Part shown: piece by piece, positions 1 through 64,000 of the stretch | Layout: each line of letters opens with the position of its first letter | How positions within the stretch are numbered: position 1 is the stretch's first letter | Origin: Thermococcus nautili | Lineage (GTDB): Archaea > Methanobacteriota_B > Thermococci > Thermococcales > Thermococcaceae | Assembly: GCF_000585495.1 (NCBI RefSeq) | Contig: NZ_CP007264.1 | Coordinates: forward strand, 1,116,001 to 1,180,000 | Length of the DNA stretch: 64,000 nucleotides | Reading direction: 5' to 3' | Notes under the pieces: model-generated | Seen by the model: the letters and a program-made list of their open reading frames with translations, nothing else | Database searches by the model: none | What the model was told of the DNA's origin: nothing | Position numbers and translations under genes: made by a program

Positions 1-544
1 AGAGGAAGCCGAGGGAAGCTCCGAGCCCTATCAACGCGAGCTCTCTTGCCGTTCCGTCCGTCATCAGCGCGAGGAAGCCGAGTGCGATGGCGCTCGTGCC
101 CACCTCAAGTCCGTTGAACCCGGCCAGCATGTTCACGAGGTTCGCCGAGCCTGTGACGAACAGAACCGCGAAAACCGGATATAGGATTCCGAGGTTGAGG
201 TTGTAGCCGAAGATGTCAACGCTCCTCCCCACGTCCAGGAACGCCACCGGAATCGAGACAAGGAGTGAGAGGACTACCTTGTGGGACTGCCTGAGGGCAG
301 TTAGGTCGTCTATGACGCCGACGAGGCCAAAGAGCAGGAAAACTGGGAGGACGTCGGGCTTCACCAGCGCTCCGAGGACTCCAACGGTCAGGACTATAGC
401 AATTCCCCCCATCTCGGGAACTTCCGGCCTTTCCGGCTTGTGGATGTCCCTGCCAACGATTCCCGCTTTCCTCATGAGCTCCCTGACGTATCCAGTGAGG
501 ACGAGCGAAAGGATTAAAGCTATAAGCGCGAGGAACGTTATCAT
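1..544 (-). CDS. GlcNAc-1-phosphate transferase, MraY/WecA/AglH type (partial)
   Basis: This is an integral membrane enzyme of the polyprenyl-phosphate GlcNAc-1-phosphate transferase family, which loads the first sugar phosphate onto a dolichyl-phosphate carrier for glycan assembly. The 3' end lies outside the window; about 181 residues are visible. Family marks seen are the HKPERPEVPEMGG stretch after the first membrane helix (residues 35-47), the Asp-Asp pair in GVIDDLTALRQ (residues 79-80) and NLVNMLAGFNGLEVG (about 135-149). Several hydrophobic helices alternate with these loops. The ATG is chosen because GGTG lies about 6 bases upstream. It is divergent from the HAD-glycosyltransferase gene. 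The exact sugar substrate cannot be read from the sequence. Confidence 0.9.
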   Translation of the reverse strand, partial: MITFLALIALILSLVLTGYVRELMRKAGIVGRDIHKPERPEVPEMGGIAIVLTVGVLGALVKPDVLPVFLLFGLVGVIDDLTALRQSHKVVLSLLVSIPVAFLDVGRSVDIFGYNLNLGILYPVFAVLFVTGSANLVNMLAGFNGLEVGTSAIALGFLALMTDGTARELALIGLGASLGFL

Positions 545-597
545 CTCTGACACCGGCTTCCCTACGCGGGAGCGAAAATAAACCCTTCGGTGGTAGC

Positions 598-1920
598 ATG
601 GACATCAGGGCGGTCCTTTTCGACCTCGATGGAACCCTCGTGGGTGCGGAAAAACCCTTCAGCGAGATAAAGTCAGAGCTCAGGGAGAGGCTAATCTCCC
701 TCGGAATCCCTGAGGAGCTCATAGGCGACCTAACGCCGATGTACGAGGGCCTTATAGAGCTGTCTAAAAAGACGGGTAGGCCCTTCGAGGAGCTCTACTC
801 GATTCTCATCGAGCTTGAAGCCGAGAGAATGAACGAGAGCTTCGTCTTTGAGGGTGCGAGGGAGCTCCTTGACTTTCTCAGGAATCGGGGGATAAAGCTC
901 GCCCTTATGACGAGGAGTTCAAGGAAGGCCACGATGAAGGCCCTTGAGCTTCACGGCCTCAAAGACTACTTCGACATAATCTCGACGCGGGACGACGTTC
1001 CTCCGGAGGAGCTGAAGCCCAACCCCGGCCAGCTGGGGAGAATCCTCGACAAACTCAACGTCCCGCCGGAGAAAGCGGTTGTCGTTGGAGACCACGGCTA
1101 CGACATCATACCAGCTAGGAAGCTCGGCGCGCTCAGCGTTCTCGTTACTGGCCATGACGCGGGCAGGATGAGCTTTCAGGTGGAGGCCGAGCCCAACTTC
1201 GAGGTTGAGAACCTCCTTCACCTTAAGGAGCTCTTTGAAAGGCTGTTCTCAAGCTACGTCGTGGTGCCGGCCTACAACGAGGAGAAGACCATCGGCGCGG
1301 TCATTGAGGACCTTCTCCGCTACTTCAGGCGGGACGAGATAATCGTCGTGAACGACGGCTCCCGCGACAGGACGGAGGAGATAGCACGTTCCTACGGCGT
1401 TCACGTTTTAACGCACCTCGTCAACAGGGGACTCGGCGGTGCCCTCGGAACGGGTTTCGCCTACGCCGTCAGGAGGAACGCGAAGCTCGTCCTGACCTTC
1501 GATGCCGACGGTCAGCATCTCCTAAGTGACGCGCTCCGCGTCATGAAGCCGGTCGCTGAAGGAAAGGTGGACTTCGCCGTCGGTTCGAGGCTTAAGGGGG
1601 ACACGAGTGAGATGCCCTTCGTGAAGAAGTTCGGCAACTTCGTTCTCGACGCGGTGACCGCTGTTTTTGCCCGGAAGTACGTCAGCGACAGCCAGAGCGG
1701 GCTGAGGTGCCTCAGCGGGGACTGCGTGAGGAAGATAAGGATAACCTGCGACCGCTACGCCGTGTCGAGCGAGATTATAATCGAGGCCTCCAAAGCCGGT
1801 TGTAGAATCGTCGAGGTTCCGATTAAGGCCGTCTACACTGAGTACTCGATGAAGAAAGGAACCAACGTTTTGGAGGGTGTTAAGATAGCGCTCAACCTTC
1901 TCTTCGACAAGCTGAGGTGA
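598..1920 (+). CDS. HAD-family phosphatase fused to GT2 glycosyltransferase
   Basis: A 440-residue protein carries two complete catalytic domains. The N-terminal part (about 1-215) is a HAD-type hydrolase with FDLDGTL, the T/S motif in MTRSS, the Lys in KPNPGQL and VGDHGYD. The C-terminal part (about 218-440) is a GT-A glycosyltransferase resembling dolichyl-phosphate mannose synthase, with VVPAYNEEKTI, VNDGSRD and the metal-binding DADGQH. Inference: it makes or recycles a lipid-linked sugar, with the phosphatase acting on the same intermediate. GGTGG sits just before the ATG. The next gene overlaps its end, so the two are probably co-translated. The pairing with a DUF2304 gene is common for GT2 enzymes of this type. 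Confidence 0.88.
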   Translation: MDIRAVLFDLDGTLVGAEKPFSEIKSELRERLISLGIPEELIGDLTPMYEGLIELSKKTGRPFEELYSILIELEAERMNESFVFEGARELLDFLRNRGIKLALMTRSSRKATMKALELHGLKDYFDIISTRDDVPPEELKPNPGQLGRILDKLNVPPEKAVVVGDHGYDIIPARKLGALSVLVTGHDAGRMSFQVEAEPNFEVENLLHLKELFERLFSSYVVVPAYNEEKTIGAVIEDLLRYFRRDEIIVVNDGSRDRTEEIARSYGVHVLTHLVNRGLGGALGTGFAYAVRRNAKLVLTFDADGQHLLSDALRVMKPVAEGKVDFAVGSRLKGDTSEMPFVKKFGNFVLDAVTAVFARKYVSDSQSGLRCLSGDCVRKIRITCDRYAVSSEIIIEASKAGCRIVEVPIKAVYTEYSMKKGTNVLEGVKIALNLLFDKLR

Positions 1921-1925
1921 TGGGA

Positions 1926-2294
1926 ATGTACGTCGTTCAGATGATTACACTTGTAATCGTGCTCGCCCTTATGGTCTATGTCCTCGGTAAGTACAGGAGG
2001 GGCGATTTTGAGTGGGGGGACTTTCTGTTTTGGGAAGTTCTTCTTCTGGGTTTGCTCCTAGTTGCCCTGTTTCCCCTTAGAATTGCCCTTGAAATTAAGG
2101 ACATCCTAGGCCTCGGCAGGGGACTCGATGCCCTCTTCGTCGTGGCGATTGGAGCGGCATACCTGATAATCTTCAAGGTCTACCTCGCGGTGGACAAGAC
2201 CGAGCGCGAGATAACCGAGCTGACGAGGAAAGTTGCCATAGAACTCGAGGAAATAAACAGAAGGCTGGAGGAGATTGAGAAAAAGCTCAAATGA
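1926..2294 (+). CDS. DUF2304 small membrane protein
   Basis: About 122 residues with three hydrophobic segments (near 5-22, 33-50 and 68-88), followed by a charged C-terminal coiled-coil-like helix rich in Glu, Lys and Arg. This layout matches DUF2304 proteins, which are frequent companions of family 2 glycosyltransferases; their biochemical role is not established. The start at 1926 is preferred over the GTG/ATG a few bases upstream because GAGGTGA lies 5 bases before it. The gene follows directly on the HAD-GT2 gene and probably shares its transcript. The 3' end overlaps the convergent dCMP deaminase gene by 8 bases. Confidence 0.75.
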   Translation: MYVVQMITLVIVLALMVYVLGKYRRGDFEWGDFLFWEVLLLGLLLVALFPLRIALEIKDILGLGRGLDALFVVAIGAAYLIIFKVYLAVDKTEREITELTRKVAIELEEINRRLEEIEKKLK

Positions 2295-2820
2295 ACTCCC
2301 CGAAGAGCTCTTCAAGGAACGCCCTAACGCGCTCCTTCGGCAGTTTGAACTGCCTTATCTTCACTATCCCCTTCTCCTGGGCTTCCTTAAGCAGTATCTC
2401 GGTGGCCTCGTTGGGGTACATCTCCTCGTAGACTATCTCCTTGATTCCCGCGTTGATGACGAGCTTGAAGCAGGTGTCGCAGGGGAAGTGCGTGACGTAG
2501 AGGGTAGCGCCTTCGAGGCTTATTCCCTTCCGAGCGGCCATCGCTATGACGTTCTGCTCCGCGTGAACCGCCCTGTGGCAGTGGCCGTCAACTATGAGAC
2601 AGCCCACGTCAATGCAGTGGTCCATTCCCCTCGGTGCGCCGTTGTAGCCGGTGGCGAGTATGTAGCCGTCCTTCACAGCCACTGCTCCGACCCTGAGCCT
2701 CGGACAGGTTGCCCTGAGCGAGACGAGCTTCGCTATGAGCATGAAGTACTCGTCCTTTGTTGGCCTGATTCGCCTTATCCTCTCGGCTTTCTCTGGGTCG
2801 AGGAAAATCTCAACCGTCAT
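2287..2820 (-). CDS. dCMP deaminase family zinc enzyme
   Basis: A 177-residue cytidine/deoxycytidylate deaminase-fold protein. The zinc site is complete: HAEQN with His86 and the proton-shuttling Glu88, then PCDTC with Cys114 and Cys117. The stretch TGYNGAPRGMDHC (about 57-69) and the extra Cys/His cluster between residues 69 and 82 are typical of dCMP deaminases (ComEB-like) rather than of cytidine deaminases. The role would be deamination of dCMP to dUMP for dTMP synthesis. The start codon is preceded by GGTG and lies one base past the stop of the M48 protease gene, so the two are likely one transcript under the BlaI-type regulator gene. Confidence 0.88.
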   Translation of the reverse strand: MTVEIFLDPEKAERIRRIRPTKDEYFMLIAKLVSLRATCPRLRVGAVAVKDGYILATGYNGAPRGMDHCIDVGCLIVDGHCHRAVHAEQNVIAMAARKGISLEGATLYVTHFPCDTCFKLVINAGIKEIVYEEMYPNEATEILLKEAQEKGIVKIRQFKLPKERVRAFLEELFGEFI

Positions 2821-2821
2821 A

Positions 2822-3601
2822 TCACTGCACCTGCTTCATCCTCATCAGGTTGTTCATCTCAAACGTTATCCTAAGGATTCTTTCCTCGTAGCTTGGGTGG
2901 GTTTCGGTGAAGAACGCGAAGCGCTTTTCCCTCTCTATGCCCGGCTCTATGCTCGGAACCGCGTTGACCTTGACGTTCATCCTGAGGTCTTCGTAGTACT
3001 TGAGCTCCTCAAGGGCCCTCTTGAGACTCATGGGTATGGTGAGCAATCTGAGGGCCGTTTCATCTGCCAGGAATTCCCTCTTCTTCATAAAGTCGCTCCT
3101 TGCAAGCTCGTACGCTATGTAGAGGACAGTTGCAGCCCCCTTGACCGGGATGCTTCCTGCTATGAGGAGTGCCAGCGTTGTTATCATCATGAGGCACCTT
3201 CCGTAGGTTACCATCGGGAACCACTTGGTGTCGCGGTTCTTTATGTGACCCAGCTCGTGTGCGGCGACGGCGATTATCTCATCCTCGTCGAGCACTTCAA
3301 AGAGACCCAGGGAGAGGACTATCGTGTTGCCGAAGGAATACGCGTTGGGTATGTAATCATCGAGCAGGTAGACCTTGGGCATTGGGACTTTGGCTTTCTC
3401 GGCGAGCTCGGCTATGCCGTCGTAGAGCCAGGGCATTTCCTCCCTCTCGAGGGGAATTAGGTTCTCTCCGAACTTGTGTCTCGTTGCCCAGATGTAGAGT
3501 GCACCAAGGAACGCCATTGCGCCGCCGGCCATCGCAACCCCGAGGTCTCCGAGGGCTTCAACGACTAGGAGAACCTCAAGGGCGAGTATCACGTAGAGCA
3601 T
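2822..3601 (-). CDS. M48 family zinc metalloprotease (HtpX-like), membrane-associated
   Basis: A 259-residue protein with a hydrophobic N-terminus (about 1-37), then the zinc-binding HELGH at 115-119 and a downstream FLADETALRL segment supplying the third zinc ligand (Glu). A further hydrophobic pair lies in the middle (about 130-160). Family knowledge: M48/HtpX enzymes sit in the membrane and degrade misfolded or regulatory proteins. It lies between a BlaI-type repressor gene and a dCMP deaminase gene, all on the minus strand with gaps of 1-6 bases. Whether it cleaves the neighbouring repressor, as MecR1/BlaR1 signalling does in bacteria, is speculation. Confidence 0.87.
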   Translation of the reverse strand: MLYVILALEVLLVVEALGDLGVAMAGGAMAFLGALYIWATRHKFGENLIPLEREEMPWLYDGIAELAEKAKVPMPKVYLLDDYIPNAYSFGNTIVLSLGLFEVLDEDEIIAVAAHELGHIKNRDTKWFPMVTYGRCLMMITTLALLIAGSIPVKGAATVLYIAYELARSDFMKKREFLADETALRLLTIPMSLKRALEELKYYEDLRMNVKVNAVPSIEPGIEREKRFAFFTETHPSYEERILRITFEMNNLMRMKQVQ

Positions 3602-3607
3602 CGCCCA

Positions 3608-3973
3608 TCACTTCTTTATCCTTGACAGGTAGGCGTAGGTTGCCTCCCTGAAGTTCGTCATCAGAGCGTCGAGGATGCTCTGGACGACCTTCTGTTCGAA
3701 CTCCTCTCTCGTCGTCGTTATTGAGTAGACATACCTCATACCGCCCCTGCCTTTCTCAACACTTCTCTGGAGGAGCCCTTTCTCGCAGAGGCGGTTCATC
3801 AGGATGCTTATCGTAGAGCGCCTTATCTCAGGGTGCTTCTCCTTCATGTACTCGTAAACCTGGCCTGCCGTTGCCACTTTTACCTTCCACATGTGCTCCA
3901 TTATCTCGGCTTCGAGGGGCGGGAGAACGGCTTTGATGCCCTCTTCGGTGAGCTTGAATTCGTGGGGCTCCAT
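3608..3973 (-). CDS. BlaI/MecI/CopY-type winged-helix transcriptional repressor
   Basis: About 121 residues. The N-terminal two thirds form a winged helix: LPPLEAEIMEHMWK, then the recognition helix region IRRSTISILMNRLCEKGLL and a wing around GRGGMRYVYS. The C-terminal helix EEFEQKVVQSILDALM fits the dimerisation segment of the BlaI/MecI family. The ATG at 3973 is chosen because GGTGA lies 5 bases upstream; an in-frame GTG at 3982 is the alternative and would suit a leaderless transcript from the TATA-like element at 4004-4014. It heads the operon with the M48 protease and dCMP deaminase genes. Confidence 0.82.
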   Translation of the reverse strand: MEPHEFKLTEEGIKAVLPPLEAEIMEHMWKVKVATAGQVYEYMKEKHPEIRRSTISILMNRLCEKGLLQRSVEKGRGGMRYVYSITTTREEFEQKVVQSILDALMTNFREATYAYLSRIKK

Positions 3974-4014
3974 GACGTTCACCTAGTTTATTCTTCTCGC
4001 GAACTCTAAAAAGC

Positions 4015-4062
4015 TTTATCCCGGGTTAAGATTTTTAAGTCCCGGCCTGTATTTATCCCGGG
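4015..4062. promoter_or_regulatory. Divergent promoter region with repeated TTTATCCCGGG
   Basis: An 11-base direct repeat, TTTATCCCGGG, occurs at 4015-4025 and 4052-4062. The first copy extends into a near-palindrome, TTATCCCGGGTTAA (4016-4029). Between them, TTTTTAAG at 4032-4039 is a TATA box at the right distance for the tRNA-Arg gene. On the other strand CTTTTTAGAG near 4004-4014 would serve the BlaI-type gene. The repeat could be an autoregulatory operator, but this is inference from position. Confidence 0.45.
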
Positions 4063-4064
4063 GT

Positions 4065-4142
4065 GGGCCGGTGGCTTAGCCTGGATAGAGCGTCGGCCTC
4101 CGGAGCCGAAGGTCGCGGGTTCAAATCCCGCCCGGCCCGCCA
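4065..4142 (+). tRNA. tRNA-Arg (anticodon CCG)
   Basis: The acceptor stem pairs GGGCCGG (4065-4071) with CCGGCCC (4132-4138), followed by discriminator G and an encoded CCA (4140-4142). The anticodon stem TCGGC/GCCGA encloses the 7-base loop CTCCGGA, giving anticodon CCG, which reads CGG arginine codons. The T arm carries GGTTCAAATCC. The length is 78 bases with no intron. A TATA box about 30 bases upstream supports its own transcription. It is the only tRNA seen in the window. Confidence 0.97.
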
Positions 4143-4745
4143 TAGAAACTTTGCTGGGCAAAGTTTCATCAAAGTTGGTAGCTCCTTCTGGAAAGCTATT
4201 TTGAGTGATTTTCTTATTGAATGGCCACTTTGAGAGTGAGAACTTTTCAAATTGCCCCTTGCTTATGGGTTTACATTTAAAATCGACGCCCGAAGGGCGT
4301 CAAGAAGAGAGCAAACCCTCTTTTGTAGGTGTTCTTTGGATGTGTTCTCTATTGAGGATGCGCGATTTTGTGAGCAAAATCTGCTCTACTTGAGCCCTCG
4401 AGCAGGAGCTACTAACTTTTGGTGAAGCTTTTTTCAAAAGCTTCCTGTGCAAGCGCTGGCGGAAGGTTAGGTGCTTTTTTGGAAGTGCAGGTTTTGAAGG
4501 GGTTTCTATTGGATTTGCTCCTTTTTGTGAGGATTTTCTCTCTTTGAAGGCGTCCGAAGGGCGTCGGTAGGAATTTGAAACAATCTCAAGGAGTTTTGGT
4601 GTTAAACCCTGTATGAACTTGCTCTTCGTTAGTGCACGACTGTTCTTTGCTCTTTTGGAACGAAGGACGCTCATTTCATCAGCCCTTCTCAAAGGCTGTA
4701 GGCAAAGTTTCCTTGGTCACGCTTTCTCAAAGGCCGTTGTGAATC
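4143..4745. other. Gene-free, hairpin-rich AT-rich tract beside tRNA-Arg
   Basis: About 600 bases without a credible gene and richer in A+T than the surroundings. It contains several perfect hairpins: 4145-4167 (10-bp stem, 3-base loop, directly after the tRNA and possibly its terminator), 4285-4301 (7-bp GACGCCC stem with GAA loop), 4372-4386 (5 bp) and 4424-4444 (9 bp, GAAGCTTTT stem). A variant of the second motif (GCGTCCGAAGGGCGTC) recurs near 4552. A 130-residue minus-strand reading frame spans 4300-4692, but it is Ser/Lys/Arg-rich, lacks a ribosome binding site and resembles no family known to me. It may be a degraded element next to a tRNA or a dispersed non-coding repeat. Confidence 0.5.
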
Positions 4746-4780
4746 TTGCCCGGGGAAAAGCTTATAAATCGGCCGGGCAA
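4746..4780 (+). promoter_or_regulatory. TATA promoter flanked by TTGCCCGG/CCGGGCAA inverted repeat
   Basis: The 8-bp inverted repeat TTGCCCGG (4746-4753) and CCGGGCAA (4773-4780) brackets GGAAAAGCTTATAAATC, a BRE plus TATA box (TATA core 4760-4768). It lies about 60 bases before the zinc ribbon and EF-1 beta genes and is the likely promoter for them. The symmetric flanks may be a protein binding site or may form a hairpin. Confidence 0.55.
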
Positions 4781-4825
4781 CGCTCACCAGAGATTTAAAA
4801 ACCACCTTTCTTGGAGGTGTTCGCA

Positions 4826-5005
4826 GTGGAGATGAAGTTCGAGATACCCGTATGCACCTCATGCGGAAAGGAGATAACCCCAAGGGAGCACGCCACTCAC
4901 TTCGTCTGCCCGAACTGTGGCGAGGCGATAATCTGGCGCTGCGAATCCTGCAGGGTCCTCAGCGTTCCCTACAAGTGTCCCAAGTGCGGATGGGAGGGGC
5001 CGTGA
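4826..5005 (+). CDS. Small zinc-ribbon protein upstream of EF-1 beta
   Basis: About 59 residues with four CxxC pairs: CTSC, CPNC, CESC and CPKC, ending in CGWEGP. This is enough for two zinc ribbons in one very small protein. The GTG at 4826 is chosen because GGAGGTG lies 6 bases upstream; an ATG 6 bases later is also possible. The gene ends 17 bases before the EF-1 beta start, so the two are co-transcribed. Small zinc-ribbon proteins next to EF-1 beta are familiar in Thermococcales. A role in translation or RNA binding is inferred from that context only. Confidence 0.85.
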
Positions 5006-5022
5006 ACTAGGAGGTGAAAAAG

Positions 5023-5298
5023 ATGAGCGACTACAATATGGTTGCGGTTGTTAAGGTCATGCCGACCGACCCCGAGGTCAACCTCGACGAGCTCGAGGCC
5101 AAGCTCAAGGAGGCTCTTCCTGAGAAGTTCGGTCTTGCCAAGGTCGAGCGCGAGCCCATAGCGTTCGGTCTCGTCGCCCTCAAGTTCTACGTCCTGGCCA
5201 AGGACGAGGAGGGCTACGACCTCGACCAGGTTCTCGAGGCCTTTAGGAACGTCGAGAACGTCGAGAGCGCCGAGGTCGAGACCGTTTCGAGGATTTGA
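5023..5298 (+). CDS. ef1b: Elongation factor 1-beta (archaeal EF-1B)
   Basis: A 91-residue guanine-nucleotide exchange factor for EF-1A. It begins SDYNMVAVVKVMPTDPEVNLDELEAKL and ends VENVESAEVETVSRI, the alpha-beta sandwich of the archaeal EF-1 beta family at its usual length. The region PIAFGLVALKFYVL is the conserved core that contacts the nucleotide-binding domain of EF-1A. The ATG at 5023 follows GGAGGTG by 6 bases; the in-frame GTG inside that ribosome binding site is rejected. It lies downstream of the zinc-ribbon gene in the same unit. Confidence 0.95.
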   Translation: MSDYNMVAVVKVMPTDPEVNLDELEAKLKEALPEKFGLAKVEREPIAFGLVALKFYVLAKDEEGYDLDQVLEAFRNVENVESAEVETVSRI

Positions 5299-5355
5299 AT
5301 TCCCTCTATTTCTTATTGAGTAACATTTTTGAGCTCTTTTTGTGATTTGCTCGTT

Positions 5356-5580
5356 ATGAAGATTAGATACGACCCTAAGGCCGATATTCTCTACATTCTC
5401 CTCAAGGAGGGCCCGGTAGCGGATATCGATGAGGTGGATGAGGACATCTGGTTCGAGTACGATGAGCAGAGAAACGTAATCGGGATAGAGATTTGGAACG
5501 CCGGCGAGAACGTAATTCGGAGGAGTCTCCTTGAGATAGAGCGTTATGCAAAGGGATTGAAAGAAGAGGCAAAAACTTAA
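5356..5580 (+). CDS. DUF2283 family protein
   Basis: About 74 residues. It starts MKIRYDPKADILYILLKEGP and continues with FEYDEQRNVIGIEIWNA, the two conserved blocks of DUF2283, a small beta-rich family often found near toxin genes and sometimes annotated as antitoxin-like. No toxin gene accompanies it here. The ATG at 5356 is chosen because homology-like sequence begins there; upstream in-frame starts would add a Cys-containing tail without family resemblance. No strong ribosome binding site is visible. It overlaps the convergent TPR gene by 4 bases at the 3' ends. Confidence 0.75.
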   Translation: MKIRYDPKADILYILLKEGPVADIDEVDEDIWFEYDEQRNVIGIEIWNAGENVIRRSLLEIERYAKGLKEEAKT

Positions 5581-6599
5581 AGCCCCAAACTCAGGCTCAG
5601 CTTCGGCCTCTTCCACTCGTCGAGTATCGAACGAAGCTCCTCGTTTTCCACCTTCGCGTAAAGCTCGTCGAAGCGCTTCTTTGCTTCCTCGTCCCCAGCG
5701 CGCCAGCGCGCCAGCTCTGCTATTGCCCTGAAGAAATGCCTTGTGTCGTCCTCGAAGAGCTCGGCAAAGGTCTCCATGTTCCTCGCTATCGTGTCGTAGG
5801 CGTTCTCGTTGAACAGCCCCTCGATGAAGTCAACCAGCGTGTCGAAAACGACGCCGAATATATCGTCGCTCACGTTGATTGCCTTCAGCAGGGCCTCGCG
5901 AAGGGCCTTGAAAGCTTTGTCGTAGTCCTCTCTACCAGCGTGAATCTCGGCCTCGACAAGCTTGGCGTTTATCTCAATCTCGTCGTCGCGCGGGTTCCTT
6001 AAGACTTCCTTAATCAGCGCCTCTGCTGTGTCGTAGTCCCCGAGCTCGTAGTGGAAGTGCGCCAAGTCGAGGAGGCTTATGAGCCTGTTCTTCTCGTCGT
6101 TTATGCGCTCGAATATCTCTCTCGCACGCTCCATCAGCTCTATGGCCTTCTCCGTTTCGCCGAGCTCGTCGTAGTTCACCGCGAGGTTCGCTAACGTCAG
6201 CGCTATCTCCTTGTCGTTCTTCAGGATGTTCTCCTCGTGCTCAAGGAGTTTCTGGTACGTCTCTATCGCCTTCTCCGGCATTCCGAAGTGCTCGTAGGCA
6301 TCGGCGAGATAGTAGAGCGCCGTCGCGTACTCCTCGGGGTCGTCCTTCTTCTTCTCAACGACCCGCTTGTAGAGCTTTATCGCGCTCTCGACGTCGTCGA
6401 GGTGAGCGTAAACGTGTCCAATCTCGTGGAGCAGGTCGTAGGGGTCGTCGCACTGAACGGCAACTTCTCCAAGCCTCTTGAGCTCTTCCCTGAGCTCCTC
6501 CTCGGTCTCTATCGAGTCGATGTAATCGTCAAATAGCTCGAGCAGTTTCTCGCAGTCCTTCTCGCTCAAAGCTTTCTCCCACTCTTTCTTGATGTCCAT
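5577..6599 (-). CDS. Tetratricopeptide-repeat protein
   Basis: A 340-residue protein, very rich in Glu and Asp, made of repeated helix pairs of about 34-40 residues. Clear TPR-like units include YATALYYLADAYEHFGMPEKAI, ALTLANLAVNYDELGETEKAI and LLDLAHFHYELGDYDTAEALI. No catalytic domain, signal peptide or membrane segment is seen, so it should be a cytoplasmic protein-protein interaction scaffold. A TATA-like element (AGCTTTTTAACGG on the minus strand near 6632) and GGTGA precede the start. The partner is unknown. Confidence 0.85.
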   Translation of the reverse strand: MDIKKEWEKALSEKDCEKLLELFDDYIDSIETEEELREELKRLGEVAVQCDDPYDLLHEIGHVYAHLDDVESAIKLYKRVVEKKKDDPEEYATALYYLADAYEHFGMPEKAIETYQKLLEHEENILKNDKEIALTLANLAVNYDELGETEKAIELMERAREIFERINDEKNRLISLLDLAHFHYELGDYDTAEALIKEVLRNPRDDEIEINAKLVEAEIHAGREDYDKAFKALREALLKAINVSDDIFGVVFDTLVDFIEGLFNENAYDTIARNMETFAELFEDDTRHFFRAIAELARWRAGDEEAKKRFDELYAKVENEELRSILDEWKRPKLSLSLGL

Positions 6600-6901
6600 T
6601 TCACATCACCGCCCTTCGGTTGGCCGAACCCGTTAAAAAGCTATGGTATCCATAAAACCAAAAAAGTTTGGTAAAATTTTCGAGCTAATTTTGGATATTC
6701 GACAAGTTACCGTCGCATTCACTCCCTCAACCCGACAGGATTGTCATTTTGTTCGTCGTCTGTTCATTGATTTTTTACTCAGTTCATCGTTTCACCGCAC
6801 TTCTTCCCGGGTAATGGATATTATGTCCAAGTATCCAAAGGGAAGGGTTATAGGCCGTGGCCACAATTCAGGAACCTGGACAATTTATCCAGGTGGTCGA
6901 G
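6600..6901. other. Long AT-rich leader between TPR gene and nrdD
   Basis: About 300 bases without a gene, clearly richer in A+T than the flanks. It holds the divergent promoters of the TPR gene (near 6632) and nrdD (GGGTTATAGG near 6846-6855). Short dyads occur: ATGG-TAT-CCAT near 6644 and TGGA-TATTATG-TCCA near 6812, and TGGATATT appears twice. No open reading frame has a ribosome binding site. Its length suggests a regulatory region for ribonucleotide reductase, but no known regulator site was recognised. Confidence 0.45.
6875..6893 (+). promoter_or_regulatory. Hairpin overlapping the nrdD ribosome binding site
   Basis: The perfect 6-bp inverted repeat CCTGGA (6875-6880) and TCCAGG (6888-6893) has a 7-base AT-rich loop. 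The last three stem bases are part of the AGGTGG ribosome binding site of nrdD (6891-6896), whose ATG follows 5 bases later. It also falls where the transcript should begin, given the TATA-like GGGTTATAGG upstream. It could act as a DNA operator or mask the ribosome binding site in RNA. Confidence 0.45.
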
Positions 6902-8746
6902 ATGGAGGCAGTAAAGAAGGACATCATTCAGGAGTACGCGGGCTGGAGCAGTCTGGACGTTCTGGAGAACGCCAACCGATACCCTGGCCCGACGGGTTTC
7001 TTCGCCTACGTGATGGAGGAGGCCTTAAAGGAGAGCATCTCACTGGTCCCGAAGGAGGGCAGGGAGGCGCACTTCTCTGGCGATATATACATCCACAAGC
7101 TCCCCTACAGCCTCTACATCCCCTACTGCACTGGCCACAGCACCGCGAGGCTACTCGAAAAGGGCCTCAAGACTCCGACCATAGTCTCAAGACCTGCCAG
7201 GCACTTCGACACCTACGTCGACCACATAGCGAACTACCTCATAACGATGCAGCACTACTTCAGCGGTGCCCAGGCTTTGAGCTCGGTCGAGTGGTACGCT
7301 GGGCCCTTCATCAGGAAAGAAAGCTTAGACAGGCGTAAAATCAGACAGCAGATTCAAAGGCTGGTTTACAACCTCAACTACCCGAGCAGGGTGGGGATGC
7401 AGACTCCATTCACTAACTTCACCGTAACGCTTGACGCTCCCAAAAAGATGCTCGAGGGCGACCACGCGGTTTACGCTGGAGAGAAGGCCGAACCCCTCGG
7501 CGAGTATGAGAGGGAGGCGAAGGAGTTTTTCATAGCCCTAACTGAGGTCCTCCGCGAGGGAGACGCGCTCGGCCAGCCCTTCACCTTCCCGATTCCGACG
7601 CTGATGGTCACTGCCAAGATGCTCTGGGACGACCCAGAGATATTCGAAGCGGTCTTTGCGACGGCGTCGAAGCGCGGGAGCTTCTACTGGCTGAACACGA
7701 ACGTCGTTGACCCGGACGCGAGCTACGCGATGTGCTGCAGGATTGCAATAGACAAGACCGAGATGGCCTTTGCCTTCGGAGTCTCAGGAAAGAACGCCGA
7801 GGAGGAAGCGCTGGAGAGGCTTGAAAGGGGGCGCTTCGGCGGGCTCTGGGCGATGCCCGACGTTACAGGCTCGGTGAACGTGACAACGGTAAACCTCCCG
7901 AGGCTTGCCCTTAAGGCGGGAGGAGACGACGATAAATTCTGGGAGGAGTATGAGAGGGTTCTCGAAGTCGTGAGGAGAACAACGGACTGGTTCAGGGAGC
8001 GCTACGTGAGGCTTATCACCGCCTACCGGCACATGTACAGCATGATTCACCTCTACCTCGAGGAGTTTCCGAGCAGTCACTTCAACACCGTCGGAATCCT
8101 CGGCCTTCCGGAGGCGGCCTCGATTTACCTCAACGAGCCGAAGCTCTGGGAGGAGGGAACGAGAAAGGACTGGCTGAGAGCGGCCGAGCTGATGAAGGAG
8201 ATGGTGGAGTTCGCAACGACCAAAGCGAGGGAGTGGATGAAGGAAACGGGAACGCCCTGGAACGTCGAGGAGGTTCCCGGTGAAAGCGCCGCGGCGAAGT
8301 TGGCTATAAAAGACCTCCGCGAGTTCCCGGAGCTTAAGGAGTACCTCAGCGACCCGGAGAACCCCATTTACTCGACCAGCGTGGCGCCCTACTACGGCTC
8401 TCTGGAGCTGGCCGACAGGATAAGGGTGGAGGAGAAGGTCCAGAGGAGCTTCACAGGTGGAGTGATGATGCACATCTTCCTCGGCGAAGAGCCGGACCCC
8501 GAAGCCCTTGCAAAGCTCACTAAGAGGCTCATGAGGACGGAGCTCGTCTACTGGAGCTACACTCCCGCAATAACCGTCTGCAATGCCTGCGGGTACTCAA
8601 CGACGGGCCTGCACACCCACTGCCCGCGCTGTGGAAGTGAGAACGTCGAGGTGTGGAGCAGAATAATCGGCTACTACAGACCGCTCAAGAACTGGAACCC
8701 ATTCAGGAAGAAGGAGTTCTGGACGAGGAGGCACTACTCCTCCTGA
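6902..8746 (+). CDS. nrdD: Anaerobic (class III) ribonucleoside-triphosphate reductase
   Basis: A 614-residue glycyl-radical enzyme that makes deoxyribonucleotides without oxygen. The C-terminus carries a zinc ribbon, CNAC at about 563 and CPRC further on, and then the glycyl-radical loop RIIGYY, with the radical Gly near residue 590. YAMCCRIAI in the middle holds the conserved catalytic Cys region. There is no obvious N-terminal ATP-cone, which agrees with compact archaeal NrdD proteins. The ATG at 6902 is preferred over an in-frame GTG at 6857 because AGGTGG lies 5 bases upstream. nrdG follows after 22 bases and supplies the activating radical-SAM partner. Confidence 0.95.
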   Translation: MEAVKKDIIQEYAGWSSLDVLENANRYPGPTGFFAYVMEEALKESISLVPKEGREAHFSGDIYIHKLPYSLYIPYCTGHSTARLLEKGLKTPTIVSRPARHFDTYVDHIANYLITMQHYFSGAQALSSVEWYAGPFIRKESLDRRKIRQQIQRLVYNLNYPSRVGMQTPFTNFTVTLDAPKKMLEGDHAVYAGEKAEPLGEYEREAKEFFIALTEVLREGDALGQPFTFPIPTLMVTAKMLWDDPEIFEAVFATASKRGSFYWLNTNVVDPDASYAMCCRIAIDKTEMAFAFGVSGKNAEEEALERLERGRFGGLWAMPDVTGSVNVTTVNLPRLALKAGGDDDKFWEEYERVLEVVRRTTDWFRERYVRLITAYRHMYSMIHLYLEEFPSSHFNTVGILGLPEAASIYLNEPKLWEEGTRKDWLRAAELMKEMVEFATTKAREWMKETGTPWNVEEVPGESAAAKLAIKDLREFPELKEYLSDPENPIYSTSVAPYYGSLELADRIRVEEKVQRSFTGGVMMHIFLGEEPDPEALAKLTKRLMRTELVYWSYTPAITVCNACGYSTTGLHTHCPRCGSENVEVWSRIIGYYRPLKNWNPFRKKEFWTRRHYSS

Positions 8747-8768
8747 TTTCTTTTCTGGAGGTGGTTCC

Positions 8769-9515
8769 ATGCTCACGAGCGGGTGGAAGAGCGTCAGCAT
8801 GGTCGACGTTCATGGAAAGGTTACCTTTACGCTATGGCTCTGCGGGTGTAATCTGAGGTGCCCCTTCTGCCACAACTGGCGCATAGCTGAAGGCCTCGAC
8901 TGCTTCCCCCTCGACAGAAAAGCCCTCCTCGACGAGCTTGAGGCGAGCGCGTTTCTCATTGACTACTTCCACGTCACCGGGGGCGAACCGCTGATGCAGT
9001 GGCGAGAGCTAAGCTCGCTCTTCGCGGAGGTTAAGCTTCTGGACGTCCCAGTAAGCCTCAACACGAACCTCACCCTCGTCGGACCCCTTGAAAAGCTCCT
9101 GAAGGCTGACCTGGTGGACCATATAGCGACAGACCTCAAGGCTCCTCCGGCACTATACGGTCTCCCCGAAAAGCCCGCGGAAAAGCTCTGGAGGCTCTTC
9201 CTGAGGGGTCTTGAGGTCGTTTCGGACTACGGAATCCCTCTCGAACTCAGAATTCCTGTGGCGAAGGGCTTTGACGCGTGGCCTTACATTGAAGAGGGTC
9301 TTAGGAGGGTGAAGACTGACTTCTACGTTGTCCTGAATCCACTCGTTGGAAGGCCTTTAACGAACCCCAGGGACGAGGACTGGTGCTCGGAACACTGCTG
9401 GCCGGGGAGAGAGGTAGAGGAACTGCGGGAGAGGCTTGAGGAACTTGGCATTGCCGTTCATGTTAACCAGTTTATGGAGGGTTCCCCTGGACAGGCCCTT
9501 AGCAGTTCCGTGTAG
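8769..9515 (+). CDS. nrdG: Anaerobic NrdD-activating radical SAM enzyme
   Basis: About 248 residues. The radical-SAM iron-sulfur motif CNLRCPFC (Cys27, Cys31, Cys34, spacing CxxxCxxC) and the SAM-binding HVTGGEPLM follow the usual order. It would generate the glycyl radical on NrdD using SAM and a [4Fe-4S] cluster. GGAGGTGG lies 4 bases before the ATG. It is directly downstream of nrdD. Its 3' end overlaps the end of the convergent gene by 58 bases, and the last 15 or so residues (after VHVNQFMEG) look like a run-on tail rather than conserved domain. Confidence 0.93.
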   Translation: MLTSGWKSVSMVDVHGKVTFTLWLCGCNLRCPFCHNWRIAEGLDCFPLDRKALLDELEASAFLIDYFHVTGGEPLMQWRELSSLFAEVKLLDVPVSLNTNLTLVGPLEKLLKADLVDHIATDLKAPPALYGLPEKPAEKLWRLFLRGLEVVSDYGIPLELRIPVAKGFDAWPYIEEGLRRVKTDFYVVLNPLVGRPLTNPRDEDWCSEHCWPGREVEELRERLEELGIAVHVNQFMEGSPGQALSSSV

Positions 9516-10180
9516 CGCTCCACAACGCGCGCTTTCAGCTTTTCGTAGTCTTTTTCTCCCCGATACACGATTTCTATCTCGACCCTGACGGTGCTTGTGC
9601 TGAAGTTGAAGTAGTCCGGGTACCTTGCGACCACTACCGCCTTCCTTAGCCTCCCGTCCGAGACTGTTAAGTTGGCCCTAATCCAGTCGTTCACTGGGAT
9701 TTGCAACGTCTGAGGGCCGTATTTGGTGTCATTTATTGTGACGTTCTCGTAAGGTGGAACTCCGGGTTTTCTGACGAGTGTGACCTCAATCGGGTTCCCC
9801 CAAGTGACGTTCCTGTCGTAGAGTGGACTTCCGTTGAGGACCGGAAGGAGGTAGTTCATAAAGACAATCGGCCCCAGAATCTCTTGGGTTCCGTTGTTCT
9901 GGCCGCCTCTGCCGCATATCGTCCACCTGACTGTCTTCCCGGTCCCGTTGAACAGGCTCCATATTCCCGATGCGTCGGGTTCTTCAACCACGAGATAGTG
10001 ATTTTCCTCTTTGAGGACGAGGGTCGTGAAGTTGTCTACTCTGACGACGGCTACGTAGTCGAGGTTTTGGTTGATGTCCTCAAGGTATTTTTCCAGCCCG
10101 CCAGCTTGAAATTGGCTATACGCTACCAATGCCACGGCGAGGGTGAGTACCACAATTGGGATTAGCTTCCTCATGCTCAT
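9458..10180 (-). CDS. Secreted or membrane-anchored protein of unknown function
   Basis: A 240-residue protein beginning with a short basic stretch and a hydrophobic segment (about 3-22, IPIVVLTLAVALVAYSQ), so it is probably exported and anchored. The remainder is predicted to be beta-rich and carries many Asn-X-Ser/Thr sequons (for example NFT, NGT, NVT, NFS), consistent with N-glycosylation outside the cell. No family was recognised. The TATA box CTTATAAAT on the minus strand (10201-10209) places the transcript start close to the ATG, so the mRNA may be nearly leaderless. An ATG 6 bases downstream is an alternative start. Confidence 0.7.
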   Translation of the reverse strand: MSMRKLIPIVVLTLAVALVAYSQFQAGGLEKYLEDINQNLDYVAVVRVDNFTTLVLKEENHYLVVEEPDASGIWSLFNGTGKTVRWTICGRGGQNNGTQEILGPIVFMNYLLPVLNGSPLYDRNVTWGNPIEVTLVRKPGVPPYENVTINDTKYGPQTLQIPVNDWIRANLTVSDGRLRKAVVVARYPDYFNFSTSTVRVEIEIVYRGEKDYEKLKARVVERYTELLRACPGEPSINWLT

Positions 10181-10200
10181 GATTACTCTTTCTAGTAGGG

Positions 10201-10266
10201 ATTTATAAGTCTTGTCTGACAGTTCACCGAAAAGCTTATAAATAGGCCAAAGGAATGATAACGCGG
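10201..10266. promoter_or_regulatory. Divergent promoters: unknown gene (minus) and thermosome (plus)
   Basis: On the minus strand CTTATAAAT (10201-10209) serves the 240-residue protein gene. On the plus strand AAAAGC then TTATAAATA (10236-10244) is a strong BRE/TATA for the thermosome, with transcript start expected near 10262-10266. TGATAA at 10256-10261 resembles the TGGTAA core bound by the heat-shock regulator Phr at transcription starts, with one mismatch. The other Phr elements are not convincing. Confidence 0.7.
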
Positions 10267-10330
10267 AAGCACTTAAGGTTACTAAAAGACCTCATCCCGC
10301 AAAAAAGAAAAAGGGAGGGGGTGAGGGGAG

Positions 10331-11968
10331 ATGGCCCAGCTCGCTGGACAGCCGGTCGTTATTCTGCCTGAGGGAACCCAGAGGTACGTTGGAAAGGACG
10401 CCCAGAGGCTTAACATCCTCGCCGCTAGAATCGTTGCCGAGACCATAAGGACCACACTCGGCCCGAAGGGTATGGACAAGATGCTCGTCGACAGCCTCGG
10501 AGACATCGTCATCACCAACGACGGTGCCACCATACTTGACGAGATGGACATCCAGCACCCGGCCGCGAAGATGATGGTTGAGGTCGCGAAGACCCAGGAC
10601 AAGGAGGCCGGTGATGGTACCACCACTGCTGTCGTCATTGCTGGCGAGCTCCTCAAGAAGGCTGAGGAGCTCCTTGACCAGAACATTCACCCGAGCATAA
10701 TCATCAAGGGTTACGCCCTTGCCGCCGAGAAGGCCCAGGAGATTCTTGAGGGCATCGCCAAGGAGGTCAGCCCGGACGACGTTGAGACCCTCAAGAAGGC
10801 CGCTGTGACTTCAATCACCGGAAAGGCCGCCGAGGAGGAGCGCGAGTACCTCGCCGAGATTGCCGTTGAGGCCGTCAGGCAGGTCGCCGAGAAGGTCGGC
10901 GACAAGTACAAGGTCGACCTCGACAACATCAAGTTCGAGAAGAAGGAGGGTGCCTCCGTTAGGGAGACCCAGCTCATCCGCGGTGTCGTCATCGACAAGG
11001 AGGTCGTTCACCCCGGCATGCCCAAGAGGGTTGAGAACGCCAAGATTGCGCTCATCAACGACGCCCTTGAGGTCAAGGAGACCGAGACCGACGCCGAGAT
11101 AAGGATTACCAGCCCGGAGCAGCTCCAGGCCTTCCTCGAGCAGGAGGAGCGCATGCTCAAGGAGATGGTTGACAAGATTAAGGAGGTCGGAGCGAACGTC
11201 GTCTTCGTCCAGAAGGGCATTGACGACCTCGCCCAGCACTACCTCGCCAAGTACGGCATAATGGCCGTCAGGCGCGTTAAGAAGAGCGACATGGAGAAGC
11301 TTGCCAAGGCCACCGGCGCCAAGATTGTAACCAACGTCCGCGACCTGACTCCTGAGGACCTTGGTGAGGCTGAGCTTGTCGAGCAGAGGAAGGTTGCCGG
11401 CGAGAACATGATATTCGTCGAGGGCTGTAAGAACCCGAAGGCCGTCACCATACTCATCAGGGGTGGAACCGAGCACGTCGTTGACGAGGTCGAGAGGGCC
11501 CTCGAGGACGCCGTCAAGGTCGTCAAGGACATCGTTGAGGATGGCAAGATACTCCCGGCCGGCGGTGCTCCGGAGATTGAGCTCGCCATCAAGCTCGACG
11601 AGTACGCCAAGGAGGTCGGCGGCAAGGAGCAGCTCGCCATCGAGGCCTTCGCTGAGGCCCTCAAGGTCATCCCGAGGACCCTCGCCGAGAATGCCGGACT
11701 CGACCCGGTCGAGACCCTCGTCAAGGTCATCGCCGCCCACAAGGAGAAGGGTCCGACCATCGGTGTCGACGTCTTCGAGGGCGAGCCGGCCGACATGATG
11801 GAGAAGGGCGTCATCGCTCCGCTCCGCGTTCCGAAGCAGGCCATCAAGAGCGCCAGCGAGGCGGCAATAATGATACTCCGCATCGACGACGTCATCGCCG
11901 CCAGCAAGCTCGAGAAGGACAAGGAGGACAAGGGCGGAAGCAACGACTTCGGTAGCGACCTCGACTGA
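10331..11968 (+). CDS. thsB: Thermosome (group II chaperonin) subunit
   Basis: A 545-residue group II chaperonin subunit that folds proteins in an ATP-driven ring. ATP-site motifs are intact: LGPKGMDK (43-50), NDGATIL (63-69) and GDGTTT (94-99), with GGGAPE-type [11 protein letters not shown] later in the equatorial domain. The C-terminus ends [11 protein letters not shown] and lacks the Gly/Met-rich tail. In T. kodakarensis a tail without GGM repeats marks the heat-induced CpkB rather than the cold-induced CpkA, so this is probably the high-temperature subunit (inference). GGTGA precedes the ATG and the TATA box is strong. Codon use is highly biased, as expected for an abundant protein. No second subunit lies in the window. 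Confidence 0.97.
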
Positions 11969-12033
11969 AGGCTTTGATTCTTCTCCCCTTTAACTTCCAA
12001 AATCCTTTTTAGTTCCGCGAGAACTCTTCTCGT

Positions 12034-12915
12034 ATGTTCGCCGTTGAGGTTCAAGGCCTTTCGAAGTTCTACGGCCCAAAGGTGGCCCTCGACCGCGTTT
12101 CCTTTTCCATCGAGGAAGGCGAGATAGTCGGCGTAATCGGGCCGAATGGTGCTGGAAAGACGACGCTGATACGAATTCTGACGTGCCTCCTGAAGCCCGA
12201 CTCTGGAGAGGTTAGGGTTTTTGGAAGGAACCCCTGCGAGGCGAAAGAACTCTTCGCCCTCCTTCCGCAGGACGTCAAAGCCCACTTCTACACGCTCACG
12301 CCGAGGGATTACGTCTATTACTATCTCAGAATGCGCGGCGTTGGGAGAAAAGAGGCTCGAATAAGGGTTAAAAGGGCGCTCGAGGAGTTTGAAATAAGCT
12401 ACGCGGACGAGGCCGTCTCAACGCTCTCCGGCGGTATGATGAGAAAGGTTCTCCTCGCGATGGTGCTATCTACCGATGCCGGGCTGTACTTCCTCGACGA
12501 GCCGACCGTTGGCCTTGACGTGGAGAGCAGGCTCAAGCTCTGGGAAGTTCTCCGCGAGAGAGCTAAGGGAGCGACTATAGTTCTCACCAGCCACTACCTC
12601 AACGAGATATCCAGCGTCTGCGACCGCGTTCTTCTCCTAAGGGAGGGAAGGGTTGAGGCCTTCGGAAGGTCGGAGAGAATTGCGGGTGAATACCTCAGGG
12701 GGCTTCATTCAAAGGTCGTCGTCTTCGGCGAGGTCCGTCTTGATGGCTTCCTGACGAGGAGGGCCGGGAGGAATACCTACGTCTACACCCGCTCGAAGGC
12801 TGAGGAGAGAGAAGCCGTTGAGGTCCTTGAAAGGGCCGGCGTGCCCTTTAAGGTCGAGGAACTCACCATAGAGGACGTTTTCATTGCGGGTGGTCTCGAT
12901 GGTGGCCATCGTTGA
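12034..12915 (+). CDS. ABC exporter ATP-binding protein
   Basis: A 293-residue ABC ATPase. Walker A is GPNGAGKT (about 37-44), the signature is LSGGMMRK, Walker B is LYFLDEPTVGLD and the switch His lies in TSHYLNEIS. The C-terminal 70 residues form an extra domain, as in ABC-2 type exporters of the CcmA/NatA class. The gene overlaps the permease gene by 17 bases, so the two proteins form one transporter. The cargo cannot be told from sequence. Confidence 0.92.
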   Translation: MFAVEVQGLSKFYGPKVALDRVSFSIEEGEIVGVIGPNGAGKTTLIRILTCLLKPDSGEVRVFGRNPCEAKELFALLPQDVKAHFYTLTPRDYVYYYLRMRGVGRKEARIRVKRALEEFEISYADEAVSTLSGGMMRKVLLAMVLSTDAGLYFLDEPTVGLDVESRLKLWEVLRERAKGATIVLTSHYLNEISSVCDRVLLLREGRVEAFGRSERIAGEYLRGLHSKVVVFGEVRLDGFLTRRAGRNTYVYTRSKAEEREAVEVLERAGVPFKVEELTIEDVFIAGGLDGGHR

Positions 12916-13582
12916 GTACTACGCCAGGGCACTCACGAGGGGCAGGTTCTCGCTCCTCAGCTTTGCACTTCAGCCCCTCTCCTTCATCTTCATAGTCTAC
13001 GTTGTCAGCGGGGGAAGGTTTCTTAACACTGCCTTGGCCGGTGCACTTGTGAGCTTCGTCGTTGGAGTTGGTATAGCGGACCTTGCGATAGAGCTTGTCG
13101 GGATGAAGACCCGCTCGCGGTTCTACGACATAATCATGAGCCTACCTGGAAGCAACTGGAGAAAGGCCCTCGGCATTTCCATCGGGATGAGCGTTCCGGC
13201 TTTGCCCTACGTCGTCCTGTTAACGGCGATACTCGTCTGGAGGCTCGGAGTTTGGGCGTTTCCAAGAATGCTCGCGGCGATAGCGGCGCTGTGGCTCTGG
13301 AGCGCCGGAATTGGCTTCCTCCTGGGCGTTAAGGGAAAGGAGCCGATTAGGGTGATGAGGCTCTCGAACCTTCTCGTTGCTGGACTGACGGTCTTTCCAC
13401 CGGTTTACTATCCGGCGAGCGTCCTTCCGGGGTGGCTTGCAAAAATCTTGGTATTCCTCCCGACCGTGAGTGCCTCCCAGGTTCTCTCTGGGACGGGAGG
13501 AAGGGCATCCCTCATAACAACGTTCCTCTGGGGAGTTCTTGGTCTGGCATTCCTACTCAGGTTCGCGGGGATTGAGGAGTGA
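12899..13582 (+). CDS. ABC-2 type permease
   Basis: About 227 residues with six hydrophobic segments, the layout of an ABC-2 exporter membrane subunit. The loop DIIMSLPGSNWRKALGIS between the second and third segments is the usual coupling region contacting the ATPase. The ATG at 12899 is used because GGTGG lies 5 bases upstream within the ATPase gene; the in-frame TTG at 12884 has none. It is smaller than many ABC-2 permeases but complete in topology. It ends 47 bases before the next membrane-protein gene. Confidence 0.88.
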   Translation: MVAIVEYYARALTRGRFSLLSFALQPLSFIFIVYVVSGGRFLNTALAGALVSFVVGVGIADLAIELVGMKTRSRFYDIIMSLPGSNWRKALGISIGMSVPALPYVVLLTAILVWRLGVWAFPRMLAAIAALWLWSAGIGFLLGVKGKEPIRVMRLSNLLVAGLTVFPPVYYPASVLPGWLAKILVFLPTVSASQVLSGTGGRASLITTFLWGVLGLAFLLRFAGIEE

Positions 13583-13629
13583 AAACGGCTTTAAAACCGC
13601 TTTTCCAATTGAAGTTTGGAGGTGTGTGG

Positions 13630-14775
13630 ATGTCCGTGCCGAATTTCAAGGATATATCCACAGGAGACCCCAAATGGTTTGGTCTTTCCAAAAGGTACTG
13701 GAGGATTGTCCTGATTGAACTTGTTATTTCGCTCGTTCTCTCGGTGCTCTCCTCGGGCAAACCCCAGTTTCCGTTTATCAGACTTAACCTTGACACGCCC
13801 TACGGTCCCGTTCTGGTTACTATCGTTGGAATCATCGTCTTTGCCAAGCCCGCAACTAACCTCATTGAGAATCTGGAGCGCTGGAGGAAGGAAGATTCAC
13901 GTTCTAGAGAGGCCAATCGAGGCGTTGAGCTCTTAGGTATCCCCAAGGAACGTTTAAAAACATGGGAGTACCATGATAAAATTGTCCTGGGTTCTGTACT
14001 CGTAATGATTGGTGTTATCCTTCTTGACATCCTTCGTTTGGGTCTCAGCGGCTGGGTGGACTTTCTTGGTTACCTTTCCCCGTACGTTAGGGCCTACGCT
14101 CCTTGGGCGTTTTATCTTCGTGTTATCCTAAGTCTAACCTACTACGCCCTTTTGGTGTGGATATACGCATACTGGGCCTCATTTATGGCGTATTTTGTTG
14201 GTTACCTCTCTGTCATACGGTCCCTGAACTCGACAAAGGTTTCACCCGTTGTGGAACTCGGTAAGCTTGCTGATTCAAAGAAAAGCCCCTGTTTGATGAC
14301 TCCCACCAACTGTATCAAGCCTTTGACGAATATCGCCGAGAGTTTTGTTGAGCTTGGAAGGCAGATTAAAATGCTGTTTGGACCAGGACTTTCGGTGGCT
14401 TCCGCTCTGCTCGCCGTTTCAGTACTCTCGGCTGTTTACGTGGTGGTTACAAAGTATACGAGCATACCCCAAAACGATGCAGGACTAATCTCCGGTTGGG
14501 GCTTTTTATTGGGTTCTTTAGTGCTCTTTGGGGTGCTAATGCACATGGCGTCGAGTTTTGTCTCAGCGATAAAAGAAGAGACCATTACTTACCTTCACAA
14601 AATCAGGATTGGCTTAATAAACTCCGGTGGGAACGAGAAGGCCTACGAACTGCTCGACGAAATCGAGAGGGCTCTTGAAACGATAAGGGCAATTCCCCTG
14701 CGCTCCGATGAGCTGCTGGAACTCGTTTCGATAGCGATAAGCGTAATAATGGCCCTTCTTACTGGCTCTGGCTGA
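13630..14775 (+). CDS. Multi-spanning membrane protein of unknown function
   Basis: A 381-residue protein with about seven to eight hydrophobic segments: two near 25-75, three in the middle (around 125-205) and further ones around 275-325. It ends in a soluble helical tail containing KIRIGLINSGGNEKAYELLDEIERALETI. No family was recognised. GGAGGTG precedes the ATG at 13630. A TATA-like CTTTAAAAC at about 13591-13599 suggests its own promoter although it lies just after the ABC exporter genes. Its 3' end overlaps the convergent taw3 gene by 17 bases. Confidence 0.75.
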   Translation: MSVPNFKDISTGDPKWFGLSKRYWRIVLIELVISLVLSVLSSGKPQFPFIRLNLDTPYGPVLVTIVGIIVFAKPATNLIENLERWRKEDSRSREANRGVELLGIPKERLKTWEYHDKIVLGSVLVMIGVILLDILRLGLSGWVDFLGYLSPYVRAYAPWAFYLRVILSLTYYALLVWIYAYWASFMAYFVGYLSVIRSLNSTKVSPVVELGKLADSKKSPCLMTPTNCIKPLTNIAESFVELGRQIKMLFGPGLSVASALLAVSVLSAVYVVVTKYTSIPQNDAGLISGWGFLLGSLVLFGVLMHMASSFVSAIKEETITYLHKIRIGLINSGGNEKAYELLDEIERALETIRAIPLRSDELLELVSIAISVIMALLTGSG

Positions 14776-15358
14776 GCTTTCCAACCTCTTCCTCCAGTCT
14801 CCTCAGCTTTCCCTTAAACCTCCTCAGCTGGTCGTTCGCTATGCCCACAATTCTCCTGATGTAGTCCTCGCTCACCCACAGCTCGCCGTCCGCGCCGAGC
14901 GGGACGTCCATTCTCTCGGTCGAGCGAATCTCGACGAGGAGCTTCCTGTGGCTTACGCTCTTGATGTTGCTGTACTTGAAGCCCAGCCCTATGGCAAGGT
15001 TGAGCAACTTAACGGCGTCCTCCAGAGTTCTCGCCCCAACGTGGAGGATAGGACTCCGGACAAGAAACCAGAGCTGGCCGGACTTGTGCTTTCCAATCGC
15101 TTCAAAAACCTCTTCGATGGTAACTTCCCTGTGCCACTTGCCGAGCCAGACGGAATTGACCTTGTCGCCGAAGTGGGGCATCTCCATGACCGAAATCCTG
15201 CCCGAGCAGGAGGAGGTTGTGAAGTAGTTCTCAAGCGCGTTGATTTTCTCGAGCAGGGTTATTATGTCCTCGTCAACCTTGCCCTCCGCCAAGGCCTTGC
15301 TCAGACCCTCCATCGCCTTCGCCTTCTGCTCTTCGAAGTTCTTCGTGTAGAGGAACAT
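14759..15358 (-). CDS. taw3: tRNA(Phe) wybutosine-pathway methyltransferase Taw3
   Basis: A 199-residue TYW3/Taw3 family protein, the SAM-dependent N4-methylase of the tricyclic base at position 37 of archaeal tRNA-Phe. The diagnostic N-terminal block TTSSCSGRI (residues 47-55) followed by WLGKWHREVT is present, as is SPILHVGARTLEDA. The length is as expected for the family. The other wybutosine genes (taw1, taw2) are not in this window. It lies upstream of a VapBC pair on the same strand with a 30-base gap. Confidence 0.92.
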   Translation of the reverse strand: MFLYTKNFEEQKAKAMEGLSKALAEGKVDEDIITLLEKINALENYFTTSSCSGRISVMEMPHFGDKVNSVWLGKWHREVTIEEVFEAIGKHKSGQLWFLVRSPILHVGARTLEDAVKLLNLAIGLGFKYSNIKSVSHRKLLVEIRSTERMDVPLGADGELWVSEDYIRRIVGIANDQLRRFKGKLRRLEEEVGKLSQSQ

Positions 15359-15388
15359 GGTTTCGAGTTATGGAAGAAGTTTAAAGGC

Positions 15389-15721
15389 TTAACGTTTGAG
15401 GAGAATCAATTTCAGAGAAGAGACTTTCGCTATCTCTTCAAAGTCGGAATCGTATGTTATCAGCTCTTCGCCCCGATTAATACATATAGCCGCTATGAGC
15501 AAATCTGCAAAGCCTTGAGGACTGCCTCGCTTGAGGAGTTTTTCCTGAAGCTCATGAGCGAGAAGATAATCGTCAAGGTTTGGAAACAGAACGTCCCCTT
15601 TAAAGCGTGAGTACCTCACAATCCTCGGAAACTCAACGAATGTAACCCCGGTTATGTTCTCGTGGATTTTCTCTCCCCTTCTGAGACGCTCTATGGCAAC
15701 GTTTGTGTCTATGACAGCCAT
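15389..15721 (-). CDS. VapC-type PIN-domain toxin
   Basis: A 110-residue PIN-domain ribonuclease. The acidic residues expected for the metal site are visible: Asp4 in VIDTNVAIE, a central Glu in FVEFPRI, and Asp in GFADLLIAA and TYDSDFEEIA. The domain is of usual length. Its start overlaps the end of the antitoxin gene by 13 bases, the usual arrangement for vapBC. It probably cleaves RNA, often tRNA in this family, when freed from its antitoxin. Confidence 0.88.
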   Translation of the reverse strand: MAVIDTNVAIERLRRGEKIHENITGVTFVEFPRIVRYSRFKGDVLFPNLDDYLLAHELQEKLLKRGSPQGFADLLIAAICINRGEELITYDSDFEEIAKVSSLKLILLKR

Positions 15722-15930
15722 TTAACCCGCTCCCGGTCCTTTTTTCTTAAATTCTCAACCCCTTCAGGAACTTCGATTTCGTCTTCGGTCTCTTTAATCC
15801 CGAGTAACTTTCTCAGCTCCTCCCCGTTCATTCTCTCGGGGGTACTCTCAAGTAACGCCCTCATAAAGGCCTCCCTGAACTTCTTCTCATCAACCCAGTC
15901 TGGAACGGAGAGAGTTATGATTTTCCCCAT
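15709..15930 (-). CDS. VapB-type antitoxin
   Basis: About 73 residues starting MGKIITLSVPDWVDEKKF, a ribbon-helix-helix-like N-terminus. A charged C-terminal tail, EIEVPEGVENLRKKDRERVKW, would wrap the toxin. The ATG at 15930 is chosen because GGTG lies 6 bases upstream; an ATG four codons earlier has no ribosome binding site. It is partner to the overlapping PIN-domain gene. DNA binding and autoregulation are assumed from the family. Confidence 0.82.
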   Translation of the reverse strand: MGKIITLSVPDWVDEKKFREAFMRALLESTPERMNGEELRKLLGIKETEDEIEVPEGVENLRKKDRERVKWLS

Positions 15931-15954
15931 CTCAACACCCATAACAACTTTGCT

Positions 15955-17952
15955 CTATTTGATTTTAACTTTTCCTATTAACCTTTTGGCATCAACCACC
16001 GTCTCCCTCTCCCTCACGAACTCCACCAGTCTCCTGTAAGTCGGGTGCGAGCTCAGCGTCGAGGAGTCGCCTATCAGAATCAGCTTTCTCTTCGCCCTCG
16101 TCAGCGAGACGTTCAACCTCCTCAAATCCTTCAAAAAGCCCAGCTCACCCTTCCTGTTCGAGCGGACGAAGGAGAGAACTATGACTTCCTTCTCTCTGCC
16201 CTGATAGCCGTCCACCGTCTTGACCTCTATTTCTTCAGGCAAAAGCGAGCTTATCAAATCGCGCTGGTCGTCGTAAGGCGTTATGACGCCAATCCATTCA
16301 GCCTTAACACCGAGTCTCAGGAGACCCTCAACGGCTTCCTTCACGAGCCTCGCCTCGAGCGGGTTCTCCCTGCTCTCGCTTCCATACCTCTGCCTCTCGA
16401 AGCGGTCTTCTCTTCTGGCAGTATCTATGAAGACGAGCACGTTCTCTGGTTTAAGCACCTCAGCCCATGCATCTCCATCTTCCGGCGATTTCACTCCCAA
16501 ATCGGCTAGCGTTATTCTCCTGATGCTCTCGTCCGCCTCGATTCTACCGTCGTAAAATTCCCTGCTGGGAAACTCCATTAGGCGTTCGTTCATTCTGTAC
16601 TGGACGGTCAGCATCTCACTCTTTCCGGGATAACGCTCGATTAAGCCCTCGAAGAGAGTCTTGCTCAGCTCCTTTGCCTTCTCGCTGAGTATCGTGGGGG
16701 GCAACTGCTTGTGGTCGCCTGCCAAAACGAAGCGCCCTGCGCGGTTGATTGGGATGAGCACGCTCGGTATCGTCGCCTGCGTGGCCTCGTCTATTATCGC
16801 AACGTCATAGGAGCCGTAGTCAACCACTTCCAGCCCGGCCGAAGAGTTCGTCGTCAGAACGACGTCCGCTTCCCTTATTATCTCCCTCGCTATCCTCTCC
16901 TCCAGCTTCCTCGCATCGTCGAAGGTCTTCTGCACCTGCTCGTTGATTTTAAGCCACTGGGCCATCTCGCGGATTAAGCGAGCTGGAACGCCCCTCGTTC
17001 CTATTCCCTTCTCGGCCAGGCGGAGAATCTGCCTGTCGGTCAGCCCGCGCCTGTACTTCGGAGCGGGCTTCGTGAAGGTGTCTCGCTTCTCCTTCAGGTT
17101 CTCCCCGATTACGCGAAGCTCCCTCAGCTCGCCGTAAAGCTCGTGCTGGGTCATTAGGTAAGCTAAGGTCGTCTCGTGCAGGCCCCTTGAGACCCTGCTT
17201 GGGTGTCCGACGCGGACGACCTTCAGACCGGAATCAACCAGTCTCTCGACGAGGTTATCAACGGCCACGTTGCTCTCGGCAGTTGCTAAAACCCTGTTCC
17301 CCCTCGCCACCTCCTGCCGTATCAGCTCGACGAGTGTCCTCGTCTTTCCAGTCCCGAACGGCCCGTGAATCAGGAAGAAGTCCGGGCTTCCAAGGGCCTT
17401 CGCTATTGCCCTCCTCTGGCTCGCGTTCAAACTCTTGTCAAAGGGCGTGAACTCGACTTCCTCACCCCCTTCAGGCTCCCTCAGGCCGAGGTAGAGCTCT
17501 AAAGCCCTTCTCCCGCTCTCCCGGAGGTTTTCAAGGTTCTCAAGCCAGCGCTTGAAGGTTATGTCGTTGGCGTAGAGGTCTATCCTAACGCTTTTCAGCG
17601 CCCATTCCGGGACGGTCTCCAAAGCCACTGTTATGAACCGCTTCCCCTTCTCGACGACGGTTCCAACCAAATCGCTCTTCAGCGGGTCTCGTTTGCTTAT
17701 CACGACCAAGTCGCCGACGCTTATCTCCGTCTTGATTTCCCTCTCGCGCCCGTATCTGACGAGGAAGTAGCCGAGCTCCTCGCCGATTACCTTTCCGTTG
17801 AGGCCGAGAACAGCCCTTCCAACCTTCTCCCTCTCGCGACCGCTGAGCCGTCTCATCTCGGCTCTCATGGCCTCTATCTCAGCCTTCCGCTCCATCTCGA
17901 TGAGAACCTTGAGCTTGGCGATGAACTTTGAGAGCTTCTCGTTTTCGTTCAT
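15955..17952 (-). CDS. Superfamily 1B helicase, Upf1/IGHMBP2-like
   Basis: A 665-residue helicase. An N-terminal OB-like region (about 45-130) precedes the RecA cores. Walker A is GPFGTGKT (197-204), motif Ia is [16 protein letters not shown], motif II is [12 protein letters not shown], motif III is [11 protein letters not shown], motif V/VI is [20 protein letters not shown] with [11 protein letters not shown]. These place it with Upf1/Sen1/IGHMBP2-type 5'-3' helicases of DNA or RNA. TATA-like CCTTTTAAACGG near 17985-17995 puts the transcript start close to the ATG, with little or no leader. A C/D box RNA lies just upstream on the same strand. Confidence 0.95.
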
Positions 17953-17999
17953 TTTTCTTCCCGAAGGGCGAAGAGAAGAGCCGTTTAAAAGGTTGAGGG

Positions 18000-18055
18000 T
18001 GGTCAGCCCATGCGAGTTTCCTCACCGCTCGGACGAAACTTCCCTCATCATCCCT
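18000..18055 (-). ncRNA. C/D box guide sRNA (sR-type)
   Basis: Read on the minus strand this shows every element of an archaeal C/D guide RNA: box C ATGATGA (plus coordinates 18045-18051), a 12-base guide GGGAAGTTTCGT, box D' CCGA, a 3-base spacer, box C' GTGAGGA, a 12-base guide AACTCGCATGGG and box D CTGA (18003-18006). AGCTTTTTAACCCC at about 18072-18085 is a TATA box some 25 bases before the expected 5' end. It would direct 2'-O-methylation of two RNA positions. Targets were not identified. Confidence 0.88.
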
Positions 18056-18083
18056 GAGAGGGTAGAAGGAAGGGGTTAAAAAG

Positions 18084-18432
18084 CTAAGCCCCGTCCGTCT
18101 CTATCACCGAGACGATGTCCCTGTGGAAAGACCTGATTGCCCTGACGTGCCTTTCCTCAACCCTGCCGCAACAGGCGACGCGCTCGTAGAACCTCTCAAG
18201 CTCGTCGAGAAGCCACTCGAGCTGTCTCTTGGAGCTCTCGCCCAATCCGTTGCCCAGCAACTTTCCCCTCAGAAACGGCATGACCTCCGACGGTTTTCCG
18301 AGGGCGGCCCAGAAGAGACCTTCCTTTAGAATCTCGAAAAGCAACTCCTCGGACCTTGCGCTAACGAATGGTTTGGCCCTCCCCCCTGAGCTTTTCTGAA
18401 GCCCTCCTTTGAATTTCGTAACCCCTCCTCAT
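18084..18432 (-). CDS. Small unknown protein, probable one-base frameshift
   Basis: Reading from 18344 gives an 86-residue frame that begins with a TTG lacking any spaced ribosome binding site. A far better start exists at 18432: ATG with GGTGA 5 bases upstream, encoding MRRGYEIQRRASEKLRG. That frame stops after 23 codons. Removing one base from the run of six C at 18381-18386 (plus strand) joins the two into one 115-residue frame. The downstream part, EELLFEILKEGLFW...GKPSEVMPFLRGKLLG, is helical with two Cys (VACCGR) and no recognised family. The break is either a true mutation or a homopolymer sequencing error. Confidence 0.6.
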
Positions 18433-18623
18433 GGCAATCACCGTAGAGCGGACTACAATGTTCTATATTGGTTTTTCGGGAGCTTTTTTGTACACTAGAC
18501 GGAATCTTCACCGAAAATCCTACCCCCTTTGTCATAATGTCACATTACTGCGGTTAGACGTGACGAATTTACAGGCCATCACTCGCTCGAAACCCTTAAA
18601 AATGCCCTCCAAGTTCATGTTAA

Positions 18624-20105
<1,482 letters not shown>

Positions 20106-20223
20106 TTCTCAATCCCTCTTTGTTCCACTTCTTTTCTCTGGAAGTCTTAAAAGATTAAAAGAAAAACAATTCAAGAATCATGGGCATGCTAAGAAATTCA
20201 AACGCCAGAGAGGAGGAATGAGA

Positions 20224-21759
20224 GTGCCCCGGGCCAAACACGTGCTCGTCCCCCTGTCTCTGCTTGCGCTCCTCTTCGCCTTTTACCTTGCCCAATCGCA
20301 CGTTCCACCGAAGCCGGACTTTCAGCTCAACCTCTCCCCGGTTTCCGAGTGCTCCGGCAACGTCTGCGTCGAGGTGAACCCCTACACCGAGCTGACAAAC
20401 GTTGTTTTCCACCTCGCTGGCTGGAACTCCAACAACGCTACTCCCTACTCCCGGGAGGCTGGGTCTTACTTTTCCCCCTACGGAAATCACAGGGCGGTGC
20501 TCCTCGCTAAAAAAGCCCTGAGGGAGGGTTTGGGGTACGACGCCATTCCCAAGTTTGCAATGGAGCTGAACTCCACGGAGTGGAGTGCATACCTAGTGAG
20601 AAGAGTTCACGGGGATAAAAAGCTCCTCAACGAACTCGCCACAGCCATAAAAGATTTCGCCCGGGACTCGAACTTTTCAGCCTTCTACGAGAGCCACAAA
20701 GAGTTTTACAGGGAGCAGATAGGGCTGTTCCTTAAGGAGAATCCGGACGTTTTCAGCCTCCCCCGCTTCGAGGAGAATTTCTTTAGGGAGAAAAAGAGCC
20801 GCTGGATTTTTGTCCTTCAGCCTCTGGAAGTGTACTACAGCTACGGCGGGTGGACGAACAATACCGTTTACGCGTTCCTCGGCGTCTGCTCGTTCTCCAA
20901 CGGGACTTATTCCTACTGCAGTGCTTCCACCCACGAGCTTGCCCACAGCTTCGTCAATCCCGCGGTGGGGAGACACTACCGGGAGTTTAAGGAGTATGAG
21001 GAAATGTTCTCGCCGGTGAAAGACGTCATGACTTCTATGGGATACGCCAGCTGGAAGACCTACCTTGATGAGACCTTTGTCCGGGCGTTTGAAGCTTACT
21101 ACATCCTCAAAACGGAGGGAAACCAGAGCGCTGAGAGGTTCATAAAGGGCCAGGAAGCCCTTGGGTTCTACCTCGTTGGGAGGGTTTATCGGGCGTACCT
21201 AACGGAATACATACCCAATAAAGAAAAATACCCCACCTTCGAGAGCTTCATGCCCGAGCTCGCGAAGCTTATGGGGAGCTGGTATAAGGAGGGCTTCTGG
21301 AGGAACGTTTCCCCGGAACCGACCATTAGAATGGCCTTCATGGCGTTTAAAACGGAAGGCGTTAAGCTGTACGTTGCCGGAAATCTCTCGAACAGCGAAT
21401 ACGTTAAAAGCTACGTTGAGACCCTCAAAAAGGCTGGTTTTAAGGTAACCTTCACGAAGGGGCTCGAAAGCGGCAACGTTATTGTCATCGCACCTCTGAA
21501 CTCCCCCGCTGTCAGCAAGCTCAAGGGATACATGGAGATACGGGGTAATTCTGTCGTTCTCGATGGGGTTGAATATTCTAAAGGAGTTTTCCTCGTTGAG
21601 GTCCTGAGGAACCCGAAGGGAGGGGGTTATATCCTGCTGATAACCGGGACGCCTGATGTTTTCAACAGAAAGCCCTCGGGAAACAGCAGCGAGGACCTGA
21701 TGAACTACCACTACTTCGTCTATCTAACAAGCCTAAAGAGGGCCGTTGCGTTCGGGTGA
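20224..21759 (+). CDS. DUF4932 secreted metalloprotease-like protein (first paralogue)
   Basis: About 511 residues. An N-terminal hydrophobic segment (about 5-22) anchors or exports it. The mature part opens with CVEVNPYTELTNVVFHLAG, a block shared with the gene at 23824. The middle holds STHELAHSFVNP, a zincin HExxH motif, with downstream acidic residues in YLDETFVRAFEAYY that could give a third ligand. Several sequons suggest glycosylation outside the cell. This matches the DUF4932 pattern; peptidase activity is inferred, not known. The GTG at 20224 sits 7 bases after GGAGG; the ATG at 20218 is too close to it but remains possible. An ABC exporter follows. Confidence 0.78.
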   Translation: MPRAKHVLVPLSLLALLFAFYLAQSHVPPKPDFQLNLSPVSECSGNVCVEVNPYTELTNVVFHLAGWNSNNATPYSREAGSYFSPYGNHRAVLLAKKALREGLGYDAIPKFAMELNSTEWSAYLVRRVHGDKKLLNELATAIKDFARDSNFSAFYESHKEFYREQIGLFLKENPDVFSLPRFEENFFREKKSRWIFVLQPLEVYYSYGGWTNNTVYAFLGVCSFSNGTYSYCSASTHELAHSFVNPAVGRHYREFKEYEEMFSPVKDVMTSMGYASWKTYLDETFVRAFEAYYILKTEGNQSAERFIKGQEALGFYLVGRVYRAYLTEYIPNKEKYPTFESFMPELAKLMGSWYKEGFWRNVSPEPTIRMAFMAFKTEGVKLYVAGNLSNSEYVKSYVETLKKAGFKVTFTKGLESGNVIVIAPLNSPAVSKLKGYMEIRGNSVVLDGVEYSKGVFLVEVLRNPKGGGYILLITGTPDVFNRKPSGNSSEDLMNYHYFVYLTSLKRAVAFG

Positions 21760-21853
21760 AAAAGGGAAGCGGACACACAAGAAACGCAATTCTTATAAGT
21801 AATCCTATCCAACTCTCAGTCTGACATCTTTGGAACCCCCAGAGGTGGGCGGA

Positions 21854-22603
21854 GTGTCCAGCGAGCCTGCGGTCCTCGTGAGAAACCTCGAAAAGGCCTA
21901 CGGGCGCGTTTGGGCCCTGAAGGGTGTGAGCTTCTCCATCCGGGAGGGCGAGATATTCGGCCTCATCGGGCCGAACGGAGCAGGGAAGAGCACCACCCTG
22001 AAAATCCTCGCAACGCTTCTCCCGCCGGACCGGGGAAAAGCTGAAGTGATGGGGCACGACGTCGTTAAGGAGCCTGAGAAGGTCAGGAAGCTGATAAGCT
22101 ACCTGCCGGAGGAGGCGGGAGCCTACAGGAGCATGACGGGGCTTGAATACCTCCGCTTCATGGCCGGGCTGTACTCCCAGGCGACAGGAAAAGACGCCGG
22201 TGAGATGCTTGAGCTCGGAATCGAGATAGCGGGCCTCGGAGCGAGGCTCTACGACAGGGTCGCGACGTACTCGAAGGGAATGGTGAGGAAGCTCCTCCTC
22301 GCGCGGGCTTTAATGGTCAAACCGGAGCTGGCCATCCTCGACGAGCCGACGAGCGGCCTCGATGTGGCAAACGCCTATGAAATCAGGAAGCGTATAAGGG
22401 AGTTCTCCAGTGAAGAAGGCGTTTCAGTCCTCGTTTCGAGCCACAACATGCTCGAGGTCGAGTTCCTATGCGACAGGGTGGCAATAATACACAGGGGGCT
22501 GATTGTGGAAGCCGGGACGCCGGAGGAGCTGAAGGAGAGGCACAACGCCGAAAACCTCGAAGAGGTCTTCATGAGGGTCTCCGGGGGTGTTGTCAGTGGG
22601 TGA
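21854..22603 (+). CDS. ABC exporter ATP-binding protein (NatA-like)
   Basis: A 249-residue ABC ATPase with Walker A GPNGAGKST, signature YSKGMVRK, Walker B LAILDEPTSGLD and switch His in SSHNMLEVE. The signature's YSKGM variant and the short C-terminus are typical of NatA/CcmA-class exporters. The GTG at 21854 is taken as start because AGAGGTGG lies 5 bases upstream; the TTG at 21830 has none. It overlaps the permease gene by 8 bases. It lies between two DUF4932 genes, all on one strand. Confidence 0.9.
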   Translation: MSSEPAVLVRNLEKAYGRVWALKGVSFSIREGEIFGLIGPNGAGKSTTLKILATLLPPDRGKAEVMGHDVVKEPEKVRKLISYLPEEAGAYRSMTGLEYLRFMAGLYSQATGKDAGEMLELGIEIAGLGARLYDRVATYSKGMVRKLLLARALMVKPELAILDEPTSGLDVANAYEIRKRIREFSSEEGVSVLVSSHNMLEVEFLCDRVAIIHRGLIVEAGTPEELKERHNAENLEEVFMRVSGGVVSG

Positions 22604-23759
22604 GCTGTGGCTAATGTTCCGGAAGGAGCTTATGGACATCCTCCGGGACAGGCGTCTCGTCACGGCCGTAATCCTCCCCCTAATCCTCCTACCAGCTATG
22701 TTTGGGGTTTTCCAGTCTTCCTCGCATTCATCTCGGCTTGCCATCGGCGTTATCAACGAGGACTCCGGGAAGTACTCAAAGGCCCTCGTCGCGTTCCTCG
22801 AAAGGAACGGAATCGCTATCGATGAGAACTCGCCGGTTACGCTCGTAATCCCCGCGGGCTTCTCCGAGGCGATTGAAGAAGGTCGCTCCCCGCACCTGCT
22901 CATAAGGACGAGGCTCTCGTCCGTTTTTGATTTCAAGACTGTCAAGCTCGCCGGCACGCTGAAGGCGCTGGTTCTGCGCTTTGGGGAGGGCGTTCTGCCA
23001 TCGATACGGCCCGAGTTCAGGCTCTACGTCGGAAACGATGTCCTCAGCATAGAGCCATCACGCTACGTCTCAGCCCTCCTTAGGGGCGCCTTCGCGGTTC
23101 CCTTCGTGCTCTTTGCCATTGGAATCTACGCCGCCCAGGCGATAGCGGCCTCGGTCGCGATGGAGAAGGAGGGCAAGACCCTCGAAACCCTTTTCACGCT
23201 CCCGGTCTCGCGCAGGTCAATAATCCTTGGAAAAATCCTCGCCTCTGTGGTTTTTAGCCTGCTCGTGCTCGCTTCCTTATCAGCTTCGTTCTGTCTGGCC
23301 TCGCTGTTTTCAAAGCATTCTTCAGGGCACTCCGCCGGCGTTTCGGTCGGGACAGTTCCTCTAATCTTCCTCTCCGCCGGGACCTTCCTGCTCTTCGTCC
23401 TGATGCTCCTGACGAGCCTCTTAGTTTCCCTCTTCACCCTCGACGTCAGGAGCGCCCTCAGCGTGGCCGGGCTCGTCGAGGTGCTCTATCTCATCCCCCT
23501 CTTTGTCATCTTCATGGGGCTCGACGTTTCTGGTGTGGCCGCTCTGCTCGTGAAGGCCGACCCCGGCTACGCCCCGATACTTGCGTTCCTGAGCGCAACG
23601 AGTGGCAACTACATAACGGCCCTCGGGGCGCTCATCTACCTCCTCCTGTGGAACGCGGTGGTGCTCAGGCTCGCGGTGTGGGTCTTCGAGAGCGGCGCGC
23701 TGATGACGAAGAGCATAGACGCGGGCAAGCTCAGGTGGCTGGTAAGGGTGAAGATTTGA
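22596..23759 (+). CDS. ABC-2 type permease (NatB-like)
   Basis: About 387 residues. One N-terminal membrane helix (about 23-40) is followed by a large extracytoplasmic domain (about 45-165) and a bundle of five or six helices. The cytoplasmic loop SVAMEKEGKTLETLFTLPVSRRSIILGKILA is the signature region of NatB-like ABC-2 exporters. The GTG at 22596 is preferred because GGGGGTG lies 6 bases upstream. It pairs with the preceding ATPase. Cargo unknown; the flanking secreted DUF4932 proteins suggest a functional link. Confidence 0.88.
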   Translation: MGELWLMFRKELMDILRDRRLVTAVILPLILLPAMFGVFQSSSHSSRLAIGVINEDSGKYSKALVAFLERNGIAIDENSPVTLVIPAGFSEAIEEGRSPHLLIRTRLSSVFDFKTVKLAGTLKALVLRFGEGVLPSIRPEFRLYVGNDVLSIEPSRYVSALLRGAFAVPFVLFAIGIYAAQAIAASVAMEKEGKTLETLFTLPVSRRSIILGKILASVVFSLLVLASLSASFCLASLFSKHSSGHSAGVSVGTVPLIFLSAGTFLLFVLMLLTSLLVSLFTLDVRSALSVAGLVEVLYLIPLFVIFMGLDVSGVAALLVKADPGYAPILAFLSATSGNYITALGALIYLLLWNAVVLRLAVWVFESGALMTKSIDAGKLRWLVRVKI

Positions 23760-23823
23760 TGTTCCGGAGGAATTATGCATAAAAGAAGCTTCATATCATA
23801 AATCTTATCTGTGGTGATGACCG

Positions 23824-25503
23824 GTGAAGGGGTGGAGGTGTTTCCTTGTACTTTCACTCGTTCTGGTGCTCTCTCAATTTCAGTTTGTTTCCTTACCTGG
23901 AGTTTTGTCTTCGGAGGAGAGTTCCCAGAGTTCCAGCGGATGCTATGTGGCCCCCTCCATTGAAATCAACCCCAATCTTGAGCTCTTCGCCGTCCTTTAC
24001 ATTCTCGCCTTCAACGGAAGCGATTACTTTATAACGGCGCCAAAAGACTATATCAACGATGTTTTGACGTATTTCGCGCCTTACAGGGACGACCCGGCCG
24101 TTGAGTACATCCGCGAGGTCTTCAACAGCTCCCTGCCACTCTATGCTAGAGATAACAAAATCGCGGAATTCAGTAGCAGACTGGCCCTGATGGGTTACCT
24201 ACCTAACGAGACCAACCTTGGTGAACTGGAACTGCTGGCGAATTTTGCCCGAAAAAGCGATTTCATGGCCTTCTACAGCGCCCATCGGAGTGAGTATGAG
24301 GAGATAACCCGCCCTCTGGTGGGATACCTTGAACGTGCCCCAGAGGAATACGAAAGGCTCTTTGGCCACACCTACGAATCCTTCAAGGTTGAGGCCTCGT
24401 ATTCGCTTCACATACATCCTCACGTCGTCTTTGAGAACGGGACGGTGTACTACGTTGGAGGGCTATACTACAGGAACAACGTCGTGATGCTTTCGTATGT
24501 CGTGGCGATACTCCACGAGTTCACCCATCCGTTTGTTCGAGAATTTCTCGACCGGAACTTCAGAACCTTCGAGAACATGAGCTACTACCTCCAGGAAGTG
24601 CGGAACGAACTTCCAACCACCACGACCTACGACCCGGCTCACTACGGTTCCTTTTACACGTACCTCAACGAGCTCTTCACCGAGAGCATTGCGGAGTACA
24701 TTGCCCTGAGGTGTGGGGTGCCAAGGGATTACGTTCTTTTTAGGGCTAAGGCAATGTCGGCCATGTTCCTGCCCTTCTGGAACCTGTTTGATGAGTACAG
24801 AAAGGCGGAGGAGCTCAATGAGACCCTCTACCAGTATGCACCAACTCTGGCCCGGCGCATGGGTGGGTGGGCAACTCCCGAGAACGTGAGCGCATTTTAC
24901 AGGAAGGTTGCTCCCGTTGTGGAGCCCAGCGTACTGGACAGGGCAAGTTACCTGGGAAAGCTTGTCATCGTCTACGGGACGCAGAACCCCGACGAGAGCG
25001 GGAACGAGTACGACAGGGAGACGGCTTACTCCCTCGCCGACCGCCTCAGGGAAACCTACATGAGGCTCTACGGTGGGGCCCATTCAATCGTGGTCAAGGC
25101 GGACGGAAATTTGACCGATGGGGATTTGAGGGGCAACCTTATACTCATCGGCGGTCCCGTTGCCAACGCCATAACCGCCCGGCTCAACGAAAACCTGCCC
25201 GTGCGCTTCGCCTTCAACGGCTCCTGGGTGCTGGAGAGGAACCCGAACGCGGTGGAGAACTTCACGGCCTTTCGGGTAACCGAGAACAACATAAGCGTAA
25301 TCCCACCCAACTCGTCAGTTCCTTTGGGGGTCTTTGGAGTTATTGAGACGATTCGGAACCCCTGGAACTCGAAAGAATACGTACTCATTATTGCGGGTCT
25401 CGACCGCTACGGAACCAGGGAGATGACCAAGTGGATACAATGGCAAAGCTATATGATTAGAGGGGAAACTTATTGGGAAGTTGGGTTCTACTCGATGGGC
25501 TGA
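23824..25503 (+). CDS. DUF4932 secreted metalloprotease-like protein (second paralogue)
   Basis: A 559-residue protein with an N-terminal signal peptide (about 1-28). A conserved block, APSIEINPNLELFAVLYILA, matches the start of the protein at 20224. The zincin motif is HEFTHPFV, with downstream NELFTESIAEYIAL that could supply the third ligand. A C-terminal region (about 380-500) contains LVIVYGTQNPDE and NLILIGGPVANAITA, resembling a S-layer-associated or cell-wall-binding fold rather than catalysis. Many sequons are present. GTG start with GGTGA 6 bases upstream. It is a distant paralogue of the first gene, with only blocks conserved. Confidence 0.78.
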   Translation: MKGWRCFLVLSLVLVLSQFQFVSLPGVLSSEESSQSSSGCYVAPSIEINPNLELFAVLYILAFNGSDYFITAPKDYINDVLTYFAPYRDDPAVEYIREVFNSSLPLYARDNKIAEFSSRLALMGYLPNETNLGELELLANFARKSDFMAFYSAHRSEYEEITRPLVGYLERAPEEYERLFGHTYESFKVEASYSLHIHPHVVFENGTVYYVGGLYYRNNVVMLSYVVAILHEFTHPFVREFLDRNFRTFENMSYYLQEVRNELPTTTTYDPAHYGSFYTYLNELFTESIAEYIALRCGVPRDYVLFRAKAMSAMFLPFWNLFDEYRKAEELNETLYQYAPTLARRMGGWATPENVSAFYRKVAPVVEPSVLDRASYLGKLVIVYGTQNPDESGNEYDRETAYSLADRLRETYMRLYGGAHSIVVKADGNLTDGDLRGNLILIGGPVANAITARLNENLPVRFAFNGSWVLERNPNAVENFTAFRVTENNISVIPPNSSVPLGVFGVIETIRNPWNSKEYVLIIAGLDRYGTREMTKWIQWQSYMIRGETYWEVGFYSMG

Positions 25504-25572
25504 GCTTGGCCGTTCCTCCGAGAATCAGAAAACCGTTTAAGCACCTCTCCTCTTCTTTCCCCGGGTGGTGGG

Positions 25573-26971
25573 ATGAAAATTGGAATCGTTGGCGATGGAA
25601 TAGCCGGTCTGACCTCGGCCATAGCGCTCGCCAAGAGGGGTTTTGAGGTCACTCTCATCGGCCCCGGAATAAAGCGAAGCAACTCCTACCTCGCTCAGGC
25701 CGGGATAGCCTTTCCGGTTCTCGAAGGCGATTCGCTTGAAGCTCATGTTCTCGATACAATCAAAGCCGGAAAGTATATCAACGACCGCGAGGTCGTTTGG
25801 AACGTAATCTCGAAGGGGAGCGAGGCCTACGACTTCCTGCTCTCCCTCGGCCTGAAGTTCGAGGCGAGCGAGACTGAAGGTGGCCACTCGTTCGGCAGGG
25901 TCTTCACGATTAGGAACGAGACCGGCAAGCACATCACAAAGCTCCTCCACCTCCGCGCTAGGGAGCTTGGTGTCCATTTCGTCAGAGGAAAGGCAGATGA
26001 GCTCGTGATAAAGAGGGGAAAGGCCTACGGCGTCTTCGTCGAGGGTGAGTTCCTCCGCTTCGACGCGACTGTTATAGCTTCCGGCGGTTTCTCGGGGCTC
26101 TTCAAGTTTACAACGGGCTCCCCGGAGAACACCGGCCTTCTCATCGGCGACGCGCTCATGAAAGGCGTCCCCGCTCGCGATTTGGAGTTCGTCCAGTTCC
26201 ACCCAACCGGGTACATCGGAAAGAACGGCGTCTTCCTGATAAGCGAGGCCGTTAGGGGAGCCGGTGCTAAGCTCGTAACGGACGAGGGAGAGCGCTTCGT
26301 GAACGAATTGGCGACGAGAGACATCGTGGCGAGGGCAATCTACCGCCAGATGCAAACTGGAAAGAAAGTTTTCCTCGACGCGACCGGGATAGAGAACTTC
26401 AAGAAGCGCTTCCCGCAGATATACGCTTTCCTGCGGAGGGACGGGATAGACCCCTCTAAGGACCCAATACCCGTCTCACCGATAGCCCACTACACGATGG
26501 GGGGAATAGCGGTTGACCTCTGGTATAGAACGCCCGTGAGGAACCTCTACGCGATAGGCGAGGCCATGAGCAACGGCTTCCACGGGGCAAACAGATTAGC
26601 GAGCAACTCCCTCCTCGAGTGCCTCGTTTCCGGCCTTGAAGTTGCGAGGACGATAGCGAGGGAAAGGCCGAGGTGCAGGGAAGTTAAGGAGCCGGCATAT
26701 CACGGCTACGAGCCCGGGGACGTTGACGCGCTGAGGGAACTGCTCTGGAATCGCGCCGGAATCGTCAGGAGCGCGAAAACCCTCAGGGATGGCCTCAGGG
26801 AACTTGAGGGAATCGAGGCCGACCCGAGGCTGAAACTGCTCGCGAGGGGGCGTTCTCGAGTGTGCACTCGCGAGGGAAGAAAGCAGGGGAAGCCACTACC
26901 GCGAGGACTTTCCGGCTATGAGAAAGGCCTTCGAGAGGCCGAGCTTTTTCGATGGGAAGTGCAGGCTCTGA
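25573..26971 (+). CDS. nadB: L-aspartate oxidase NadB, frameshifted near the 3' end
   Basis: FAD flavoprotein that oxidises L-aspartate to iminoaspartate, first step of NAD synthesis with NadA. The dinucleotide site is GIVGDGIAGL (4-13). Conserved blocks follow: QFHPTGY, ERFVNELATRDIVARAI, PISPIAHYTMGG-like VSPIAHYTMGGIAVD, and HGANRLASNSLLECLV. The frame runs intact to about residue 424, then departs from the family. Dropping one G from the run of five at 26846-26850 restores the expected ending SRGSHYREDFP...FFDGKCRL with a stop at 26969-26971. As sequenced, the uncorrected frame continues with an unrelated tail to 27030. The break is either a real mutation or a homopolymer error. Confidence 0.88.
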
Positions 26972-27017
26972 CCATTCACCTTTTAAATTCTCAAGTCGAA
27001 GTTTCGATGGTGAGAAA

Positions 27018-27218
27018 ATGCCTAAGGTGATTGAGGCCGTTTATGAGAACGGTGTTATAAAGCCCCTCAAACCCCTCTCGCTTCCATCAAAGCGAATAGT
27101 GATTTACATTGAAGAGAAAAGGTTCTCTGAGCTTATTGATGAGCTGGAGCTTGAGGCTAAGGAGAACGTTGATGAAACCATTGATTCTGTGAGGGGTAGA
27201 GATGAGGGTGATTCTTGA
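27018..27218 (+). CDS. DUF104-type antitoxin
   Basis: A 66-residue protein starting MPKVIEAVYENGVIKPLKPL, the hallmark opening of the DUF104 (AF2212-like) antitoxin family, followed by an acidic helical tail. GGTGA lies 4 bases before the ATG. It overlaps the following PIN-domain gene by 17 bases. The pair sits between nadB and nadA. Confidence 0.87.
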   Translation: MPKVIEAVYENGVIKPLKPLSLPSKRIVIYIEEKRFSELIDELELEAKENVDETIDSVRGRDEGDS

Positions 27219-27675
27219 CACCAGTGTCTTGGCAAAAGCTCTGTTACTCCCTCGGAAAGGTCTGCCTGAGGATATTTATCAAAGAGAGCTGGAAACACAC
27301 AGAAAGGCAAAACTCGTTGTTAAACTGTGCGATAATCACAAGGTCTCTCTTCCAAGAGCCGGGCTTGTGGAAATTGCCAGCGTGCTCAGGAGAAACGGCC
27401 ACAGAGACGTCATTCCTCAAGTTGTTGAATCCCTTTCGATTTCTTACTCAGTAATTGGAGAAGATGAGATTTTTGAGGAAGCCCTCGATGTTGCCTCCCT
27501 TACTGGAGCTTCTGGATTCGATACATACTTCATTGCACTTGCAAAGCTAATGGGTGGCCTTCTGATAACCGATGACGTTAAGATGGCAAGACACGCGGAA
27601 AGCATTGGGGTCACCCCACTGCTCCTGAGGGAGACCACAGAAGAACATCTCAGGGATGTCCTGAGTCCCCCATAA
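27202..27675 (+). CDS. PIN-domain toxin
   Basis: A 157-residue PIN-domain protein. The metal-site residues are recognisable: Asp6 in VILDTSVLAKALL, a Glu in GLVEIASVL, Asp in SGFDTYFIALAK and Asp in LLITDDVKMAR. The order and the overlap with a DUF104 gene fit a type II toxin-antitoxin module with RNase activity. The PIN domain is slightly longer than average because of an insert after residue 20. Inference: it was inserted into an older nadB-nadA arrangement. Confidence 0.87.
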   Translation: MRVILDTSVLAKALLLPRKGLPEDIYQRELETHRKAKLVVKLCDNHKVSLPRAGLVEIASVLRRNGHRDVIPQVVESLSISYSVIGEDEIFEEALDVASLTGASGFDTYFIALAKLMGGLLITDDVKMARHAESIGVTPLLLRETTEEHLRDVLSPP

Positions 27676-27734
27676 CCAAAGGTGTCCAAAAACCCTTTTA
27701 ATTCCCCTCTTCTACCCCCGCTGAGGGGTGGGAA

Positions 27735-28643
27735 ATGGACAAGGAGAAGCTGATTGCCGAGATTGAGAGGCTTAAGGAGGAGCGCAACGCGATAATCATG
27801 GCCCACAACTACCAGCTCCCCGAGGTTCAGGACGTAGCGGATTTCCTTGGGGACAGCCTTGAGCTCGCGAGGAAGGCCATAAACGTTGATGCCGACGTCA
27901 TAGTCTTCGCGGGCGTTGACTTCATGGCCGAGACCGCTAAAATCCTCAACCCCGAAAAGACCGTTCTCCTGCCCGAGAGAAGGGCCACCTGCGCGATGGC
28001 CAACATGCTCAAGGTCGAGCACATACTTGAAGCTAAGAGGCAGTATCCTAACGCTCCCGTCGTCCTCTACGTGAACACAACCGCCGAGGCGAAGGCCTAC
28101 GCCGACGTAACCGTCACCTCGGCCAACGCTGTCAAAATCGTCGAAAAGCTCGATTCCGACGTCGTCATCTTCGGCCCGGACAAGAACTTAGGAAGCTACG
28201 TCGCGAGGATGACGGGCAAGAAGGTAATTCCAGTCCCTCCCAACGGCCACTGCTACGTCCACAGGAAGTTCACCGTCGAAGACGTCGAGCGCGCGAGGAA
28301 GCTTCACCCAAACGCCAAGCTCATGGTTCACCCCGAGTGCGAGCCAGCTGTGCAGGAGAGGGCCGACATAATCGTCTCCACCGGCGGAATGATACGGCAC
28401 GCGCCGGAGTGGAGCGAGTGGGTCGTCTTCACCGAGAGGGAGATGGTTTACAGGCTGAGCAAGCTCTACCCGAATATAAAGTTCTATCCCGCGAGGGAGG
28501 ACGCCGTCTGCGTTGGAATGAAGGCGATAACGCTCCAGAGCGTTTACGAGTCGCTCAGGGACATGAAATACCGCGTGGAAGTGCCAGATGAGATAGCCGA
28601 GAAGGCCAGGAAGGCCATCGAGAAAATGCTTGAGATGAGCTGA
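27735..28643 (+). CDS. nadA: Quinolinate synthase
   Basis: A 302-residue NadA that condenses iminoaspartate with dihydroxyacetone phosphate to quinolinate. The three Cys ligands of the [4Fe-4S] cluster are present at residues 86 (RRATCAM), 202 (HPECEP) and 259 (EDAVCVG). The substrate-site segment [10 protein letters not shown] is at 23-32 and TGGMIRHA at about 216-223. It has its own short upstream region after the PIN-domain gene, with GGTGG before the ATG. It works with NadB and NadC encoded on either side. Confidence 0.96.
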
Positions 28644-28646
28644 GGT

Positions 28647-28706
28647 GTTAAGTTGAGAGTGCAAGATTCCTGGATTTTTGTTAAGTTGAGAGGGAAACTT
28701 TTTAAG
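28647..28706 (+). promoter_or_regulatory. Direct repeat GTTAAGTTGAGAG upstream of TATA box
   Basis: The 13-base sequence GTTAAGTTGAGAG occurs twice, at 28647-28659 and 28680-28692, 33 bases apart, which is about three helical turns. Right after it CTTTTTAAGG (28698-28706) is a TATA box whose expected transcript start coincides with the ATG of the ATPase gene at 28729, so the mRNA would be leaderless. The repeats may be an activator or repressor site. Confidence 0.5.
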
Positions 28707-28728
28707 GATTTTTACCTTTTCATTTAAC

Positions 28729-30030
28729 ATGAGCCGTGAGGAAGTCATAGCCCAGGTAGTGATGGACTATCTCAATCTCAGCGTCGATGGCATCGAACGT
28801 GAACTCAATGTCCCCGATGACCTGGCGGTGAACAAGGCAGTAACTATAATCGGGCCGAGGAGGGCCGGAAAGACATTCTACATCCTACAGAAGTTCTCCA
28901 GGCTGAGGAGTGAAGGTAAGGCGGCCATTTTCTTCCCCCTCGACGACGACAGGATATATCCGCCGCGCCTTGATGACCTCTCGACCCTTGTAAAGGTCTT
29001 CTACGAGCTCTTTCCCGATGCCGAGGAGAAGTATCTCTTCCTCGATGAGGTTCAGGAGGTTGAAAACTGGGAGCTCTTCGTCAAGAGAGCCCTTGAGAGG
29101 GACGGCTTCAGGGTCTATCTGACGGGTTCTTCTTCAAAGCTCCTGAGCAGGGAAATCGCAACGGCACTGCGGGGAAGAACGCTTACCTTTGAGATGTTTC
29201 CATTCTCCTTCCGTGAGTTCCTGAGGGCAAAGGGCTTTAACCCGGGCAGATACCTCTCCACGAGAGACGAGGCAAGGATAAAGGCCTTTCTGAGGGAGTA
29301 CCTTGAGTTTGGTGGCTTTCCCGAGGTCGTTCTGCTCGATGACCCCTTCCTAAAGAGGAAGACCCTATCTGAGTACATTGACGTGATGCTCTACCGCGAC
29401 GTGGTCGAGAGGCACAACGTGAAGAATCTGAAGGCAATTCGACTGTTTTTGAAGCTCCTCATGGCATCCTTTGCCAAGGAGTTTTCGGTAAACAAAACGG
29501 CCAGATACATGAAGGGAATGGGGGTCGAGGTGAGCAGAAACACCCTCTACAGCTACTTCGAGTACTTTAAAGAGGCCTATCTCGTTTTCCCGCTCAGGAA
29601 GTTCTCCCACAACCTTAGGGAGATTGAGAAGAGCATCCCAAAGGTTTACATCATTGACTCCGGTTTGATAAACGCTTACTCCCCCCGTTCGGGAGGGAGC
29701 ATCGGTAGACTTATGGAGAACGCCGTTTTCCTTGAACTCAGGAGGCGGGAGAGGGAGCTTTACTACTTCAAGGACGAGCGGGGCAGGGAAGTTGATTTTG
29801 TCGTGGTTGAGGACGGCATTGTTTCCGGGCTGATACAGGTGAGCTATTCCATTGACGAACCCGAAACGTTTGAGCGGGAGGTTTCGGCGCTTATGAGCGC
29901 CTCTGAGAAGCTCGACTGTGACAGCCTAACGATAATAAACTGGGAGCGAGACGATACCATCGAGGTGGAGGGGAAGAAGGTTCGGCTCTTGCCCCTTTGG
30001 AAGTTCCTGCTGGGAGGTGAATGGGAATGA
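28729..30030 (+). CDS. AAA ATPase with DUF4143 domain
   Basis: A 433-residue protein. Walker A is IGPRRAGKT (about 40-48), Walker B is YLFLDEVQEVENW, and sensor-like LTGSSSKLLS follows, the AAA_14 pattern. The C-terminal DUF4143 part includes ARYMKGMGVEVSRNTLYSYFEYFKEAYLV, a winged-helix-like segment, then ENAVFLELRR and YYFKDERGREVDFVV, resembling a nuclease-fold motif without proven activity. This family is common and mobile in archaea and its role is unsettled. Its last four bases overlap the nadC start. Confidence 0.85.
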   Translation: MSREEVIAQVVMDYLNLSVDGIERELNVPDDLAVNKAVTIIGPRRAGKTFYILQKFSRLRSEGKAAIFFPLDDDRIYPPRLDDLSTLVKVFYELFPDAEEKYLFLDEVQEVENWELFVKRALERDGFRVYLTGSSSKLLSREIATALRGRTLTFEMFPFSFREFLRAKGFNPGRYLSTRDEARIKAFLREYLEFGGFPEVVLLDDPFLKRKTLSEYIDVMLYRDVVERHNVKNLKAIRLFLKLLMASFAKEFSVNKTARYMKGMGVEVSRNTLYSYFEYFKEAYLVFPLRKFSHNLREIEKSIPKVYIIDSGLINAYSPRSGGSIGRLMENAVFLELRRRERELYYFKDERGREVDFVVVEDGIVSGLIQVSYSIDEPETFEREVSALMSASEKLDCDSLTIINWERDDTIEVEGKKVRLLPLWKFLLGGEWE

Positions 30031-30863
30031 TGCTGGTTTCATACCTGCTCAGATTTCTTGAGGAAGATGCCCCCTTTGGAGACGTCACGAGCGAGGCTGT
30101 GATTCCTGAGGGAACCAGAGCCAAAGCGGTAATCATCGCAAAGCAGAACGGCGTTATAGCGGGCGTTGAAGAAGCTAAAGCCCTCTTCGAGCACTTTGGC
30201 GTCAAGGTTTCGGTCAGAAAACGCGACGGCGAGGACGTGAGGAGGGGAGACGTAATCCTCGAGCTTGAGGGAGACGCGAGGGCCATTCTGCTCGTCGAGA
30301 GGACAGCGTTAAACGTCATGGGCAGGATGAGCGGTATCGCGACCGAGGTCAGGCGGCTCGTCGAGAAAGTTAAGGCGGTAAACCCGAAGGTCCGTGTAGC
30401 CGGCACGAGGAAGAGCCTTCTCAGGCCGATAGACAAGAGGGCCATTCTCATCGGCGGTGGAGAACCTCACCGCTTCTCGCTGAGCGACGCGATACTCATC
30501 AAGGACAACCATCTGGCTTTAGTCCCCCTGGAAGAAGCAATAAGGCGCGCTAAAGCCTTCAGCGTTTACAAGGTCGTGGAGGTCGAGGTCGAGAGCCTTG
30601 AAGATGCTCTCAAAGCGGCAAGGGCCGGGGCGGACGTGATAATGCTCGACAACATGAGCCCCGAGGAGATAGCGGAGACGATTGAGGCTCTAAAGCGCGA
30701 AGGCCTGCGCGATAGGGTGAAAATCGAGGTCTCTGGGGGCATAACGCCGGAGAACATTGAGGAGTATGCAGGGCTCGACATCGACGTCATAAGCCTCGGC
30801 TACCTCACCCACTCGGTTAAGAACTTCGACGTGAGCCTTGAGGTTCTGTCAAAACTTGAGTGA
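30027..30863 (+). CDS. nadC: Nicotinate-nucleotide pyrophosphorylase (carboxylating)
   Basis: About 278 residues. It converts quinolinate and PRPP to nicotinate mononucleotide. Conserved blocks are EDAPFGDVTSEAV near the N-terminus, ERTALNVMGRMSGIAT, VAGTRKSLLRPIDKRAI (RKT-type region with T replaced by S), GGGEPHRFSLSDAILIKDNH and ADVIMLDNMSPEE with the barrel end ISLGYLTHSV. GGAGGTG lies 7 bases before the ATG at 30027. The start overlaps the stop of the DUF4143 ATPase gene, so the two are translationally coupled although functionally unrelated. Confidence 0.95.
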   Translation: MMLVSYLLRFLEEDAPFGDVTSEAVIPEGTRAKAVIIAKQNGVIAGVEEAKALFEHFGVKVSVRKRDGEDVRRGDVILELEGDARAILLVERTALNVMGRMSGIATEVRRLVEKVKAVNPKVRVAGTRKSLLRPIDKRAILIGGGEPHRFSLSDAILIKDNHLALVPLEEAIRRAKAFSVYKVVEVEVESLEDALKAARAGADVIMLDNMSPEEIAETIEALKREGLRDRVKIEVSGGITPENIEEYAGLDIDVISLGYLTHSVKNFDVSLEVLSKLE

Positions 30864-31005
30864 ACCTTTTCGGCTTTTCGTGCCATTTTTTGAACATTTT
30901 TAAAAGCCTCGCCCTTTAGGGTGAGGATGCTGTAAACCACCCGACAAGCCATAAAGCAGGAAAGCAACACTCTTTTAAAGCCCAAACTCCATACCATACT
31001 TTGAA

Positions 31006-32319
31006 ATGAAGAGAACAGTAACAGTAAAACTTCAACCATCAAAAGAACAAGCAAAAATCCTCCACCAGTTAGCTGACCTTGGAGTAAAAGTCTGGAACAG
31101 GGTAAACTACCTGAGAAGGCAACAATTCTTCAAAGAGCAAATCGTGGACTTTAATTCAACCGAGAAGACTATTTACAGAGAATTCAAGCGGGAAATCGGT
31201 TCTGCAACCATCCAACAAATCTGTCGTAAAAATGCGGAAGCTTGGCGAAGCTTCTTTTCGCTCCTCCGGAAGAATAGGAACGGGGAACTCCCTAACTGGC
31301 TCAAACCAAAACCACCAAACTACCTGAGAGAAGACGGGAAGAGAAAACCCTTAATCATTCTCAGAAACGACCAGTACAAGATTGAAGGAAACAAGCTCAT
31401 TCTAAAAGGCCTTGGGAAGTTCAGACGCCTCGAAATTCAATTCAAGGGCAGAATACACTTGAAGGGTAAGCAAGGGCGGTTGGAAATAACCTTTGACCCC
31501 ATAAAGCGAAAATGGTATGCTCACGTGAGCCTCACCGTTGAGGAAAAACTTGAGGACGAGGAATGGGTTAGTGTTCCAAGGCAACCTAAAGGAAGCCTCT
31601 CAGCAGGAATTGACTTGGGCGTGAACAATCTCATGGCCGTTTATGTGGAGAACGGACAAAGCTTTCTGGTCAATGGAAGACCGCTTAAAAGCATTGACTT
31701 CTACTGGCGGAGAAAAATCGCTGAGTATCAGTCAAAACTCAACAAGTCTGGGGCTAAAACGAGTAGGAAACTCAAGAAAATGCATGAGAAGGCCAAACTT
31801 CAGGCTAAACACTACATCAACACGGCGGTGAGGCAAACGGTTAAGAAGCTCTATGATTTAGGCGTTTCTAAGATTGTCGTCGGCTATCCGAAAGGAATAG
31901 CGAGGAATTCTGATAGAGGCAAGAGGCAGAATTTTCTCCTTTCCCACGTTTGGCGGTTCAATACGGTTATCAAACGCCTTACAAAGGTTGCTGAGGAGTA
32001 TGGTATTCGTGTTGTGATTGTTGGTGAGGCCTTCACTTCGAAAACCTGCCCTGTTTGCGGGAAGCCTCATGAGGGGGCAAGGTTTGTTAGGGGATTATTT
32101 AAGTGTCCCGCAATGGGGCTTGTTTTTAACGCGGATTTAGTTGGAGCGTTTAACATTTTGAAGAAGGTTGTGGAAACCATAACCCCGAATCTGAGCGGGC
32201 TTTACGCTCAGAGGAGGGGTAATTGGCCGAAGGCCCGGCCAGAGGGGTTCGAAGAACCCGTTCCAACGGGTTCCTTAATGAGAACCCCTCAAACCTCCCC
32301 GCCGTTGGCGAGGGGTTGA
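31006..32319 (+). CDS. tnpB: TnpB RNA-guided nuclease (IS605 family)
   Basis: A 437-residue TnpB. The RuvC triad is present: Asp203 in AGIDLGVNN, Glu341 in IVGEAFTSK and Asp377 in FNADLVGAFN. The zinc ribbon is CPVC (348, 351) and then CPAM (367, 370), so the fourth Cys is replaced by Met. The N-terminal HTH region begins KRTVTVKLQPSKEQAKIL. The last 40 residues read through the right-end hairpins, as is normal in Thermococcus copies. CTTTTAAAGCC near 30971-30981 is a TATA box that makes the transcript leaderless or nearly so. Confidence 0.93.
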   Translation: MKRTVTVKLQPSKEQAKILHQLADLGVKVWNRVNYLRRQQFFKEQIVDFNSTEKTIYREFKREIGSATIQQICRKNAEAWRSFFSLLRKNRNGELPNWLKPKPPNYLREDGKRKPLIILRNDQYKIEGNKLILKGLGKFRRLEIQFKGRIHLKGKQGRLEITFDPIKRKWYAHVSLTVEEKLEDEEWVSVPRQPKGSLSAGIDLGVNNLMAVYVENGQSFLVNGRPLKSIDFYWRRKIAEYQSKLNKSGAKTSRKLKKMHEKAKLQAKHYINTAVRQTVKKLYDLGVSKIVVGYPKGIARNSDRGKRQNFLLSHVWRFNTVIKRLTKVAEEYGIRVVIVGEAFTSKTCPVCGKPHEGARFVRGLFKCPAMGLVFNADLVGAFNILKKVVETITPNLSGLYAQRRGNWPKARPEGFEEPVPTGSLMRTPQTSPPLARG

Positions 32320-32356
32320 GCTGAACCCTCGCCCTTCAGAACGGGGAGGAGGTCAG
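32200..32356 (+). ncRNA. Putative TnpB guide (omega/reRNA) region
   Basis: In characterised IS605 elements the guide RNA overlaps the 3' end of tnpB and ends at the right end of the element. This stretch has the expected nested hairpins, including an 8-bp GAACCCGT stem with a TCCA loop and a GC-rich hairpin at the end. The guide segment would be the host sequence to the right of about 32356. Its transcription is not shown by the sequence. Confidence 0.4.
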
Positions 32357-32599
32357 CCTTCCAAGCCTTTTGAGGCTCTTCCAGATTTTTCCGGTGAAAA
32401 GCATCGCCAACATGAAGCCCGCCGGCCAGTAAACGAGGTTGAACTTCCAGCTTGGGTTTAGAAGGCCGATTATCACGTAGTACAGGAGCATTATCGATGA
32501 CCACACCGCAAAGTTCATGGCCCCGTATATTTTCCCCGCGGCTATGAGTCTGCCCTCCACGCGCTCAAGGACACTTTTGAGTTCTTTAACATCCTCCAT
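32336..32599 (-). CDS. Small membrane protein, probably truncated by the IS element
   Basis: About 87 residues: a charged N-terminal helix (MEDVKELKSVLERVEGRLIAAGKIYG), then two membrane segments (about 32-48 and 57-73). The order resembles the first half of the 193-residue membrane protein encoded at 33542-34123, which starts MEELSEALKAIEREL and also continues with membrane helices. The final residues (TSSPF) are encoded by the right-end sequence of the IS element, so the original C-terminus has probably been lost. The ATG at 32599 has GGTGG 5 bases upstream. It is the last gene of its operon. Confidence 0.6.
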   Translation of the reverse strand: MEDVKELKSVLERVEGRLIAAGKIYGAMNFAVWSSIMLLYYVIIGLLNPSWKFNLVYWPAGFMLAMLFTGKIWKSLKRLGRLTSSPF

Positions 32600-32630
32600 T
32601 CTCACCACCGGTAGGTTATTCGCGCTTAAT

Positions 32631-33251
32631 CTATTTATAACGTGGAGTTTTTCTGAGCTTCAGAACGGTTAAACCGGCAAAGTTCGCTGAGGAGTGCAGG
32701 ATGAAGGCCGGAACCAGTCCACCGAGCGCGAAGAAGTAGCCCGCCAGAGAGCCGATGACGAAGGCTCCAAGCACGGTATAGGCCCTTTCTCCTTTGCTCC
32801 CCTCGACGGCCATCCAGTGGGGCAGGGCGAAGAGAAAAGCGGAAAACAGGATAGCGCTCCAGAGGTGGCCGTGGCTGAGTAAGTAACCTTCCACGAGACC
32901 CCTGTTGAAGACCTCCTCACCAAGCGGGGCGAGCAGTAAGAGAAGGGCGAATCTTCCGATGCCCTCAGGCAGAAACTCCGGAACTCCAGCGTCCCTCTGG
33001 GACAGGTTCAAGACGAGCGAAACTCCGAATCCGAGGAGAAAAGCAGGGAAAACGAAACTCCATCCCTGGAAGAGACCGAATTTCCCGGGCCCGCCCATGA
33101 GCCATATTGCCGCCGTGGAAATCAGGAGCATTGAGACCTGCATAACTGAGCCGGCCCTCTGCGGGTTTCTTTTCGCTGTGATGGAAGCCAGCATGGAGGA
33201 GGGCACGAAAACGGAGAGCCAGAGAAGGAGTGCGAGGAAGAACTCAACCAT
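32631..33251 (-). CDS. CPBP-family intramembrane protease
   Basis: About 207 residues with six to seven membrane segments. The CPBP (Abi, Rce1-like) motifs are present: EEVFNRG (Glu112-Glu113 and Arg117), FALPHW, and the final HSSANF. These supply the catalytic Glu/His set of membrane-embedded proteases. Such proteins process prenylated or secreted peptides, or confer self-immunity in bacteria; the archaeal role is unknown. GGAGG lies upstream of the ATG, and the start overlaps the HTH regulator gene by 8 bases. Confidence 0.88.
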   Translation of the reverse strand: MVEFFLALLLWLSVFVPSSMLASITAKRNPQRAGSVMQVSMLLISTAAIWLMGGPGKFGLFQGWSFVFPAFLLGFGVSLVLNLSQRDAGVPEFLPEGIGRFALLLLLAPLGEEVFNRGLVEGYLLSHGHLWSAILFSAFLFALPHWMAVEGSKGERAYTVLGAFVIGSLAGYFFALGGLVPAFILHSSANFAGLTVLKLRKTPRYK

Positions 33252-33540
33252 CCCCAACCGCCTCCCTCAGGACTCTGAGGACTTCGCTCAGCTCCTCAAC
33301 TCCCTCTTCCGTCAGCTCGACGAACTTCCTCGGCCTCTTCCCGAATCCGTAGTACGTCCTTACAATCCCGGCATCTTCTAGGGCCTTTAGATGGAACTCA
33401 AGGTTCCCCGCGGTGAGGTTCAGCGCCTTTCTCAGGCCAGCGAAGGTCGCCCTCTCCCTCGACAGCAGGTAAAGGGCTATCGCCAGCCTCGTGGGGTTGC
33501 CGAGCGGTGACTTTGAGAGCTTCGCGAGTTCTTCAATCAT
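33244..33540 (-). CDS. ArsR-like winged-helix transcriptional regulator
   Basis: A 98-residue winged-helix protein: NPTRLAIALYLLSRERATFAGLRKALNLTAGNLEFHLKALEDAGIVRTYYG contains the helix-turn-helix, with the recognition helix TAGNLEFHLKAL. A basic wing, FGKRPRKFVELTEEG, follows. No metal-binding Cys cluster is present, so a metal sensor is unlikely. It lies in a tight operon between a membrane-protein gene (1-base gap) and a CPBP protease gene (overlap), which suggests local control of that operon. Confidence 0.86.
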   Translation of the reverse strand: MIEELAKLSKSPLGNPTRLAIALYLLSRERATFAGLRKALNLTAGNLEFHLKALEDAGIVRTYYGFGKRPRKFVELTEEGVEELSEVLRVLREAVGDG

Positions 33541-33541
33541 C

Positions 33542-34123
33542 TCACTCCCTCATCGCCTTCCTGAGCACCAGGTAAGCGCCGAGTGCGAACGCCAGCGACA
33601 GTACGAGCGTCGCGTATGCGCCCTTAGTAATTGAAACCCTCCCGTACGGAACGCTGAGGAGCAGAATCGTTGCTCCAACAATGGCCTTGTCCCAACCCCC
33701 CCGAAGGAAGGCGTAGTCAACGACCGCTAGGGCGAGCATTCCTGAACCTATCGCAAGGAGTGAGGAGAGCCAGACGTCCTCGACAAGAACGCCGGCAATC
33801 ACAATCACGACCGGCCAGATGAGAGCTTGGGCGAGTAGGTACCTGCGGTTGAGTGGCGTTTTTCTCCCGAGGGCCTTTTCTATCCCCCTTACCTTCTTAG
33901 ATGCCTTCAGCTCCTCGAAGACGAAGAGCAGTATCGCGAGGGCCGAGAAGATAACCACGAGGGAATTCGCGGACGCCCCCGTGCATGCTGAGAGTATTGA
34001 TGAAGTCAGATAGACGACCGGGAACGCCACTGCCCAGTAGAGGTAGACTATCGAGTTGTAGGCTTTCCTCGCGAAGTTGAGCTCCCTCTCGATGGCCTTT
34101 AGAGCTTCACTGAGTTCCTCCAT
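33542..34123 (-). CDS. Membrane protein of unknown function
   Basis: A 193-residue protein: a soluble N-terminal helix (about 1-18) and five to six membrane segments (near 24-44, 53-70, 92-110, 113-132, 138-157, 165-186). No named family was recognised. It heads the operon with the HTH regulator, the CPBP protease and the truncated membrane-protein gene. GGTGG lies shortly before the ATG. GTATTTAAAGG near 34151-34161 on the minus strand is its TATA box. Confidence 0.8.
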   Translation of the reverse strand: MEELSEALKAIERELNFARKAYNSIVYLYWAVAFPVVYLTSSILSACTGASANSLVVIFSALAILLFVFEELKASKKVRGIEKALGRKTPLNRRYLLAQALIWPVVIVIAGVLVEDVWLSSLLAIGSGMLALAVVDYAFLRGGWDKAIVGATILLLSVPYGRVSITKGAYATLVLSLAFALGAYLVLRKAMRE

Positions 34124-34185
34124 GCTCCCACCGAGAAAAGTTTGAGTGAACCTTTAAATACCCGCCCGGAAGTTTGGGGCGCAAA

Positions 34186-34380
34186 CTAACCGCCGGCCCT
34201 CGCCAGGCGGAGCTTCCCCATGAAGCGCTCGATTTCCGAGGGAGGGCCTTCCAGGAGAACCCGGCTAAGGGTTATCCCGTTCCTCTCGAAGGTTTCGAGG
34301 AGGATTAAGCTGACCCCTGCCCCGCTTTTTCGCCTTATCTCCTCCAGCTCCTCAAAGGGAACGGCCGTCTCGATAATCAA
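34186..34380 (-). CDS. Small unknown protein
   Basis: A 64-residue protein that reads MIIETAVPFEELEEIRRKSG, then LILLETFERNGITLSRVLLEG and a basic C-terminus. The alternation of strands and helices suggests a small alpha-beta fold; no family was recognised. The TTG at 34380 is chosen because GGAGGT lies 6 bases upstream. It has its own TATA box and a striking pair of palindromes (34411-34460), so it is probably under specific control. Confidence 0.6.
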   Translation of the reverse strand: MIIETAVPFEELEEIRRKSGAGVSLILLETFERNGITLSRVLLEGPPSEIERFMGKLRLARAGG

Positions 34381-34410
34381 GGAGGAACCTCCACTGAAGT
34401 TTGACAAGTT

Positions 34411-34460
34411 GTTCAGTATACTAAACAAGTCTTTATAAATAGCTGTTCAGTTTACTCAAC
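34411..34460 (-). promoter_or_regulatory. Twin 16-bp palindromes flanking a TATA box
   Basis: Two related near-palindromes, GTTCAGTATACTAAAC (34411-34426) and GTTCAGTTTACTCAAC (34445-34460), lie 34 bases apart with the TATA box of the minus-strand gene (TTTATAAAG at 34431-34439) between them. The first covers the zone between TATA box and expected transcript start near 34408, a usual repressor position. The second overlaps the last codons of ttuA. The regulator is unknown. Confidence 0.6.
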
Positions 34461-35429
34461 CCTGAACGTCAGTCCCCTTTCCCTCGCCTTCCTCTCGACC
34501 TGAAGGCGGAACTGACAGGCCTTGCATATCTCGCCCGTCGTCGGCTGGCCGCATATCTTACAGCGGTTCAGCTCGCTGGTCTTCTTCGTGTATGTCTTCG
34601 CTATAAGCGGGAAGAGCTTGTCGTAGCTCCTGAGTATCTGGTACTTCGTTCCCGGGTGCCTCTCCTCCATCTCGTTGAGCCAGTCGCGGATTTCCGCTCT
34701 GAAGGCCTCGACCGCGTAGGGGCACTCGCTCAAATCGACCTCTATGTTGTTCAGAACCGCGTAGAGGACTATCTCCTTCTCGGGAATCTCGCGGAGGGGC
34801 TTTATCCTCGGGACGAGCTCCGGGTGAATTTCCTCGTAGTAGGGGCCCGTTCTTCCCAGTCTCGCTATATCGCCCCGGAGGATGTTCATTATGAACATCT
34901 GCACCTCGTCGTCGAGGTTGTGGCCGACGGCCAGCTTGTCCGCCCCGACGTCCTTGGCCGCGTAGTTGAGGAGCCAGCGTCTCCAGACACCGCAGTAGGA
35001 GCAGGCACCGACGCGCTCGCCCCTCTCAAAGCTCCCCATTATCTCAACCGTCTCGTCGAGGGTGAATCCGATGTATTCCTTGAAGGAATAAACGCGGTGC
35101 TCTATTCCGAGCTTCTTCGCGTTCCTCTTCGCTATCTCAACGCTTGGAGGTCGGTAACCGGCTATGCCTTCGTCAATCGTTATCGCGACCAGCTCGAAGG
35201 GGAACTTCTCCCGGAGTTTAGCCAGGAGATGCATCAGAACTACGCTGTCCTTTCCTCCGGAAACCCCAACCGCTATCCTCTCGCCCTTCTCGATGAGGCG
35301 GTACTTCTTCACGGTCTCCTTGAACTTCTTCTCGACCATCTCGTTGAAGTGCTTGTGGCAGTAGTATCTTCCCGTGTAGCGCGCGTGGTAGACCGCTGGA
35401 CGACCGCACTTGGAGCAGACCGCTGGCAT
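34452..35429 (-). CDS. ttuA: tRNA 2-thiolation enzyme TtuA-type
   Basis: A 325-residue PP-loop ATPase that thiolates tRNA (5-methyluridine at position 54 in characterised members). The N-terminal zinc site is CSKC with CHKH (5-8 and 24-27). The PP-loop is SGGKDS (57-62). The iron-sulfur Cys are CSYC (143, 146) and Cys236 in LSECPYA. A C-terminal zinc ribbon, CKIC with CKAC, completes the family layout. The ATG is at the position predicted for a leaderless transcript from the TATA box at about 35449-35459. Confidence 0.93.
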   Translation of the reverse strand: MPAVCSKCGRPAVYHARYTGRYYCHKHFNEMVEKKFKETVKKYRLIEKGERIAVGVSGGKDSVVLMHLLAKLREKFPFELVAITIDEGIAGYRPPSVEIAKRNAKKLGIEHRVYSFKEYIGFTLDETVEIMGSFERGERVGACSYCGVWRRWLLNYAAKDVGADKLAVGHNLDDEVQMFIMNILRGDIARLGRTGPYYEEIHPELVPRIKPLREIPEKEIVLYAVLNNIEVDLSECPYAVEAFRAEIRDWLNEMEERHPGTKYQILRSYDKLFPLIAKTYTKKTSELNRCKICGQPTTGEICKACQFRLQVERKARERGLTFRVE

Positions 35430-35448
35430 GGGTTGCCCTAAGAAAAGG

Positions 35449-35459
35449 CTTTTAAAAAG
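35449..35459. promoter_or_regulatory. Shared symmetric TATA box for two leaderless genes
   Basis: CTTTTAAAAAG, near-symmetric, reads as a TATA box on both strands. It lies about 24-30 bases from the ATG of ttuA (minus) and from the ATG at 35483 (plus). Both transcripts would therefore begin at or just before the start codon. No ribosome binding site is evident at either start, which agrees. Confidence 0.6.
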
Positions 35460-35482
35460 GTTGGGTGCCCATTCAATTGGGA

Positions 35483-36235
35483 ATGGTTATGGGGTATAAG
35501 GTTTTTAGGACTGGTGTTGGTGCCCTTGACGAGATGCTCGGTGGGGGTATAATCGAGGACGGAATTCTTCTCGTTGTCTACAACACGGGTTCTTATGGCT
35601 GGGCGCTTGGAGTGGAGGTTTTCAAAGCCTTCCTCTCTAGGGGCTGGTACGGGGTTGTAACGGATTACTCCCTGCCATACAGCATCCTTAGAAAGTACGC
35701 GACGGCCGTTCGCTTTGCCCTTCAGACCCTTGGCAGGGAAGACCGCCTGGCCGTCGTTGACGTCTTTGGCTCCGTTAACGGTATCCAGCCGAGGGAGCCC
35801 TTTGTCTATACGTTGGGGAGGGTTGATGGGAGCACATTCCTTCCGAAGATTCTTGCAATCTACAAGAAGCTGATTGAGGGAAGGCCGAGGAGAATAGGCC
35901 TCGCCGTTACGATGGACGGTTTTGTTGAAGTCTTCGGCGAGGACACCGGAATGAGGATTCTGAAGAAGAACATGGCCCTGAAAGAGAGCTATCCCCGCTC
36001 AGAGGGGGAGGAGGTTCTCAACGTTTTCCTCATAAACAGGGACAGAGTCTCCCCGAGGTTCCTCTCGTGGCTCTCACAGTACGCGGAGCACATAGTCGAG
36101 CTCAGACCAACCGAGAGACCCGGCGTTGAGAACATGCACGTTGTTAAGTCCCTGCTCCCGGACTTTGAGCCCTCAACCGGAATCTTCAGGTTCAAAAAGG
36201 GAAGGGTGGAAATCCGGCCTACTTCGCGAGATTGA
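35483..36235 (+). CDS. RecA/KaiC-like protein with degenerate Walker A
   Basis: About 250 residues. The opening VFRTGVGALDEMLGGGI matches the RadA/KaiC N-terminal block that precedes the P-loop. The P-loop itself, LLVVYNTGSYGWALG, lacks the GKT/GKS and its Lys, so ATP hydrolysis is unlikely. Later segments, RLAVVDVFGS and IGLAVTMDGF, resemble the Walker B strand and following core. It may be a regulatory pseudo-ATPase. The start could be 35483 or 35489; the first fits a leaderless transcript. The 3' end overlaps the convergent site-2 protease gene by 17 bases. Confidence 0.75.
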   Translation: MVMGYKVFRTGVGALDEMLGGGIIEDGILLVVYNTGSYGWALGVEVFKAFLSRGWYGVVTDYSLPYSILRKYATAVRFALQTLGREDRLAVVDVFGSVNGIQPREPFVYTLGRVDGSTFLPKILAIYKKLIEGRPRRIGLAVTMDGFVEVFGEDTGMRILKKNMALKESYPRSEGEEVLNVFLINRDRVSPRFLSWLSQYAEHIVELRPTERPGVENMHVVKSLLPDFEPSTGIFRFKKGRVEIRPTSRD

Positions 36236-37379
36236 GTATCGCCGGCAGGACGTTCAGGGCCAGAAGGAACAGGCCGATTCCTATCGTTGCGTACCGTATA
36301 GGCTTGGCAACCCGCTCTGGTAAGTACTCCTTTATCACGTCGTCGAGCATTCTTCCTCCGTCCAGCGGAACCAGCGGAAAGAGGTTCATGAGGCCTATTC
36401 CTATGTTGAGGAGGTAAATCCAGTAGAGGGAGAAGAACAGCGGCAGGATTATTCCGTCGTGCCCCACCTTGGAGGTAACGTGCTGGTTTGGACGTATCCC
36501 TATGAAGCCCTTTCCAGGGTTGTCCGGGTTTTCCGCGAGGGTTAGCTTAAGGTTCAGCTCCTTTCCATCCCTCAGAACCGTGAGCGCTATGGTTTCGCCG
36601 GGCTTCGTCTTGTTCATTAGGGCTATGAACTCGTCCATGGTTTTGACGCTCTGGCCGTTTATCGCGATTATTACATCTCCCTTGTGGAGAACTCCGTCGG
36701 CGGGGGCGCCTTTTATGACATCCCCTACCTCTATGCCGTTCGGCACGAGAAGGGGAGTTATCGCGTAGCTCAGAATGAGCGCCGTAATGATTGCCGTCAC
36801 GACGTTCGCCATTGAGCCGGCTCCGTAAACACGGAGCCTAGAGCGTAAGGGGGCCTTCGATAGCTTTTCCTCGTCGGGCTCGACGAAGGCACCGGGAATC
36901 ACCGCGAGGAGAACCAGACCAACGGACTTCAGCGGGAGCTTTTCAGCCCTCGCGACCACACCGTGGCTGAGCTCGTGGACGACCATGACGACGGCAAGGC
37001 CTATCAGTCCGTACCAGAGGGGAATCGTTACGCCAGGGATGACGAGCTGAACTCCGGAGGGGCTCTTCTTCGTCTGGAGGGTTTTCAGCGCGGTCATGAA
37101 GAGCGCGTAGAAGACGTAGGCCATGCCCATGTAACCGAGGGCAATTCCAATGTCGCCGTAAACTTTCCAGAAACGCCTATTAACTCTGGAAAGCCGGTCT
37201 ATAAAGCCGAGGAGTCTCTTGGTTCTCCACATAGCCACGAGGAAGTCAACGCTCAGCCCCTCTTCCTTCTCCACCGGCTCTCCCGTTTCGGGGTCTATCT
37301 CTTTCTTCCCGAACAGGGAGTATAGAACGAGCCAGAACGCAGTGAGTGCGACTACTACGATGACCGCGGTGCTCACCAT
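36219..37379 (-). CDS. Site-2 protease family (M50) with PDZ domain
   Basis: A 386-residue intramembrane zinc protease. HELSH (135-139) lies in a membrane helix, and the second motif is NLFPLVPLDGGRML near residue 345, which provides the third ligand. Between them sits a PDZ domain (about 215-290, GVLHKGDVIIAINGQSV). Five or more further membrane segments are present. Such enzymes cleave membrane-tethered regulators or signal-peptide remnants. A substrate is not evident from the neighbours. Confidence 0.92.
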   Translation of the reverse strand: MVSTAVIVVVALTAFWLVLYSLFGKKEIDPETGEPVEKEEGLSVDFLVAMWRTKRLLGFIDRLSRVNRRFWKVYGDIGIALGYMGMAYVFYALFMTALKTLQTKKSPSGVQLVIPGVTIPLWYGLIGLAVVMVVHELSHGVVARAEKLPLKSVGLVLLAVIPGAFVEPDEEKLSKAPLRSRLRVYGAGSMANVVTAIITALILSYAITPLLVPNGIEVGDVIKGAPADGVLHKGDVIIAINGQSVKTMDEFIALMNKTKPGETIALTVLRDGKELNLKLTLAENPDNPGKGFIGIRPNQHVTSKVGHDGIILPLFFSLYWIYLLNIGIGLMNLFPLVPLDGGRMLDDVIKEYLPERVAKPIRYATIGIGLFLLALNVLPAILNLAK

Positions 37380-37453
37380 GGTTCAACACCCTTTTTCCGC
37401 TGGGCTAACTTCATTAGATGGTCTTATAAACGTTAGCGGACAACCATGTGGCG

Positions 37454-38569
37454 ATGGAGAGCCTCAGGATAGCCTTCGTCTACGACGTCATCTATCCCTG
37501 GGTCAAGGGAGGGGTTGAGAAACGGATTTACGAGCTCGCGGTCAGGTTAGCCCGGTTTCATGAGGTCCACGTCTACGGCTACAAACACTGGGAAGGAAAA
37601 GATGAAATCGAGCGGGATGGGATTCACTACCACGGTACCGTTCGCGTTGGCAACCTGTACTCCGGCGGGAGGCGTTCAATCATTCCTCCCCTCCTCCACT
37701 CGCTCTCGCTCGTTTCCCGGCTCAAGGGCGAGCGCTTCGACGTCATAGACTGCCAGGCGAGCCCTTACCTCCCAGCTTATTCGCTCAGGGTTCTCAAGGA
37801 GAAGAACGTCTTCATAACCTGGCATGAGTTCTGGGGAGACTACTGGCTCGACTACCTCGGATGGGCCGGTTTAATCGGGAGAGCCACTGAGAGGGGCCTG
37901 TTCTCCTTCGAGAGGCACATCTCGGTCTCCCAAAAGACAAGGCTCGACCTCTTAAACGCTGGCCTCAGGAAGCCAGTTTATCTCGTTCCCAACGGCATAG
38001 ATATTAGCCTGATTCGCTCGGTGAAGCCGTCGTCGCTGGAATCGGATTTTCTCTTCGTCGGCAGGCTTATCCCGGAGAAGGGGGTTGACTTCTTCCTGCG
38101 CTCCTTAGCTTTACTCAGGCGCGAGTTCCCGGACTTCAGGGCGCTCATAGCCGGCGACGGCCCCGAGAGGAGGAAGCTTGAGCGCCTCGCACGGGAACTG
38201 GGAATCGGTGATAACGTCACATTCACGGGGTTTTTGAAGGATTACAGAGACGTCATCGCGCTCATGAAAGCGTCGAGGGTCTTTGCGTTTCCATCCCGGA
38301 GGGAGGGCTTCGGCATGGTCGTCCTTGAGGCTATGGCCTCGGGCCTTCCGGTTGTCACAGTTGAGCACACGATGAACGCTTCCATGCACCTCGTCGAGAA
38401 CGGCAAGACAGGCTTCGTCGTCCCCATAAACGAGGAATCCTTCGCCAGGGCGTTGATGCTCGCCCATGAGAACTCCGCGAGGCTTGGAGGGATTGCGGGG
38501 AGAAAAGCCGAACGCTACGACTGGAACGAGGTCGTTGAGGGGCTCCTTGCTGTCTACAGGGGTGGTTGA
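37454..38569 (+). CDS. Glycosyltransferase family 4
   Basis: A 371-residue GT-B enzyme. The N-terminal part begins LRIAFVYDVIYPWVKGGVEKRIYELA, an acceptor-side block with the glycine-rich turn. The C-terminal half has SDFLFVGRLIPEKGVDFFLRS, AGDGPERRKLERLARELG and the donor-binding PSRREGFGMVVLEAMASGLPVV, the EX7E motif of GT4. It opens the polysaccharide locus, whose next gene starts on its stop. The ATG at 37454 is preferred over GTG 37448; TCTTATAAA about 25-30 bases upstream is the TATA box. Donor and acceptor are unknown. Confidence 0.9.
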   Translation: MESLRIAFVYDVIYPWVKGGVEKRIYELAVRLARFHEVHVYGYKHWEGKDEIERDGIHYHGTVRVGNLYSGGRRSIIPPLLHSLSLVSRLKGERFDVIDCQASPYLPAYSLRVLKEKNVFITWHEFWGDYWLDYLGWAGLIGRATERGLFSFERHISVSQKTRLDLLNAGLRKPVYLVPNGIDISLIRSVKPSSLESDFLFVGRLIPEKGVDFFLRSLALLRREFPDFRALIAGDGPERRKLERLARELGIGDNVTFTGFLKDYRDVIALMKASRVFAFPSRREGFGMVVLEAMASGLPVVTVEHTMNASMHLVENGKTGFVVPINEESFARALMLAHENSARLGGIAGRKAERYDWNEVVEGLLAVYRGG

Positions 38570-39553
38570 ATGAGGGTTTGCCTAATCGTCCGACGCCTGA
38601 GCACCAAGGCCGGTGGAATAGCGGTTTACACCCGCAACTTAATCAGAACCCTTGAGCGTGAGGGGCACGAGGTTGAACTATCGTCCGGCGAGAGGTTTTC
38701 ATACCTTCTCTGGCAGTTCTTCAAGGTTCCCCTCTGGCTCGTCCGCTCCAGGTGCGACGCCTACCATGCGGTTGGTGTTATAGAGAGCATAACCCTCCCG
38801 CTTTTCAAGCCAAAGGCAGAGAAGAGGGTAACCATCCACGACCTCATCCCGCTGAAGCACCCGAGGAAGGGACTCAAGGGCCTCTTCGAGCGCTTCTTCA
38901 TTCGCCTCGGCCTTCTCTCGGCGAGGAAATGCGATGTGATTTATGCTGTCTCACACCTGACGAAGGTTGACCTCGTCCGCTTTGCGGGAATCCCGGAGGA
39001 TAAGATAACCGTCATTCACCAGCCGATAGACGAGCGCTTTCTCATCGAACCGCCCCGCGCTGGAAAGTTCCGGGAGCCGGGGAAGTTTATGGTGGGCTAC
39101 ATTTCAAGGATGGACTACCACAAGAGGCACGCCCCCCTCGTTGAACTGTTTAAGCAATGGGACAATCCGAACGCGAGGCTCCTTTTAGCTGGAACCGGAG
39201 AGGAGTTCGAACGCGTTAAAAAGCTGGCTGAAGGTGATGAACGGATAAAGCTCCTCGGCTTCATACCCGATGAGGAGCTGGTTGATTTCTACGACTCGCT
39301 CGACGTCTACGTCCACGCCTCAAAGTACGAGGGCTGGGGCCTGCCGATTGTTGAAGCGCTGGCGAGGGGAAAGCCGGTTATCGTTTTCGACGATGCGGAG
39401 ATACCGAAGGAGGTCAAGGAGTTGTGTTTGAGGGTCTCTTCACTCCGATTTATGGAGGCTCTAGAGGTGCTCTATCTGAACAGGAAAACCCTGAGAAAGC
39501 TTCTTGCCAGAAAGTCCCGCGGTGGTGACGATGAGATTCCTGTTCGTGAGTGA
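38570..39553 (+). CDS. Glycosyltransferase family 4
   Basis: A 327-residue GT-B glycosyltransferase. Key segments are LSTKAGGIAVYTRNLIRTLE at the N-terminus, KRVTIHDLIPLKHPRKG, GYISRMDYHKRHAPLVELF and ASKYEGWGLPIVEALARGKPVIVF, the donor-side EX7E block. Membrane segments are absent, so it acts at the cytoplasmic face. GGGGTGG lies before the ATG, and the gene starts directly after the stop of the previous one. It overlaps the next GT gene by 23 bases, so the three are co-transcribed. Confidence 0.9.
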   Translation: MRVCLIVRRLSTKAGGIAVYTRNLIRTLEREGHEVELSSGERFSYLLWQFFKVPLWLVRSRCDAYHAVGVIESITLPLFKPKAEKRVTIHDLIPLKHPRKGLKGLFERFFIRLGLLSARKCDVIYAVSHLTKVDLVRFAGIPEDKITVIHQPIDERFLIEPPRAGKFREPGKFMVGYISRMDYHKRHAPLVELFKQWDNPNARLLLAGTGEEFERVKKLAEGDERIKLLGFIPDEELVDFYDSLDVYVHASKYEGWGLPIVEALARGKPVIVFDDAEIPKEVKELCLRVSSLRFMEALEVLYLNRKTLRKLLARKSRGGDDEIPVRE

Positions 39554-40769
39554 ATATTACCCCCCAATGCATATGGGTGGGGCGGAGATAAGCCTTAAAC
39601 TGCTTGTTGAGGGACTCGCCGAGCTTGGTCATGACGTTACCGTGTTGACGCCCAACTACAGTTCCCCTTCCACCTCGGTTGAGAGAATGGAGCACCTTCG
39701 CGTGATAAGGTTCAAATCCCCAAGAAGGCTCCTGTTCAGGGAGAGGGCGAGAAAGGCCTCCTCCGAGGCTTACAGGGGGAACAGGCCCCTCTTTTATCTT
39801 CAGCTTGGGCAGTACATCAGGTTCTCGTCCGCGGAGCTCATGAGGAGGACGATGGAGCTCCTTAGGAGAGAGGATTTTGACGTTGTTCACGCCAACAACC
39901 TCGAATCAATTCTGGCGGTTTCTCAAATTGAAACCAACGCCCTGAAGGTTGCCCATCTCAGGGATTTTGCCCTCCTCTGCTGGAACAGGGGACTAAACAA
40001 GGGGGGAACCCTGTGTCCGGGCTGTTCAGCTGAGCAGGTGCGCGAATGCATGGGTGCAAGGCTAACCGCGCCGCTCCTCTCGTATCAAATTCACCGCAGA
40101 AGGGCGGTTCTGGAGAACTTTGACGTCCTTATTGCCATAAGCGAGTTCGTAAAGGGTCAGTTCATGAGGAGGCTGGGGATGAAGTCTTCCAACATTAACG
40201 TTCTTTACAACCCAGTTGGGGATAGAGTTCTCTCAAATCTCTCAAAGGACGAGGCAAGAAGGTTACTCGGGCTTCCTGAGGATGGAAAAGTTGTCCTTTT
40301 CGCCGGAACACTGAGCGAGATGAAGGGGGCCCACTTGGTACTCCGTCTTGCTGAAAGGCTTCCTGAGTATCTCTTCGTTGTCGTCGGGACTGGTCCCCTA
40401 AGGAGTGCCTTTGAAAGTTCCCGTCTGCCTAACCTTCTTTACGTGGGGTATAAACCAATAGAAACCCTGAGGCACTACTACAGGGCTTCCGATGTTCTCG
40501 TGGTTCCATCGCTCTGGCATGAGCCCTTTGGCAGGGTGGTGGTTGAGGGACTTGCCAACGGGAGCTTTGTCATAGGGAGCAACAGGGGGGCTATTCCAGA
40601 GGTAATCCGCTGGGCGGGTGGAGGTGTGGTTGTTGAGCCCGAGGTCGAGAGCATCGGCAGGGCCGTTGAATCGTATTTTGACTCCCCCGTCTCAGTAGAG
40701 CGCGCCAGAAGGCGGGTGTTGAAGTACTCAGAGGAGTATTCCCTGAGATTCACAAGGTTGATGCGCTAA
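39531..40769 (+). CDS. Glycosyltransferase family 4
   Basis: A 412-residue GT-B enzyme. It opens MRFLFVSEYYPPMHMGGAEI, with the usual acceptor-side glycine turn, and carries a mid-protein Cys cluster GTLCPGCSAEQVREC that may bind metal. The C-terminal donor block is PSLWHEPFGRVVVEGLANGSFVIGS. The ATG at 39531 is chosen because GGTGGTG lies upstream; translation from further upstream would read the end of the previous gene in another frame. It is convergent with the kinase-like gene and overlaps it by 4 bases. Confidence 0.9.
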   Translation: MRFLFVSEYYPPMHMGGAEISLKLLVEGLAELGHDVTVLTPNYSSPSTSVERMEHLRVIRFKSPRRLLFRERARKASSEAYRGNRPLFYLQLGQYIRFSSAELMRRTMELLRREDFDVVHANNLESILAVSQIETNALKVAHLRDFALLCWNRGLNKGGTLCPGCSAEQVRECMGARLTAPLLSYQIHRRRAVLENFDVLIAISEFVKGQFMRRLGMKSSNINVLYNPVGDRVLSNLSKDEARRLLGLPEDGKVVLFAGTLSEMKGAHLVLRLAERLPEYLFVVVGTGPLRSAFESSRLPNLLYVGYKPIETLRHYYRASDVLVVPSLWHEPFGRVVVEGLANGSFVIGSNRGAIPEVIRWAGGGVVVEPEVESIGRAVESYFDSPVSVERARRRVLKYSEEYSLRFTRLMR

Positions 40770-41989
40770 AGCCTCTCAATGATGGCGTTCATGACTTCCT
40801 CAAGGGCTCTCTCCTTTGAGTCACTCTTCACCCTCAGGTCGAAGACGTTGCTCATGAGCTCAAAGTCCCTCAGCTGGTTTTCAATAAGCTCCCTCGACAG
40901 TCCCTTTCTCCTTTCAACGAGAACGTCGGGGTCGTTGTAAACGTAAACCACGAGCGTTGGCTTAGGGAGCAGTTTTGATAGTGTTCTCGTCAGGCCCTTT
41001 GATGCGTTTGGGGAGGTTATGAGGTCGTAGAACCATCTGTCAGTAACGACAAGCTTGTATTTTAGCCTCTTCGGATAGATACAGAGCGTTCTGAGCAGGT
41101 ATTCGATGTAGTAGATGAAGGGTATTACCAGACGAATAGCTCGGGAGTTATACCGCACTATCTCCTTTTTCCTTCCTCCATCGACTGCGGTCTCGACGTT
41201 CTTTGCCTCTTTTTTTGCCTTGCTTCTTGCCCAGTTCAGGGGTTTGAGGCATCTGAAGGTATATCTCCCTCCATACTCGTAGTAGGGCTTGAACTTTCCT
41301 TTCTTTGCAACCTCTACCACTGCCTTTGCGAGGGTCGTCTTCCCGCTTCCGTTGGGTCCGAGGAAGACCACGTGGGGTGCGGGGTGAAAGAGCCTCCAGA
41401 ACCAGCGCAGGGTCTTGAAAAGGGTGTTCCTTCCAAAGTACAGTCCCCGGGTAAGGGTGTGTTTCAGTCTGTGTTCGGGCTTTAGCTCATTGAAACGTTC
41501 TCCCTTGAGCTTGTCCACGAGTTCTTTGCTGTTCCTGAAGTAAACCCGTAGGTAACCCTCAAGCCTGTTGAAATCAACGCGCGGAAGGTGCATTTTCATG
41601 TACTTCTCGTACTTGGTAATCGGCTCCCCCAGCCCAATGCGATAGATGTAGTAGAAAACCTGTCTCGTTGGGTCGAGCCAGTAACTTTCCCCGAAGCCGA
41701 GTATCTCTTGGGAAACTCCCTCATATTTTCCAAGGTGGACATCAAGGAGGATTATATCGCCGCTTCTGTAGGTAACGTAAAACCTCTTCCATGGGGGGAA
41801 CTTAGAAAGGAATCTGAAGCCCATCTTTCTCGCGATTTTATCGAACTTTTCGGTATCTTCTCTGTGAAGGCACAGGTCAATGTCTCTCCCCTCGTCTATC
41901 CAGCGTTCATCGAGGAAGAAGAACCTAACGTTTTCCCGCCTGAGTTCTTCTGCCATATCAAGGATGAACTCAACGTTTGACTTCTCCAT
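40766..41989 (-). CDS. Nucleotidyltransferase-like domain fused to P-loop kinase
   Basis: A 407-residue protein. The N-terminal part (about 1-160) resembles a minimal nucleotidyltransferase, with EGRDIDLCLH giving the Asp-x-Asp pair. The C-terminal part has Walker A GPNGSGKTTLAKA, a DRWFYD block like the DRY/DRX motif of thymidylate kinases and a lid-like VERRKGLSREL. Fusions of this kind occur in polysaccharide loci; the substrate is unknown. The ATG at 41989 follows GGTGA by 5 bases, and that GGTGA includes the stop of the preceding GT gene. Confidence 0.8.
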   Translation of the reverse strand: MEKSNVEFILDMAEELRRENVRFFFLDERWIDEGRDIDLCLHREDTEKFDKIARKMGFRFLSKFPPWKRFYVTYRSGDIILLDVHLGKYEGVSQEILGFGESYWLDPTRQVFYYIYRIGLGEPITKYEKYMKMHLPRVDFNRLEGYLRVYFRNSKELVDKLKGERFNELKPEHRLKHTLTRGLYFGRNTLFKTLRWFWRLFHPAPHVVFLGPNGSGKTTLAKAVVEVAKKGKFKPYYEYGGRYTFRCLKPLNWARSKAKKEAKNVETAVDGGRKKEIVRYNSRAIRLVIPFIYYIEYLLRTLCIYPKRLKYKLVVTDRWFYDLITSPNASKGLTRTLSKLLPKPTLVVYVYNDPDVLVERRKGLSRELIENQLRDFELMSNVFDLRVKSDSKERALEEVMNAIIERL

Positions 41990-41990
41990 G

Positions 41991-43046
41991 TTAATCACCG
42001 ATTTCTTCATAGAGGTTTAGATAAGACTGGAGCATGGTTCTTTCGTCGTAATTTTTTCTAACAAGGTGTTTTGCACGCCTCCCTAGTTTCTTCCTGACCT
42101 TGGGATTCTCTATCAGGTACTGAACCTTCTTCACGAAATCGGCAACGTTACCTGGCTCTGCGTAGAGGACGGCGTCTTCTCCAGCCTCCTTAAGGTGTTC
42201 TATACTGGACGTAACCACCGCCACTCCACAGGCCATCGCTTCGAGCAGAACGAGAGGCGTTGCTATACTCGACAGCTCGTGCCTGTATGGAAGAATCAGA
42301 ACGTCAATGGAAGAGTACATGGCTTTTAGGTCCTCCTGGGGTCCCTTAACCTCGATGTCCCCGTCAGTTCCCGTAAGTTTTTCGGCTTTAATCCTTGCGG
42401 GATTCGAGAGGAACAGAACCTTCCTGACGCCCTTCAGTTTCTTCATAATCTCGACTACCTCAAGGATGCCCTTGCTTGTGGAGGGGTGACCAACGTATCC
42501 AATGGTTATGCTTCTTTTCCTTTTTTTGGGACACTCTTGGAATTTCCTGAGGTCTATTCCTATCCTGATAACCCGTCCGTTTCTAGCCCCTATCCTCCTG
42601 GCCGTATACCTGTTTGAGAACACTGCCACACTAACGGTCTTCTCAACGAGCGACCTTATGAATGCAGTGGGCGTTGAACATACAGCCATTGTGAGGGCTG
42701 TTCTAATGATTATGTTCTTCAGCGAGTTTTCTCTAATCTCCGGATTCCGAATTCTCAGAAAATCGAGTGTGTCCCTAAGCACGTTCAGGGGGTTCGTTTT
42801 CAGGTTGGAGTACAGGGAGTAAATTTTACGCTCTTGGGGGAGCTTTGAATATTTTATCAGCTCAAAGATGCCGGAGGAGTTAATATGGATGATTGAGCAG
42901 TTCTCAAGGTTCGTCGAGACAGGTATCCCAGATTCCTGAAGGAATCGGTAGAGGCGGGCTATCATCTTCGTTCTGCCCTCGTGCTTCTTGTTGGGCTCAT
43001 CGAAGCTGGGTGCAACTATACAGACCTTTCCCCTTTCTTTAGCCAT
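41991..43046 (-). CDS. Glycosyltransferase family 4
   Basis: A 351-residue GT-B enzyme. SITIGYVGHPSTSKGILEVVEIM marks the start of the donor domain, and PYRHELSSIATPLVLLEAMACGVAVVTS is the donor-site EX7E block. The N-terminal acceptor domain is divergent. The ATG at 43046 has GGTGA 5 bases upstream, which contains the stop of galU, so translation is coupled. It is followed by the nucleotidyltransferase-kinase gene in the same unit. Confidence 0.87.
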   Translation of the reverse strand: MAKERGKVCIVAPSFDEPNKKHEGRTKMIARLYRFLQESGIPVSTNLENCSIIHINSSGIFELIKYSKLPQERKIYSLYSNLKTNPLNVLRDTLDFLRIRNPEIRENSLKNIIIRTALTMAVCSTPTAFIRSLVEKTVSVAVFSNRYTARRIGARNGRVIRIGIDLRKFQECPKKRKRSITIGYVGHPSTSKGILEVVEIMKKLKGVRKVLFLSNPARIKAEKLTGTDGDIEVKGPQEDLKAMYSSIDVLILPYRHELSSIATPLVLLEAMACGVAVVTSSIEHLKEAGEDAVLYAEPGNVADFVKKVQYLIENPKVRKKLGRRAKHLVRKNYDERTMLQSYLNLYEEIGD

Positions 43047-43051
43047 GAATT

Positions 43052-43891
43052 TCACCCTACCAGTCCGAAAACCCTTCCAAGCTCCATGTTGGCCTTTAAC
43101 CATCCTTCGGGTGTCCCGACGTCGTATCTCCTCCCTTCTATTATCCTAGCGTACATACTCGCTCCACCCTTCACAAGAATCCTGAGGGCATCTGTGAGCT
43201 GTATTTCTCCCCTCTTGTCCGGCTTAACCTCCCGCAGGGCGTCGAAGACCTCTGGTGTTAGAACGTACCTACCAACAATCGCAACGTTACTCGGGGCTTC
43301 CTCCTTTTTCGGCTTTTCAACGAGGTCCCTAACTAGGTACAGGCCATTCTCGATGTTCTCAACGTCCACAATGCCATACTTTTCGACGTCTGCCCATTCA
43401 ACGGTTTCCACGCCGAGAACTGGTGCCTTGAACCTGTCATAAACCTCGACCAACTGGCCGATTCCAGGTCTCTCACTCATGATAATGTCATCTCCTAGGA
43501 GAACGGCGAAGGGCTCTCCGTTTACGTGTTTCTCCGCGTGGAGTATTGCATCTCCAAGGCCGAGGGGCTTCTTCTGCCTGACATAATAGATGTCAACCAT
43601 TTCGCTTATCTCCCTAACGAGCTTGAGCTCCCGTTCCTTTCCCCTTTCCCTGAGGTAGTACTCCAGCTCAAAGTTTCGGTCAAAGTAGTCCTCAATTGCC
43701 CTCTTTCCCTTTCCCGTTATTATAAGAATGTCATCAATGCCTGCCTTAATAGCCTCCTCGACAACGTAGTGAATAACCGGTTTGGTGCCCACTGGTAGCA
43801 TCTCCTTCGGCATTGACTTGGTTATCGGGAGCATTCTCGTACCGAGGCCTGCGGCAGGTATTATCGCCTTTTGAATCTTTGCTTTTCCCAC
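43052..43891 (-). CDS. galU: UTP-glucose-1-phosphate uridylyltransferase
   Basis: A 279-residue nucleotidyltransferase producing UDP-glucose. The N-terminal signature KAIIPAAGLGTRMLPITKSMPKEMLP is that of GalU. QKKPLGLGDAILHA (about 110), VLLGDDI and the substrate-site EKP in VEKPKKEEAPS follow, and DVGTPEGWLKAN closes the sugar site. The GTG start has GGTGA 6 bases upstream. It opens the minus-strand half of the polysaccharide locus and would supply UDP-glucose to the dehydrogenase and glycosyltransferases nearby. Confidence 0.93.
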   Translation of the reverse strand: MGKAKIQKAIIPAAGLGTRMLPITKSMPKEMLPVGTKPVIHYVVEEAIKAGIDDILIITGKGKRAIEDYFDRNFELEYYLRERGKERELKLVREISEMVDIYYVRQKKPLGLGDAILHAEKHVNGEPFAVLLGDDIIMSERPGIGQLVEVYDRFKAPVLGVETVEWADVEKYGIVDVENIENGLYLVRDLVEKPKKEEAPSNVAIVGRYVLTPEVFDALREVKPDKRGEIQLTDALRILVKGGASMYARIIEGRRYDVGTPEGWLKANMELGRVFGLVG

Positions 43892-43971
43892 GAGTTTTCA
43901 CCTCGCCATTTTATACTCTTGTACCAAATATGTTTTATAGCTATCTCCAACTGGATACTCTGGCGAGTGTT

Positions 43972-45012
43972 ATGAAAGTAATAGCCTCCCCAGCGTATAG
44001 CAATAGGTTGTTAAATCCATACAACTACCTCCTCTATAGCCATGTCTCAAAGTTTGGGGTTGAAGTAGAGGACTTCTCGGTGTCTCGGATTTTGCTAAGC
44101 CGCTGGAATGTATGGCATCTTCACTGGCCCGAGGGTTATTTAAACAATCCATCACTTTTAAAGGCTAGTTTGTTTACAGAAGGTCTGTTGGCCCTTTTAC
44201 GCCTTTCCCGGAAGCGGGGAATTAAAATAGTCTGGACCGTCCACAACTTGCGTTCTCATGAGCGCTATCATGAGCTTCTCGAAAACAGATTTTGGAAACA
44301 CTTTACGAGTCTTGTTGATGGGTATATTGTACTGAGTGAAACTGGACGTAGAGAACTTCTAAAACACTATCCCCACTTGGAAAACGTCCCTGGTTTTGTT
44401 ATTCCCCACGGACATTACAGAGGTGTGTACCCCAACGAAATCTCCCGCGAGGACTCTAGAAGGTTGCTGGGTTTGCCTTCTGATGCTGTTGTGATATCAT
44501 TTATTGGTCAGATTCGAGCTTACAAGAACGTCCCGCGTCTAATGGACGTTTTTATGGAGCTCAGCGATAACAACGTCTATCTTGTCATAGCAGGTAAACC
44601 TAGGAACTCTGAGATTCGTAGTGTTATAGAGCATAAGGCAAGACTTTGTCAAAGGATTAGGCCATATTTGGGATTTATCCCTCCTGAAAAAATCCAAATT
44701 TTCTTGAATTCTGCAGATTTAGTCGTTTTGCCTTATTCGGAGATTTTCCACTCTGGAACAGCGTTGCTGGCGTTGTCCTTCAACAGGCCAGTTCTGGTAC
44801 CCAATCGTGGTGCCATGTATGAGCTTCAGCGGGCTGTTGGCAGGAAATGGGTGATGGTTTACGAACCCGAATTAACACCAGATACTCTGGAGCATGCTAT
44901 AAACTGGGCACTTAAAACTACCCGCTCGAGGGAGGCACCTTTATCCAAGTTTGAATGGGAAAATATAGCGAGGGAGACAGTGAATGCTTACCGCGTGATA
45001 CTCCAAAAATGA
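43972..45012 (+). CDS. Glycosyltransferase family 4, AT-richer than neighbours
   Basis: A 346-residue GT-B-like glycosyltransferase. WNVWHLHWPEGYLNN (about 43-57) and IVWTVHNLRSHE mark the acceptor domain, and VISFIGQIRAYKNVPRLMDVF with LPYSEIFHSGTALLALSFNRPVL marks the donor domain. The gene is visibly richer in A+T and in rarer codons than those around it, suggesting recent transfer. The ATG at 43972 is the first with family-like sequence; GTTTTATAG about 30-40 bases upstream may be its TATA box. It is convergent with ugd. Confidence 0.82.
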   Translation: MKVIASPAYSNRLLNPYNYLLYSHVSKFGVEVEDFSVSRILLSRWNVWHLHWPEGYLNNPSLLKASLFTEGLLALLRLSRKRGIKIVWTVHNLRSHERYHELLENRFWKHFTSLVDGYIVLSETGRRELLKHYPHLENVPGFVIPHGHYRGVYPNEISREDSRRLLGLPSDAVVISFIGQIRAYKNVPRLMDVFMELSDNNVYLVIAGKPRNSEIRSVIEHKARLCQRIRPYLGFIPPEKIQIFLNSADLVVLPYSEIFHSGTALLALSFNRPVLVPNRGAMYELQRAVGRKWVMVYEPELTPDTLEHAINWALKTTRSREAPLSKFEWENIARETVNAYRVILQK

Positions 45013-45015
45013 GCC

Positions 45016-46299
45016 CTACCAGCATACCCCCTCATAAATTTCAGCCGTCTCCTCGGCCTTCCTTACACGCCTCCCGTCAATCACGATTTTCCCAGAGTAA
45101 TCCAGCTCCTCAAACTCCCTCCACTCGGTTACAATGAGAACGGCATCACTCCCCTCAAGAACTTCTCTTCCAGAGCTCGCGTACTCTATCTGCTCACCAA
45201 CGTCCGGATAAAAGCGCTTGAAATTCTCCATTGCCTGTGGGTCGTAAGCAACAACCCTCGCACCCTCCTCAAGGAGCTTCTTGATAATAACATACGCCCT
45301 CGTCTCCCTAACATCATCCGTGTCCGGCTTAAACGCCAAACCGAGAACGCCAATGGTCTTACCCCTCAACTCGGGGACATGCCTCCTGAGGAGCTCAATC
45401 AACTTCAACGGCTGCCTCTCATTAACCTCAACAACGGCTTTAAGGATGATGGGATTCTCTCCAATTTCTTCCGCCTTCCTGATGAGTGCCTTAACGTCCT
45501 TCGGGAAGCACGAGCCACCCCAACCAATTCCCGTCCTGAAGAAGTACGGACTAATCCTATGGTCCAACCCAACACCCTCAAACACCTTCCACGAGTCAAT
45601 GCCAAGCCTCTTACAAATGTTCCCAATCTCATTGGCAAAGCTAATTTTTGTTGCCAGGAAGGCGTTTGAAGCGTACTTAATCATCTCAGCAGTCTTAATG
45701 TCCGTGAAGAGTTTAGGCGCGTCAATAGGCGCGTAAAGCTCCCCCAAAACCTCCCTCGTCCGCTCATCCAGGACTCCAATTACAATCCTATCCGGGTTGA
45801 GGAAGTCCTTCAAAGCCACGCCCTCACGCAGGAATTCAGGATTCATCGCAAGGCCGAAGTCTTTGAAAGCCTTTTTGCCCGACTCCCTTTCGATTATGGG
45901 TTTAACAACATTCTCTGTTGTCCCGGGAAGGACAGTGCTCTTGACGACGACAACGTGATAGTCATCCTTCTCGCGGAGGGCTCTTCCGATTTCCCTCGAA
46001 GCCTGCTCGACGTAGGTCAGGTCGATTGACCCGTCCTCGCGCGATGGAGTTCCAACGGCAATAAAAGTCACGTCCGAGTTGAGGATGGCCTCACGGTAGT
46101 CCTTGGTTGCCCGGTACTTTCCCCTGAATTCTCTCATGAGTTCTTCGAGGCCTTCCTCGTAAATTGGGGGTTGAGCCTTGTTTATCATCTCGATTTTCCT
46201 CTCGTCAACGTCCACGAAGATGACTTCGTTCCCCAGCTTGACAAAACCCATCCCAGTTACCAGACCAACGTAACCCGAACCGATAACCGAAACCCTCAT
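45016..46299 (-). CDS. ugd: UDP-glucose/UDP-sugar 6-dehydrogenase
   Basis: A 427-residue nucleotide-sugar dehydrogenase. The NAD site is VIGSGYVGLVTG near the N-terminus. The catalytic Cys lies in GWGGSCFPKD, with AEMIKYASNAFLATKISFANE (Lys and Asn of the active site) before it and LAFKPDTDDVRE in the C-terminal domain. It would oxidise UDP-glucose to UDP-glucuronate, using the product of galU. The ATG at 46299 is preferred; GGGTGTGG precedes it. UDP-ManNAc dehydrogenase is an alternative specificity. Confidence 0.92.
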   Translation of the reverse strand: MRVSVIGSGYVGLVTGMGFVKLGNEVIFVDVDERKIEMINKAQPPIYEEGLEELMREFRGKYRATKDYREAILNSDVTFIAVGTPSREDGSIDLTYVEQASREIGRALREKDDYHVVVVKSTVLPGTTENVVKPIIERESGKKAFKDFGLAMNPEFLREGVALKDFLNPDRIVIGVLDERTREVLGELYAPIDAPKLFTDIKTAEMIKYASNAFLATKISFANEIGNICKRLGIDSWKVFEGVGLDHRISPYFFRTGIGWGGSCFPKDVKALIRKAEEIGENPIILKAVVEVNERQPLKLIELLRRHVPELRGKTIGVLGLAFKPDTDDVRETRAYVIIKKLLEEGARVVAYDPQAMENFKRFYPDVGEQIEYASSGREVLEGSDAVLIVTEWREFEELDYSGKIVIDGRRVRKAEETAEIYEGVCW

Positions 46300-46331
46300 C
46301 AACCACACCCTGGGAAGGTAGGGGATTAGGC

Positions 46332-47879
46332 TTAAAACTCTTCACGTGATGTTCTACCGAGTATCCTTATTAACCAGTCTACCGGCACGCCGTATTTCTC
46401 GCCCGCGCTCTTTATCAATTCAACGTCTTCTTTCTCGGGAACGCCCACGAGCACGGCGATTCCATAGAACAAGAGTGTTGCAACTGCAGTTGCAACGAGA
46501 GCTTGGATTATTCCAGTGACTTTAATGAAGTGGAATATTGCCAAGATGACCCCGGCATCTGCGAGGAGGAGGGCGTGCCGTTTTCCGTAGGGTTTAATCC
46601 CAGACCTTATTAAGACTGAGAGTTTGTACGTTGTTGTTGTCGCGTATGATGCGAAGGTTGCTATGGCGGCTCCAATCATTCCAAACGACTGAATCAGAGT
46701 GTAGTTTAGGAATATATTCAGCATTGCCCCCATAATGTCGCCTTTCATGTTGTCTACAGTTTTTCCCATCGTTACTAACGTCTGGATGAGAGGGCCGGCA
46801 ATTGCAACGAGGGCAAACCCGAGGGAGAGGATAACGAGAACCTTAGAGGCCTCCGTGTAGCTAGGTCCAAACAGCGTTCCAATGACCTGCTCGGGATATT
46901 CAACGAAGAGGAACAGTAGGGGAAAGGTCAAGAGGACTGACCATTTAGAGGTTATAGCGTAGAACCTTTCCACGAGCTCAAGTTTGCCCTCGGCGAAGAA
47001 CCCAGTAACCACTGGGGTATAAATCGTCATAAGCGCCATCACAGTCATTGAGATAAATCTCGCCAGGGGGCTGGCTGAAGTGTAAAGTCCAACCACCCCG
47101 CTTCCGAGGTAGTGTCCGAGCATCAGGGAGTCAGTCCACGTGAGAACCATGGCCACTATGTTGGACGTCAGTAAGGGGAGGGAGAAGAGAACAATAACTC
47201 CTACTAGGTCTCTGGAAAAGGAGATTCCCGGCACGATTCCTGCCCTTCTGAGGTCCCTTAGCAGCATCATCAGGATTATCAGGTACGACACGACGTAGGC
47301 AATAATAACTGACCTCAAGCTCCCTATAACGTATACCGCGAGGAATGCAAGCACCAGATACGTCAGGGGAAATCCAATTTTGCCGTAGTAGACGTATTCG
47401 CGTACCCTTTTGTACCCCTGGGCAACGGCTATGAGGGTGTTCATGAGGGCCGCAAAGGGCAGTCCCAGAAGCACGAGGGGAAGGAGGGACTTTAGCAGCT
47501 CCCTACCTTCAGGATTTGCGGTTAGCAGGCCGGCAAGCCTCTCCGTTAGTGGGAGAAGGATTGCAAGTGTCAGCGTTGATGTTATCGTTACTAGGATGAG
47601 TGTCGTTGATACGAGTTCCCCCACCCGTTTCCTGTTCTTCGTGAAGAAGTACGAGACCTGCCTTGGAAGCCCCGTTGGCAGGCCGAACATTGCCAGAACG
47701 AGTGCTATCGAAAAGACCGTGAGGGTTAGGCTATAGGCACCGTACTGTACCGGTCCGAACGTTCGTCCCACTAACGCTCTGGCGAGGAAGGCAAAAATCG
47801 CCGACGCGACGAGTCCTATTAGCGAGAGCACTCCTCCCCTTGCAACTTTCCCGAGTTCGCCCTTTATTCTATCACTCAT
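46332..47879 (-). CDS. Wzx-type polysaccharide flippase
   Basis: A 515-residue membrane protein with about 14 hydrophobic segments. It starts with the family mark GELGKVARGGVLSLIGLVASAIFAF and continues RALVGRTFGPVQYGAYSL, the MVF/MATE-like pattern of oligosaccharide flippases. It would move a lipid-linked oligosaccharide across the membrane. It lies 32 bases upstream of ugd on the same strand, so the two are probably co-transcribed. No polymerase (Wzy) was recognised. Confidence 0.9.
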   Translation of the reverse strand: MSDRIKGELGKVARGGVLSLIGLVASAIFAFLARALVGRTFGPVQYGAYSLTLTVFSIALVLAMFGLPTGLPRQVSYFFTKNRKRVGELVSTTLILVTITSTLTLAILLPLTERLAGLLTANPEGRELLKSLLPLVLLGLPFAALMNTLIAVAQGYKRVREYVYYGKIGFPLTYLVLAFLAVYVIGSLRSVIIAYVVSYLIILMMLLRDLRRAGIVPGISFSRDLVGVIVLFSLPLLTSNIVAMVLTWTDSLMLGHYLGSGVVGLYTSASPLARFISMTVMALMTIYTPVVTGFFAEGKLELVERFYAITSKWSVLLTFPLLFLFVEYPEQVIGTLFGPSYTEASKVLVILSLGFALVAIAGPLIQTLVTMGKTVDNMKGDIMGAMLNIFLNYTLIQSFGMIGAAIATFASYATTTTYKLSVLIRSGIKPYGKRHALLLADAGVILAIFHFIKVTGIIQALVATAVATLLFYGIAVLVGVPEKEDVELIKSAGEKYGVPVDWLIRILGRTSREEF

Positions 47880-47981
47880 CCCGTTTCCGTTGAGCCCGTG
47901 TCGTCTTAAACCTTTTCTTTCCTCAATATCAAAAGGGTTTTAGAGTTCACAATACTAGGAAATGGCCGTGGTGATGTTCAT

Positions 47982-48956
47982 ATGAACCTAAGAGGGATGC
48001 TCCGAGGATTTCGGTACCTGGTTTCGGAGACGAAGAACCCCCTTGAACTTCTTCGCCAATACCGCCGGGGAGGAACACTTCAAGTGAGATGCAGGGATGG
48101 TTTTGAGTTTGAAGTGGAATCCATGGATGTGTACTTTGTGTCGTCTGTTGCGGCACTGTGTAGTCTTCTTAAGAAAGGCATCGTTGAGCTTCGAGAAGGT
48201 GTTCCTGTAATTGGGGACTGCCCTGTTAACGTGAACGTTGGGGTTACGATGTTGGAAATCTCTGAGAGTTCAAGGTTCCTGTGCGTTAGTGGCGTTCCCT
48301 TCATTGAGTTCACTTATAGAGAGCCCCTTCGGTTTATGCTTCTTCCGGGGTTTATGGGACTTCAAGGCATAAAGGAGACTTTCTTTGAAGGCAACTATGG
48401 AGTCTTTGACTTCAATAAAAAGCGAGTTCTTGACGTGGGGGGATTCATAGGAGACACGACGGTATACTTCGCTAAAAGTGGCGCCAGAGAAGTCGTGGCA
48501 GTTGAACCGCTTTTCCATGAAGTTCTTGCCGAAAACGTTCGACTGAATGGAGTGGAAGAACGCGTAACTCTTGTGAAGGGAGCTTTTAGCAACGCGCCCG
48601 GAACAACGACGGTTCACCTTAATGAGAACTGGGCGGGAGCATCGTCCGAGTTTATTAATCGGCTCAGGGGAGATGGAAGGGAAGTGATAGTTCCAAACGT
48701 CCCCGCCACCGAATTTTTTGAAAAGTTTGGAGAATTTGACATTGCGAAGATTGATTGCGAGGGCTGTGAGTACCGTGTTCTGGGGGAGGTCCTCATGCAT
48801 GTAACTGAAGGTGCTGTTGTTGAGTTTCACTTCTGGACGAATGAACTGAGAAACCTGTACAACAAAACGCTGGCTGAGCTCAGGAGTAGAGGGTATTCGG
48901 TTGAAGTCTACAGGAAGTCGAGTTCAGTTTCACTGGCTAGGATAATTCCCCGATGA
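47982..48956 (+). CDS. FkbM-family methyltransferase
   Basis: A 324-residue SAM-dependent methyltransferase. The SAM site is VLDVGGFIGDTTVYFAKSGA (about 147-166), followed by VVAVEPLFHEVLAENVRLNG, and the FkbM block FDIAKIDCEGCEYRVL is at about 247. About 145 N-terminal residues have no clear family. Such enzymes O-methylate sugars or lipids, fitting the polysaccharide locus it closes. GGTGA lies 7 bases before the ATG. Confidence 0.88.
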   Translation: MNLRGMLRGFRYLVSETKNPLELLRQYRRGGTLQVRCRDGFEFEVESMDVYFVSSVAALCSLLKKGIVELREGVPVIGDCPVNVNVGVTMLEISESSRFLCVSGVPFIEFTYREPLRFMLLPGFMGLQGIKETFFEGNYGVFDFNKKRVLDVGGFIGDTTVYFAKSGAREVVAVEPLFHEVLAENVRLNGVEERVTLVKGAFSNAPGTTTVHLNENWAGASSEFINRLRGDGREVIVPNVPATEFFEKFGEFDIAKIDCEGCEYRVLGEVLMHVTEGAVVEFHFWTNELRNLYNKTLAELRSRGYSVEVYRKSSSVSLARIIPR

Positions 48957-49042
48957 ATCTCAAAGTGCTATCCCACTGAAACCTTTTTATATTCCTGCCG
49001 TTGATTATAAATCCAGCGATGTTTATAATTGAGGTGGTGCAC

Positions 49043-49846
49043 ATGTTTGAGGACGTGAACGACTTTGAGACGGCATTCAGGAGGCTCCTCGACGAGGTTC
49101 TTGAGTTCGACCTCAGCAACCCCTTCGACGAGGTGGATAAAATCCTCTGTATCGAGCCCCATCCAGACGACTGCGTTATAGGAATGGGCGGAACGATAAG
49201 GAAGCTGACCGAGGCTGGTAAGGATGTGGTATACCTCTGCCTCACAGACGGCTCGATGGGGACGACGGACGAGAACGTGAGCGCCCACGAGCTGGCGTTA
49301 ATCCGGAAGCGCGAGGAAGAAGAGAGCGCCAGAATGCTTGGCGTGGACAGAATCATCTGGCTCGGCTACAAGGACACGGAGCTCCCCTACACCGTTGAGG
49401 CGAGGAACCAGATAATCAAGGTCATCCGGCGGGAGAAACCGGACGCCGTTCTCGCCCCCGACCCCTGGTTGCCCTACGAGGCCCATCCGGACCACGTGAC
49501 CGCTGGAAGGCTCGCCCTTGAGGCGGTATCGTTCTCCCCGTTGCCAAACGTCGTTCCGAGCGACGTCCAGCTCGGCATAAAACCACATCAGGTCGAGGTC
49601 TTCGGCTTCTACTACACCGCCAAGCCCAACTACTTCGTCGACATCACCGACGTTATGGAGCTCAAACTGAAAGCAGTTAGGGCCCACAGGAGTCAGTTCA
49701 CCGACGATGTGTGGGAGCAGTGGGAACCGTTTTTGAGAACGATAGCGCTCTACTACGGGAAAAAAGCGGGAACGAAGTACGCGGAAGGCTTGCGCTTCAT
49801 GCCCGGCTTGTTCCTGCACATAACTCCCTTTGCGGAGCTCATTTGA
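49043..49846 (+). CDS. dac: N,N'-diacetylchitobiose deacetylase (PIG-L/LmbE family)
   Basis: A 267-residue zinc deacetylase that removes one acetyl group from diacetylchitobiose in the archaeal chitin pathway. [13 protein letters not shown] (about 36-48) contains the His-Asp-Asp zinc motif and [11 protein letters not shown] the second His. The C-terminal [13 protein letters not shown] and [14 protein letters not shown] match the chitin-specific subgroup as I know it. The ATG at 49043 follows GAGGTGG. It opens a locus with GH1, ABC importer, GlmD and GlmA, as in T. kodakarensis, but the chitinase gene is not beside it. Confidence 0.92.
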
Positions 49847-50288
49847 GTTCCTTCTTCACTATCCTTTCGAGCTCGCCGAGGAACTTCTCAAGGGGCATCG
49901 TGTCGAGGCCGAACTGCCTCATCGGCTCGTAGCGCTTCGGGTTGTCTGTTATCAATAGGCTGTTGGTGCATATCGCCGTCGATGCCGTCAGCACGTCCTC
50001 AAGGTCGAGCATGACGCCCCTCTGGAGGAGCTGGCCCTCAATTTGGGCTCCCTTCGCTATTATCCTGTCGTCGAGGGGGACTATGTTGTAGATGTCCTTG
50101 AGGACTTCAAGCTCCCTCTCGACGTTCCTCTTGAGGTAGGCCTTGGCCGAGAGGTAGCGGTAGACGGTGATGATTGACAGGGAGACGTTGAACTTGGCGA
50201 GGGTTATCTCGAGCTGTCTCTTCCTCTTGGCGGTATGCATCTTGAGGAGCGTTATGCTGTCGAATGTTATGTCCGGTGGCAGTGGCAT
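49839..50288 (-). CDS. PIN-domain toxin
   Basis: About 149 residues. Asp near the N-terminus ([13 protein letters not shown]) and downstream acidic residues in [11 protein letters not shown] and [10 protein letters not shown] fit the PIN metal site. It shares a start-stop overlap with a small antitoxin gene upstream. The ATG at 50288 is 6 bases after GGGGAG. It overlaps the convergent dac gene by 8 bases. It was placed inside the chitin locus, between dac and the GH1 gene. Confidence 0.83.
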
Positions 50289-50290
50289 CT

Positions 50291-50500
50291 TCAACTCCCC
50301 TTCTTCTTTTCGAGTATGCTAATCAGCGTTTCAGCTTCTTCCTCGTCAACGACGACGTTGTCGACCTTCTTGTCGAGCTCGACGAGGTGCCAGGTCTCTA
50401 TGAGCTTCTGGAGAACCTCATCGTAGGAGCGGGCCTCTAGCTTGTCCTTGAGCATCTTAATCTTCTTCCAGGTGGTCTCGTCAACGGCTATCGTCTTCAT
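50291..50500 (-). CDS. VapB-like antitoxin
   Basis: A 69-residue protein beginning [21 protein letters not shown], a ribbon-helix-helix N-terminus of the VapB kind, with an acidic tail. It overlaps the end of the GH1 gene by 4 bases and ends two bases before the PIN start. So the toxin-antitoxin pair is probably transcribed together with the glycosidase. DNA binding is inferred from the fold. Confidence 0.83.
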
Positions 50501-51951
50501 TCCACTCCCTCCCTCACGACCTTACGGTAGGTTTCAACGCTGTTCCTCCTCGGTATGCGCTCCTTGGTTATCATATCGACCTCGTAAAGGCCGAAGCGAA
50601 TCTTGAAGCCCATCGCCCACTCGTAGTTATCAGTTAGAGCCCAGTGGAAGTAGCCCCTGACGTCTATACCGTTTTCGAGCAGTCTCTTCACTTCCTCAAC
50701 GTGCTCGATTATGTACCTCGGGCGGAGTATGTCCTTGGAATCGGCCACGCCGTTCTCGGTTATGTAAACCGGCCTCCCGTATTCCGCCCCCTCGGCGGTG
50801 GAGTCGTATAAACCTTTCGGATATACCTCCCAGCCGAAGTCGCTCGTCGGGTTGTTGTCCGGGGAAACGCCGTTCGGGTTTCCGGAGTAGCCGTAGCCCT
50901 CGACGCCGACGAAGGTAACCATTGGAAGCTCCTCGAAGCGTGGCTCGGTCCATTTCACGACTTCCCTCGTGTAGTAGTTGTTGCCGACCCAGTCGTTCCT
51001 CTCGAGGTGGGGAATCTTCACAGGATTCCAGTCGAGCTCCAGGTCGACCCTTCCCCTGTTCAGGGCCTCTAAGAAGAGCCTGTTGTGGAAGTAGTCGTAG
51101 TTCTCGGCCGCCTTAACGTCCCTCGCGTCGTGGGGGTTGAGCGGGTAAGCGGGGATTATGTTGAGGATTATTCCCACCGGCGCCTTCGTGTGCTCCTTTA
51201 TGGCGTCGTAGGCCCTCGCGTGGGCCACCATCTGGTTGATGATAACTTTTTTGGCCGCCTTCGGGTTAAGGATTCCCGGGGGCCAGCCGACGTAGGGGGC
51301 CAGATAACCGAGCTCGACCGTAACCATCGGCTCGTCGAAGGTGGCCCAGAAATCAACCAGTTCGGAGAACTTCCAGGCGGAGTAGGCTGAGAACTTGACG
51401 AACTCGATGATGTTCCTCTCGTCAACCCAGCCTCTCGCTCTGCTTCCCTCGAAGTCGCTCCTCGTCCAGAGCGGGTCGTGAACCCATACCGGCAGCGTCT
51501 GGTGGTTCAGCGTCACGAAGGTCGTGAAGCCGAGCTTCTTCAGGTTTTTAAGGACTGCTAAGTAGTGGAGAACCTCCCTCCTGTTCGCCAGGCCATCGAG
51601 TTCCTCAAGCGCTTCCTTCGGAACCTTCACGCGCTTTATCAGCCCGTAGGAGTCCCTCTCAACTTTCACCTCGACGCCCCAGGTCGGGCAGGGGAAGATT
51701 CTGCTCCACTCGATGGTGAGCTGGTAGGCATTCAGCCCGAGGTCTTTGGCCAGGCGGTGGTCTATCTCGTAGAGCTCGTAGTTGTTTATGCCCTCCTCGG
51801 GCAAATCACCGCTCACGAGGTCGTTCTTGATGTTGAATGGGTCGCGAACCCAGTGCCACCAGTCGCTTCTGGCATCTATGTTCCGTCTGAGCGGGTCACC
51901 CATCTCGAACTGAAATGCAGACTGCACAACTCCCCAGATGAAATTGGACAT
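50497..51951 (-). CDS. Family 1 beta-glycosidase
   Basis: A 484-residue GH1 enzyme acting on beta-linked oligosaccharides. The nucleophile Glu is E399 in YITENGVAD. The acid/base Glu is E207 in ATFDEPMV, where GH1 enzymes usually have Asn before the Glu, here Asp206. The N-terminus, FIWGVVQSAFQFEMG, is typical. No signal peptide, so it is cytoplasmic and acts on imported oligosaccharides. TATA-like TTATAAAGT on the minus strand and GGTGA precede the ATG. It is divergent from the ABC importer operon. Confidence 0.93.
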   Translation of the reverse strand: MSNFIWGVVQSAFQFEMGDPLRRNIDARSDWWHWVRDPFNIKNDLVSGDLPEEGINNYELYEIDHRLAKDLGLNAYQLTIEWSRIFPCPTWGVEVKVERDSYGLIKRVKVPKEALEELDGLANRREVLHYLAVLKNLKKLGFTTFVTLNHQTLPVWVHDPLWTRSDFEGSRARGWVDERNIIEFVKFSAYSAWKFSELVDFWATFDEPMVTVELGYLAPYVGWPPGILNPKAAKKVIINQMVAHARAYDAIKEHTKAPVGIILNIIPAYPLNPHDARDVKAAENYDYFHNRLFLEALNRGRVDLELDWNPVKIPHLERNDWVGNNYYTREVVKWTEPRFEELPMVTFVGVEGYGYSGNPNGVSPDNNPTSDFGWEVYPKGLYDSTAEGAEYGRPVYITENGVADSKDILRPRYIIEHVEEVKRLLENGIDVRGYFHWALTDNYEWAMGFKIRFGLYEVDMITKERIPRRNSVETYRKVVREGVE

Positions 51952-52087
51952 GCCTGTTCACCGCTCCCCTACTTTATAACTTTGTATGAATTTGTGGTTT
52001 TCATGGTTTTTATAGTTTTTGAGTGGGGCCCGGGAACACCTTTGTAATTTGCACACAATTTATACATCCGGGGACAGTGTCGTCCAC

Positions 52088-52153
52088 CAAAAAGCTTATA
52101 TAGAATCCTCGAATGTTATAAAATTGACATCCTTTATAATGAGGTGACGAACT
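52088..52153 (+). promoter_or_regulatory. Promoter of the chitin-oligosaccharide importer operon
   Basis: AAAAAGCTTATATAG (TATA core about 52094-52101) precedes the solute-binding protein gene by about 55 bases, leaving a short AT-rich leader with GAGGTGA before the ATG. Just upstream GGAC-AGTGTC-GTCC (about 52071-52084) is a small dyad that could bind a sugar-responsive regulator. The GH1 promoter faces the opposite way at about 51970-51980. Confidence 0.5.
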
Positions 52154-53989
52154 ATGAAACGGTACCTGGCCGTGGCCGTTATGGCCCTGATGCTCGGGAG
52201 CGTTTTTGGTTTTGCTTCCGTTAGCGCCGCTTCGGACTATCCGAGGAACGAGACGCTGTACACCGCCAACAGCGCCCCGCCGACCAACGCAAACCCCTTC
52301 CAGGGTGGCAACATCATTGGTCTCGACGGTCTCATCTTTGAGCCCTTGGCAATGCTGAACTTCATGACCGGTGAGCTGAAGCCCTGGCTCGCCGAGAGCT
52401 GGAAGTGGGTCAAACCAAACGTTTTCGAGGTTAAACTCAGGCCCGGACTCAAGTGGCAGGACGGTCAGCCCCTCACAGCCGAGGACGTTAAGTTCTCCTA
52501 CGAGTACTACCAGGAGATTGGCCTCAGGAACTGGACAAAGCTCGGCCTCAAGGAGATAAAGGTCGTTGACGACAGAACCGTTGACTTCATCTTCGACGGT
52601 ACCCCCAACTACCAGCTCTGGCAGCTCCAGCTCTTCTACGGATGGGGACAGGGCGCCCTCATAATCCCGAAGCACATCTTCCAGAACATTGACCCCAAGC
52701 AGATACCCAAGATGACCTTCCTCGGTGACGAGAAGAAGTACCTCGTCGGTTCTGGCCCCTACAAGCTCAAGGAGGTCGTTCAGCAGCAGAAGGCCATTCT
52801 TGAAAGGAACGACGACTGGTGGGGCAACAAGGTCTTCGGCAAGCCTGCTCCGAAGTACATAATCCAGCTCTACGTTAAGGACAACTCCCAGGCCGCGAAC
52901 ATGTTCATCAAGGGCGACCTCGACGTCGGAACCTACTACATAGACATCGTCCAGGCCAAGAAGCAGAACCCGAACCTCGTCAGCTGGCTCGACAAGCCGC
53001 CCTACTTCCCGCCGGTGGCCCCTGTTCTGCTCTACTTCAACACCAAGAAGCCCCCGATGGACAACCCGCAGTTCAGGCGCGCCATAGCTATGGCGATAAA
53101 CCCCGAGCAGATAACCAAGAACGGTCCGATAAGCGGAAAGCCCGCCGAGATTCCCTTTGGAACCGGTCTCCTCCAGAAGTGGGCCGGCAAGATAGGGCTT
53201 GACGACCTCGTCAAGAAGTACGGCTGGCAGTACGGTAACATCGCCGAGGCCAACAAGATACTCGACCAGCTCGGCATGACCAAGAACGCCGACGGCTGGA
53301 GAACCTACAACGGCAAGGTCATAGAGCTCCACCTCGTCACCTGTGCCGGCTGTTCCGACTGGATTTCGACCGCAGAGATAATCCAGAACCAGCTCAGGGC
53401 CCTTGGAATCAAGGTCGTCATTGATAAGTACGACTGGGGAGCGATGATGGACAAGTACCACAAGGGTGACTTCGACCTCGGTCTCCACTGGGCCGGAACC
53501 TTCCAGCCGACCGCCTACGCGGTTTACAACGCCCTCCTAAGCAAGGATGGTGCCGCCAACTTCGGTGCCTACTACAATGAGCAGGCCGAGAAGATACTCG
53601 ACGAGTTCGCCAAGACCACCGACCCGAACAAGGAGGCCGAGTACATAAAGGAGCTCAGCGAGATATGGCTCAAGGACGTCCCGGCCGTTCCGGTTTACAT
53701 GGCAACGCTCTTCTACGAGGCCAACACCAAGTACTGGACCAACTGGCCCAACGAGAACAACCCCTACGGCGTCCCGATATTCTGGGCCAAGTACGGAACC
53801 TGGGGAACGGCTCTGGCACTGCTCGGTGTCAAGTCTGCCAGCGAGGCTCCGGCAACTACCAGCCAGCCGGCAGAGGAGAAGACCACCACTCCCACCAGCT
53901 CAACCAGCAAGGAGAGCAAGGGACTCTGCGGTCCGGCCTTCATCGTAGGCCTTGCCGTCGTTCCGCTCCTGTTGAGGCGCAGAAGGTGA
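52154..53989 (+). CDS. ABC importer solute-binding protein with CGP-CTERM anchor
   Basis: A 611-residue family 5 (DppA/OppA type) binding protein. A signal peptide (about 1-26, ending in VSA-A) is followed by SANPFQGGNIIG-type and LRPGLKWQDGQPLTAEDVKFSYEYY, the family signature. A Thr/Ser-rich linker (about 565-588) leads to KGLCGPAFIVGLAVVPLLL and RRRR, the CGP-CTERM tail, with Cys592 as likely lipid-anchor site. It would deliver chitin oligosaccharides (diacetylchitobiose) to the permeases. A T-rich stretch follows and may reduce read-through. Confidence 0.93.
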   Translation: MKRYLAVAVMALMLGSVFGFASVSAASDYPRNETLYTANSAPPTNANPFQGGNIIGLDGLIFEPLAMLNFMTGELKPWLAESWKWVKPNVFEVKLRPGLKWQDGQPLTAEDVKFSYEYYQEIGLRNWTKLGLKEIKVVDDRTVDFIFDGTPNYQLWQLQLFYGWGQGALIIPKHIFQNIDPKQIPKMTFLGDEKKYLVGSGPYKLKEVVQQQKAILERNDDWWGNKVFGKPAPKYIIQLYVKDNSQAANMFIKGDLDVGTYYIDIVQAKKQNPNLVSWLDKPPYFPPVAPVLLYFNTKKPPMDNPQFRRAIAMAINPEQITKNGPISGKPAEIPFGTGLLQKWAGKIGLDDLVKKYGWQYGNIAEANKILDQLGMTKNADGWRTYNGKVIELHLVTCAGCSDWISTAEIIQNQLRALGIKVVIDKYDWGAMMDKYHKGDFDLGLHWAGTFQPTAYAVYNALLSKDGAANFGAYYNEQAEKILDEFAKTTDPNKEAEYIKELSEIWLKDVPAVPVYMATLFYEANTKYWTNWPNENNPYGVPIFWAKYGTWGTALALLGVKSASEAPATTSQPAEEKTTTPTSSTSKESKGLCGPAFIVGLAVVPLLLRRRR

Positions 53990-53991
53990 TG

Positions 53992-54012
53992 CCCCCTTTT
54001 TCCTTTCTCTTA
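53992..54012 (+). terminator. Pyrimidine/T-rich intercistronic site
   Basis: CCCCCTTTTTCCTTTCTC right after the binding-protein stop contains the T-run seen at archaeal terminators. It lies before the permease genes, so it may act as a partial terminator that gives more binding protein than permease. This is inference from sequence only. Confidence 0.35.
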
Positions 54013-54043
54013 TCCTGACAATCAACGCGGTGGAGGGTAGACA

Positions 54044-55024
54044 ATGGGGTTCAAGAAGTACCTCGCGCGCAAGACCTTCGTGTATGGAATTACTTTCATA
54101 TTTGCCGTGACCCTCAACTGGTTGCTCCCGAGGCTCATGCCCGGAAACCCGATTGAGGCAATGATGTCCAAGAGCGGTGCCGTTAACGACGCCCTGGTTA
54201 AGTTCTACGAGGAGCTCTACGGCTTAAACCAGCCCCTCTGGAAGCAGTTCGTCAACTTCTGGGTCAGCCTCTTCCACGGAGATTTGGGCTACAGCATGCT
54301 GTACAACGCCCCAGTTTCGAGTATAATCAGGCACGCCCTCCCCTACGATATAGCAATCCTCCTTCCTGCAATCGTTCTGAGCTGGCTTGTTGGAAACTGG
54401 CTCGGTGCAATCGCGGGTAAGAACAAGAAGTATGACAAGTACACGATGCCGATATTCTACTTCCTCGCGAGCATGCCCTACTTCTGGTTCGCGATGATTC
54501 TCGTCTACGTTATAGGTGTTAAACTCGGCTGGCTCCCCTATTCTGGCGCCTACGCGCCGGATTTGGTGCCGAGCTTCTCCTGGACGTTCATCAAGAGCTT
54601 CCTCTCCCACTGGATTCTGCCCTTCCTGAGCCTGTTCATAGTCATGATTGGTAGCTGGGCAATTGGAATGCGCAACATGATAATCTACGAGCTCGAAGCA
54701 GATTATGTCCGCTACCTCGAGGCCCTTGGTGCGAGCGAGAAGCTCATGACCAAGCACGCCTACAGGAACGCAATCCTGCCCCAGGTAACAGGACTGGCCC
54801 TTCAGCTCGGAATGATGGTAGCTGGAGCGATTGCAACGGAGATAGTCTTCAACTACCCCGGAATCGGCGTGCTCATAATGAACGCGGCACTCAACCAGGA
54901 CTACTTCCTCCTCCAGGGGGCGTTTCTCATCGTCGTAATCTCAGTCCTCGCGGCCAACTTCCTGATTGACATAGTCTACGCCTTCATAGACCCGCGCGTC
55001 AGGGCGAGCTACACGGAGGGTTGA
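54044..55024 (+). CDS. ABC importer permease (DppB-like)
   Basis: A 326-residue permease with six membrane segments. The start VYGITFIFAVTLNWLLPRLMPGNPIEAM is characteristic of DppB-type subunits. The coupling EAA loop is YVRYLEALGASEKLMTKHAYRNAILPQVTGL. It forms the membrane channel with the DppC-like protein encoded next. GGAGGG lies upstream of the ATG. The next gene begins two bases after its stop. Confidence 0.94.
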   Translation: MGFKKYLARKTFVYGITFIFAVTLNWLLPRLMPGNPIEAMMSKSGAVNDALVKFYEELYGLNQPLWKQFVNFWVSLFHGDLGYSMLYNAPVSSIIRHALPYDIAILLPAIVLSWLVGNWLGAIAGKNKKYDKYTMPIFYFLASMPYFWFAMILVYVIGVKLGWLPYSGAYAPDLVPSFSWTFIKSFLSHWILPFLSLFIVMIGSWAIGMRNMIIYELEADYVRYLEALGASEKLMTKHAYRNAILPQVTGLALQLGMMVAGAIATEIVFNYPGIGVLIMNAALNQDYFLLQGAFLIVVISVLAANFLIDIVYAFIDPRVRASYTEG

Positions 55025-55026
55025 AG

Positions 55027-55959
55027 ATGGCGAGGAGAAACAAGTTCGAGGTCGTTAGAATCGCCTTCAAAAACAGGAAGTTCCAGTTCGGCTTCGGCCT
55101 TCTGGCCTTTTTCGTGATATTCGCCCTAATCGGCCCGCTCTTTACGCCCTTCGCGTGGGACGGCCTCTACTACGAGAAGGTCGGTGGAATAAAGATAGCC
55201 TCCTACGGCGAGAAGACCCTTCCGCCGATGAGCCACGAGGTCATAACGACCTACACTGGCAAGGAGGTTGAAGTCCTCCACATCCTTGGAACGAACATCA
55301 ACGGTCAGGACCTCTACGCGAGGCTCGTCTACGGTCTGAGAACGAGCCTGTGGATAGCGTTCCTCGCGGCAGTCATCGGAACGATACTCGGAATAACGAT
55401 AGGTCTCGTAGCCGGCTACAAGGGGGGCTGGGTCGACGAGCTTCTCATGATGTTCACCAACATAATGCTCGTCATCCCCTCGATAGTGCTCCTCATCCTG
55501 GTCGCCGCTTACCTCTCTGCAAGAACTCCCGGCATTCAGGCGGTCATCATAGGTCTCACAGGCTGGCCCTGGGTCGCGAGGGCCGTTAGAAGTCAGACCC
55601 TTTCGCTCAAGAACAGGGAGTTCGTCCACCTCGCGAAGCTCGCCGGGCTGAGCGACTTCAAGATTATCTTCACCGAGGTAATGCCGAACATGATTTCCTA
55701 CATCTTCATGGCCGGAATCCTGCAGTTCAGCGGTGCAATCCTCGCCTCGGCGACCCTCGACTTCATAGGCCTCGGGCCGACCACGATGGTCTCGCTTGGA
55801 AACATTCTCCAGAGGGCCATAGCCTACAACGCCCTCCAGTTCGGCTGGTGGTGGTGGTTCATCCCGCCGGGACTCATTATAACCCTCATCATCACGGCGT
55901 TGTTCTTCGTGAACATCGGCCTTGAAGAAGTGTTCAATCCGCGCCTCAGGAGGGAGTGA
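55027..55959 (+). CDS. ABC importer permease (DppC-like)
   Basis: A 310-residue permease with six membrane segments and the N-terminal cytoplasmic helix of DppC/OppC proteins. The HILGTNINGQDLYARLVYGLRTSLWI block and the EAA loop REFVHLAKLAGLSDFKIIFTEVMPNM mark the family. The ATG at 55027 follows GGAGGG by 6 bases; the TTG at 55021 is rejected. It pairs with the preceding permease. Confidence 0.94.
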   Translation: MARRNKFEVVRIAFKNRKFQFGFGLLAFFVIFALIGPLFTPFAWDGLYYEKVGGIKIASYGEKTLPPMSHEVITTYTGKEVEVLHILGTNINGQDLYARLVYGLRTSLWIAFLAAVIGTILGITIGLVAGYKGGWVDELLMMFTNIMLVIPSIVLLILVAAYLSARTPGIQAVIIGLTGWPWVARAVRSQTLSLKNREFVHLAKLAGLSDFKIIFTEVMPNMISYIFMAGILQFSGAILASATLDFIGLGPTTMVSLGNILQRAIAYNALQFGWWWWFIPPGLIITLIITALFFVNIGLEEVFNPRLRRE

Positions 55960-55960
55960 G

Positions 55961-56932
55961 ATGGCAATGCTCACCGTTGAAGACCTTAAAATCTACTACT
56001 CAACGCCCCTCGGCCACGTTAAGGCCGTTGACGGGGTTTCCTTTGAGGTTAGGGAAGGAGAAGTCTTCGGAATAGCCGGCGAGAGCGGTTGCGGGAAGTC
56101 AACGCTCGTCCACTCCCTAATCCTCAGGAAGCCCCCGATGGTGCACATGGGCGGTAAGGCCCTCTTCAAGGGCAAAGACCTCATGACGATGAGCCCAAAG
56201 GAGTCCAGAAAAATCCGCTACACCGAGCTCTCAATAATCCCCCAGTACGCGATGAACGCCCTCAACCCGACGAAGAAAATCAAGGACATCGTGTGGGACT
56301 TAGCTAGGGAGCACGGCTACACCGATAGAAACGAGATTGAGAAGCTCCTCCGCGAGAGGCTTGAGATGGTCAAGCTCTCCCCCAAGGTCGCCGAGATGTA
56401 CCCCGTCGAGCTGAGCGGTGGAATGCGCCAGCGCGCGACGATGGTTGTCTCGACCCTTCTCAACCCCGACCTGCTCATCGCGGACGAGGTCACCTCTGCC
56501 TTAGACGTCACGACCCAGCGCGTCGTCATTGAGCTCCTCCATCACTTCATGAAAGAGGGAATCGTCAAGTCCATCATCTTCGTCACCCACGACTTAGCGT
56601 TGCTCGACAAGATAGCCGACAGGATAATGATAATGTACGCGGGCAAGGTCGTCGAGATAGGTCCGACCGACGAAGTCATCAACGAGCCGAGCCATCCCTA
56701 CACCCAGCTTCTCCTCAACTCCCTGCCGAGGATGGGGGTGCAGTACAAGAGGCAGAAGCTCAAGGGAATCCCCGGTTACCCGATTAGTTTGCTCAACCCG
56801 CCGAAGGGCTGTCGCTTCTACACGCGCTGTCCCTACGCCCTCGACAAGTGCCCGCACGTCGAGCCGAAGCTCGTGAAGGTGGGCGAGGAGCACTACGCGG
56901 CCTGCCATCTCCTCGGGGGTGAAAGCCAATGA
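55961..56932 (+). CDS. ABC importer ATP-binding protein (DppD-like)
   Basis: A 323-residue ATPase. Walker A is GESGCGKST, signature LSGGMRQR, Walker B LLIADEVTSALD, switch His in VTHDLALLD. The C-terminal oligopeptide/dipeptide domain carries Cys residues in GCRFYTRCPYALDKCP, a known iron-sulfur binding pattern of DppD-type ATPases. The ATG at 55961 follows GGAGGG. It overlaps the next ATPase gene by 4 bases. Confidence 0.95.
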   Translation: MAMLTVEDLKIYYSTPLGHVKAVDGVSFEVREGEVFGIAGESGCGKSTLVHSLILRKPPMVHMGGKALFKGKDLMTMSPKESRKIRYTELSIIPQYAMNALNPTKKIKDIVWDLAREHGYTDRNEIEKLLRERLEMVKLSPKVAEMYPVELSGGMRQRATMVVSTLLNPDLLIADEVTSALDVTTQRVVIELLHHFMKEGIVKSIIFVTHDLALLDKIADRIMIMYAGKVVEIGPTDEVINEPSHPYTQLLLNSLPRMGVQYKRQKLKGIPGYPISLLNPPKGCRFYTRCPYALDKCPHVEPKLVKVGEEHYAACHLLGGESQ

Positions 56933-57894
56933 GCGAACTTTTGAGGGTCGAGCACCTGACCAAAATCTTCACCTCCGGCTTCATCGGTGGCTTTGAGATT
57001 AGGGCCGTTGACGACGTCAGCTTCACCATACGGAAGGGCGAGATAGTTTCCCTCGTTGGTGAGAGCGGTAGCGGAAAGACCACCACCGGAAAGCTCATTC
57101 TCCGCCTCATCCAGCCTACATCTGGCAGGATACTCTTCGAGGGTAAGGATATTCTCCAGATGAGCAAGAACGAGCTCAAGAAGAACTACTACCGCCAGGT
57201 TCAAGCCGTCTTCCAGGACCCCTTTGCGAGCTTCAACCCGCTCCACCCGATTGACAGGGCCTTCGACCTGATATTCGACTCCTACCTCCCCGACGTTAGC
57301 AAGGGCGAGCGCGACGAGATGATTGACAAGGCCCTCATCCAGGTCGGCCTCAATCCTGACCAGATTCGCGGAAAGTTCCCCCACCAGCTCAGCGGCGGCC
57401 AGCTCCAGAGAATCCTCATAGCGAGGGCCTTACTGCTGAAGCCGAAGCTCCTCATAGCTGACGAGGCCGTTTCGATGCTCGACGCCTCGACGAGGATTGA
57501 CGTCCTAAACTTACTCGGCGACTTCAGGGACAAGTACGGAACCTCGGTTCTCTTCGTAACCCACGATTTGGCTCTGGGCTACTACATCAGCGACACGACC
57601 ATCATCATGTACCGCGGGACGATAGTGGAGATGGGGGACACCGAGAAGGTCTTCCACAACCCGCTCCACCCCTACACCCAGATGCTCCTTGAGAGCGTCC
57701 CCGATTTGAACGTCAAGTGGGAGTTCAAGGGAATCGAGCCCGAAAAGGAGGAGGGAACCGTTTATTCTCTCCAGGGCTGCCGCTACGCCCCGAGATGCCC
57801 CAAGGCCAAGGAAATCTGCTTCAGAACCCGTCCCGAGCTCCACGAGGTTGAGAAGAACCACTGGGTTGCCTGCCATCTTTACGGAGGTGAGTGA
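56929..57894 (+). CDS. ABC importer ATP-binding protein (DppF-like)
   Basis: A 321-residue ATPase, partner of the preceding one. Walker A is GESGSGKTT, signature LSGGQLQR, Walker [13 protein letters not shown] and switch His in VTHDLALGY. It also ends with a Cys cluster, [15 protein letters not shown]. The two ATPases form the heterodimer that powers the importer. It ends one base before the glmD start, with the GGAGGTGAG ribosome site inside its last codons. Confidence 0.95.
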
Positions 57895-57895
57895 G

Positions 57896-58876
57896 ATGCA
57901 CTCGACGATTAGGGAGATTAGGAAGACTCCAGAGGGAATAATGAAGGCCCAAAAGGCCTTTGAAGATTTCATAGCCAATCACGACTTCCGGTTACCGAGA
58001 GAGATAGTTTACACTGGCTGTGGCAGTTCACACTTCCTGTCGCAGCCGCTGGCCATGGCAACCACCCGCCTCGGGGGCAGGGGAGCGGCCCTCCCCTGCT
58101 CCGAACTTCTTTATTCGCGCGAATGGTACAGCATAGGAAACCCCGAGCTTCTGGTGGCAATCTCGCGCTCCGGGGAAACGACTGAAGCTATTAAAGCCCT
58201 AAAAGCCCTTGACGTCCCCAGGTTCGCTCTCACGGCCTACGAGAGCACCCTTTCGAGGGAAGCGGACTACGCGCTAATCGTTCCCGCCCACGAGGAGAGC
58301 GTCGTCATGACTCACTCTTTCCCGGCCTTCTACTTCGCCTACCTCCAGCTGCTCCTTCACTCGTACGGGAAGGAAACCTTGGACGCCGGGCACGTATCTT
58401 CCCTCACCGATGACGTGCTAAAGAACGAGAACCACGTGAGGGAGATTGTGGAAGGCTTTGACTTCAGGAACGTCATCTTCCTCGGCTCGGGGATACTCTA
58501 TCCAATAGCCCTTGAGGCCATGCTCAAGATGAAGGAAATGGCCCTCTTCTGGAGCGAGGCTTACCACACCTTCGAGGTCAGGCACGGCTTCAAGTCCATA
58601 GCGGACGAGGGAACGCTCGTCGTCCTCCTCGTGAACGAGCCCTTCGACTGGCACGAGAAGCTGACGAAGGAATTCCAGGGGCAAAAGGCCAGGGTTCTCA
58701 CCGTCGGAAGGCGCGACACCGGGGCAGACTACTTCATTAAAATCCCCGAACTGGACGAGCTTGCAAGTCCAGTCCTCTACCTCCCGATAATTCAGCTCCT
58801 CGCCTACTACAAGGCCGTATCGCGCGGTTTGAATCCGGACAATCCAAGGTTCCTCAGCAAGGTGGTCAAGTGGTGA
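57896..58876 (+). CDS. glmD: Glucosamine-6-phosphate deaminase GlmD (SIS domain)
   Basis: A 326-residue protein with two SIS domains: [18 protein letters not shown] and [18 protein letters not shown] in the first, [23 protein letters not shown] in the second, with [15 protein letters not shown] completing the sugar-phosphate site. In T. kodakarensis this archaea-specific GlmD converts glucosamine-6-phosphate to fructose-6-phosphate and ammonia, and its gene lies next to glmA as here. The glutaminase domain of GlmS is absent. The ATG at 57896 follows GGAGGTGAG. The stop overlaps glmA's upstream region. Confidence 0.92.
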
Positions 58877-58881
58877 TGGTG

Positions 58882-61227
58882 ATGAAAGTTGGCCACGATG
58901 GTAAGACTTACCTACTGGATGGGGAGCGCTTCCAGGTCTACGGGGGAACGCTCCAGTTCTTCAGAGTCCCAAGGGAGAGCTGGAAGGAAAGGCTGGAGAG
59001 GATGAAGAGGCACGGCCTCAACACGGTAGACACCTACGTCGCCTGGAACTGGCACGAACCCGAGAAAGGGAAGTTCGACTTCACCGGCGAGACGCACCCC
59101 CAGAGGGACTTAATAGGCTTCCTTGAGCTGGCAGATAAAGTCGGCCTGAAGGTCATCATAAGGCCCGGTCCCTACATCTGCGGCGAGTGGAGGAACGGCG
59201 GAATACCTGAGTGGCTCATCGATGAGCATCCAGAAATCCTTGCGAAAGGCCCCAACGGACCCCTGCCGAGGGACATCTACTACCCCCCGATTACCTACCT
59301 CCACCCTACATACCTCAAGGCCGTCTCTGAGTGGTACGATGAAGTTCTCCCGATAATCAGGGACTACCTCTACACCAACGGCGGGCCGATAATAAGCGTC
59401 TCCATAGACGACGAGCCGTCCTACTGGGAGACTATCTTCCAGCCCTTCCTCACCGACTACAACGAGGTCATCACCCGTCCGGGCGGCCTGTGGGAGGAGT
59501 GGCTTCGCTCCAACTACTCCCTCGACGAGCTGAGCGAGCGCTACGGAACGCCAATAAGTGATTACTCCGAGGTCTACGCGCCGGCGAGCGAGAACGAACC
59601 CCTGCCAAAGATACTTGACTGGCACCACTTCAAGATATGGATGACCAACCGCTACGTGGAAATCCTCTACGGGCATCTAAAGCGCTACATCGACGTCCCG
59701 ATAAGCATCCTCGACCCCTACCTGCTCCTCGCGGCCTGGAGACACTTCTACCGCTACGTTAAGAAGAGAAACCTCGACATCCACCTCTGGACAGAGTTCT
59801 GGTACTCCTTCTACCGCTCCTTCGACCTGAAGGAAGACAGGCTCGGCCACATCTACTACAAAACCGGGGTCTACCGCTTCTACCAGAGGAGGCTCGGAAC
59901 GCCGCCCCTCAGCATAGAGACGCAGGTTTCCCTCGCCCACACCATCGAGCCCGATGAAGCGGAGCACCTCTACTCGCTGATAGCCTCGCTCGGAATCCAC
60001 AACATCAACTACTACCTCTACGTCGGCGGTGAAAATCCAAAAGGCTACGAGTCCCACAACGGCGTGACCTGGGACGTCTACTCGCCGATAGGCCTCGACG
60101 GGAGCGAGAGGCCCCACGTTGAGCCGATAAAGTGGCTCGGCGAGTTCCTGCTCAACAACCCGGACTTCGGCAATGCCGAGCTGAGGCCGAGGGTGGCTTT
60201 CGGAACCTACGAGCCCTATGAGGCGGTCTCGACCTTTGGCCTGAGGAAGGGCATGACCGAGAGCGTGAACCTCAACGAATACCTCTTCGGTGAGAGGGGC
60301 CTCTTAACGCTCCTCGCCATGAGCAACGTCCCCTTCGACGTTCTTGACCTTGAGGAGACGAGCGTTGAGGAGATGCTCTCCTACGGCCAGCTCTGGGTGT
60401 ACAGCCTCGATTTCATGTCCCGAGAGGTCCAGGACAAGTTAGTTGAGTTCGTTGCGAGGGGCGGGAACCTCGTAATCCTGCCGATGCTTCCATATCTCGA
60501 CGAGAACATGAAGCCATACTCCGCCCTCGCCGAGTTCCTCGGCGTCGAGGTTGAGAGGGCCGAGGCGAGGGACAACGTGAGGCTGATTCAGTTCACGAGC
60601 GTCGAGAGCGAGGGAATAGACAGAATGCTCGTCAGAAACACCGTCAGAGAGGTCAAAGGCGGCGAGCCGTTCGTCTTCCACTACGGCAGGCCGGTCGGAA
60701 CGCTCGTTAGGAAGGGGAAGGGAAGCGCAATCGTGCTCGGCTTCAGGCTCCAGTACTACAACAGCTACCACGACCTCCACAGGAAGTTCGTTGACAAACT
60801 GCTTGAGATGCAGAACGTGAAGAGGGACTTCGAGGTCACGGACAGGGACATGATAGCGATTCCGCGCGGCAACTACCTCGTCCTGCTCAACCCCAGAGGC
60901 CACAGGGTCTTCGGAAAAGTGCGGTACAGGGGAATCGAGGTTCCCCAGCTCCTCGACGGCATCGAGATGGAGAAGCGCGGTGCTCTCTTCCTGCCCTTCG
61001 GCGTTAGAGTCGGAGACGTTGAGGTGGTCTACGCAACGGCCACACTCCTCAGTGGGGACGGAAAAACGCTCCGCTTCAGGAACCACCTGAGCGGTTCCAG
61101 CGAGGTCGCTTTGCGGGGCGTTGAGGAAGTCAAGGCGATTGAGGGTAGAATCGTGGACGAGAGCTTTGAGAACGGAATCCTGAGGGTCGTCGTAGAGCAT
61201 GATAATGAGTTCGAGCTGGGCCTCTGA
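58882..61227 (+). CDS. glmA: Exo-beta-D-glucosaminidase GlmA
   Basis: A 781-residue GH35-type enzyme that splits chitobiose (GlcN2) to glucosamine. The acid/base Glu is E178 in SIDDEPSYW and the nucleophile E346 in SIETQVSLAH, positions one off those assigned in the T. kodakarensis enzyme as I recall. The N-terminal barrel begins VYGGTLQFFRVPRESW and contains RPGPYICGEWRNGG. It has no signal peptide, so it acts on deacetylated disaccharide inside the cell. The ATG at 58882 has GGTGA 5 bases upstream; two earlier starts in the GTGATG run are possible. Confidence 0.94.
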   Translation: MKVGHDGKTYLLDGERFQVYGGTLQFFRVPRESWKERLERMKRHGLNTVDTYVAWNWHEPEKGKFDFTGETHPQRDLIGFLELADKVGLKVIIRPGPYICGEWRNGGIPEWLIDEHPEILAKGPNGPLPRDIYYPPITYLHPTYLKAVSEWYDEVLPIIRDYLYTNGGPIISVSIDDEPSYWETIFQPFLTDYNEVITRPGGLWEEWLRSNYSLDELSERYGTPISDYSEVYAPASENEPLPKILDWHHFKIWMTNRYVEILYGHLKRYIDVPISILDPYLLLAAWRHFYRYVKKRNLDIHLWTEFWYSFYRSFDLKEDRLGHIYYKTGVYRFYQRRLGTPPLSIETQVSLAHTIEPDEAEHLYSLIASLGIHNINYYLYVGGENPKGYESHNGVTWDVYSPIGLDGSERPHVEPIKWLGEFLLNNPDFGNAELRPRVAFGTYEPYEAVSTFGLRKGMTESVNLNEYLFGERGLLTLLAMSNVPFDVLDLEETSVEEMLSYGQLWVYSLDFMSREVQDKLVEFVARGGNLVILPMLPYLDENMKPYSALAEFLGVEVERAEARDNVRLIQFTSVESEGIDRMLVRNTVREVKGGEPFVFHYGRPVGTLVRKGKGSAIVLGFRLQYYNSYHDLHRKFVDKLLEMQNVKRDFEVTDRDMIAIPRGNYLVLLNPRGHRVFGKVRYRGIEVPQLLDGIEMEKRGALFLPFGVRVGDVEVVYATATLLSGDGKTLRFRNHLSGSSEVALRGVEEVKAIEGRIVDESFENGILRVVVEHDNEFELGL

Positions 61228-61291
61228 CTCCACTGCCTCCTTCACTTTTTGCTTTTGAAACCTTTTTAAGGCCCCTCCTCCTATTTTTCCC

Positions 61292-61349
61292 CGCGATGAT
61301 GAGTGATGGGCGAACCGAAGGGTGAGGAAGGAAAGGTGATCGCTGAGCA
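61292..61349 (+). ncRNA. C/D box guide sRNA, first of tandem pair
   Basis: Box C ATGATGA (61296-61302), 12-base guide GTGATGGGCGAA, box D' CCGA (61315-61318), 3-base spacer, box C' GTGAGGA (61322-61328), 14-base guide AGGAAAGGTGATCG, box D CTGA (61343-61346). This is a complete archaeal C/D guide RNA. CCTTTTTAAGG lies about 25-30 bases before the 5' end as a TATA box. The D' guide can pair with a GTTCGCCCAT-type stretch that I recall from the A-loop region of archaeal 23S rRNA; this needs checking. Confidence 0.9.
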
Positions 61350-61380
61350 ACCCTTTTAAGCGCCCGTTCCAACTTTTTTC

Positions 61381-61435
61381 GGGATGATGAGTTCAGCCTT
61401 GTCCGAGCTGTGACGAGGGAGTGACGGACTGACCG
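61381..61435 (+). ncRNA. C/D box guide sRNA, second of tandem pair
   Basis: Box C ATGATGA (61384-61390), 12-base guide GTTCAGCCTTGT, box D' CCGA (61403-61406), 3-base spacer, box C' GTGACGA (61410-61416), 12-base guide GGGAGTGACGGA, box D CTGA (61429-61432). CCCTTTTAAGC directly after the first RNA is its own TATA box. The D' guide pairs over 10 bases with CAAGGCTGAA, which I recall from archaeal 16S rRNA just before AACTTAAAGGAATTG. It is a paralogous architecture, not a sequence copy, of the first RNA. Confidence 0.9.
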
Positions 61436-61515
61436 CCACTTTTTTAAATTAGACTAATTGAATTCGAAAACCTAATAACCTTAGGGGGCTGAAGGGAATT
61501 AGAAAGGTTTAAATA

Positions 61516-61535
61516 TTTTGTGCATATGCACAAAA
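61516..61535 (+). promoter_or_regulatory. Perfect 20-bp palindrome at the CDF gene promoter
   Basis: TTTTGTGCATATGCACAAAA is a perfect 20-base palindrome (core TGTGCATATGCACA) located directly after the TATA box GGTTTAAATA and 10 bases before the CDF start codon, overlapping the expected transcript start. The position fits a repressor operator, most simply a metal-responsive one. No matching regulator gene lies beside it. Confidence 0.7.
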
Positions 61536-61545
61536 AGGTGATACG

Positions 61546-62406
61546 ATGGAGGAGATTTACAAGCCCATATGGGTCAGCATAATCGGCAACGTCCTCCTCG
61601 CGGTTATCAAGCTCATCGTCGGTTTCCTATACTCGAGCATAGCGCTGATTTCGGACGGCGTTCACTCCCTCAGCGACGTGGTAACGAGCGTCGCCGGCTA
61701 CTTCGGCATAAAGGTGGCGTCAAAGCCTCCTGATAAAGACCACCCCTTCGGCCACTCCCGCTTCGAGCCCCTCGTGGCCTTTCTCATCGGTGAGGCCCTG
61801 CTCGTTGTTGCCTATGAAATCGGAAAGGACTCCCTGCTGAGGCTCCTCCACGGCGAGACGATAGAGGTTAACTCGGTAATGCTCGGGGTCACGGTGGTGT
61901 CAATCCTCGCGAAGGAACTGATGTTCCGCTACTCCGTCTACGTGGGCAGGAAGCTCAACAGTCAAATCCTTATTGCCGACGCCTACCACCACAGGAGCGA
62001 CGTTTTGAGCAGTGTCGCGGTTTTAATCGGCCTCGGCCTCCAGAAGTTCGGCTTCCAGTACGGCGACGCTTTGGCCGGCCTCGTCGTCGCGGTCTTCCTC
62101 GTTAAGGTTTCGCTTGAGATAATCCTTGAGAACGTCGGCTACCTGACCGGAAGGGCGCCCTCGTTCGAGGTCTGCGAGGAAATCAAGAGGCGCGCGCTGA
62201 GCGTGCCCAACGTCCTTGGAATCCACGATTTGAGGGCCCACTACGTTGGGAACAGGCTCCACGTCGAGCTCCACATCGAGGTTCCTCCAAACCTGTCCCT
62301 GAAAGAAGCCCACGACGTCAGCGAGGAGGTGAAGAAGAGGATAGAGGAAATCCCCGAGGTCGAGAGGGCCTTCGTTCACGTAGACATCAAGGGGGTTACG
62401 GAGTGA
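61546..62406 (+). CDS. Cation diffusion facilitator (CDF) metal exporter
   Basis: A 286-residue CDF transporter with six membrane segments. The metal-site Asp residues are in ALISDGVHSLSDV (helix 2) and IADAYHHRSDVLSS (helix 5, HxxxD type). The loop DKDHPFGHSRFEPL and the C-terminal cytoplasmic domain (about 205-286, with HVELHIEVP and AFVHVDI) complete the family. It would export zinc, manganese or iron by proton exchange. GGTGA lies before the ATG and a 20-bp palindrome covers its promoter, suggesting metal-dependent control. Confidence 0.93.
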   Translation: MEEIYKPIWVSIIGNVLLAVIKLIVGFLYSSIALISDGVHSLSDVVTSVAGYFGIKVASKPPDKDHPFGHSRFEPLVAFLIGEALLVVAYEIGKDSLLRLLHGETIEVNSVMLGVTVVSILAKELMFRYSVYVGRKLNSQILIADAYHHRSDVLSSVAVLIGLGLQKFGFQYGDALAGLVVAVFLVKVSLEIILENVGYLTGRAPSFEVCEEIKRRALSVPNVLGIHDLRAHYVGNRLHVELHIEVPPNLSLKEAHDVSEEVKKRIEEIPEVERAFVHVDIKGVTE

Positions 62407-62445
62407 TTTCACACTTTTAGTATCGCGATATTAAATCCTGCGTTA

Positions 62446-63597
62446 TTAACCCTGCACAATCTCCCTCAAATCCCTCAAAAACTCCTCCAAGTGCCCCCGC
62501 CTCACGTGGGGCATCAGGACAATTCTGATGTAGCCCCTGTGCGCGCTGATTCCCCAGCCCCTCCTCTTCAGCTCCTCCTCGACCCACTCAAGGTTCTCAG
62601 TGCCGAAGGAGACGATGTTGAGAACCGGCTCGCGGATGAGGTAAACGCCCGGTATCTTCTTCAGCTCTCCCGCGAACCACCGGCTCAGCTCCATGGCCTT
62701 CCTCACGATTTCCTTGTAGCCCTCGAAGCCGAGGTGCTTAATCATCGCCCAGACCGCTAATGCGTTTGCCCCGGGCCTCGTTCCCGTTATAGTGGCCTGC
62801 CATATCCTTCCTCCTGCTAAGTAAGGGGCCAAAACGCTTATCGCGTCTATATACTTCTTCTCGCGGAAGATTATCCCGCCCGCTGGAATCGGCACCATGC
62901 CCATCTTGTGGGGGTCTATGGTTACGCTCTTCACGCCTTTAAGCCGGAAGTCAAAGTCCGGGATATCGTAGCCTAAAGCCTTCGCGAAGGGAATGACGAA
63001 ACCGCCAAATGCCGCATCGACGTGGAGCGGAAGCCCGTAGTCCAGAGCTAAATCGCTCAAAGCGGGTATGTCGTCAACCACCCCGAGGCCCGTCGTTCCC
63101 GCTATTCCGACGATTCCAATAGTGTTGTCCGTAATCTTCTCCTCTACGTCCCTCACGTTGACGGTGTAATCATCGTTCAGCTCCGCCCAGACGAGTTTAA
63201 CTCCGAGCATCTCGCCGGCCTTGATGAAGGAGAAGTGGGCGCTTTTCGGAAGAATCAGCTCCGGCTTTTCCACCTCCGCTAGGTTGCGGAAGGCCCTCAC
63301 AGCCAGGATGTTGGCCTCTGTTCCGCCGGAAACTATGTGTCCGTAGCCCCTTTCGAGGCCGAGTAGGTTTGAGAGCATCTCGACGGCCTCTTCCTCGACT
63401 TTACGGCTCCCCGTGTGCAGGCCGGGGTCGCCGAGGTTCCTGTCTATGAACTCCGTGATGATTCTAACCGCGAAGGGATGTGGATACGTGCACATCGAGC
63501 CGAGAATCTTCCCGGAGTCGAAGGTCAGGTCTTCGGCAGTCTTCAGCCGTAGCTCGTCGAGCACTTCATCCTCGTCCGCTCCCCTCTCTGGAAACAT
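62446..63597 (-). CDS. mfnA: Pyridoxal-phosphate aspartate/tyrosine decarboxylase
   Basis: A 383-residue group II PLP decarboxylase. The cofactor Lys is in TIDPHKMGMVPIPAGG (about residue 230), the ring-stacking region in HVDAAFGGFV, and VSGGTEANILAVRAF and IAGTTGLGVVDD also match. In methanogens MfnA decarboxylates tyrosine. In Thermococcus the orthologue has been shown to act on aspartate, giving beta-alanine for coenzyme A, so that role is more likely here. GGTGAGAGC precedes the ATG. Confidence 0.93.
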   Translation of the reverse strand: MFPERGADEDEVLDELRLKTAEDLTFDSGKILGSMCTYPHPFAVRIITEFIDRNLGDPGLHTGSRKVEEEAVEMLSNLLGLERGYGHIVSGGTEANILAVRAFRNLAEVEKPELILPKSAHFSFIKAGEMLGVKLVWAELNDDYTVNVRDVEEKITDNTIGIVGIAGTTGLGVVDDIPALSDLALDYGLPLHVDAAFGGFVIPFAKALGYDIPDFDFRLKGVKSVTIDPHKMGMVPIPAGGIIFREKKYIDAISVLAPYLAGGRIWQATITGTRPGANALAVWAMIKHLGFEGYKEIVRKAMELSRWFAGELKKIPGVYLIREPVLNIVSFGTENLEWVEEELKRRGWGISAHRGYIRIVLMPHVRRGHLEEFLRDLREIVQG

Positions 63598-63630
63598 GCT
63601 CTCACCTGGGGGCGGTAGGGTTCGTTGAAT

Positions 63631-64000
63631 TTAAGCTTTTACCTTTTCGATATACTTCTTAAAGAATATTGGTGTCGTCAGCGCCGTCAGCATCGAGACC
63701 GTTACGACGCTTGCGAAGAGGGCTTGGTCTATTATTCCACTGCTGAGTCCGAAGGTGAGTATCGCGAGCTCAAGGCTTCCCCTTCCGCCCATTCCTATGC
63801 CGACGGTGATGGAATCGTCCCAGCTGAGGCCCGAGAGCTTCGCGCCGAGACCGCACCCGAGGAGCTTTCCGAGGACTGCCGAGAGGTAGAGGAGGCCTAT
63901 GAGGGTTGGGTCGAGGGCTTTCACGGGCGGGTTGAAGACGAGACCGACGTAGATGAAGAACAGCGGTATGAAGAACTCGGTGAGGACGACCTGGAGGTCT
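63631..64000 (-). CDS. CPA2-type cation:proton antiporter (partial, C-terminal part)
   Basis: The visible 122 residues are the end of a Kef/NapA-like antiporter whose start lies past the window edge. The in-frame sequence enters with TEFFIPLFFIYVGLVFNP, a typical helix of the family, and continues with GRGSLELAILTFGLSSGIID and the final helix MLTALTTPIFFKKYIEK. Five membrane segments are visible. A GTG inside the frame at 63924 is not the true start. It exchanges Na+ or K+ for protons; the ion cannot be read. Confidence 0.87.
   Translation of the reverse strand, partial: DLQVVLTEFFIPLFFIYVGLVFNPPVKALDPTLIGLLYLSAVLGKLLGCGLGAKLSGLSWDDSITVGIGMGGRGSLELAILTFGLSSGIIDQALFASVVTVSMLTALTTPIFFKKYIEKVKA

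Follow-up and report, generated by a model that had tools for sequence, protein, structure and literature searches.

C/D box guide RNAs of archaea place methylation at the base lying opposite the fifth guide nucleotide (PMC7994747), and in Thermococcus kodakarensis 54 such RNAs have been verified by sequencing (PMC4247193) and 61 putative ones have been reported (PMC9014305). Dennis and others described double guides whose targets are distant in sequence and near in structure, and proposed a role for them in rRNA folding; in Nanoarchaeum equitans, the dual guides sR15 and sR17 target 16S helices 30 and 28 on their opposite strands (PMC4644070). Here we describe a C/D box guide RNA of Thermococcus nautili, genuine and strongly conserved, which lies on the minus strand at 18001-18055 of a stretch of 64,000 nucleotides that was analyzed as a whole (the window). 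We consider it very probable that this is an independently transcribed archaeal guide sRNA in which the D guide acts on U52 of 16S rRNA and the D' guide most likely on A351.

The extent of the gene (18001..18055, minus strand) is that of its match by the C/D models of Rfam. From 18051 to 18003 the minus strand carries, in order, box C (ATGATGA, 18045..18051), a D' guide of 12 nt (GGGAAGTTTCGT, 18033..18044), box D' (CCGA, 18029..18032), a D'-C' spacer of 3 nt (GCG, 18026..18028; the K-loop), box C' (GTGAGGA, 18019..18025), a D guide of 12 nt (AACTCGCATGGG, 18007..18018) and box D (CTGA, 18003..18006). The terminal boxes have the forms expected of archaeal C/D box sRNAs (C, RUGAUGA; D, CUGA), a short spacer separates the internal D' and C' boxes, and the guides fall within the 10-12 nt range, the D guide being complementary to 16S rRNA around its fifth base. 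A preliminary description of this DNA had proposed a third C/D box RNA here, with 12-base guides and a 3-base D'-C' spacer on the minus strand, and both points can be read directly at 18051-18003: the full pattern occurs at exactly three places on the two strands of the window (18003-18051 minus, 61296-61346 plus and 61384-61432 plus). The same pattern gave 0 matches in 200 first-order Markov simulations, which keep the dinucleotide make-up of the real window, and three occurrences are therefore above chance. When folded alone, the sRNA was no better than its shuffles (z -0.45), which is not evidence against a C/D RNA.

The other two C/D RNAs of the window are called by Rfam at curated scores. 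That at 61296-61346 (plus strand) matches sR1; its D guide pairs without a break over nine positions, 16S 1477-1485, at the extreme 3' end beside the anti-Shine-Dalgarno, and its D' guide fits 16S 1349. For the RNA at 61384-61432 (plus strand), the match is to sR60. Its D guide has one fitting site in tRNA-Asp(GTC), around the anticodon loop, and another at 16S 1353, and its D' guide has one at 16S 847; judging from these complementarities it is possible that this RNA guides two kinds of target.

No Rfam family reaches its gathering score at 18001-18055. An E-value search returned many archaeal sR models that match this interval weakly, the best being sR28 (RF01136) with 34.4 bits. Membership in sR28 was rejected, as this score is below the cut-off of 39 and the guides differ: the alignment with sR28 covers the boxes and a portion of the D' guide (GUUUCG), whereas both guides differ from it over most of their length, so that the targets differ as well. 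We regard the sRNA as a new or uncatalogued member among the known archaeal C/D box sRNAs. It may well be among the T. kodakarensis C/D RNAs already held in the supplementary tables of earlier surveys; in the main text of a report on T. kodakarensis circular RNAs (PMC9014305), it was not found by coordinates or names. The sRNA is otherwise ordinary of its kind, a small guide RNA of heat-loving archaea, and it adds a strongly conserved guide RNA whose predicted methylation site is precise and testable and which the Rfam thresholds now in use fail to detect.

The sRNA is present in 57 of the 61 genomes of the genus, and the four genomes with no match are assemblies of 90 to 260 contigs. One of the 57 copies is cut by a contig end (L111) and was left out of later counts, and a weak second match (L112) was dropped. 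Across the order, a search by the combined guide and box pattern found the sRNA in 71 of 94 genomes, representing five of the six genera. In the sixth genus it was found with a sequence model made from ten copies, in 11 of 13 genomes (E below 1e-15); the interval inspected at each locus shows the RNA in 10 of these 11 loci, that of the remaining one (L214) being offset. The sRNA is thus present in all six genera of the order examined. When copies were compared under a strict pattern that allowed a D'-C' spacer of 2-4 nt, 71 of 76 loci fit; of the misfits, three have box changes (L006, L107 and L108) and two are guide matches that lack C/D boxes (L149 and L150). The D'-C' spacer is 3 nt in all 71 copies, and box D' is CCGA in 69 of them and CTGA in the other 2. 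Outside the boxes, the guides are the most conserved parts of the sRNA. All 71 copies agree at positions 2-11 of the D guide and at eight of the 12 positions of the D' guide (2-6 and 9-11), and positions 1 and 12 of both guides vary. The D guide itself served to collect the relatives in four of the five other genera, so its conservation is biased upward; this applies neither to the D' guide nor to the loci of the genus itself, which were not collected in that way.

We also examined how the sRNA relates to its neighbors. A TATA-like element, CTTTTTAA (about 18076..18083, minus strand), lies upstream of box C, beginning 31 nt before the G that precedes this box; the stop codon of an 86-aa ORF (18084..18344, minus strand; no Pfam match) immediately precedes it. 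The element is kept in most of the relatives compared, in agreement with the earlier proposal that the RNA has a TATA box of its own. In T. kodakarensis the median distance from a TATA box to the transcription start is 23 bp (PMC4247193); with such spacing, the 5' end of the sRNA would fall a few bases upstream of box C. A scan for bacterial promoter and terminator signals, a method unsuited to archaea, found nothing. As to the 86-aa ORF, it lies just upstream of the sRNA in 49 of 56 loci of the genus, in 2 of the 12 from genera g2 and g3, and in all 11 from g4.

Downstream of the sRNA, and outside it, is a 665-aa ORF for an SF1 helicase (15955..17952, minus strand; Pfam AAA_11 and AAA_12). 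Its ATG is at 17952, 50 nt from the end of box D, which agrees with the distance of about 50 bases in the preliminary description, where it was also suggested that the two transcripts could overlap or that the RNA could be processed from a longer leader. The element could be part of the helicase mRNA leader, either as an L7Ae-bound K-turn acting in cis or as an RNA released from the helicase pre-mRNA. The short distance to the ATG is consistent with such an arrangement, and 11 potential snoRNAs have been reported in 5'-UTRs of T. kodakarensis, some of which may be cis-elements (PMC4247193). However, a second TATA-like element, CTTTTAAA (about 17984..17991, minus strand), stands between box D and the helicase ATG, 39 nt before the latter. 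From its position it is likely to be the helicase's own promoter, and since it follows box D, transcription of the helicase would begin past the sRNA. The neighbors were surveyed at 56 loci of the genus, 12 of g2 and g3, and 11 of g4. The helicase lies within 300 nt after the sRNA in 41 of the 56 genus loci, an adjacency that favors a leader element, but the sRNA occurs without it in the other 15 and in every locus of the three other genera (0/12 for g2 and g3, 0/11 for g4); the constant linkage that a leader element would imply is therefore not seen. Moreover, both guides are conserved, which goes beyond a K-turn alone. A leader element thus appears highly improbable to us: varying neighbors and the position of CTTTTAAA after box D led us to reject a cis-element of the helicase, and overlap with its leader or processing from it is unsupported as a general mechanism, as CTTTTAAA intervenes and the neighbor changes between genera. 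Since the sRNA persists where the helicase is absent nearby, it is independent of the helicase. The adjacency is positional only and, among the genera examined, is confined to part of one; the neighboring helicase calls for no special explanation.

To find targets, the guides were compared with the organism's own 16S and 23S rRNAs, 43 distinct tRNAs (names given by ARAGORN at 44 tRNA places), SRP RNA and RNase P RNA. The preliminary description had looked to a complementary target of 9 bases or more in a stable RNA. The D guide has such a target, forming ten unbroken Watson-Crick pairs with 16S 49-58; the D' guide has no unbroken 9-base Watson-Crick site in any of these RNAs. The site of the D guide is the best of the 8057 sites in 16S, 23S, the tRNAs, SRP RNA and RNase P RNA. 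Among shuffled guides, 8 of 300 score as well, and an approximate energy score is equalled by 27 of 300. U52 of 16S lies opposite the fifth base of the D guide. The paired positions of this guide (2-11) are the fixed ones and its variable positions, 1 and 12, are the unpaired ones; a single genome of the sixth genus has G at position 11, by which a G-U pair with U58 is kept. From this complementarity, the D guide most likely directs 2'-O-methylation of 16S U52. The same nucleotide may be the target of Sulfolobus sR1, an assignment for which a literature search gave no confirmation.

The D' guide presents a less simple picture. Its best site among all RNAs examined is 16S at about 347-358, where A351 is opposite the fifth base and the pairing consists of nine Watson-Crick pairs, one G-U pair and one A-C mismatch; the first target scan required unbroken runs of 9 and therefore overlooked this site. 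Targets of the D' guide in tRNAs, SRP RNA or RNase P RNA were rejected, there being no better site in them. The genome contains three other exact copies of CGAAACTTCC.

Taken alone, the D' match is within chance, as 133 of 300 shuffled guides are as good and 193 of 300 are so on the energy score. This, together with the mismatch, would be consistent with an sRNA that has a single working guide, D acting on U52, and whose orphan D' guide is retained for RNP assembly or to act on a target other than rRNA. Orphan guides are common, and 28% of Pyrobaculum guides have been reported to lack significant complementarity (PMC7994747). We judge a single working guide to be possible but rather doubtful, since eight of the 12 D' positions do not vary and several genera share one best 16S site. 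For D' guides of the Thermococcus, g3 and g5 types alike, 16S 347 ranks first, also where guides of other genera carry GGAGATTTCG in place of GGAAGTTTCG. When two D' guide types were subjected to the same permutation, 5 of 300 permutations shared a best site and 0 of 300 shared one as good (8 and 6 of 300, respectively, with the energy score). Positions 7 and 8 of the D' guide swap from GA to AG across genera; with either variant one of the two bases pairs with 16S, so that exactly one A-C mismatch, at position 7 or 8, is found in 71/71 copies, which again argues against an orphan guide. Covariation of the D' guide with its target was considered as the source of this swap but was not seen, since genomes of five genera show 100% identity in the target stretch. 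The 82-nt stretch of 16S that contains the D' site was sought in 94 genomes: 62 of them match its positions 2-82 with 95-100% identity, 2 more had partial matches and 30 had none, the great majority of the latter being multi-contig drafts.

The runner-up for the D' guide is 23S 2114, and a site at about 23S 2114-2125 (A2118) could be its target instead of, or in addition to, 16S A351. This site is second best for three of the four D' guide types tested, and GCGAAACCTC is common to it and to the 16S site. It nevertheless scores below 16S 347 for each of these three types and is far from the target of the D guide, and we consider A2118 an improbable target. For the D' guide of the sixth genus, 23S 1006 ties with 16S 347.

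The position of the D' site within 16S also bears on its assignment. The Rfam structure of 16S pairs U52 with A343, inside a helix formed by 42-54 and 341-348. Starting at 347-348, the D' site adjoins the partner strand of the U52 helix and lies mostly just 3' of it; only 10 of 300 shuffled D' guides have a best site that close to this helix. The shared top site across genera, the moving single mismatch and this nearness to the U52 helix raise the D' target above a lone match, and on these grounds the target of the D' guide is likely to be 16S 347-357, with A351 as the predicted nucleotide.

If the sRNA is expressed and behaves as archaeal C/D RNAs usually do, its C/D and C'/D' motifs would be occupied by L7Ae, Nop5 and fibrillarin. 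Pairing of the D guide with 16S 49-58 would then lead to 2'-O-methylation of U52, and the D' guide would most likely bind 347-357 (A351), immediately 3' of the segment that comes to pair with the U52 strand. Because the D' site is beside the partner of the U52 strand, a single RNP could hold both sides of the helix during ribosome assembly. It is tempting to extend this to a dual-guide sRNA, found throughout the Thermococcales, that grips both sides of the U52 helix, methylates U52 and A351, and serves as a folding chaperone joining stretches 300 nt apart, the D' mismatch, present in every copy yet shifted by one base between genera, having been selected for weak, releasable pairing. We offer this fuller proposal tentatively and hold its chances to be somewhat short of even.

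In its boxes, 12-nt guides, 3-nt D'-C' spacer, GGG/CC ends and rRNA target, the sRNA resembles the archaeal C/D box sRNAs of the Pyrococcus/Thermococcus sR families; it remains under the gathering score of every Rfam family. It is like sR15 and sR17 of N. equitans, for which a chaperone role has been proposed (PMC4644070), in having two guides whose predicted sites are apart in sequence but close in secondary structure. It differs from that description of sR15 and sR17 in that the helix is the one holding U52 (49-54 with 341-345), and in that most of the D' site is located just 3' of the partner strand, its pairing including a mismatch. A two-sided grip on the U52 helix, if true, would be a further case for a role of such RNAs in the folding of rRNA.

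What the first reader, a model, noticed from the sequence alone, without database searches (positions are those of the whole stretch)
61516..61535. Perfect 20-bp palindrome downstream of the CDF exporter TATA box
A perfect 20-base palindrome overlapping the transcript start is very unlikely by chance at that exact position. It suggests a dimeric repressor that releases the exporter gene when its metal is in excess.
Basis: partly seen in the sequence, partly recalled or inferred. Interest (0 to 1): 0.62.

Follow-up and report, generated by a model that had tools for sequence, protein, structure and literature searches.

The report
Iron–sulfur regulon operator read by DUF134
The palindrome is a real gene switch site: the same sequence sits at iron–sulfur storage genes across heat-loving Thermococcus-type archaea, and comparison with bacteria points to DUF134, a protein family with no assigned function, as the protein that reads it.

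Summary
The perfect 20-bp palindrome TTTTGTGCATATGCACAAAA is at 61516–61535, between the TATA box and the start codon of a CDF transporter gene. Its 14-bp core TGTGCATATGCACA occurs only twice in the 1.98-Mb genome, with no other copy within two mismatches. The second copy is the promoter of the IssA/SipA-like iron–sulfur storage gene. In 94 Thermococcaceae genomes I counted about 230 core sites (up to one mismatch) against 7 for the reversed pattern. They sit mainly at issA-type and other NifX-like genes, ferredoxin-type MinD/Mrp ATPases, FmdE and, in 24 of 61 orthologues, this CDF. It is a conserved iron–sulfur operator, not a metal-transport operator.

The likely reader is DUF134 (PF02001). 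Outside Thermococcaceae, DUF134 genes often carry a CATATG-centred palindrome in their own promoter. All 9 bacterial DUF134s with recognition-helix motif SRGT, the motif of the Thermococcaceae proteins, have TGTGCATATGCACA there (one with a mismatch); 0 of 151 others do (p = 7e-15). Repression is inferred from operator position. Release by sulfide plus iron is inferred from published induction of SipA. No experiment has tested any of this.

The parts
61501..61515 (+). BRE-like stretch (agaaagg) and TATA box TTTAAATA (61508-61515) of the CDF promoter
   Evidence: sequence; the same TATA-operator spacing recurs in other CDF and issA promoters
61516..61535 (.). perfect 20-bp palindrome, the operator; conserved 14-bp core TGTGCATATGCACA at 61519-61532
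61537..61542 (+). ribosome-binding site GGTGAT
   Evidence: sequence
61546..62406 (+). CDF family cation efflux transporter, 286 aa, Cation_efflux plus ZT_dimer domains; the operator's gene in this window
   Evidence: Pfam PF01545 and PF16916; NCBIfam TIGR01297 above cut-off, no equivalog cut-off reached

Best explanation
The palindrome is the operator of a DUF134 (PF02001) transcription regulator, encoded elsewhere in this genome (G000:C1 near 771,526; L113:7927-8274). A symmetric DUF134 assembly, probably a dimer, binds TGTGCATATGCACA with its sigma-70-region-4-like helix-turn-helix. At the CDF and issA promoters the site lies just after the TATA box, where the bound protein would block assembly of the transcription complex. 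When iron and sulfide are abundant the protein would let go, turning on iron–sulfur storage (IssA), the other NifX-like proteins, the MinD/Mrp carriers and, in part of Thermococcus, this CDF exporter. Shown: the site, its conservation, its gene set, and its match with the DUF134 recognition helix. Inferred: direct binding, dimerisation, repression, and iron/sulfide as the signal.
For: Two exact sites in the genome, one at the CDF and one 19 bp upstream of the issA-like gene, none other within 2 mismatches. About 230 sites in 94 Thermococcaceae genomes against 7 control sites; 89 of 97 distinct fetched sites lie at NifX-like, MinD/Mrp, FmdE or CDF genes. DUF134 is found in 85 of 94 genomes, nearly always single-copy. 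In 159 DUF134 upstream regions from other families, CATATG occurs in 45 against 7.3 in shuffles, and TGTGCATATGCACA in 8 against 0 of 627 control windows. Helix SRGT: 9 of 9 have the operator within 1 mismatch, other helices 0 of 151, Fisher p = 6.6e-15; the protein query that found most of them ignored DNA. Thermococcaceae DUF134s are no closer to bacterial SRGT proteins (39% mean identity) than to SRPT proteins (39%), so the shared helix–operator pairing looks independent. In Clostridia the site lies just after a -10-like box and DUF134 neighbours Mrp/NifX genes. Published: SipA/IssA induced by sulfide only with enough iron (PMC5524996); in Palaeococcus on S0, SipA, a NifX-like gene and two CobQ/MinD genes rank 1, 2, 3 and 5 among induced genes (PMC6981617).
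Against: No binding, deletion or expression experiment. The own-genome DUF134 promoter has no such site, unlike in Clostridia. At MinD/Mrp genes the site lies before the TATA box, so activation there is not excluded. Eight of the nine Thermococcaceae assemblies without a DUF134 hit still have sites; most are incomplete drafts, but G067 is rated 99% complete. Three assemblies with DUF134 (G053, G060, G085) have no site. Some of the nine bacterial SRGT cases are close relatives. 37 of 61 CDF orthologues lack the site. The Clostridial proteins carry cysteines that the Thermococcaceae ones lack, so the signal may differ.
Confidence: 0.72

Rival explanations
1. DUF134 binds the site but acts as an activator, or as both repressor and activator depending on whether the site lies after or before the TATA box.
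For: At MinD/Mrp and NifX-D promoters the operator lies before the TATA box; sigma-region-4-like domains often contact transcription machinery (own knowledge).
Against: At CDF and issA promoters the site sits directly after TATA (8-10 bp from TATA start), and in Clostridia just after the -10-like box, both typical of repression.
Confidence: 0.15
2. A classical metal sensor (ArsR/SmtB, DtxR or Fur type) or SurR binds the palindrome and releases the exporter when its metal is in excess.
For: CATATG-centred palindromes resemble ArsR/SmtB operators, and CDF exporters are commonly under such sensors (both own knowledge).
Against: The target set is iron-sulfur storage and carriers rather than transporters; the recognition helix of DUF134 predicts the operator across archaea and bacteria; the published SurR motif GTTn3AAC is absent from the palindrome.
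Confidence: 0.08
3. The palindrome works as an RNA or DNA hairpin, or is a chance palindrome.
For: Another perfect 20-bp palindrome occurs in the window inside a gene.
Against: The 14-bp sequence itself, not just its symmetry, is conserved among divergent promoters, and single-mismatch variants that break the pairing keep the rest of the core.
Confidence: 0.03

Closest known systems
DUF134 / UPF0251 family (PF02001)
   Same: The candidate regulator in this genome scores 92.7 bits against a cut-off of 27 and contains a sigma-70-region-4-like helix-turn-helix.
   Different: No function is assigned in Pfam or NCBIfam ('hypothetical protein'); the open papers found by name give no operator or regulon (titles and abstracts only).
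IssA/SipA iron-sulfur storage system of Pyrococcus furiosus
   Same: The second genomic copy of the operator is the promoter of an IssA-like gene: PF02579 domain plus a Gly/Trp/Arg tail with a cysteine.
   Different: The papers read here describe induction by sulfide with iron but no operator or regulator in the passages seen; the CDF is not part of the described system.
ORP/MrpORP system of Desulfovibrio
   Same: Same parts list: NifX-like (PF02579) domains with MinD/Mrp P-loop ATPases.
   Different: Its paper does not mention DUF134.
Metal-responsive repressors of CDF genes (ArsR/SmtB, DtxR)
   Same: Palindromic operator near the start of a cation exporter gene.
   Different: Different protein family and mostly iron-sulfur targets.

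Membership tests
DUF134 (PF02001) operator | A PF02001 protein is encoded in the same genome | tested here: met
   G000:C1:771559-771828, E = 3.9e-26
DUF134 (PF02001) operator | Operator sequence follows the recognition helix across the family | tested here: met
   SRGT 9/9 versus other helices 0/151
DUF134 (PF02001) operator | DUF134 gene itself carries the site (autoregulation) | tested here: not met
   met in Clostridia; own-genome DUF134 upstream region shows none; so autoregulation is not claimed for this genome, and it is not a necessary feature of a target
DUF134 (PF02001) operator | Direct binding of the protein to the DNA | not testable with these tools
   needs a binding assay
CDF cation efflux family | Cation_efflux transmembrane domain and ZT_dimer domain | tested here: met
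   PF01545 E = 1.2e-50, PF16916 E = 1.9e-21
CDF cation efflux family | Metal specificity (zinc, iron, manganese or other) | not testable with these tools
   no NCBIfam equivalog cut-off reached
IssA iron-sulfur storage protein (second operator copy) | PF02579 domain plus a Gly/Trp/Arg-rich tail with a cysteine | tested here: met
   L113:4042-4653, PF02579 E = 1.8e-21; tail read from the translation; criteria from PMC5524996
SurR operator | GTTn3AAC | tested here: not met
   absent from 61516-61535; motif from PMC6316755

The most novel reading that the evidence does not exclude
DUF134 is a family of iron–sulfur or sulfide sensors, shared by archaea and bacteria, that controls NifX/IssA-type storage proteins and Mrp/MinD carriers through CATATG-centred palindromes, with a readable code linking its recognition helix to the operator sequence.
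Probability: 0.6. Interest if true: 0.78.

Novelty: new variant of a known kind. Interest (0 to 1): 0.68.

Why it matters
It proposes a DNA target, gene set and signal for DUF134, a widespread protein family with no assigned function, and a concrete candidate for how hyperthermophiles switch on IssA, their thioferrate storage protein, when sulfide and iron are abundant. The recognition-helix to operator pairing makes predictions in many genomes and can be tested by a single binding assay. It also places a cation exporter in the same response, suggesting that part of Thermococcus pairs iron–sulfur storage with metal export.

Tried and rejected
Chance palindrome: rejected by genome and family counts with reversed-pattern controls. 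Metal-transport regulon: rejected, since the other copies are at iron–sulfur genes. SurR: motif absent. MoaC as a target in L125: it is the neighbour of a broken CDF copy on the other strand. Xre-type and DUF2250-like helix-turn-helix genes near some sites were considered as regulators but not tested further once DUF134 fitted. Presence/absence of DUF134 against sites within Thermococcaceae is uninformative, because both are nearly universal and the exceptions are mostly draft assemblies. Several of my scripts were flawed and redone: the first DUF134 finder missed many genes (replaced), the first target classifier missed the P-loop genes (replaced), and one script stopped early (continued). 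The protein query was typed with an inexact C-terminal end (89% identical to the gene it came from); this affects only which relatives were found, not the DNA test. Searching for the exact 14-mer in papers found only an unrelated human-telomere paper.

Full report
What is there. The window (G000:C1:1116001-1180000, a Thermococcaceae genome of 1.98 Mb) ends near a CDF transporter gene, 61546-62406 (+), Pfam Cation_efflux and ZT_dimer. Its promoter reads agaaaggTTTAAATA then TTTTGTGCATATGCACAAAA (61516-61535) then aGGTGATacgATG. The palindrome is perfect over 20 bp and stops there. If transcription starts about 25 bp after the TATA box, as is usual in archaea (own knowledge), the palindrome covers the stretch between TATA and start site. 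Symmetry alone is weak evidence: the same window has another perfect 20-bp palindrome inside a coding gene.

Two copies per genome, with meaning. TGTGCATATGCACA occurs twice in the genome and nothing else comes within two mismatches; the reversed control gives none. The other copy, at 767,608, again follows a TATA-like box and precedes an operon of two PF02579 (NifX-like) genes with a small Gly/Arg-rich gene between. The first of these has the domain, the Gly/Trp/Arg-rich tail and the tail cysteine described for IssA (formerly SipA), the thioferrate storage protein of Pyrococcus furiosus (PMC5524996).

A conserved regulon. In 94 Thermococcaceae genomes 90 have a site with at most one mismatch; I count about 230 sites against 7 for the reversed pattern. 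Of 97 distinct sites fetched, 46 lie at issA-type genes, the others at further NifX-like genes, ferredoxin-type MinD/Mrp ATPases, FmdE and CDF; 8 were unassigned (Pfam identities). One site lies between a NifX-like gene and sufC/sufB-like genes (L143:12294). The CDF carries it in 24 of 61 orthologues whose sites were listed, all in the window's own genus and one sister genus; a broken CDF copy in a genome of another genus (G012) also keeps it. Among fetched CDF orthologues without the site, the TATA-containing stretch is usually missing as well, and in several the gene closely follows a C/D-box sRNA sequence.

Finding the reader of the site. The DUF134 gene (PF02001), with a sigma-70-region-4-like helix-turn-helix, lies about 4 kb from the second site and is found in 85 of 94 genomes, nearly always once. 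I tested it outside the family. Upstream regions of 159 distinct DUF134 genes from other archaea, Firmicutes and Bacteroidota hold CATATG in 45 cases (7.3 expected from shuffles; 46 of 627 control windows) and the exact 14-mer in 8 (0 of 627 control windows). The palindromes differ by recognition helix: SRGT with TGTGCATATGCACA; ARTT/SRTT with TTGACATATGTCAA-like; Bacteroidota SRPTFTR with TGAACATATGTTCA; SRPTFAR with TGAGAATATTCTCA; archaeal SQPT with TGAATATATATTCA. Many SRPT and SRQT proteins show no clear palindrome, so the rule is not universal for autoregulation. SRGT is the helix of the Thermococcaceae proteins read here. All 9 bacterial SRGT proteins have the 14-mer (one with a mismatch), 0 of 151 others do, Fisher p = 6.6e-15. 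The SRGT set was enlarged by a protein query that did not look at DNA. On a tree, Thermococcaceae form one clade apart from the bacterial SRGT proteins and are no more similar to them than to SRPT proteins, so common inheritance of helix and site together is unlikely, though a tree from about 100 residues is weakly resolved. The relatedness of some of the nine bacteria means the p-value overstates the number of independent events.

Mechanism. Shown: operator, target set, helix-operator match. Inferred: a dimer binds; at CDF, issA and Clostridial promoters it blocks transcription, since the site is just after TATA or just after a -10-like box. At MinD/Mrp and NifX-D genes the site is before the TATA box, so the effect there may differ. 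The signal is inferred from publications: SipA rises with sulfide only when iron suffices (PMC5524996); in Palaeococcus grown with S0 the induced list is led by SipA, then a neighbouring Fe-Mo-cofactor-binding gene, with two CobQ/MinD genes third and fifth (PMC6981617), which are the kinds of gene that carry the operator; SipA and an Mrp/NBP35 ATPase also rise in T. onnurineus (PMC4463584). CDF induction was not found in these papers.

Known or new. Pfam and NCBIfam list DUF134 as of unknown function. Papers found by name did not, from their titles and abstracts, describe an operator or regulon, but I opened none of the DUF134 hits in full, and subscription papers and RegPrecise are not held. 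Closest solved sequences are weak matches to sigma factors. I therefore call it a new variant of a known kind: an ordinary operator-regulator pair, with an uncharacterised regulator family and a new gene set.

Noticed in passing
window 61292-61348 and 61380-61434 (+): Two tandem C/D-box sRNA genes upstream of the CDF promoter, Rfam sR1 (54 bits) and sR60 (80 bits), both above gathering scores.
   Followed up: partly
L113:3982-3997; issA promoters in L114-L142 and others: A second conserved element, TTAGGNNNNCCGAAAA, sits just before the TATA box of issA promoters; it resembles a DtxR/IdeR box (own knowledge) and also occurs at other genes. It is absent from this window.
   Followed up: partly
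L428: In another archaeal family the DUF134 gene itself has the TTAGG element, a TATA box and a CATATG palindrome-like site (TACTCATATGTGTA) in the same order as issA promoters.
   Followed up: no
L263:1790-1831: A perfect 42-bp palindrome centred on TGTGCATATGCACA directly upstream of a Clostridial DUF134 gene.
   Followed up: partly
window 46477-46496: A second perfect 20-bp palindrome, GTTGCAACTGCAGTTGCAAC, inside a polysaccharide-flippase-like membrane protein gene; probably chance.
   Followed up: yes
L024 (CDF promoter): One CDF promoter carries what looks like a decayed copy of the operator, TGTTCATATGCGTG.
   Followed up: no
L146:8328: An exact operator copy in another Thermococcaceae genome (G006) with no assignable gene next to it.
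   Followed up: no
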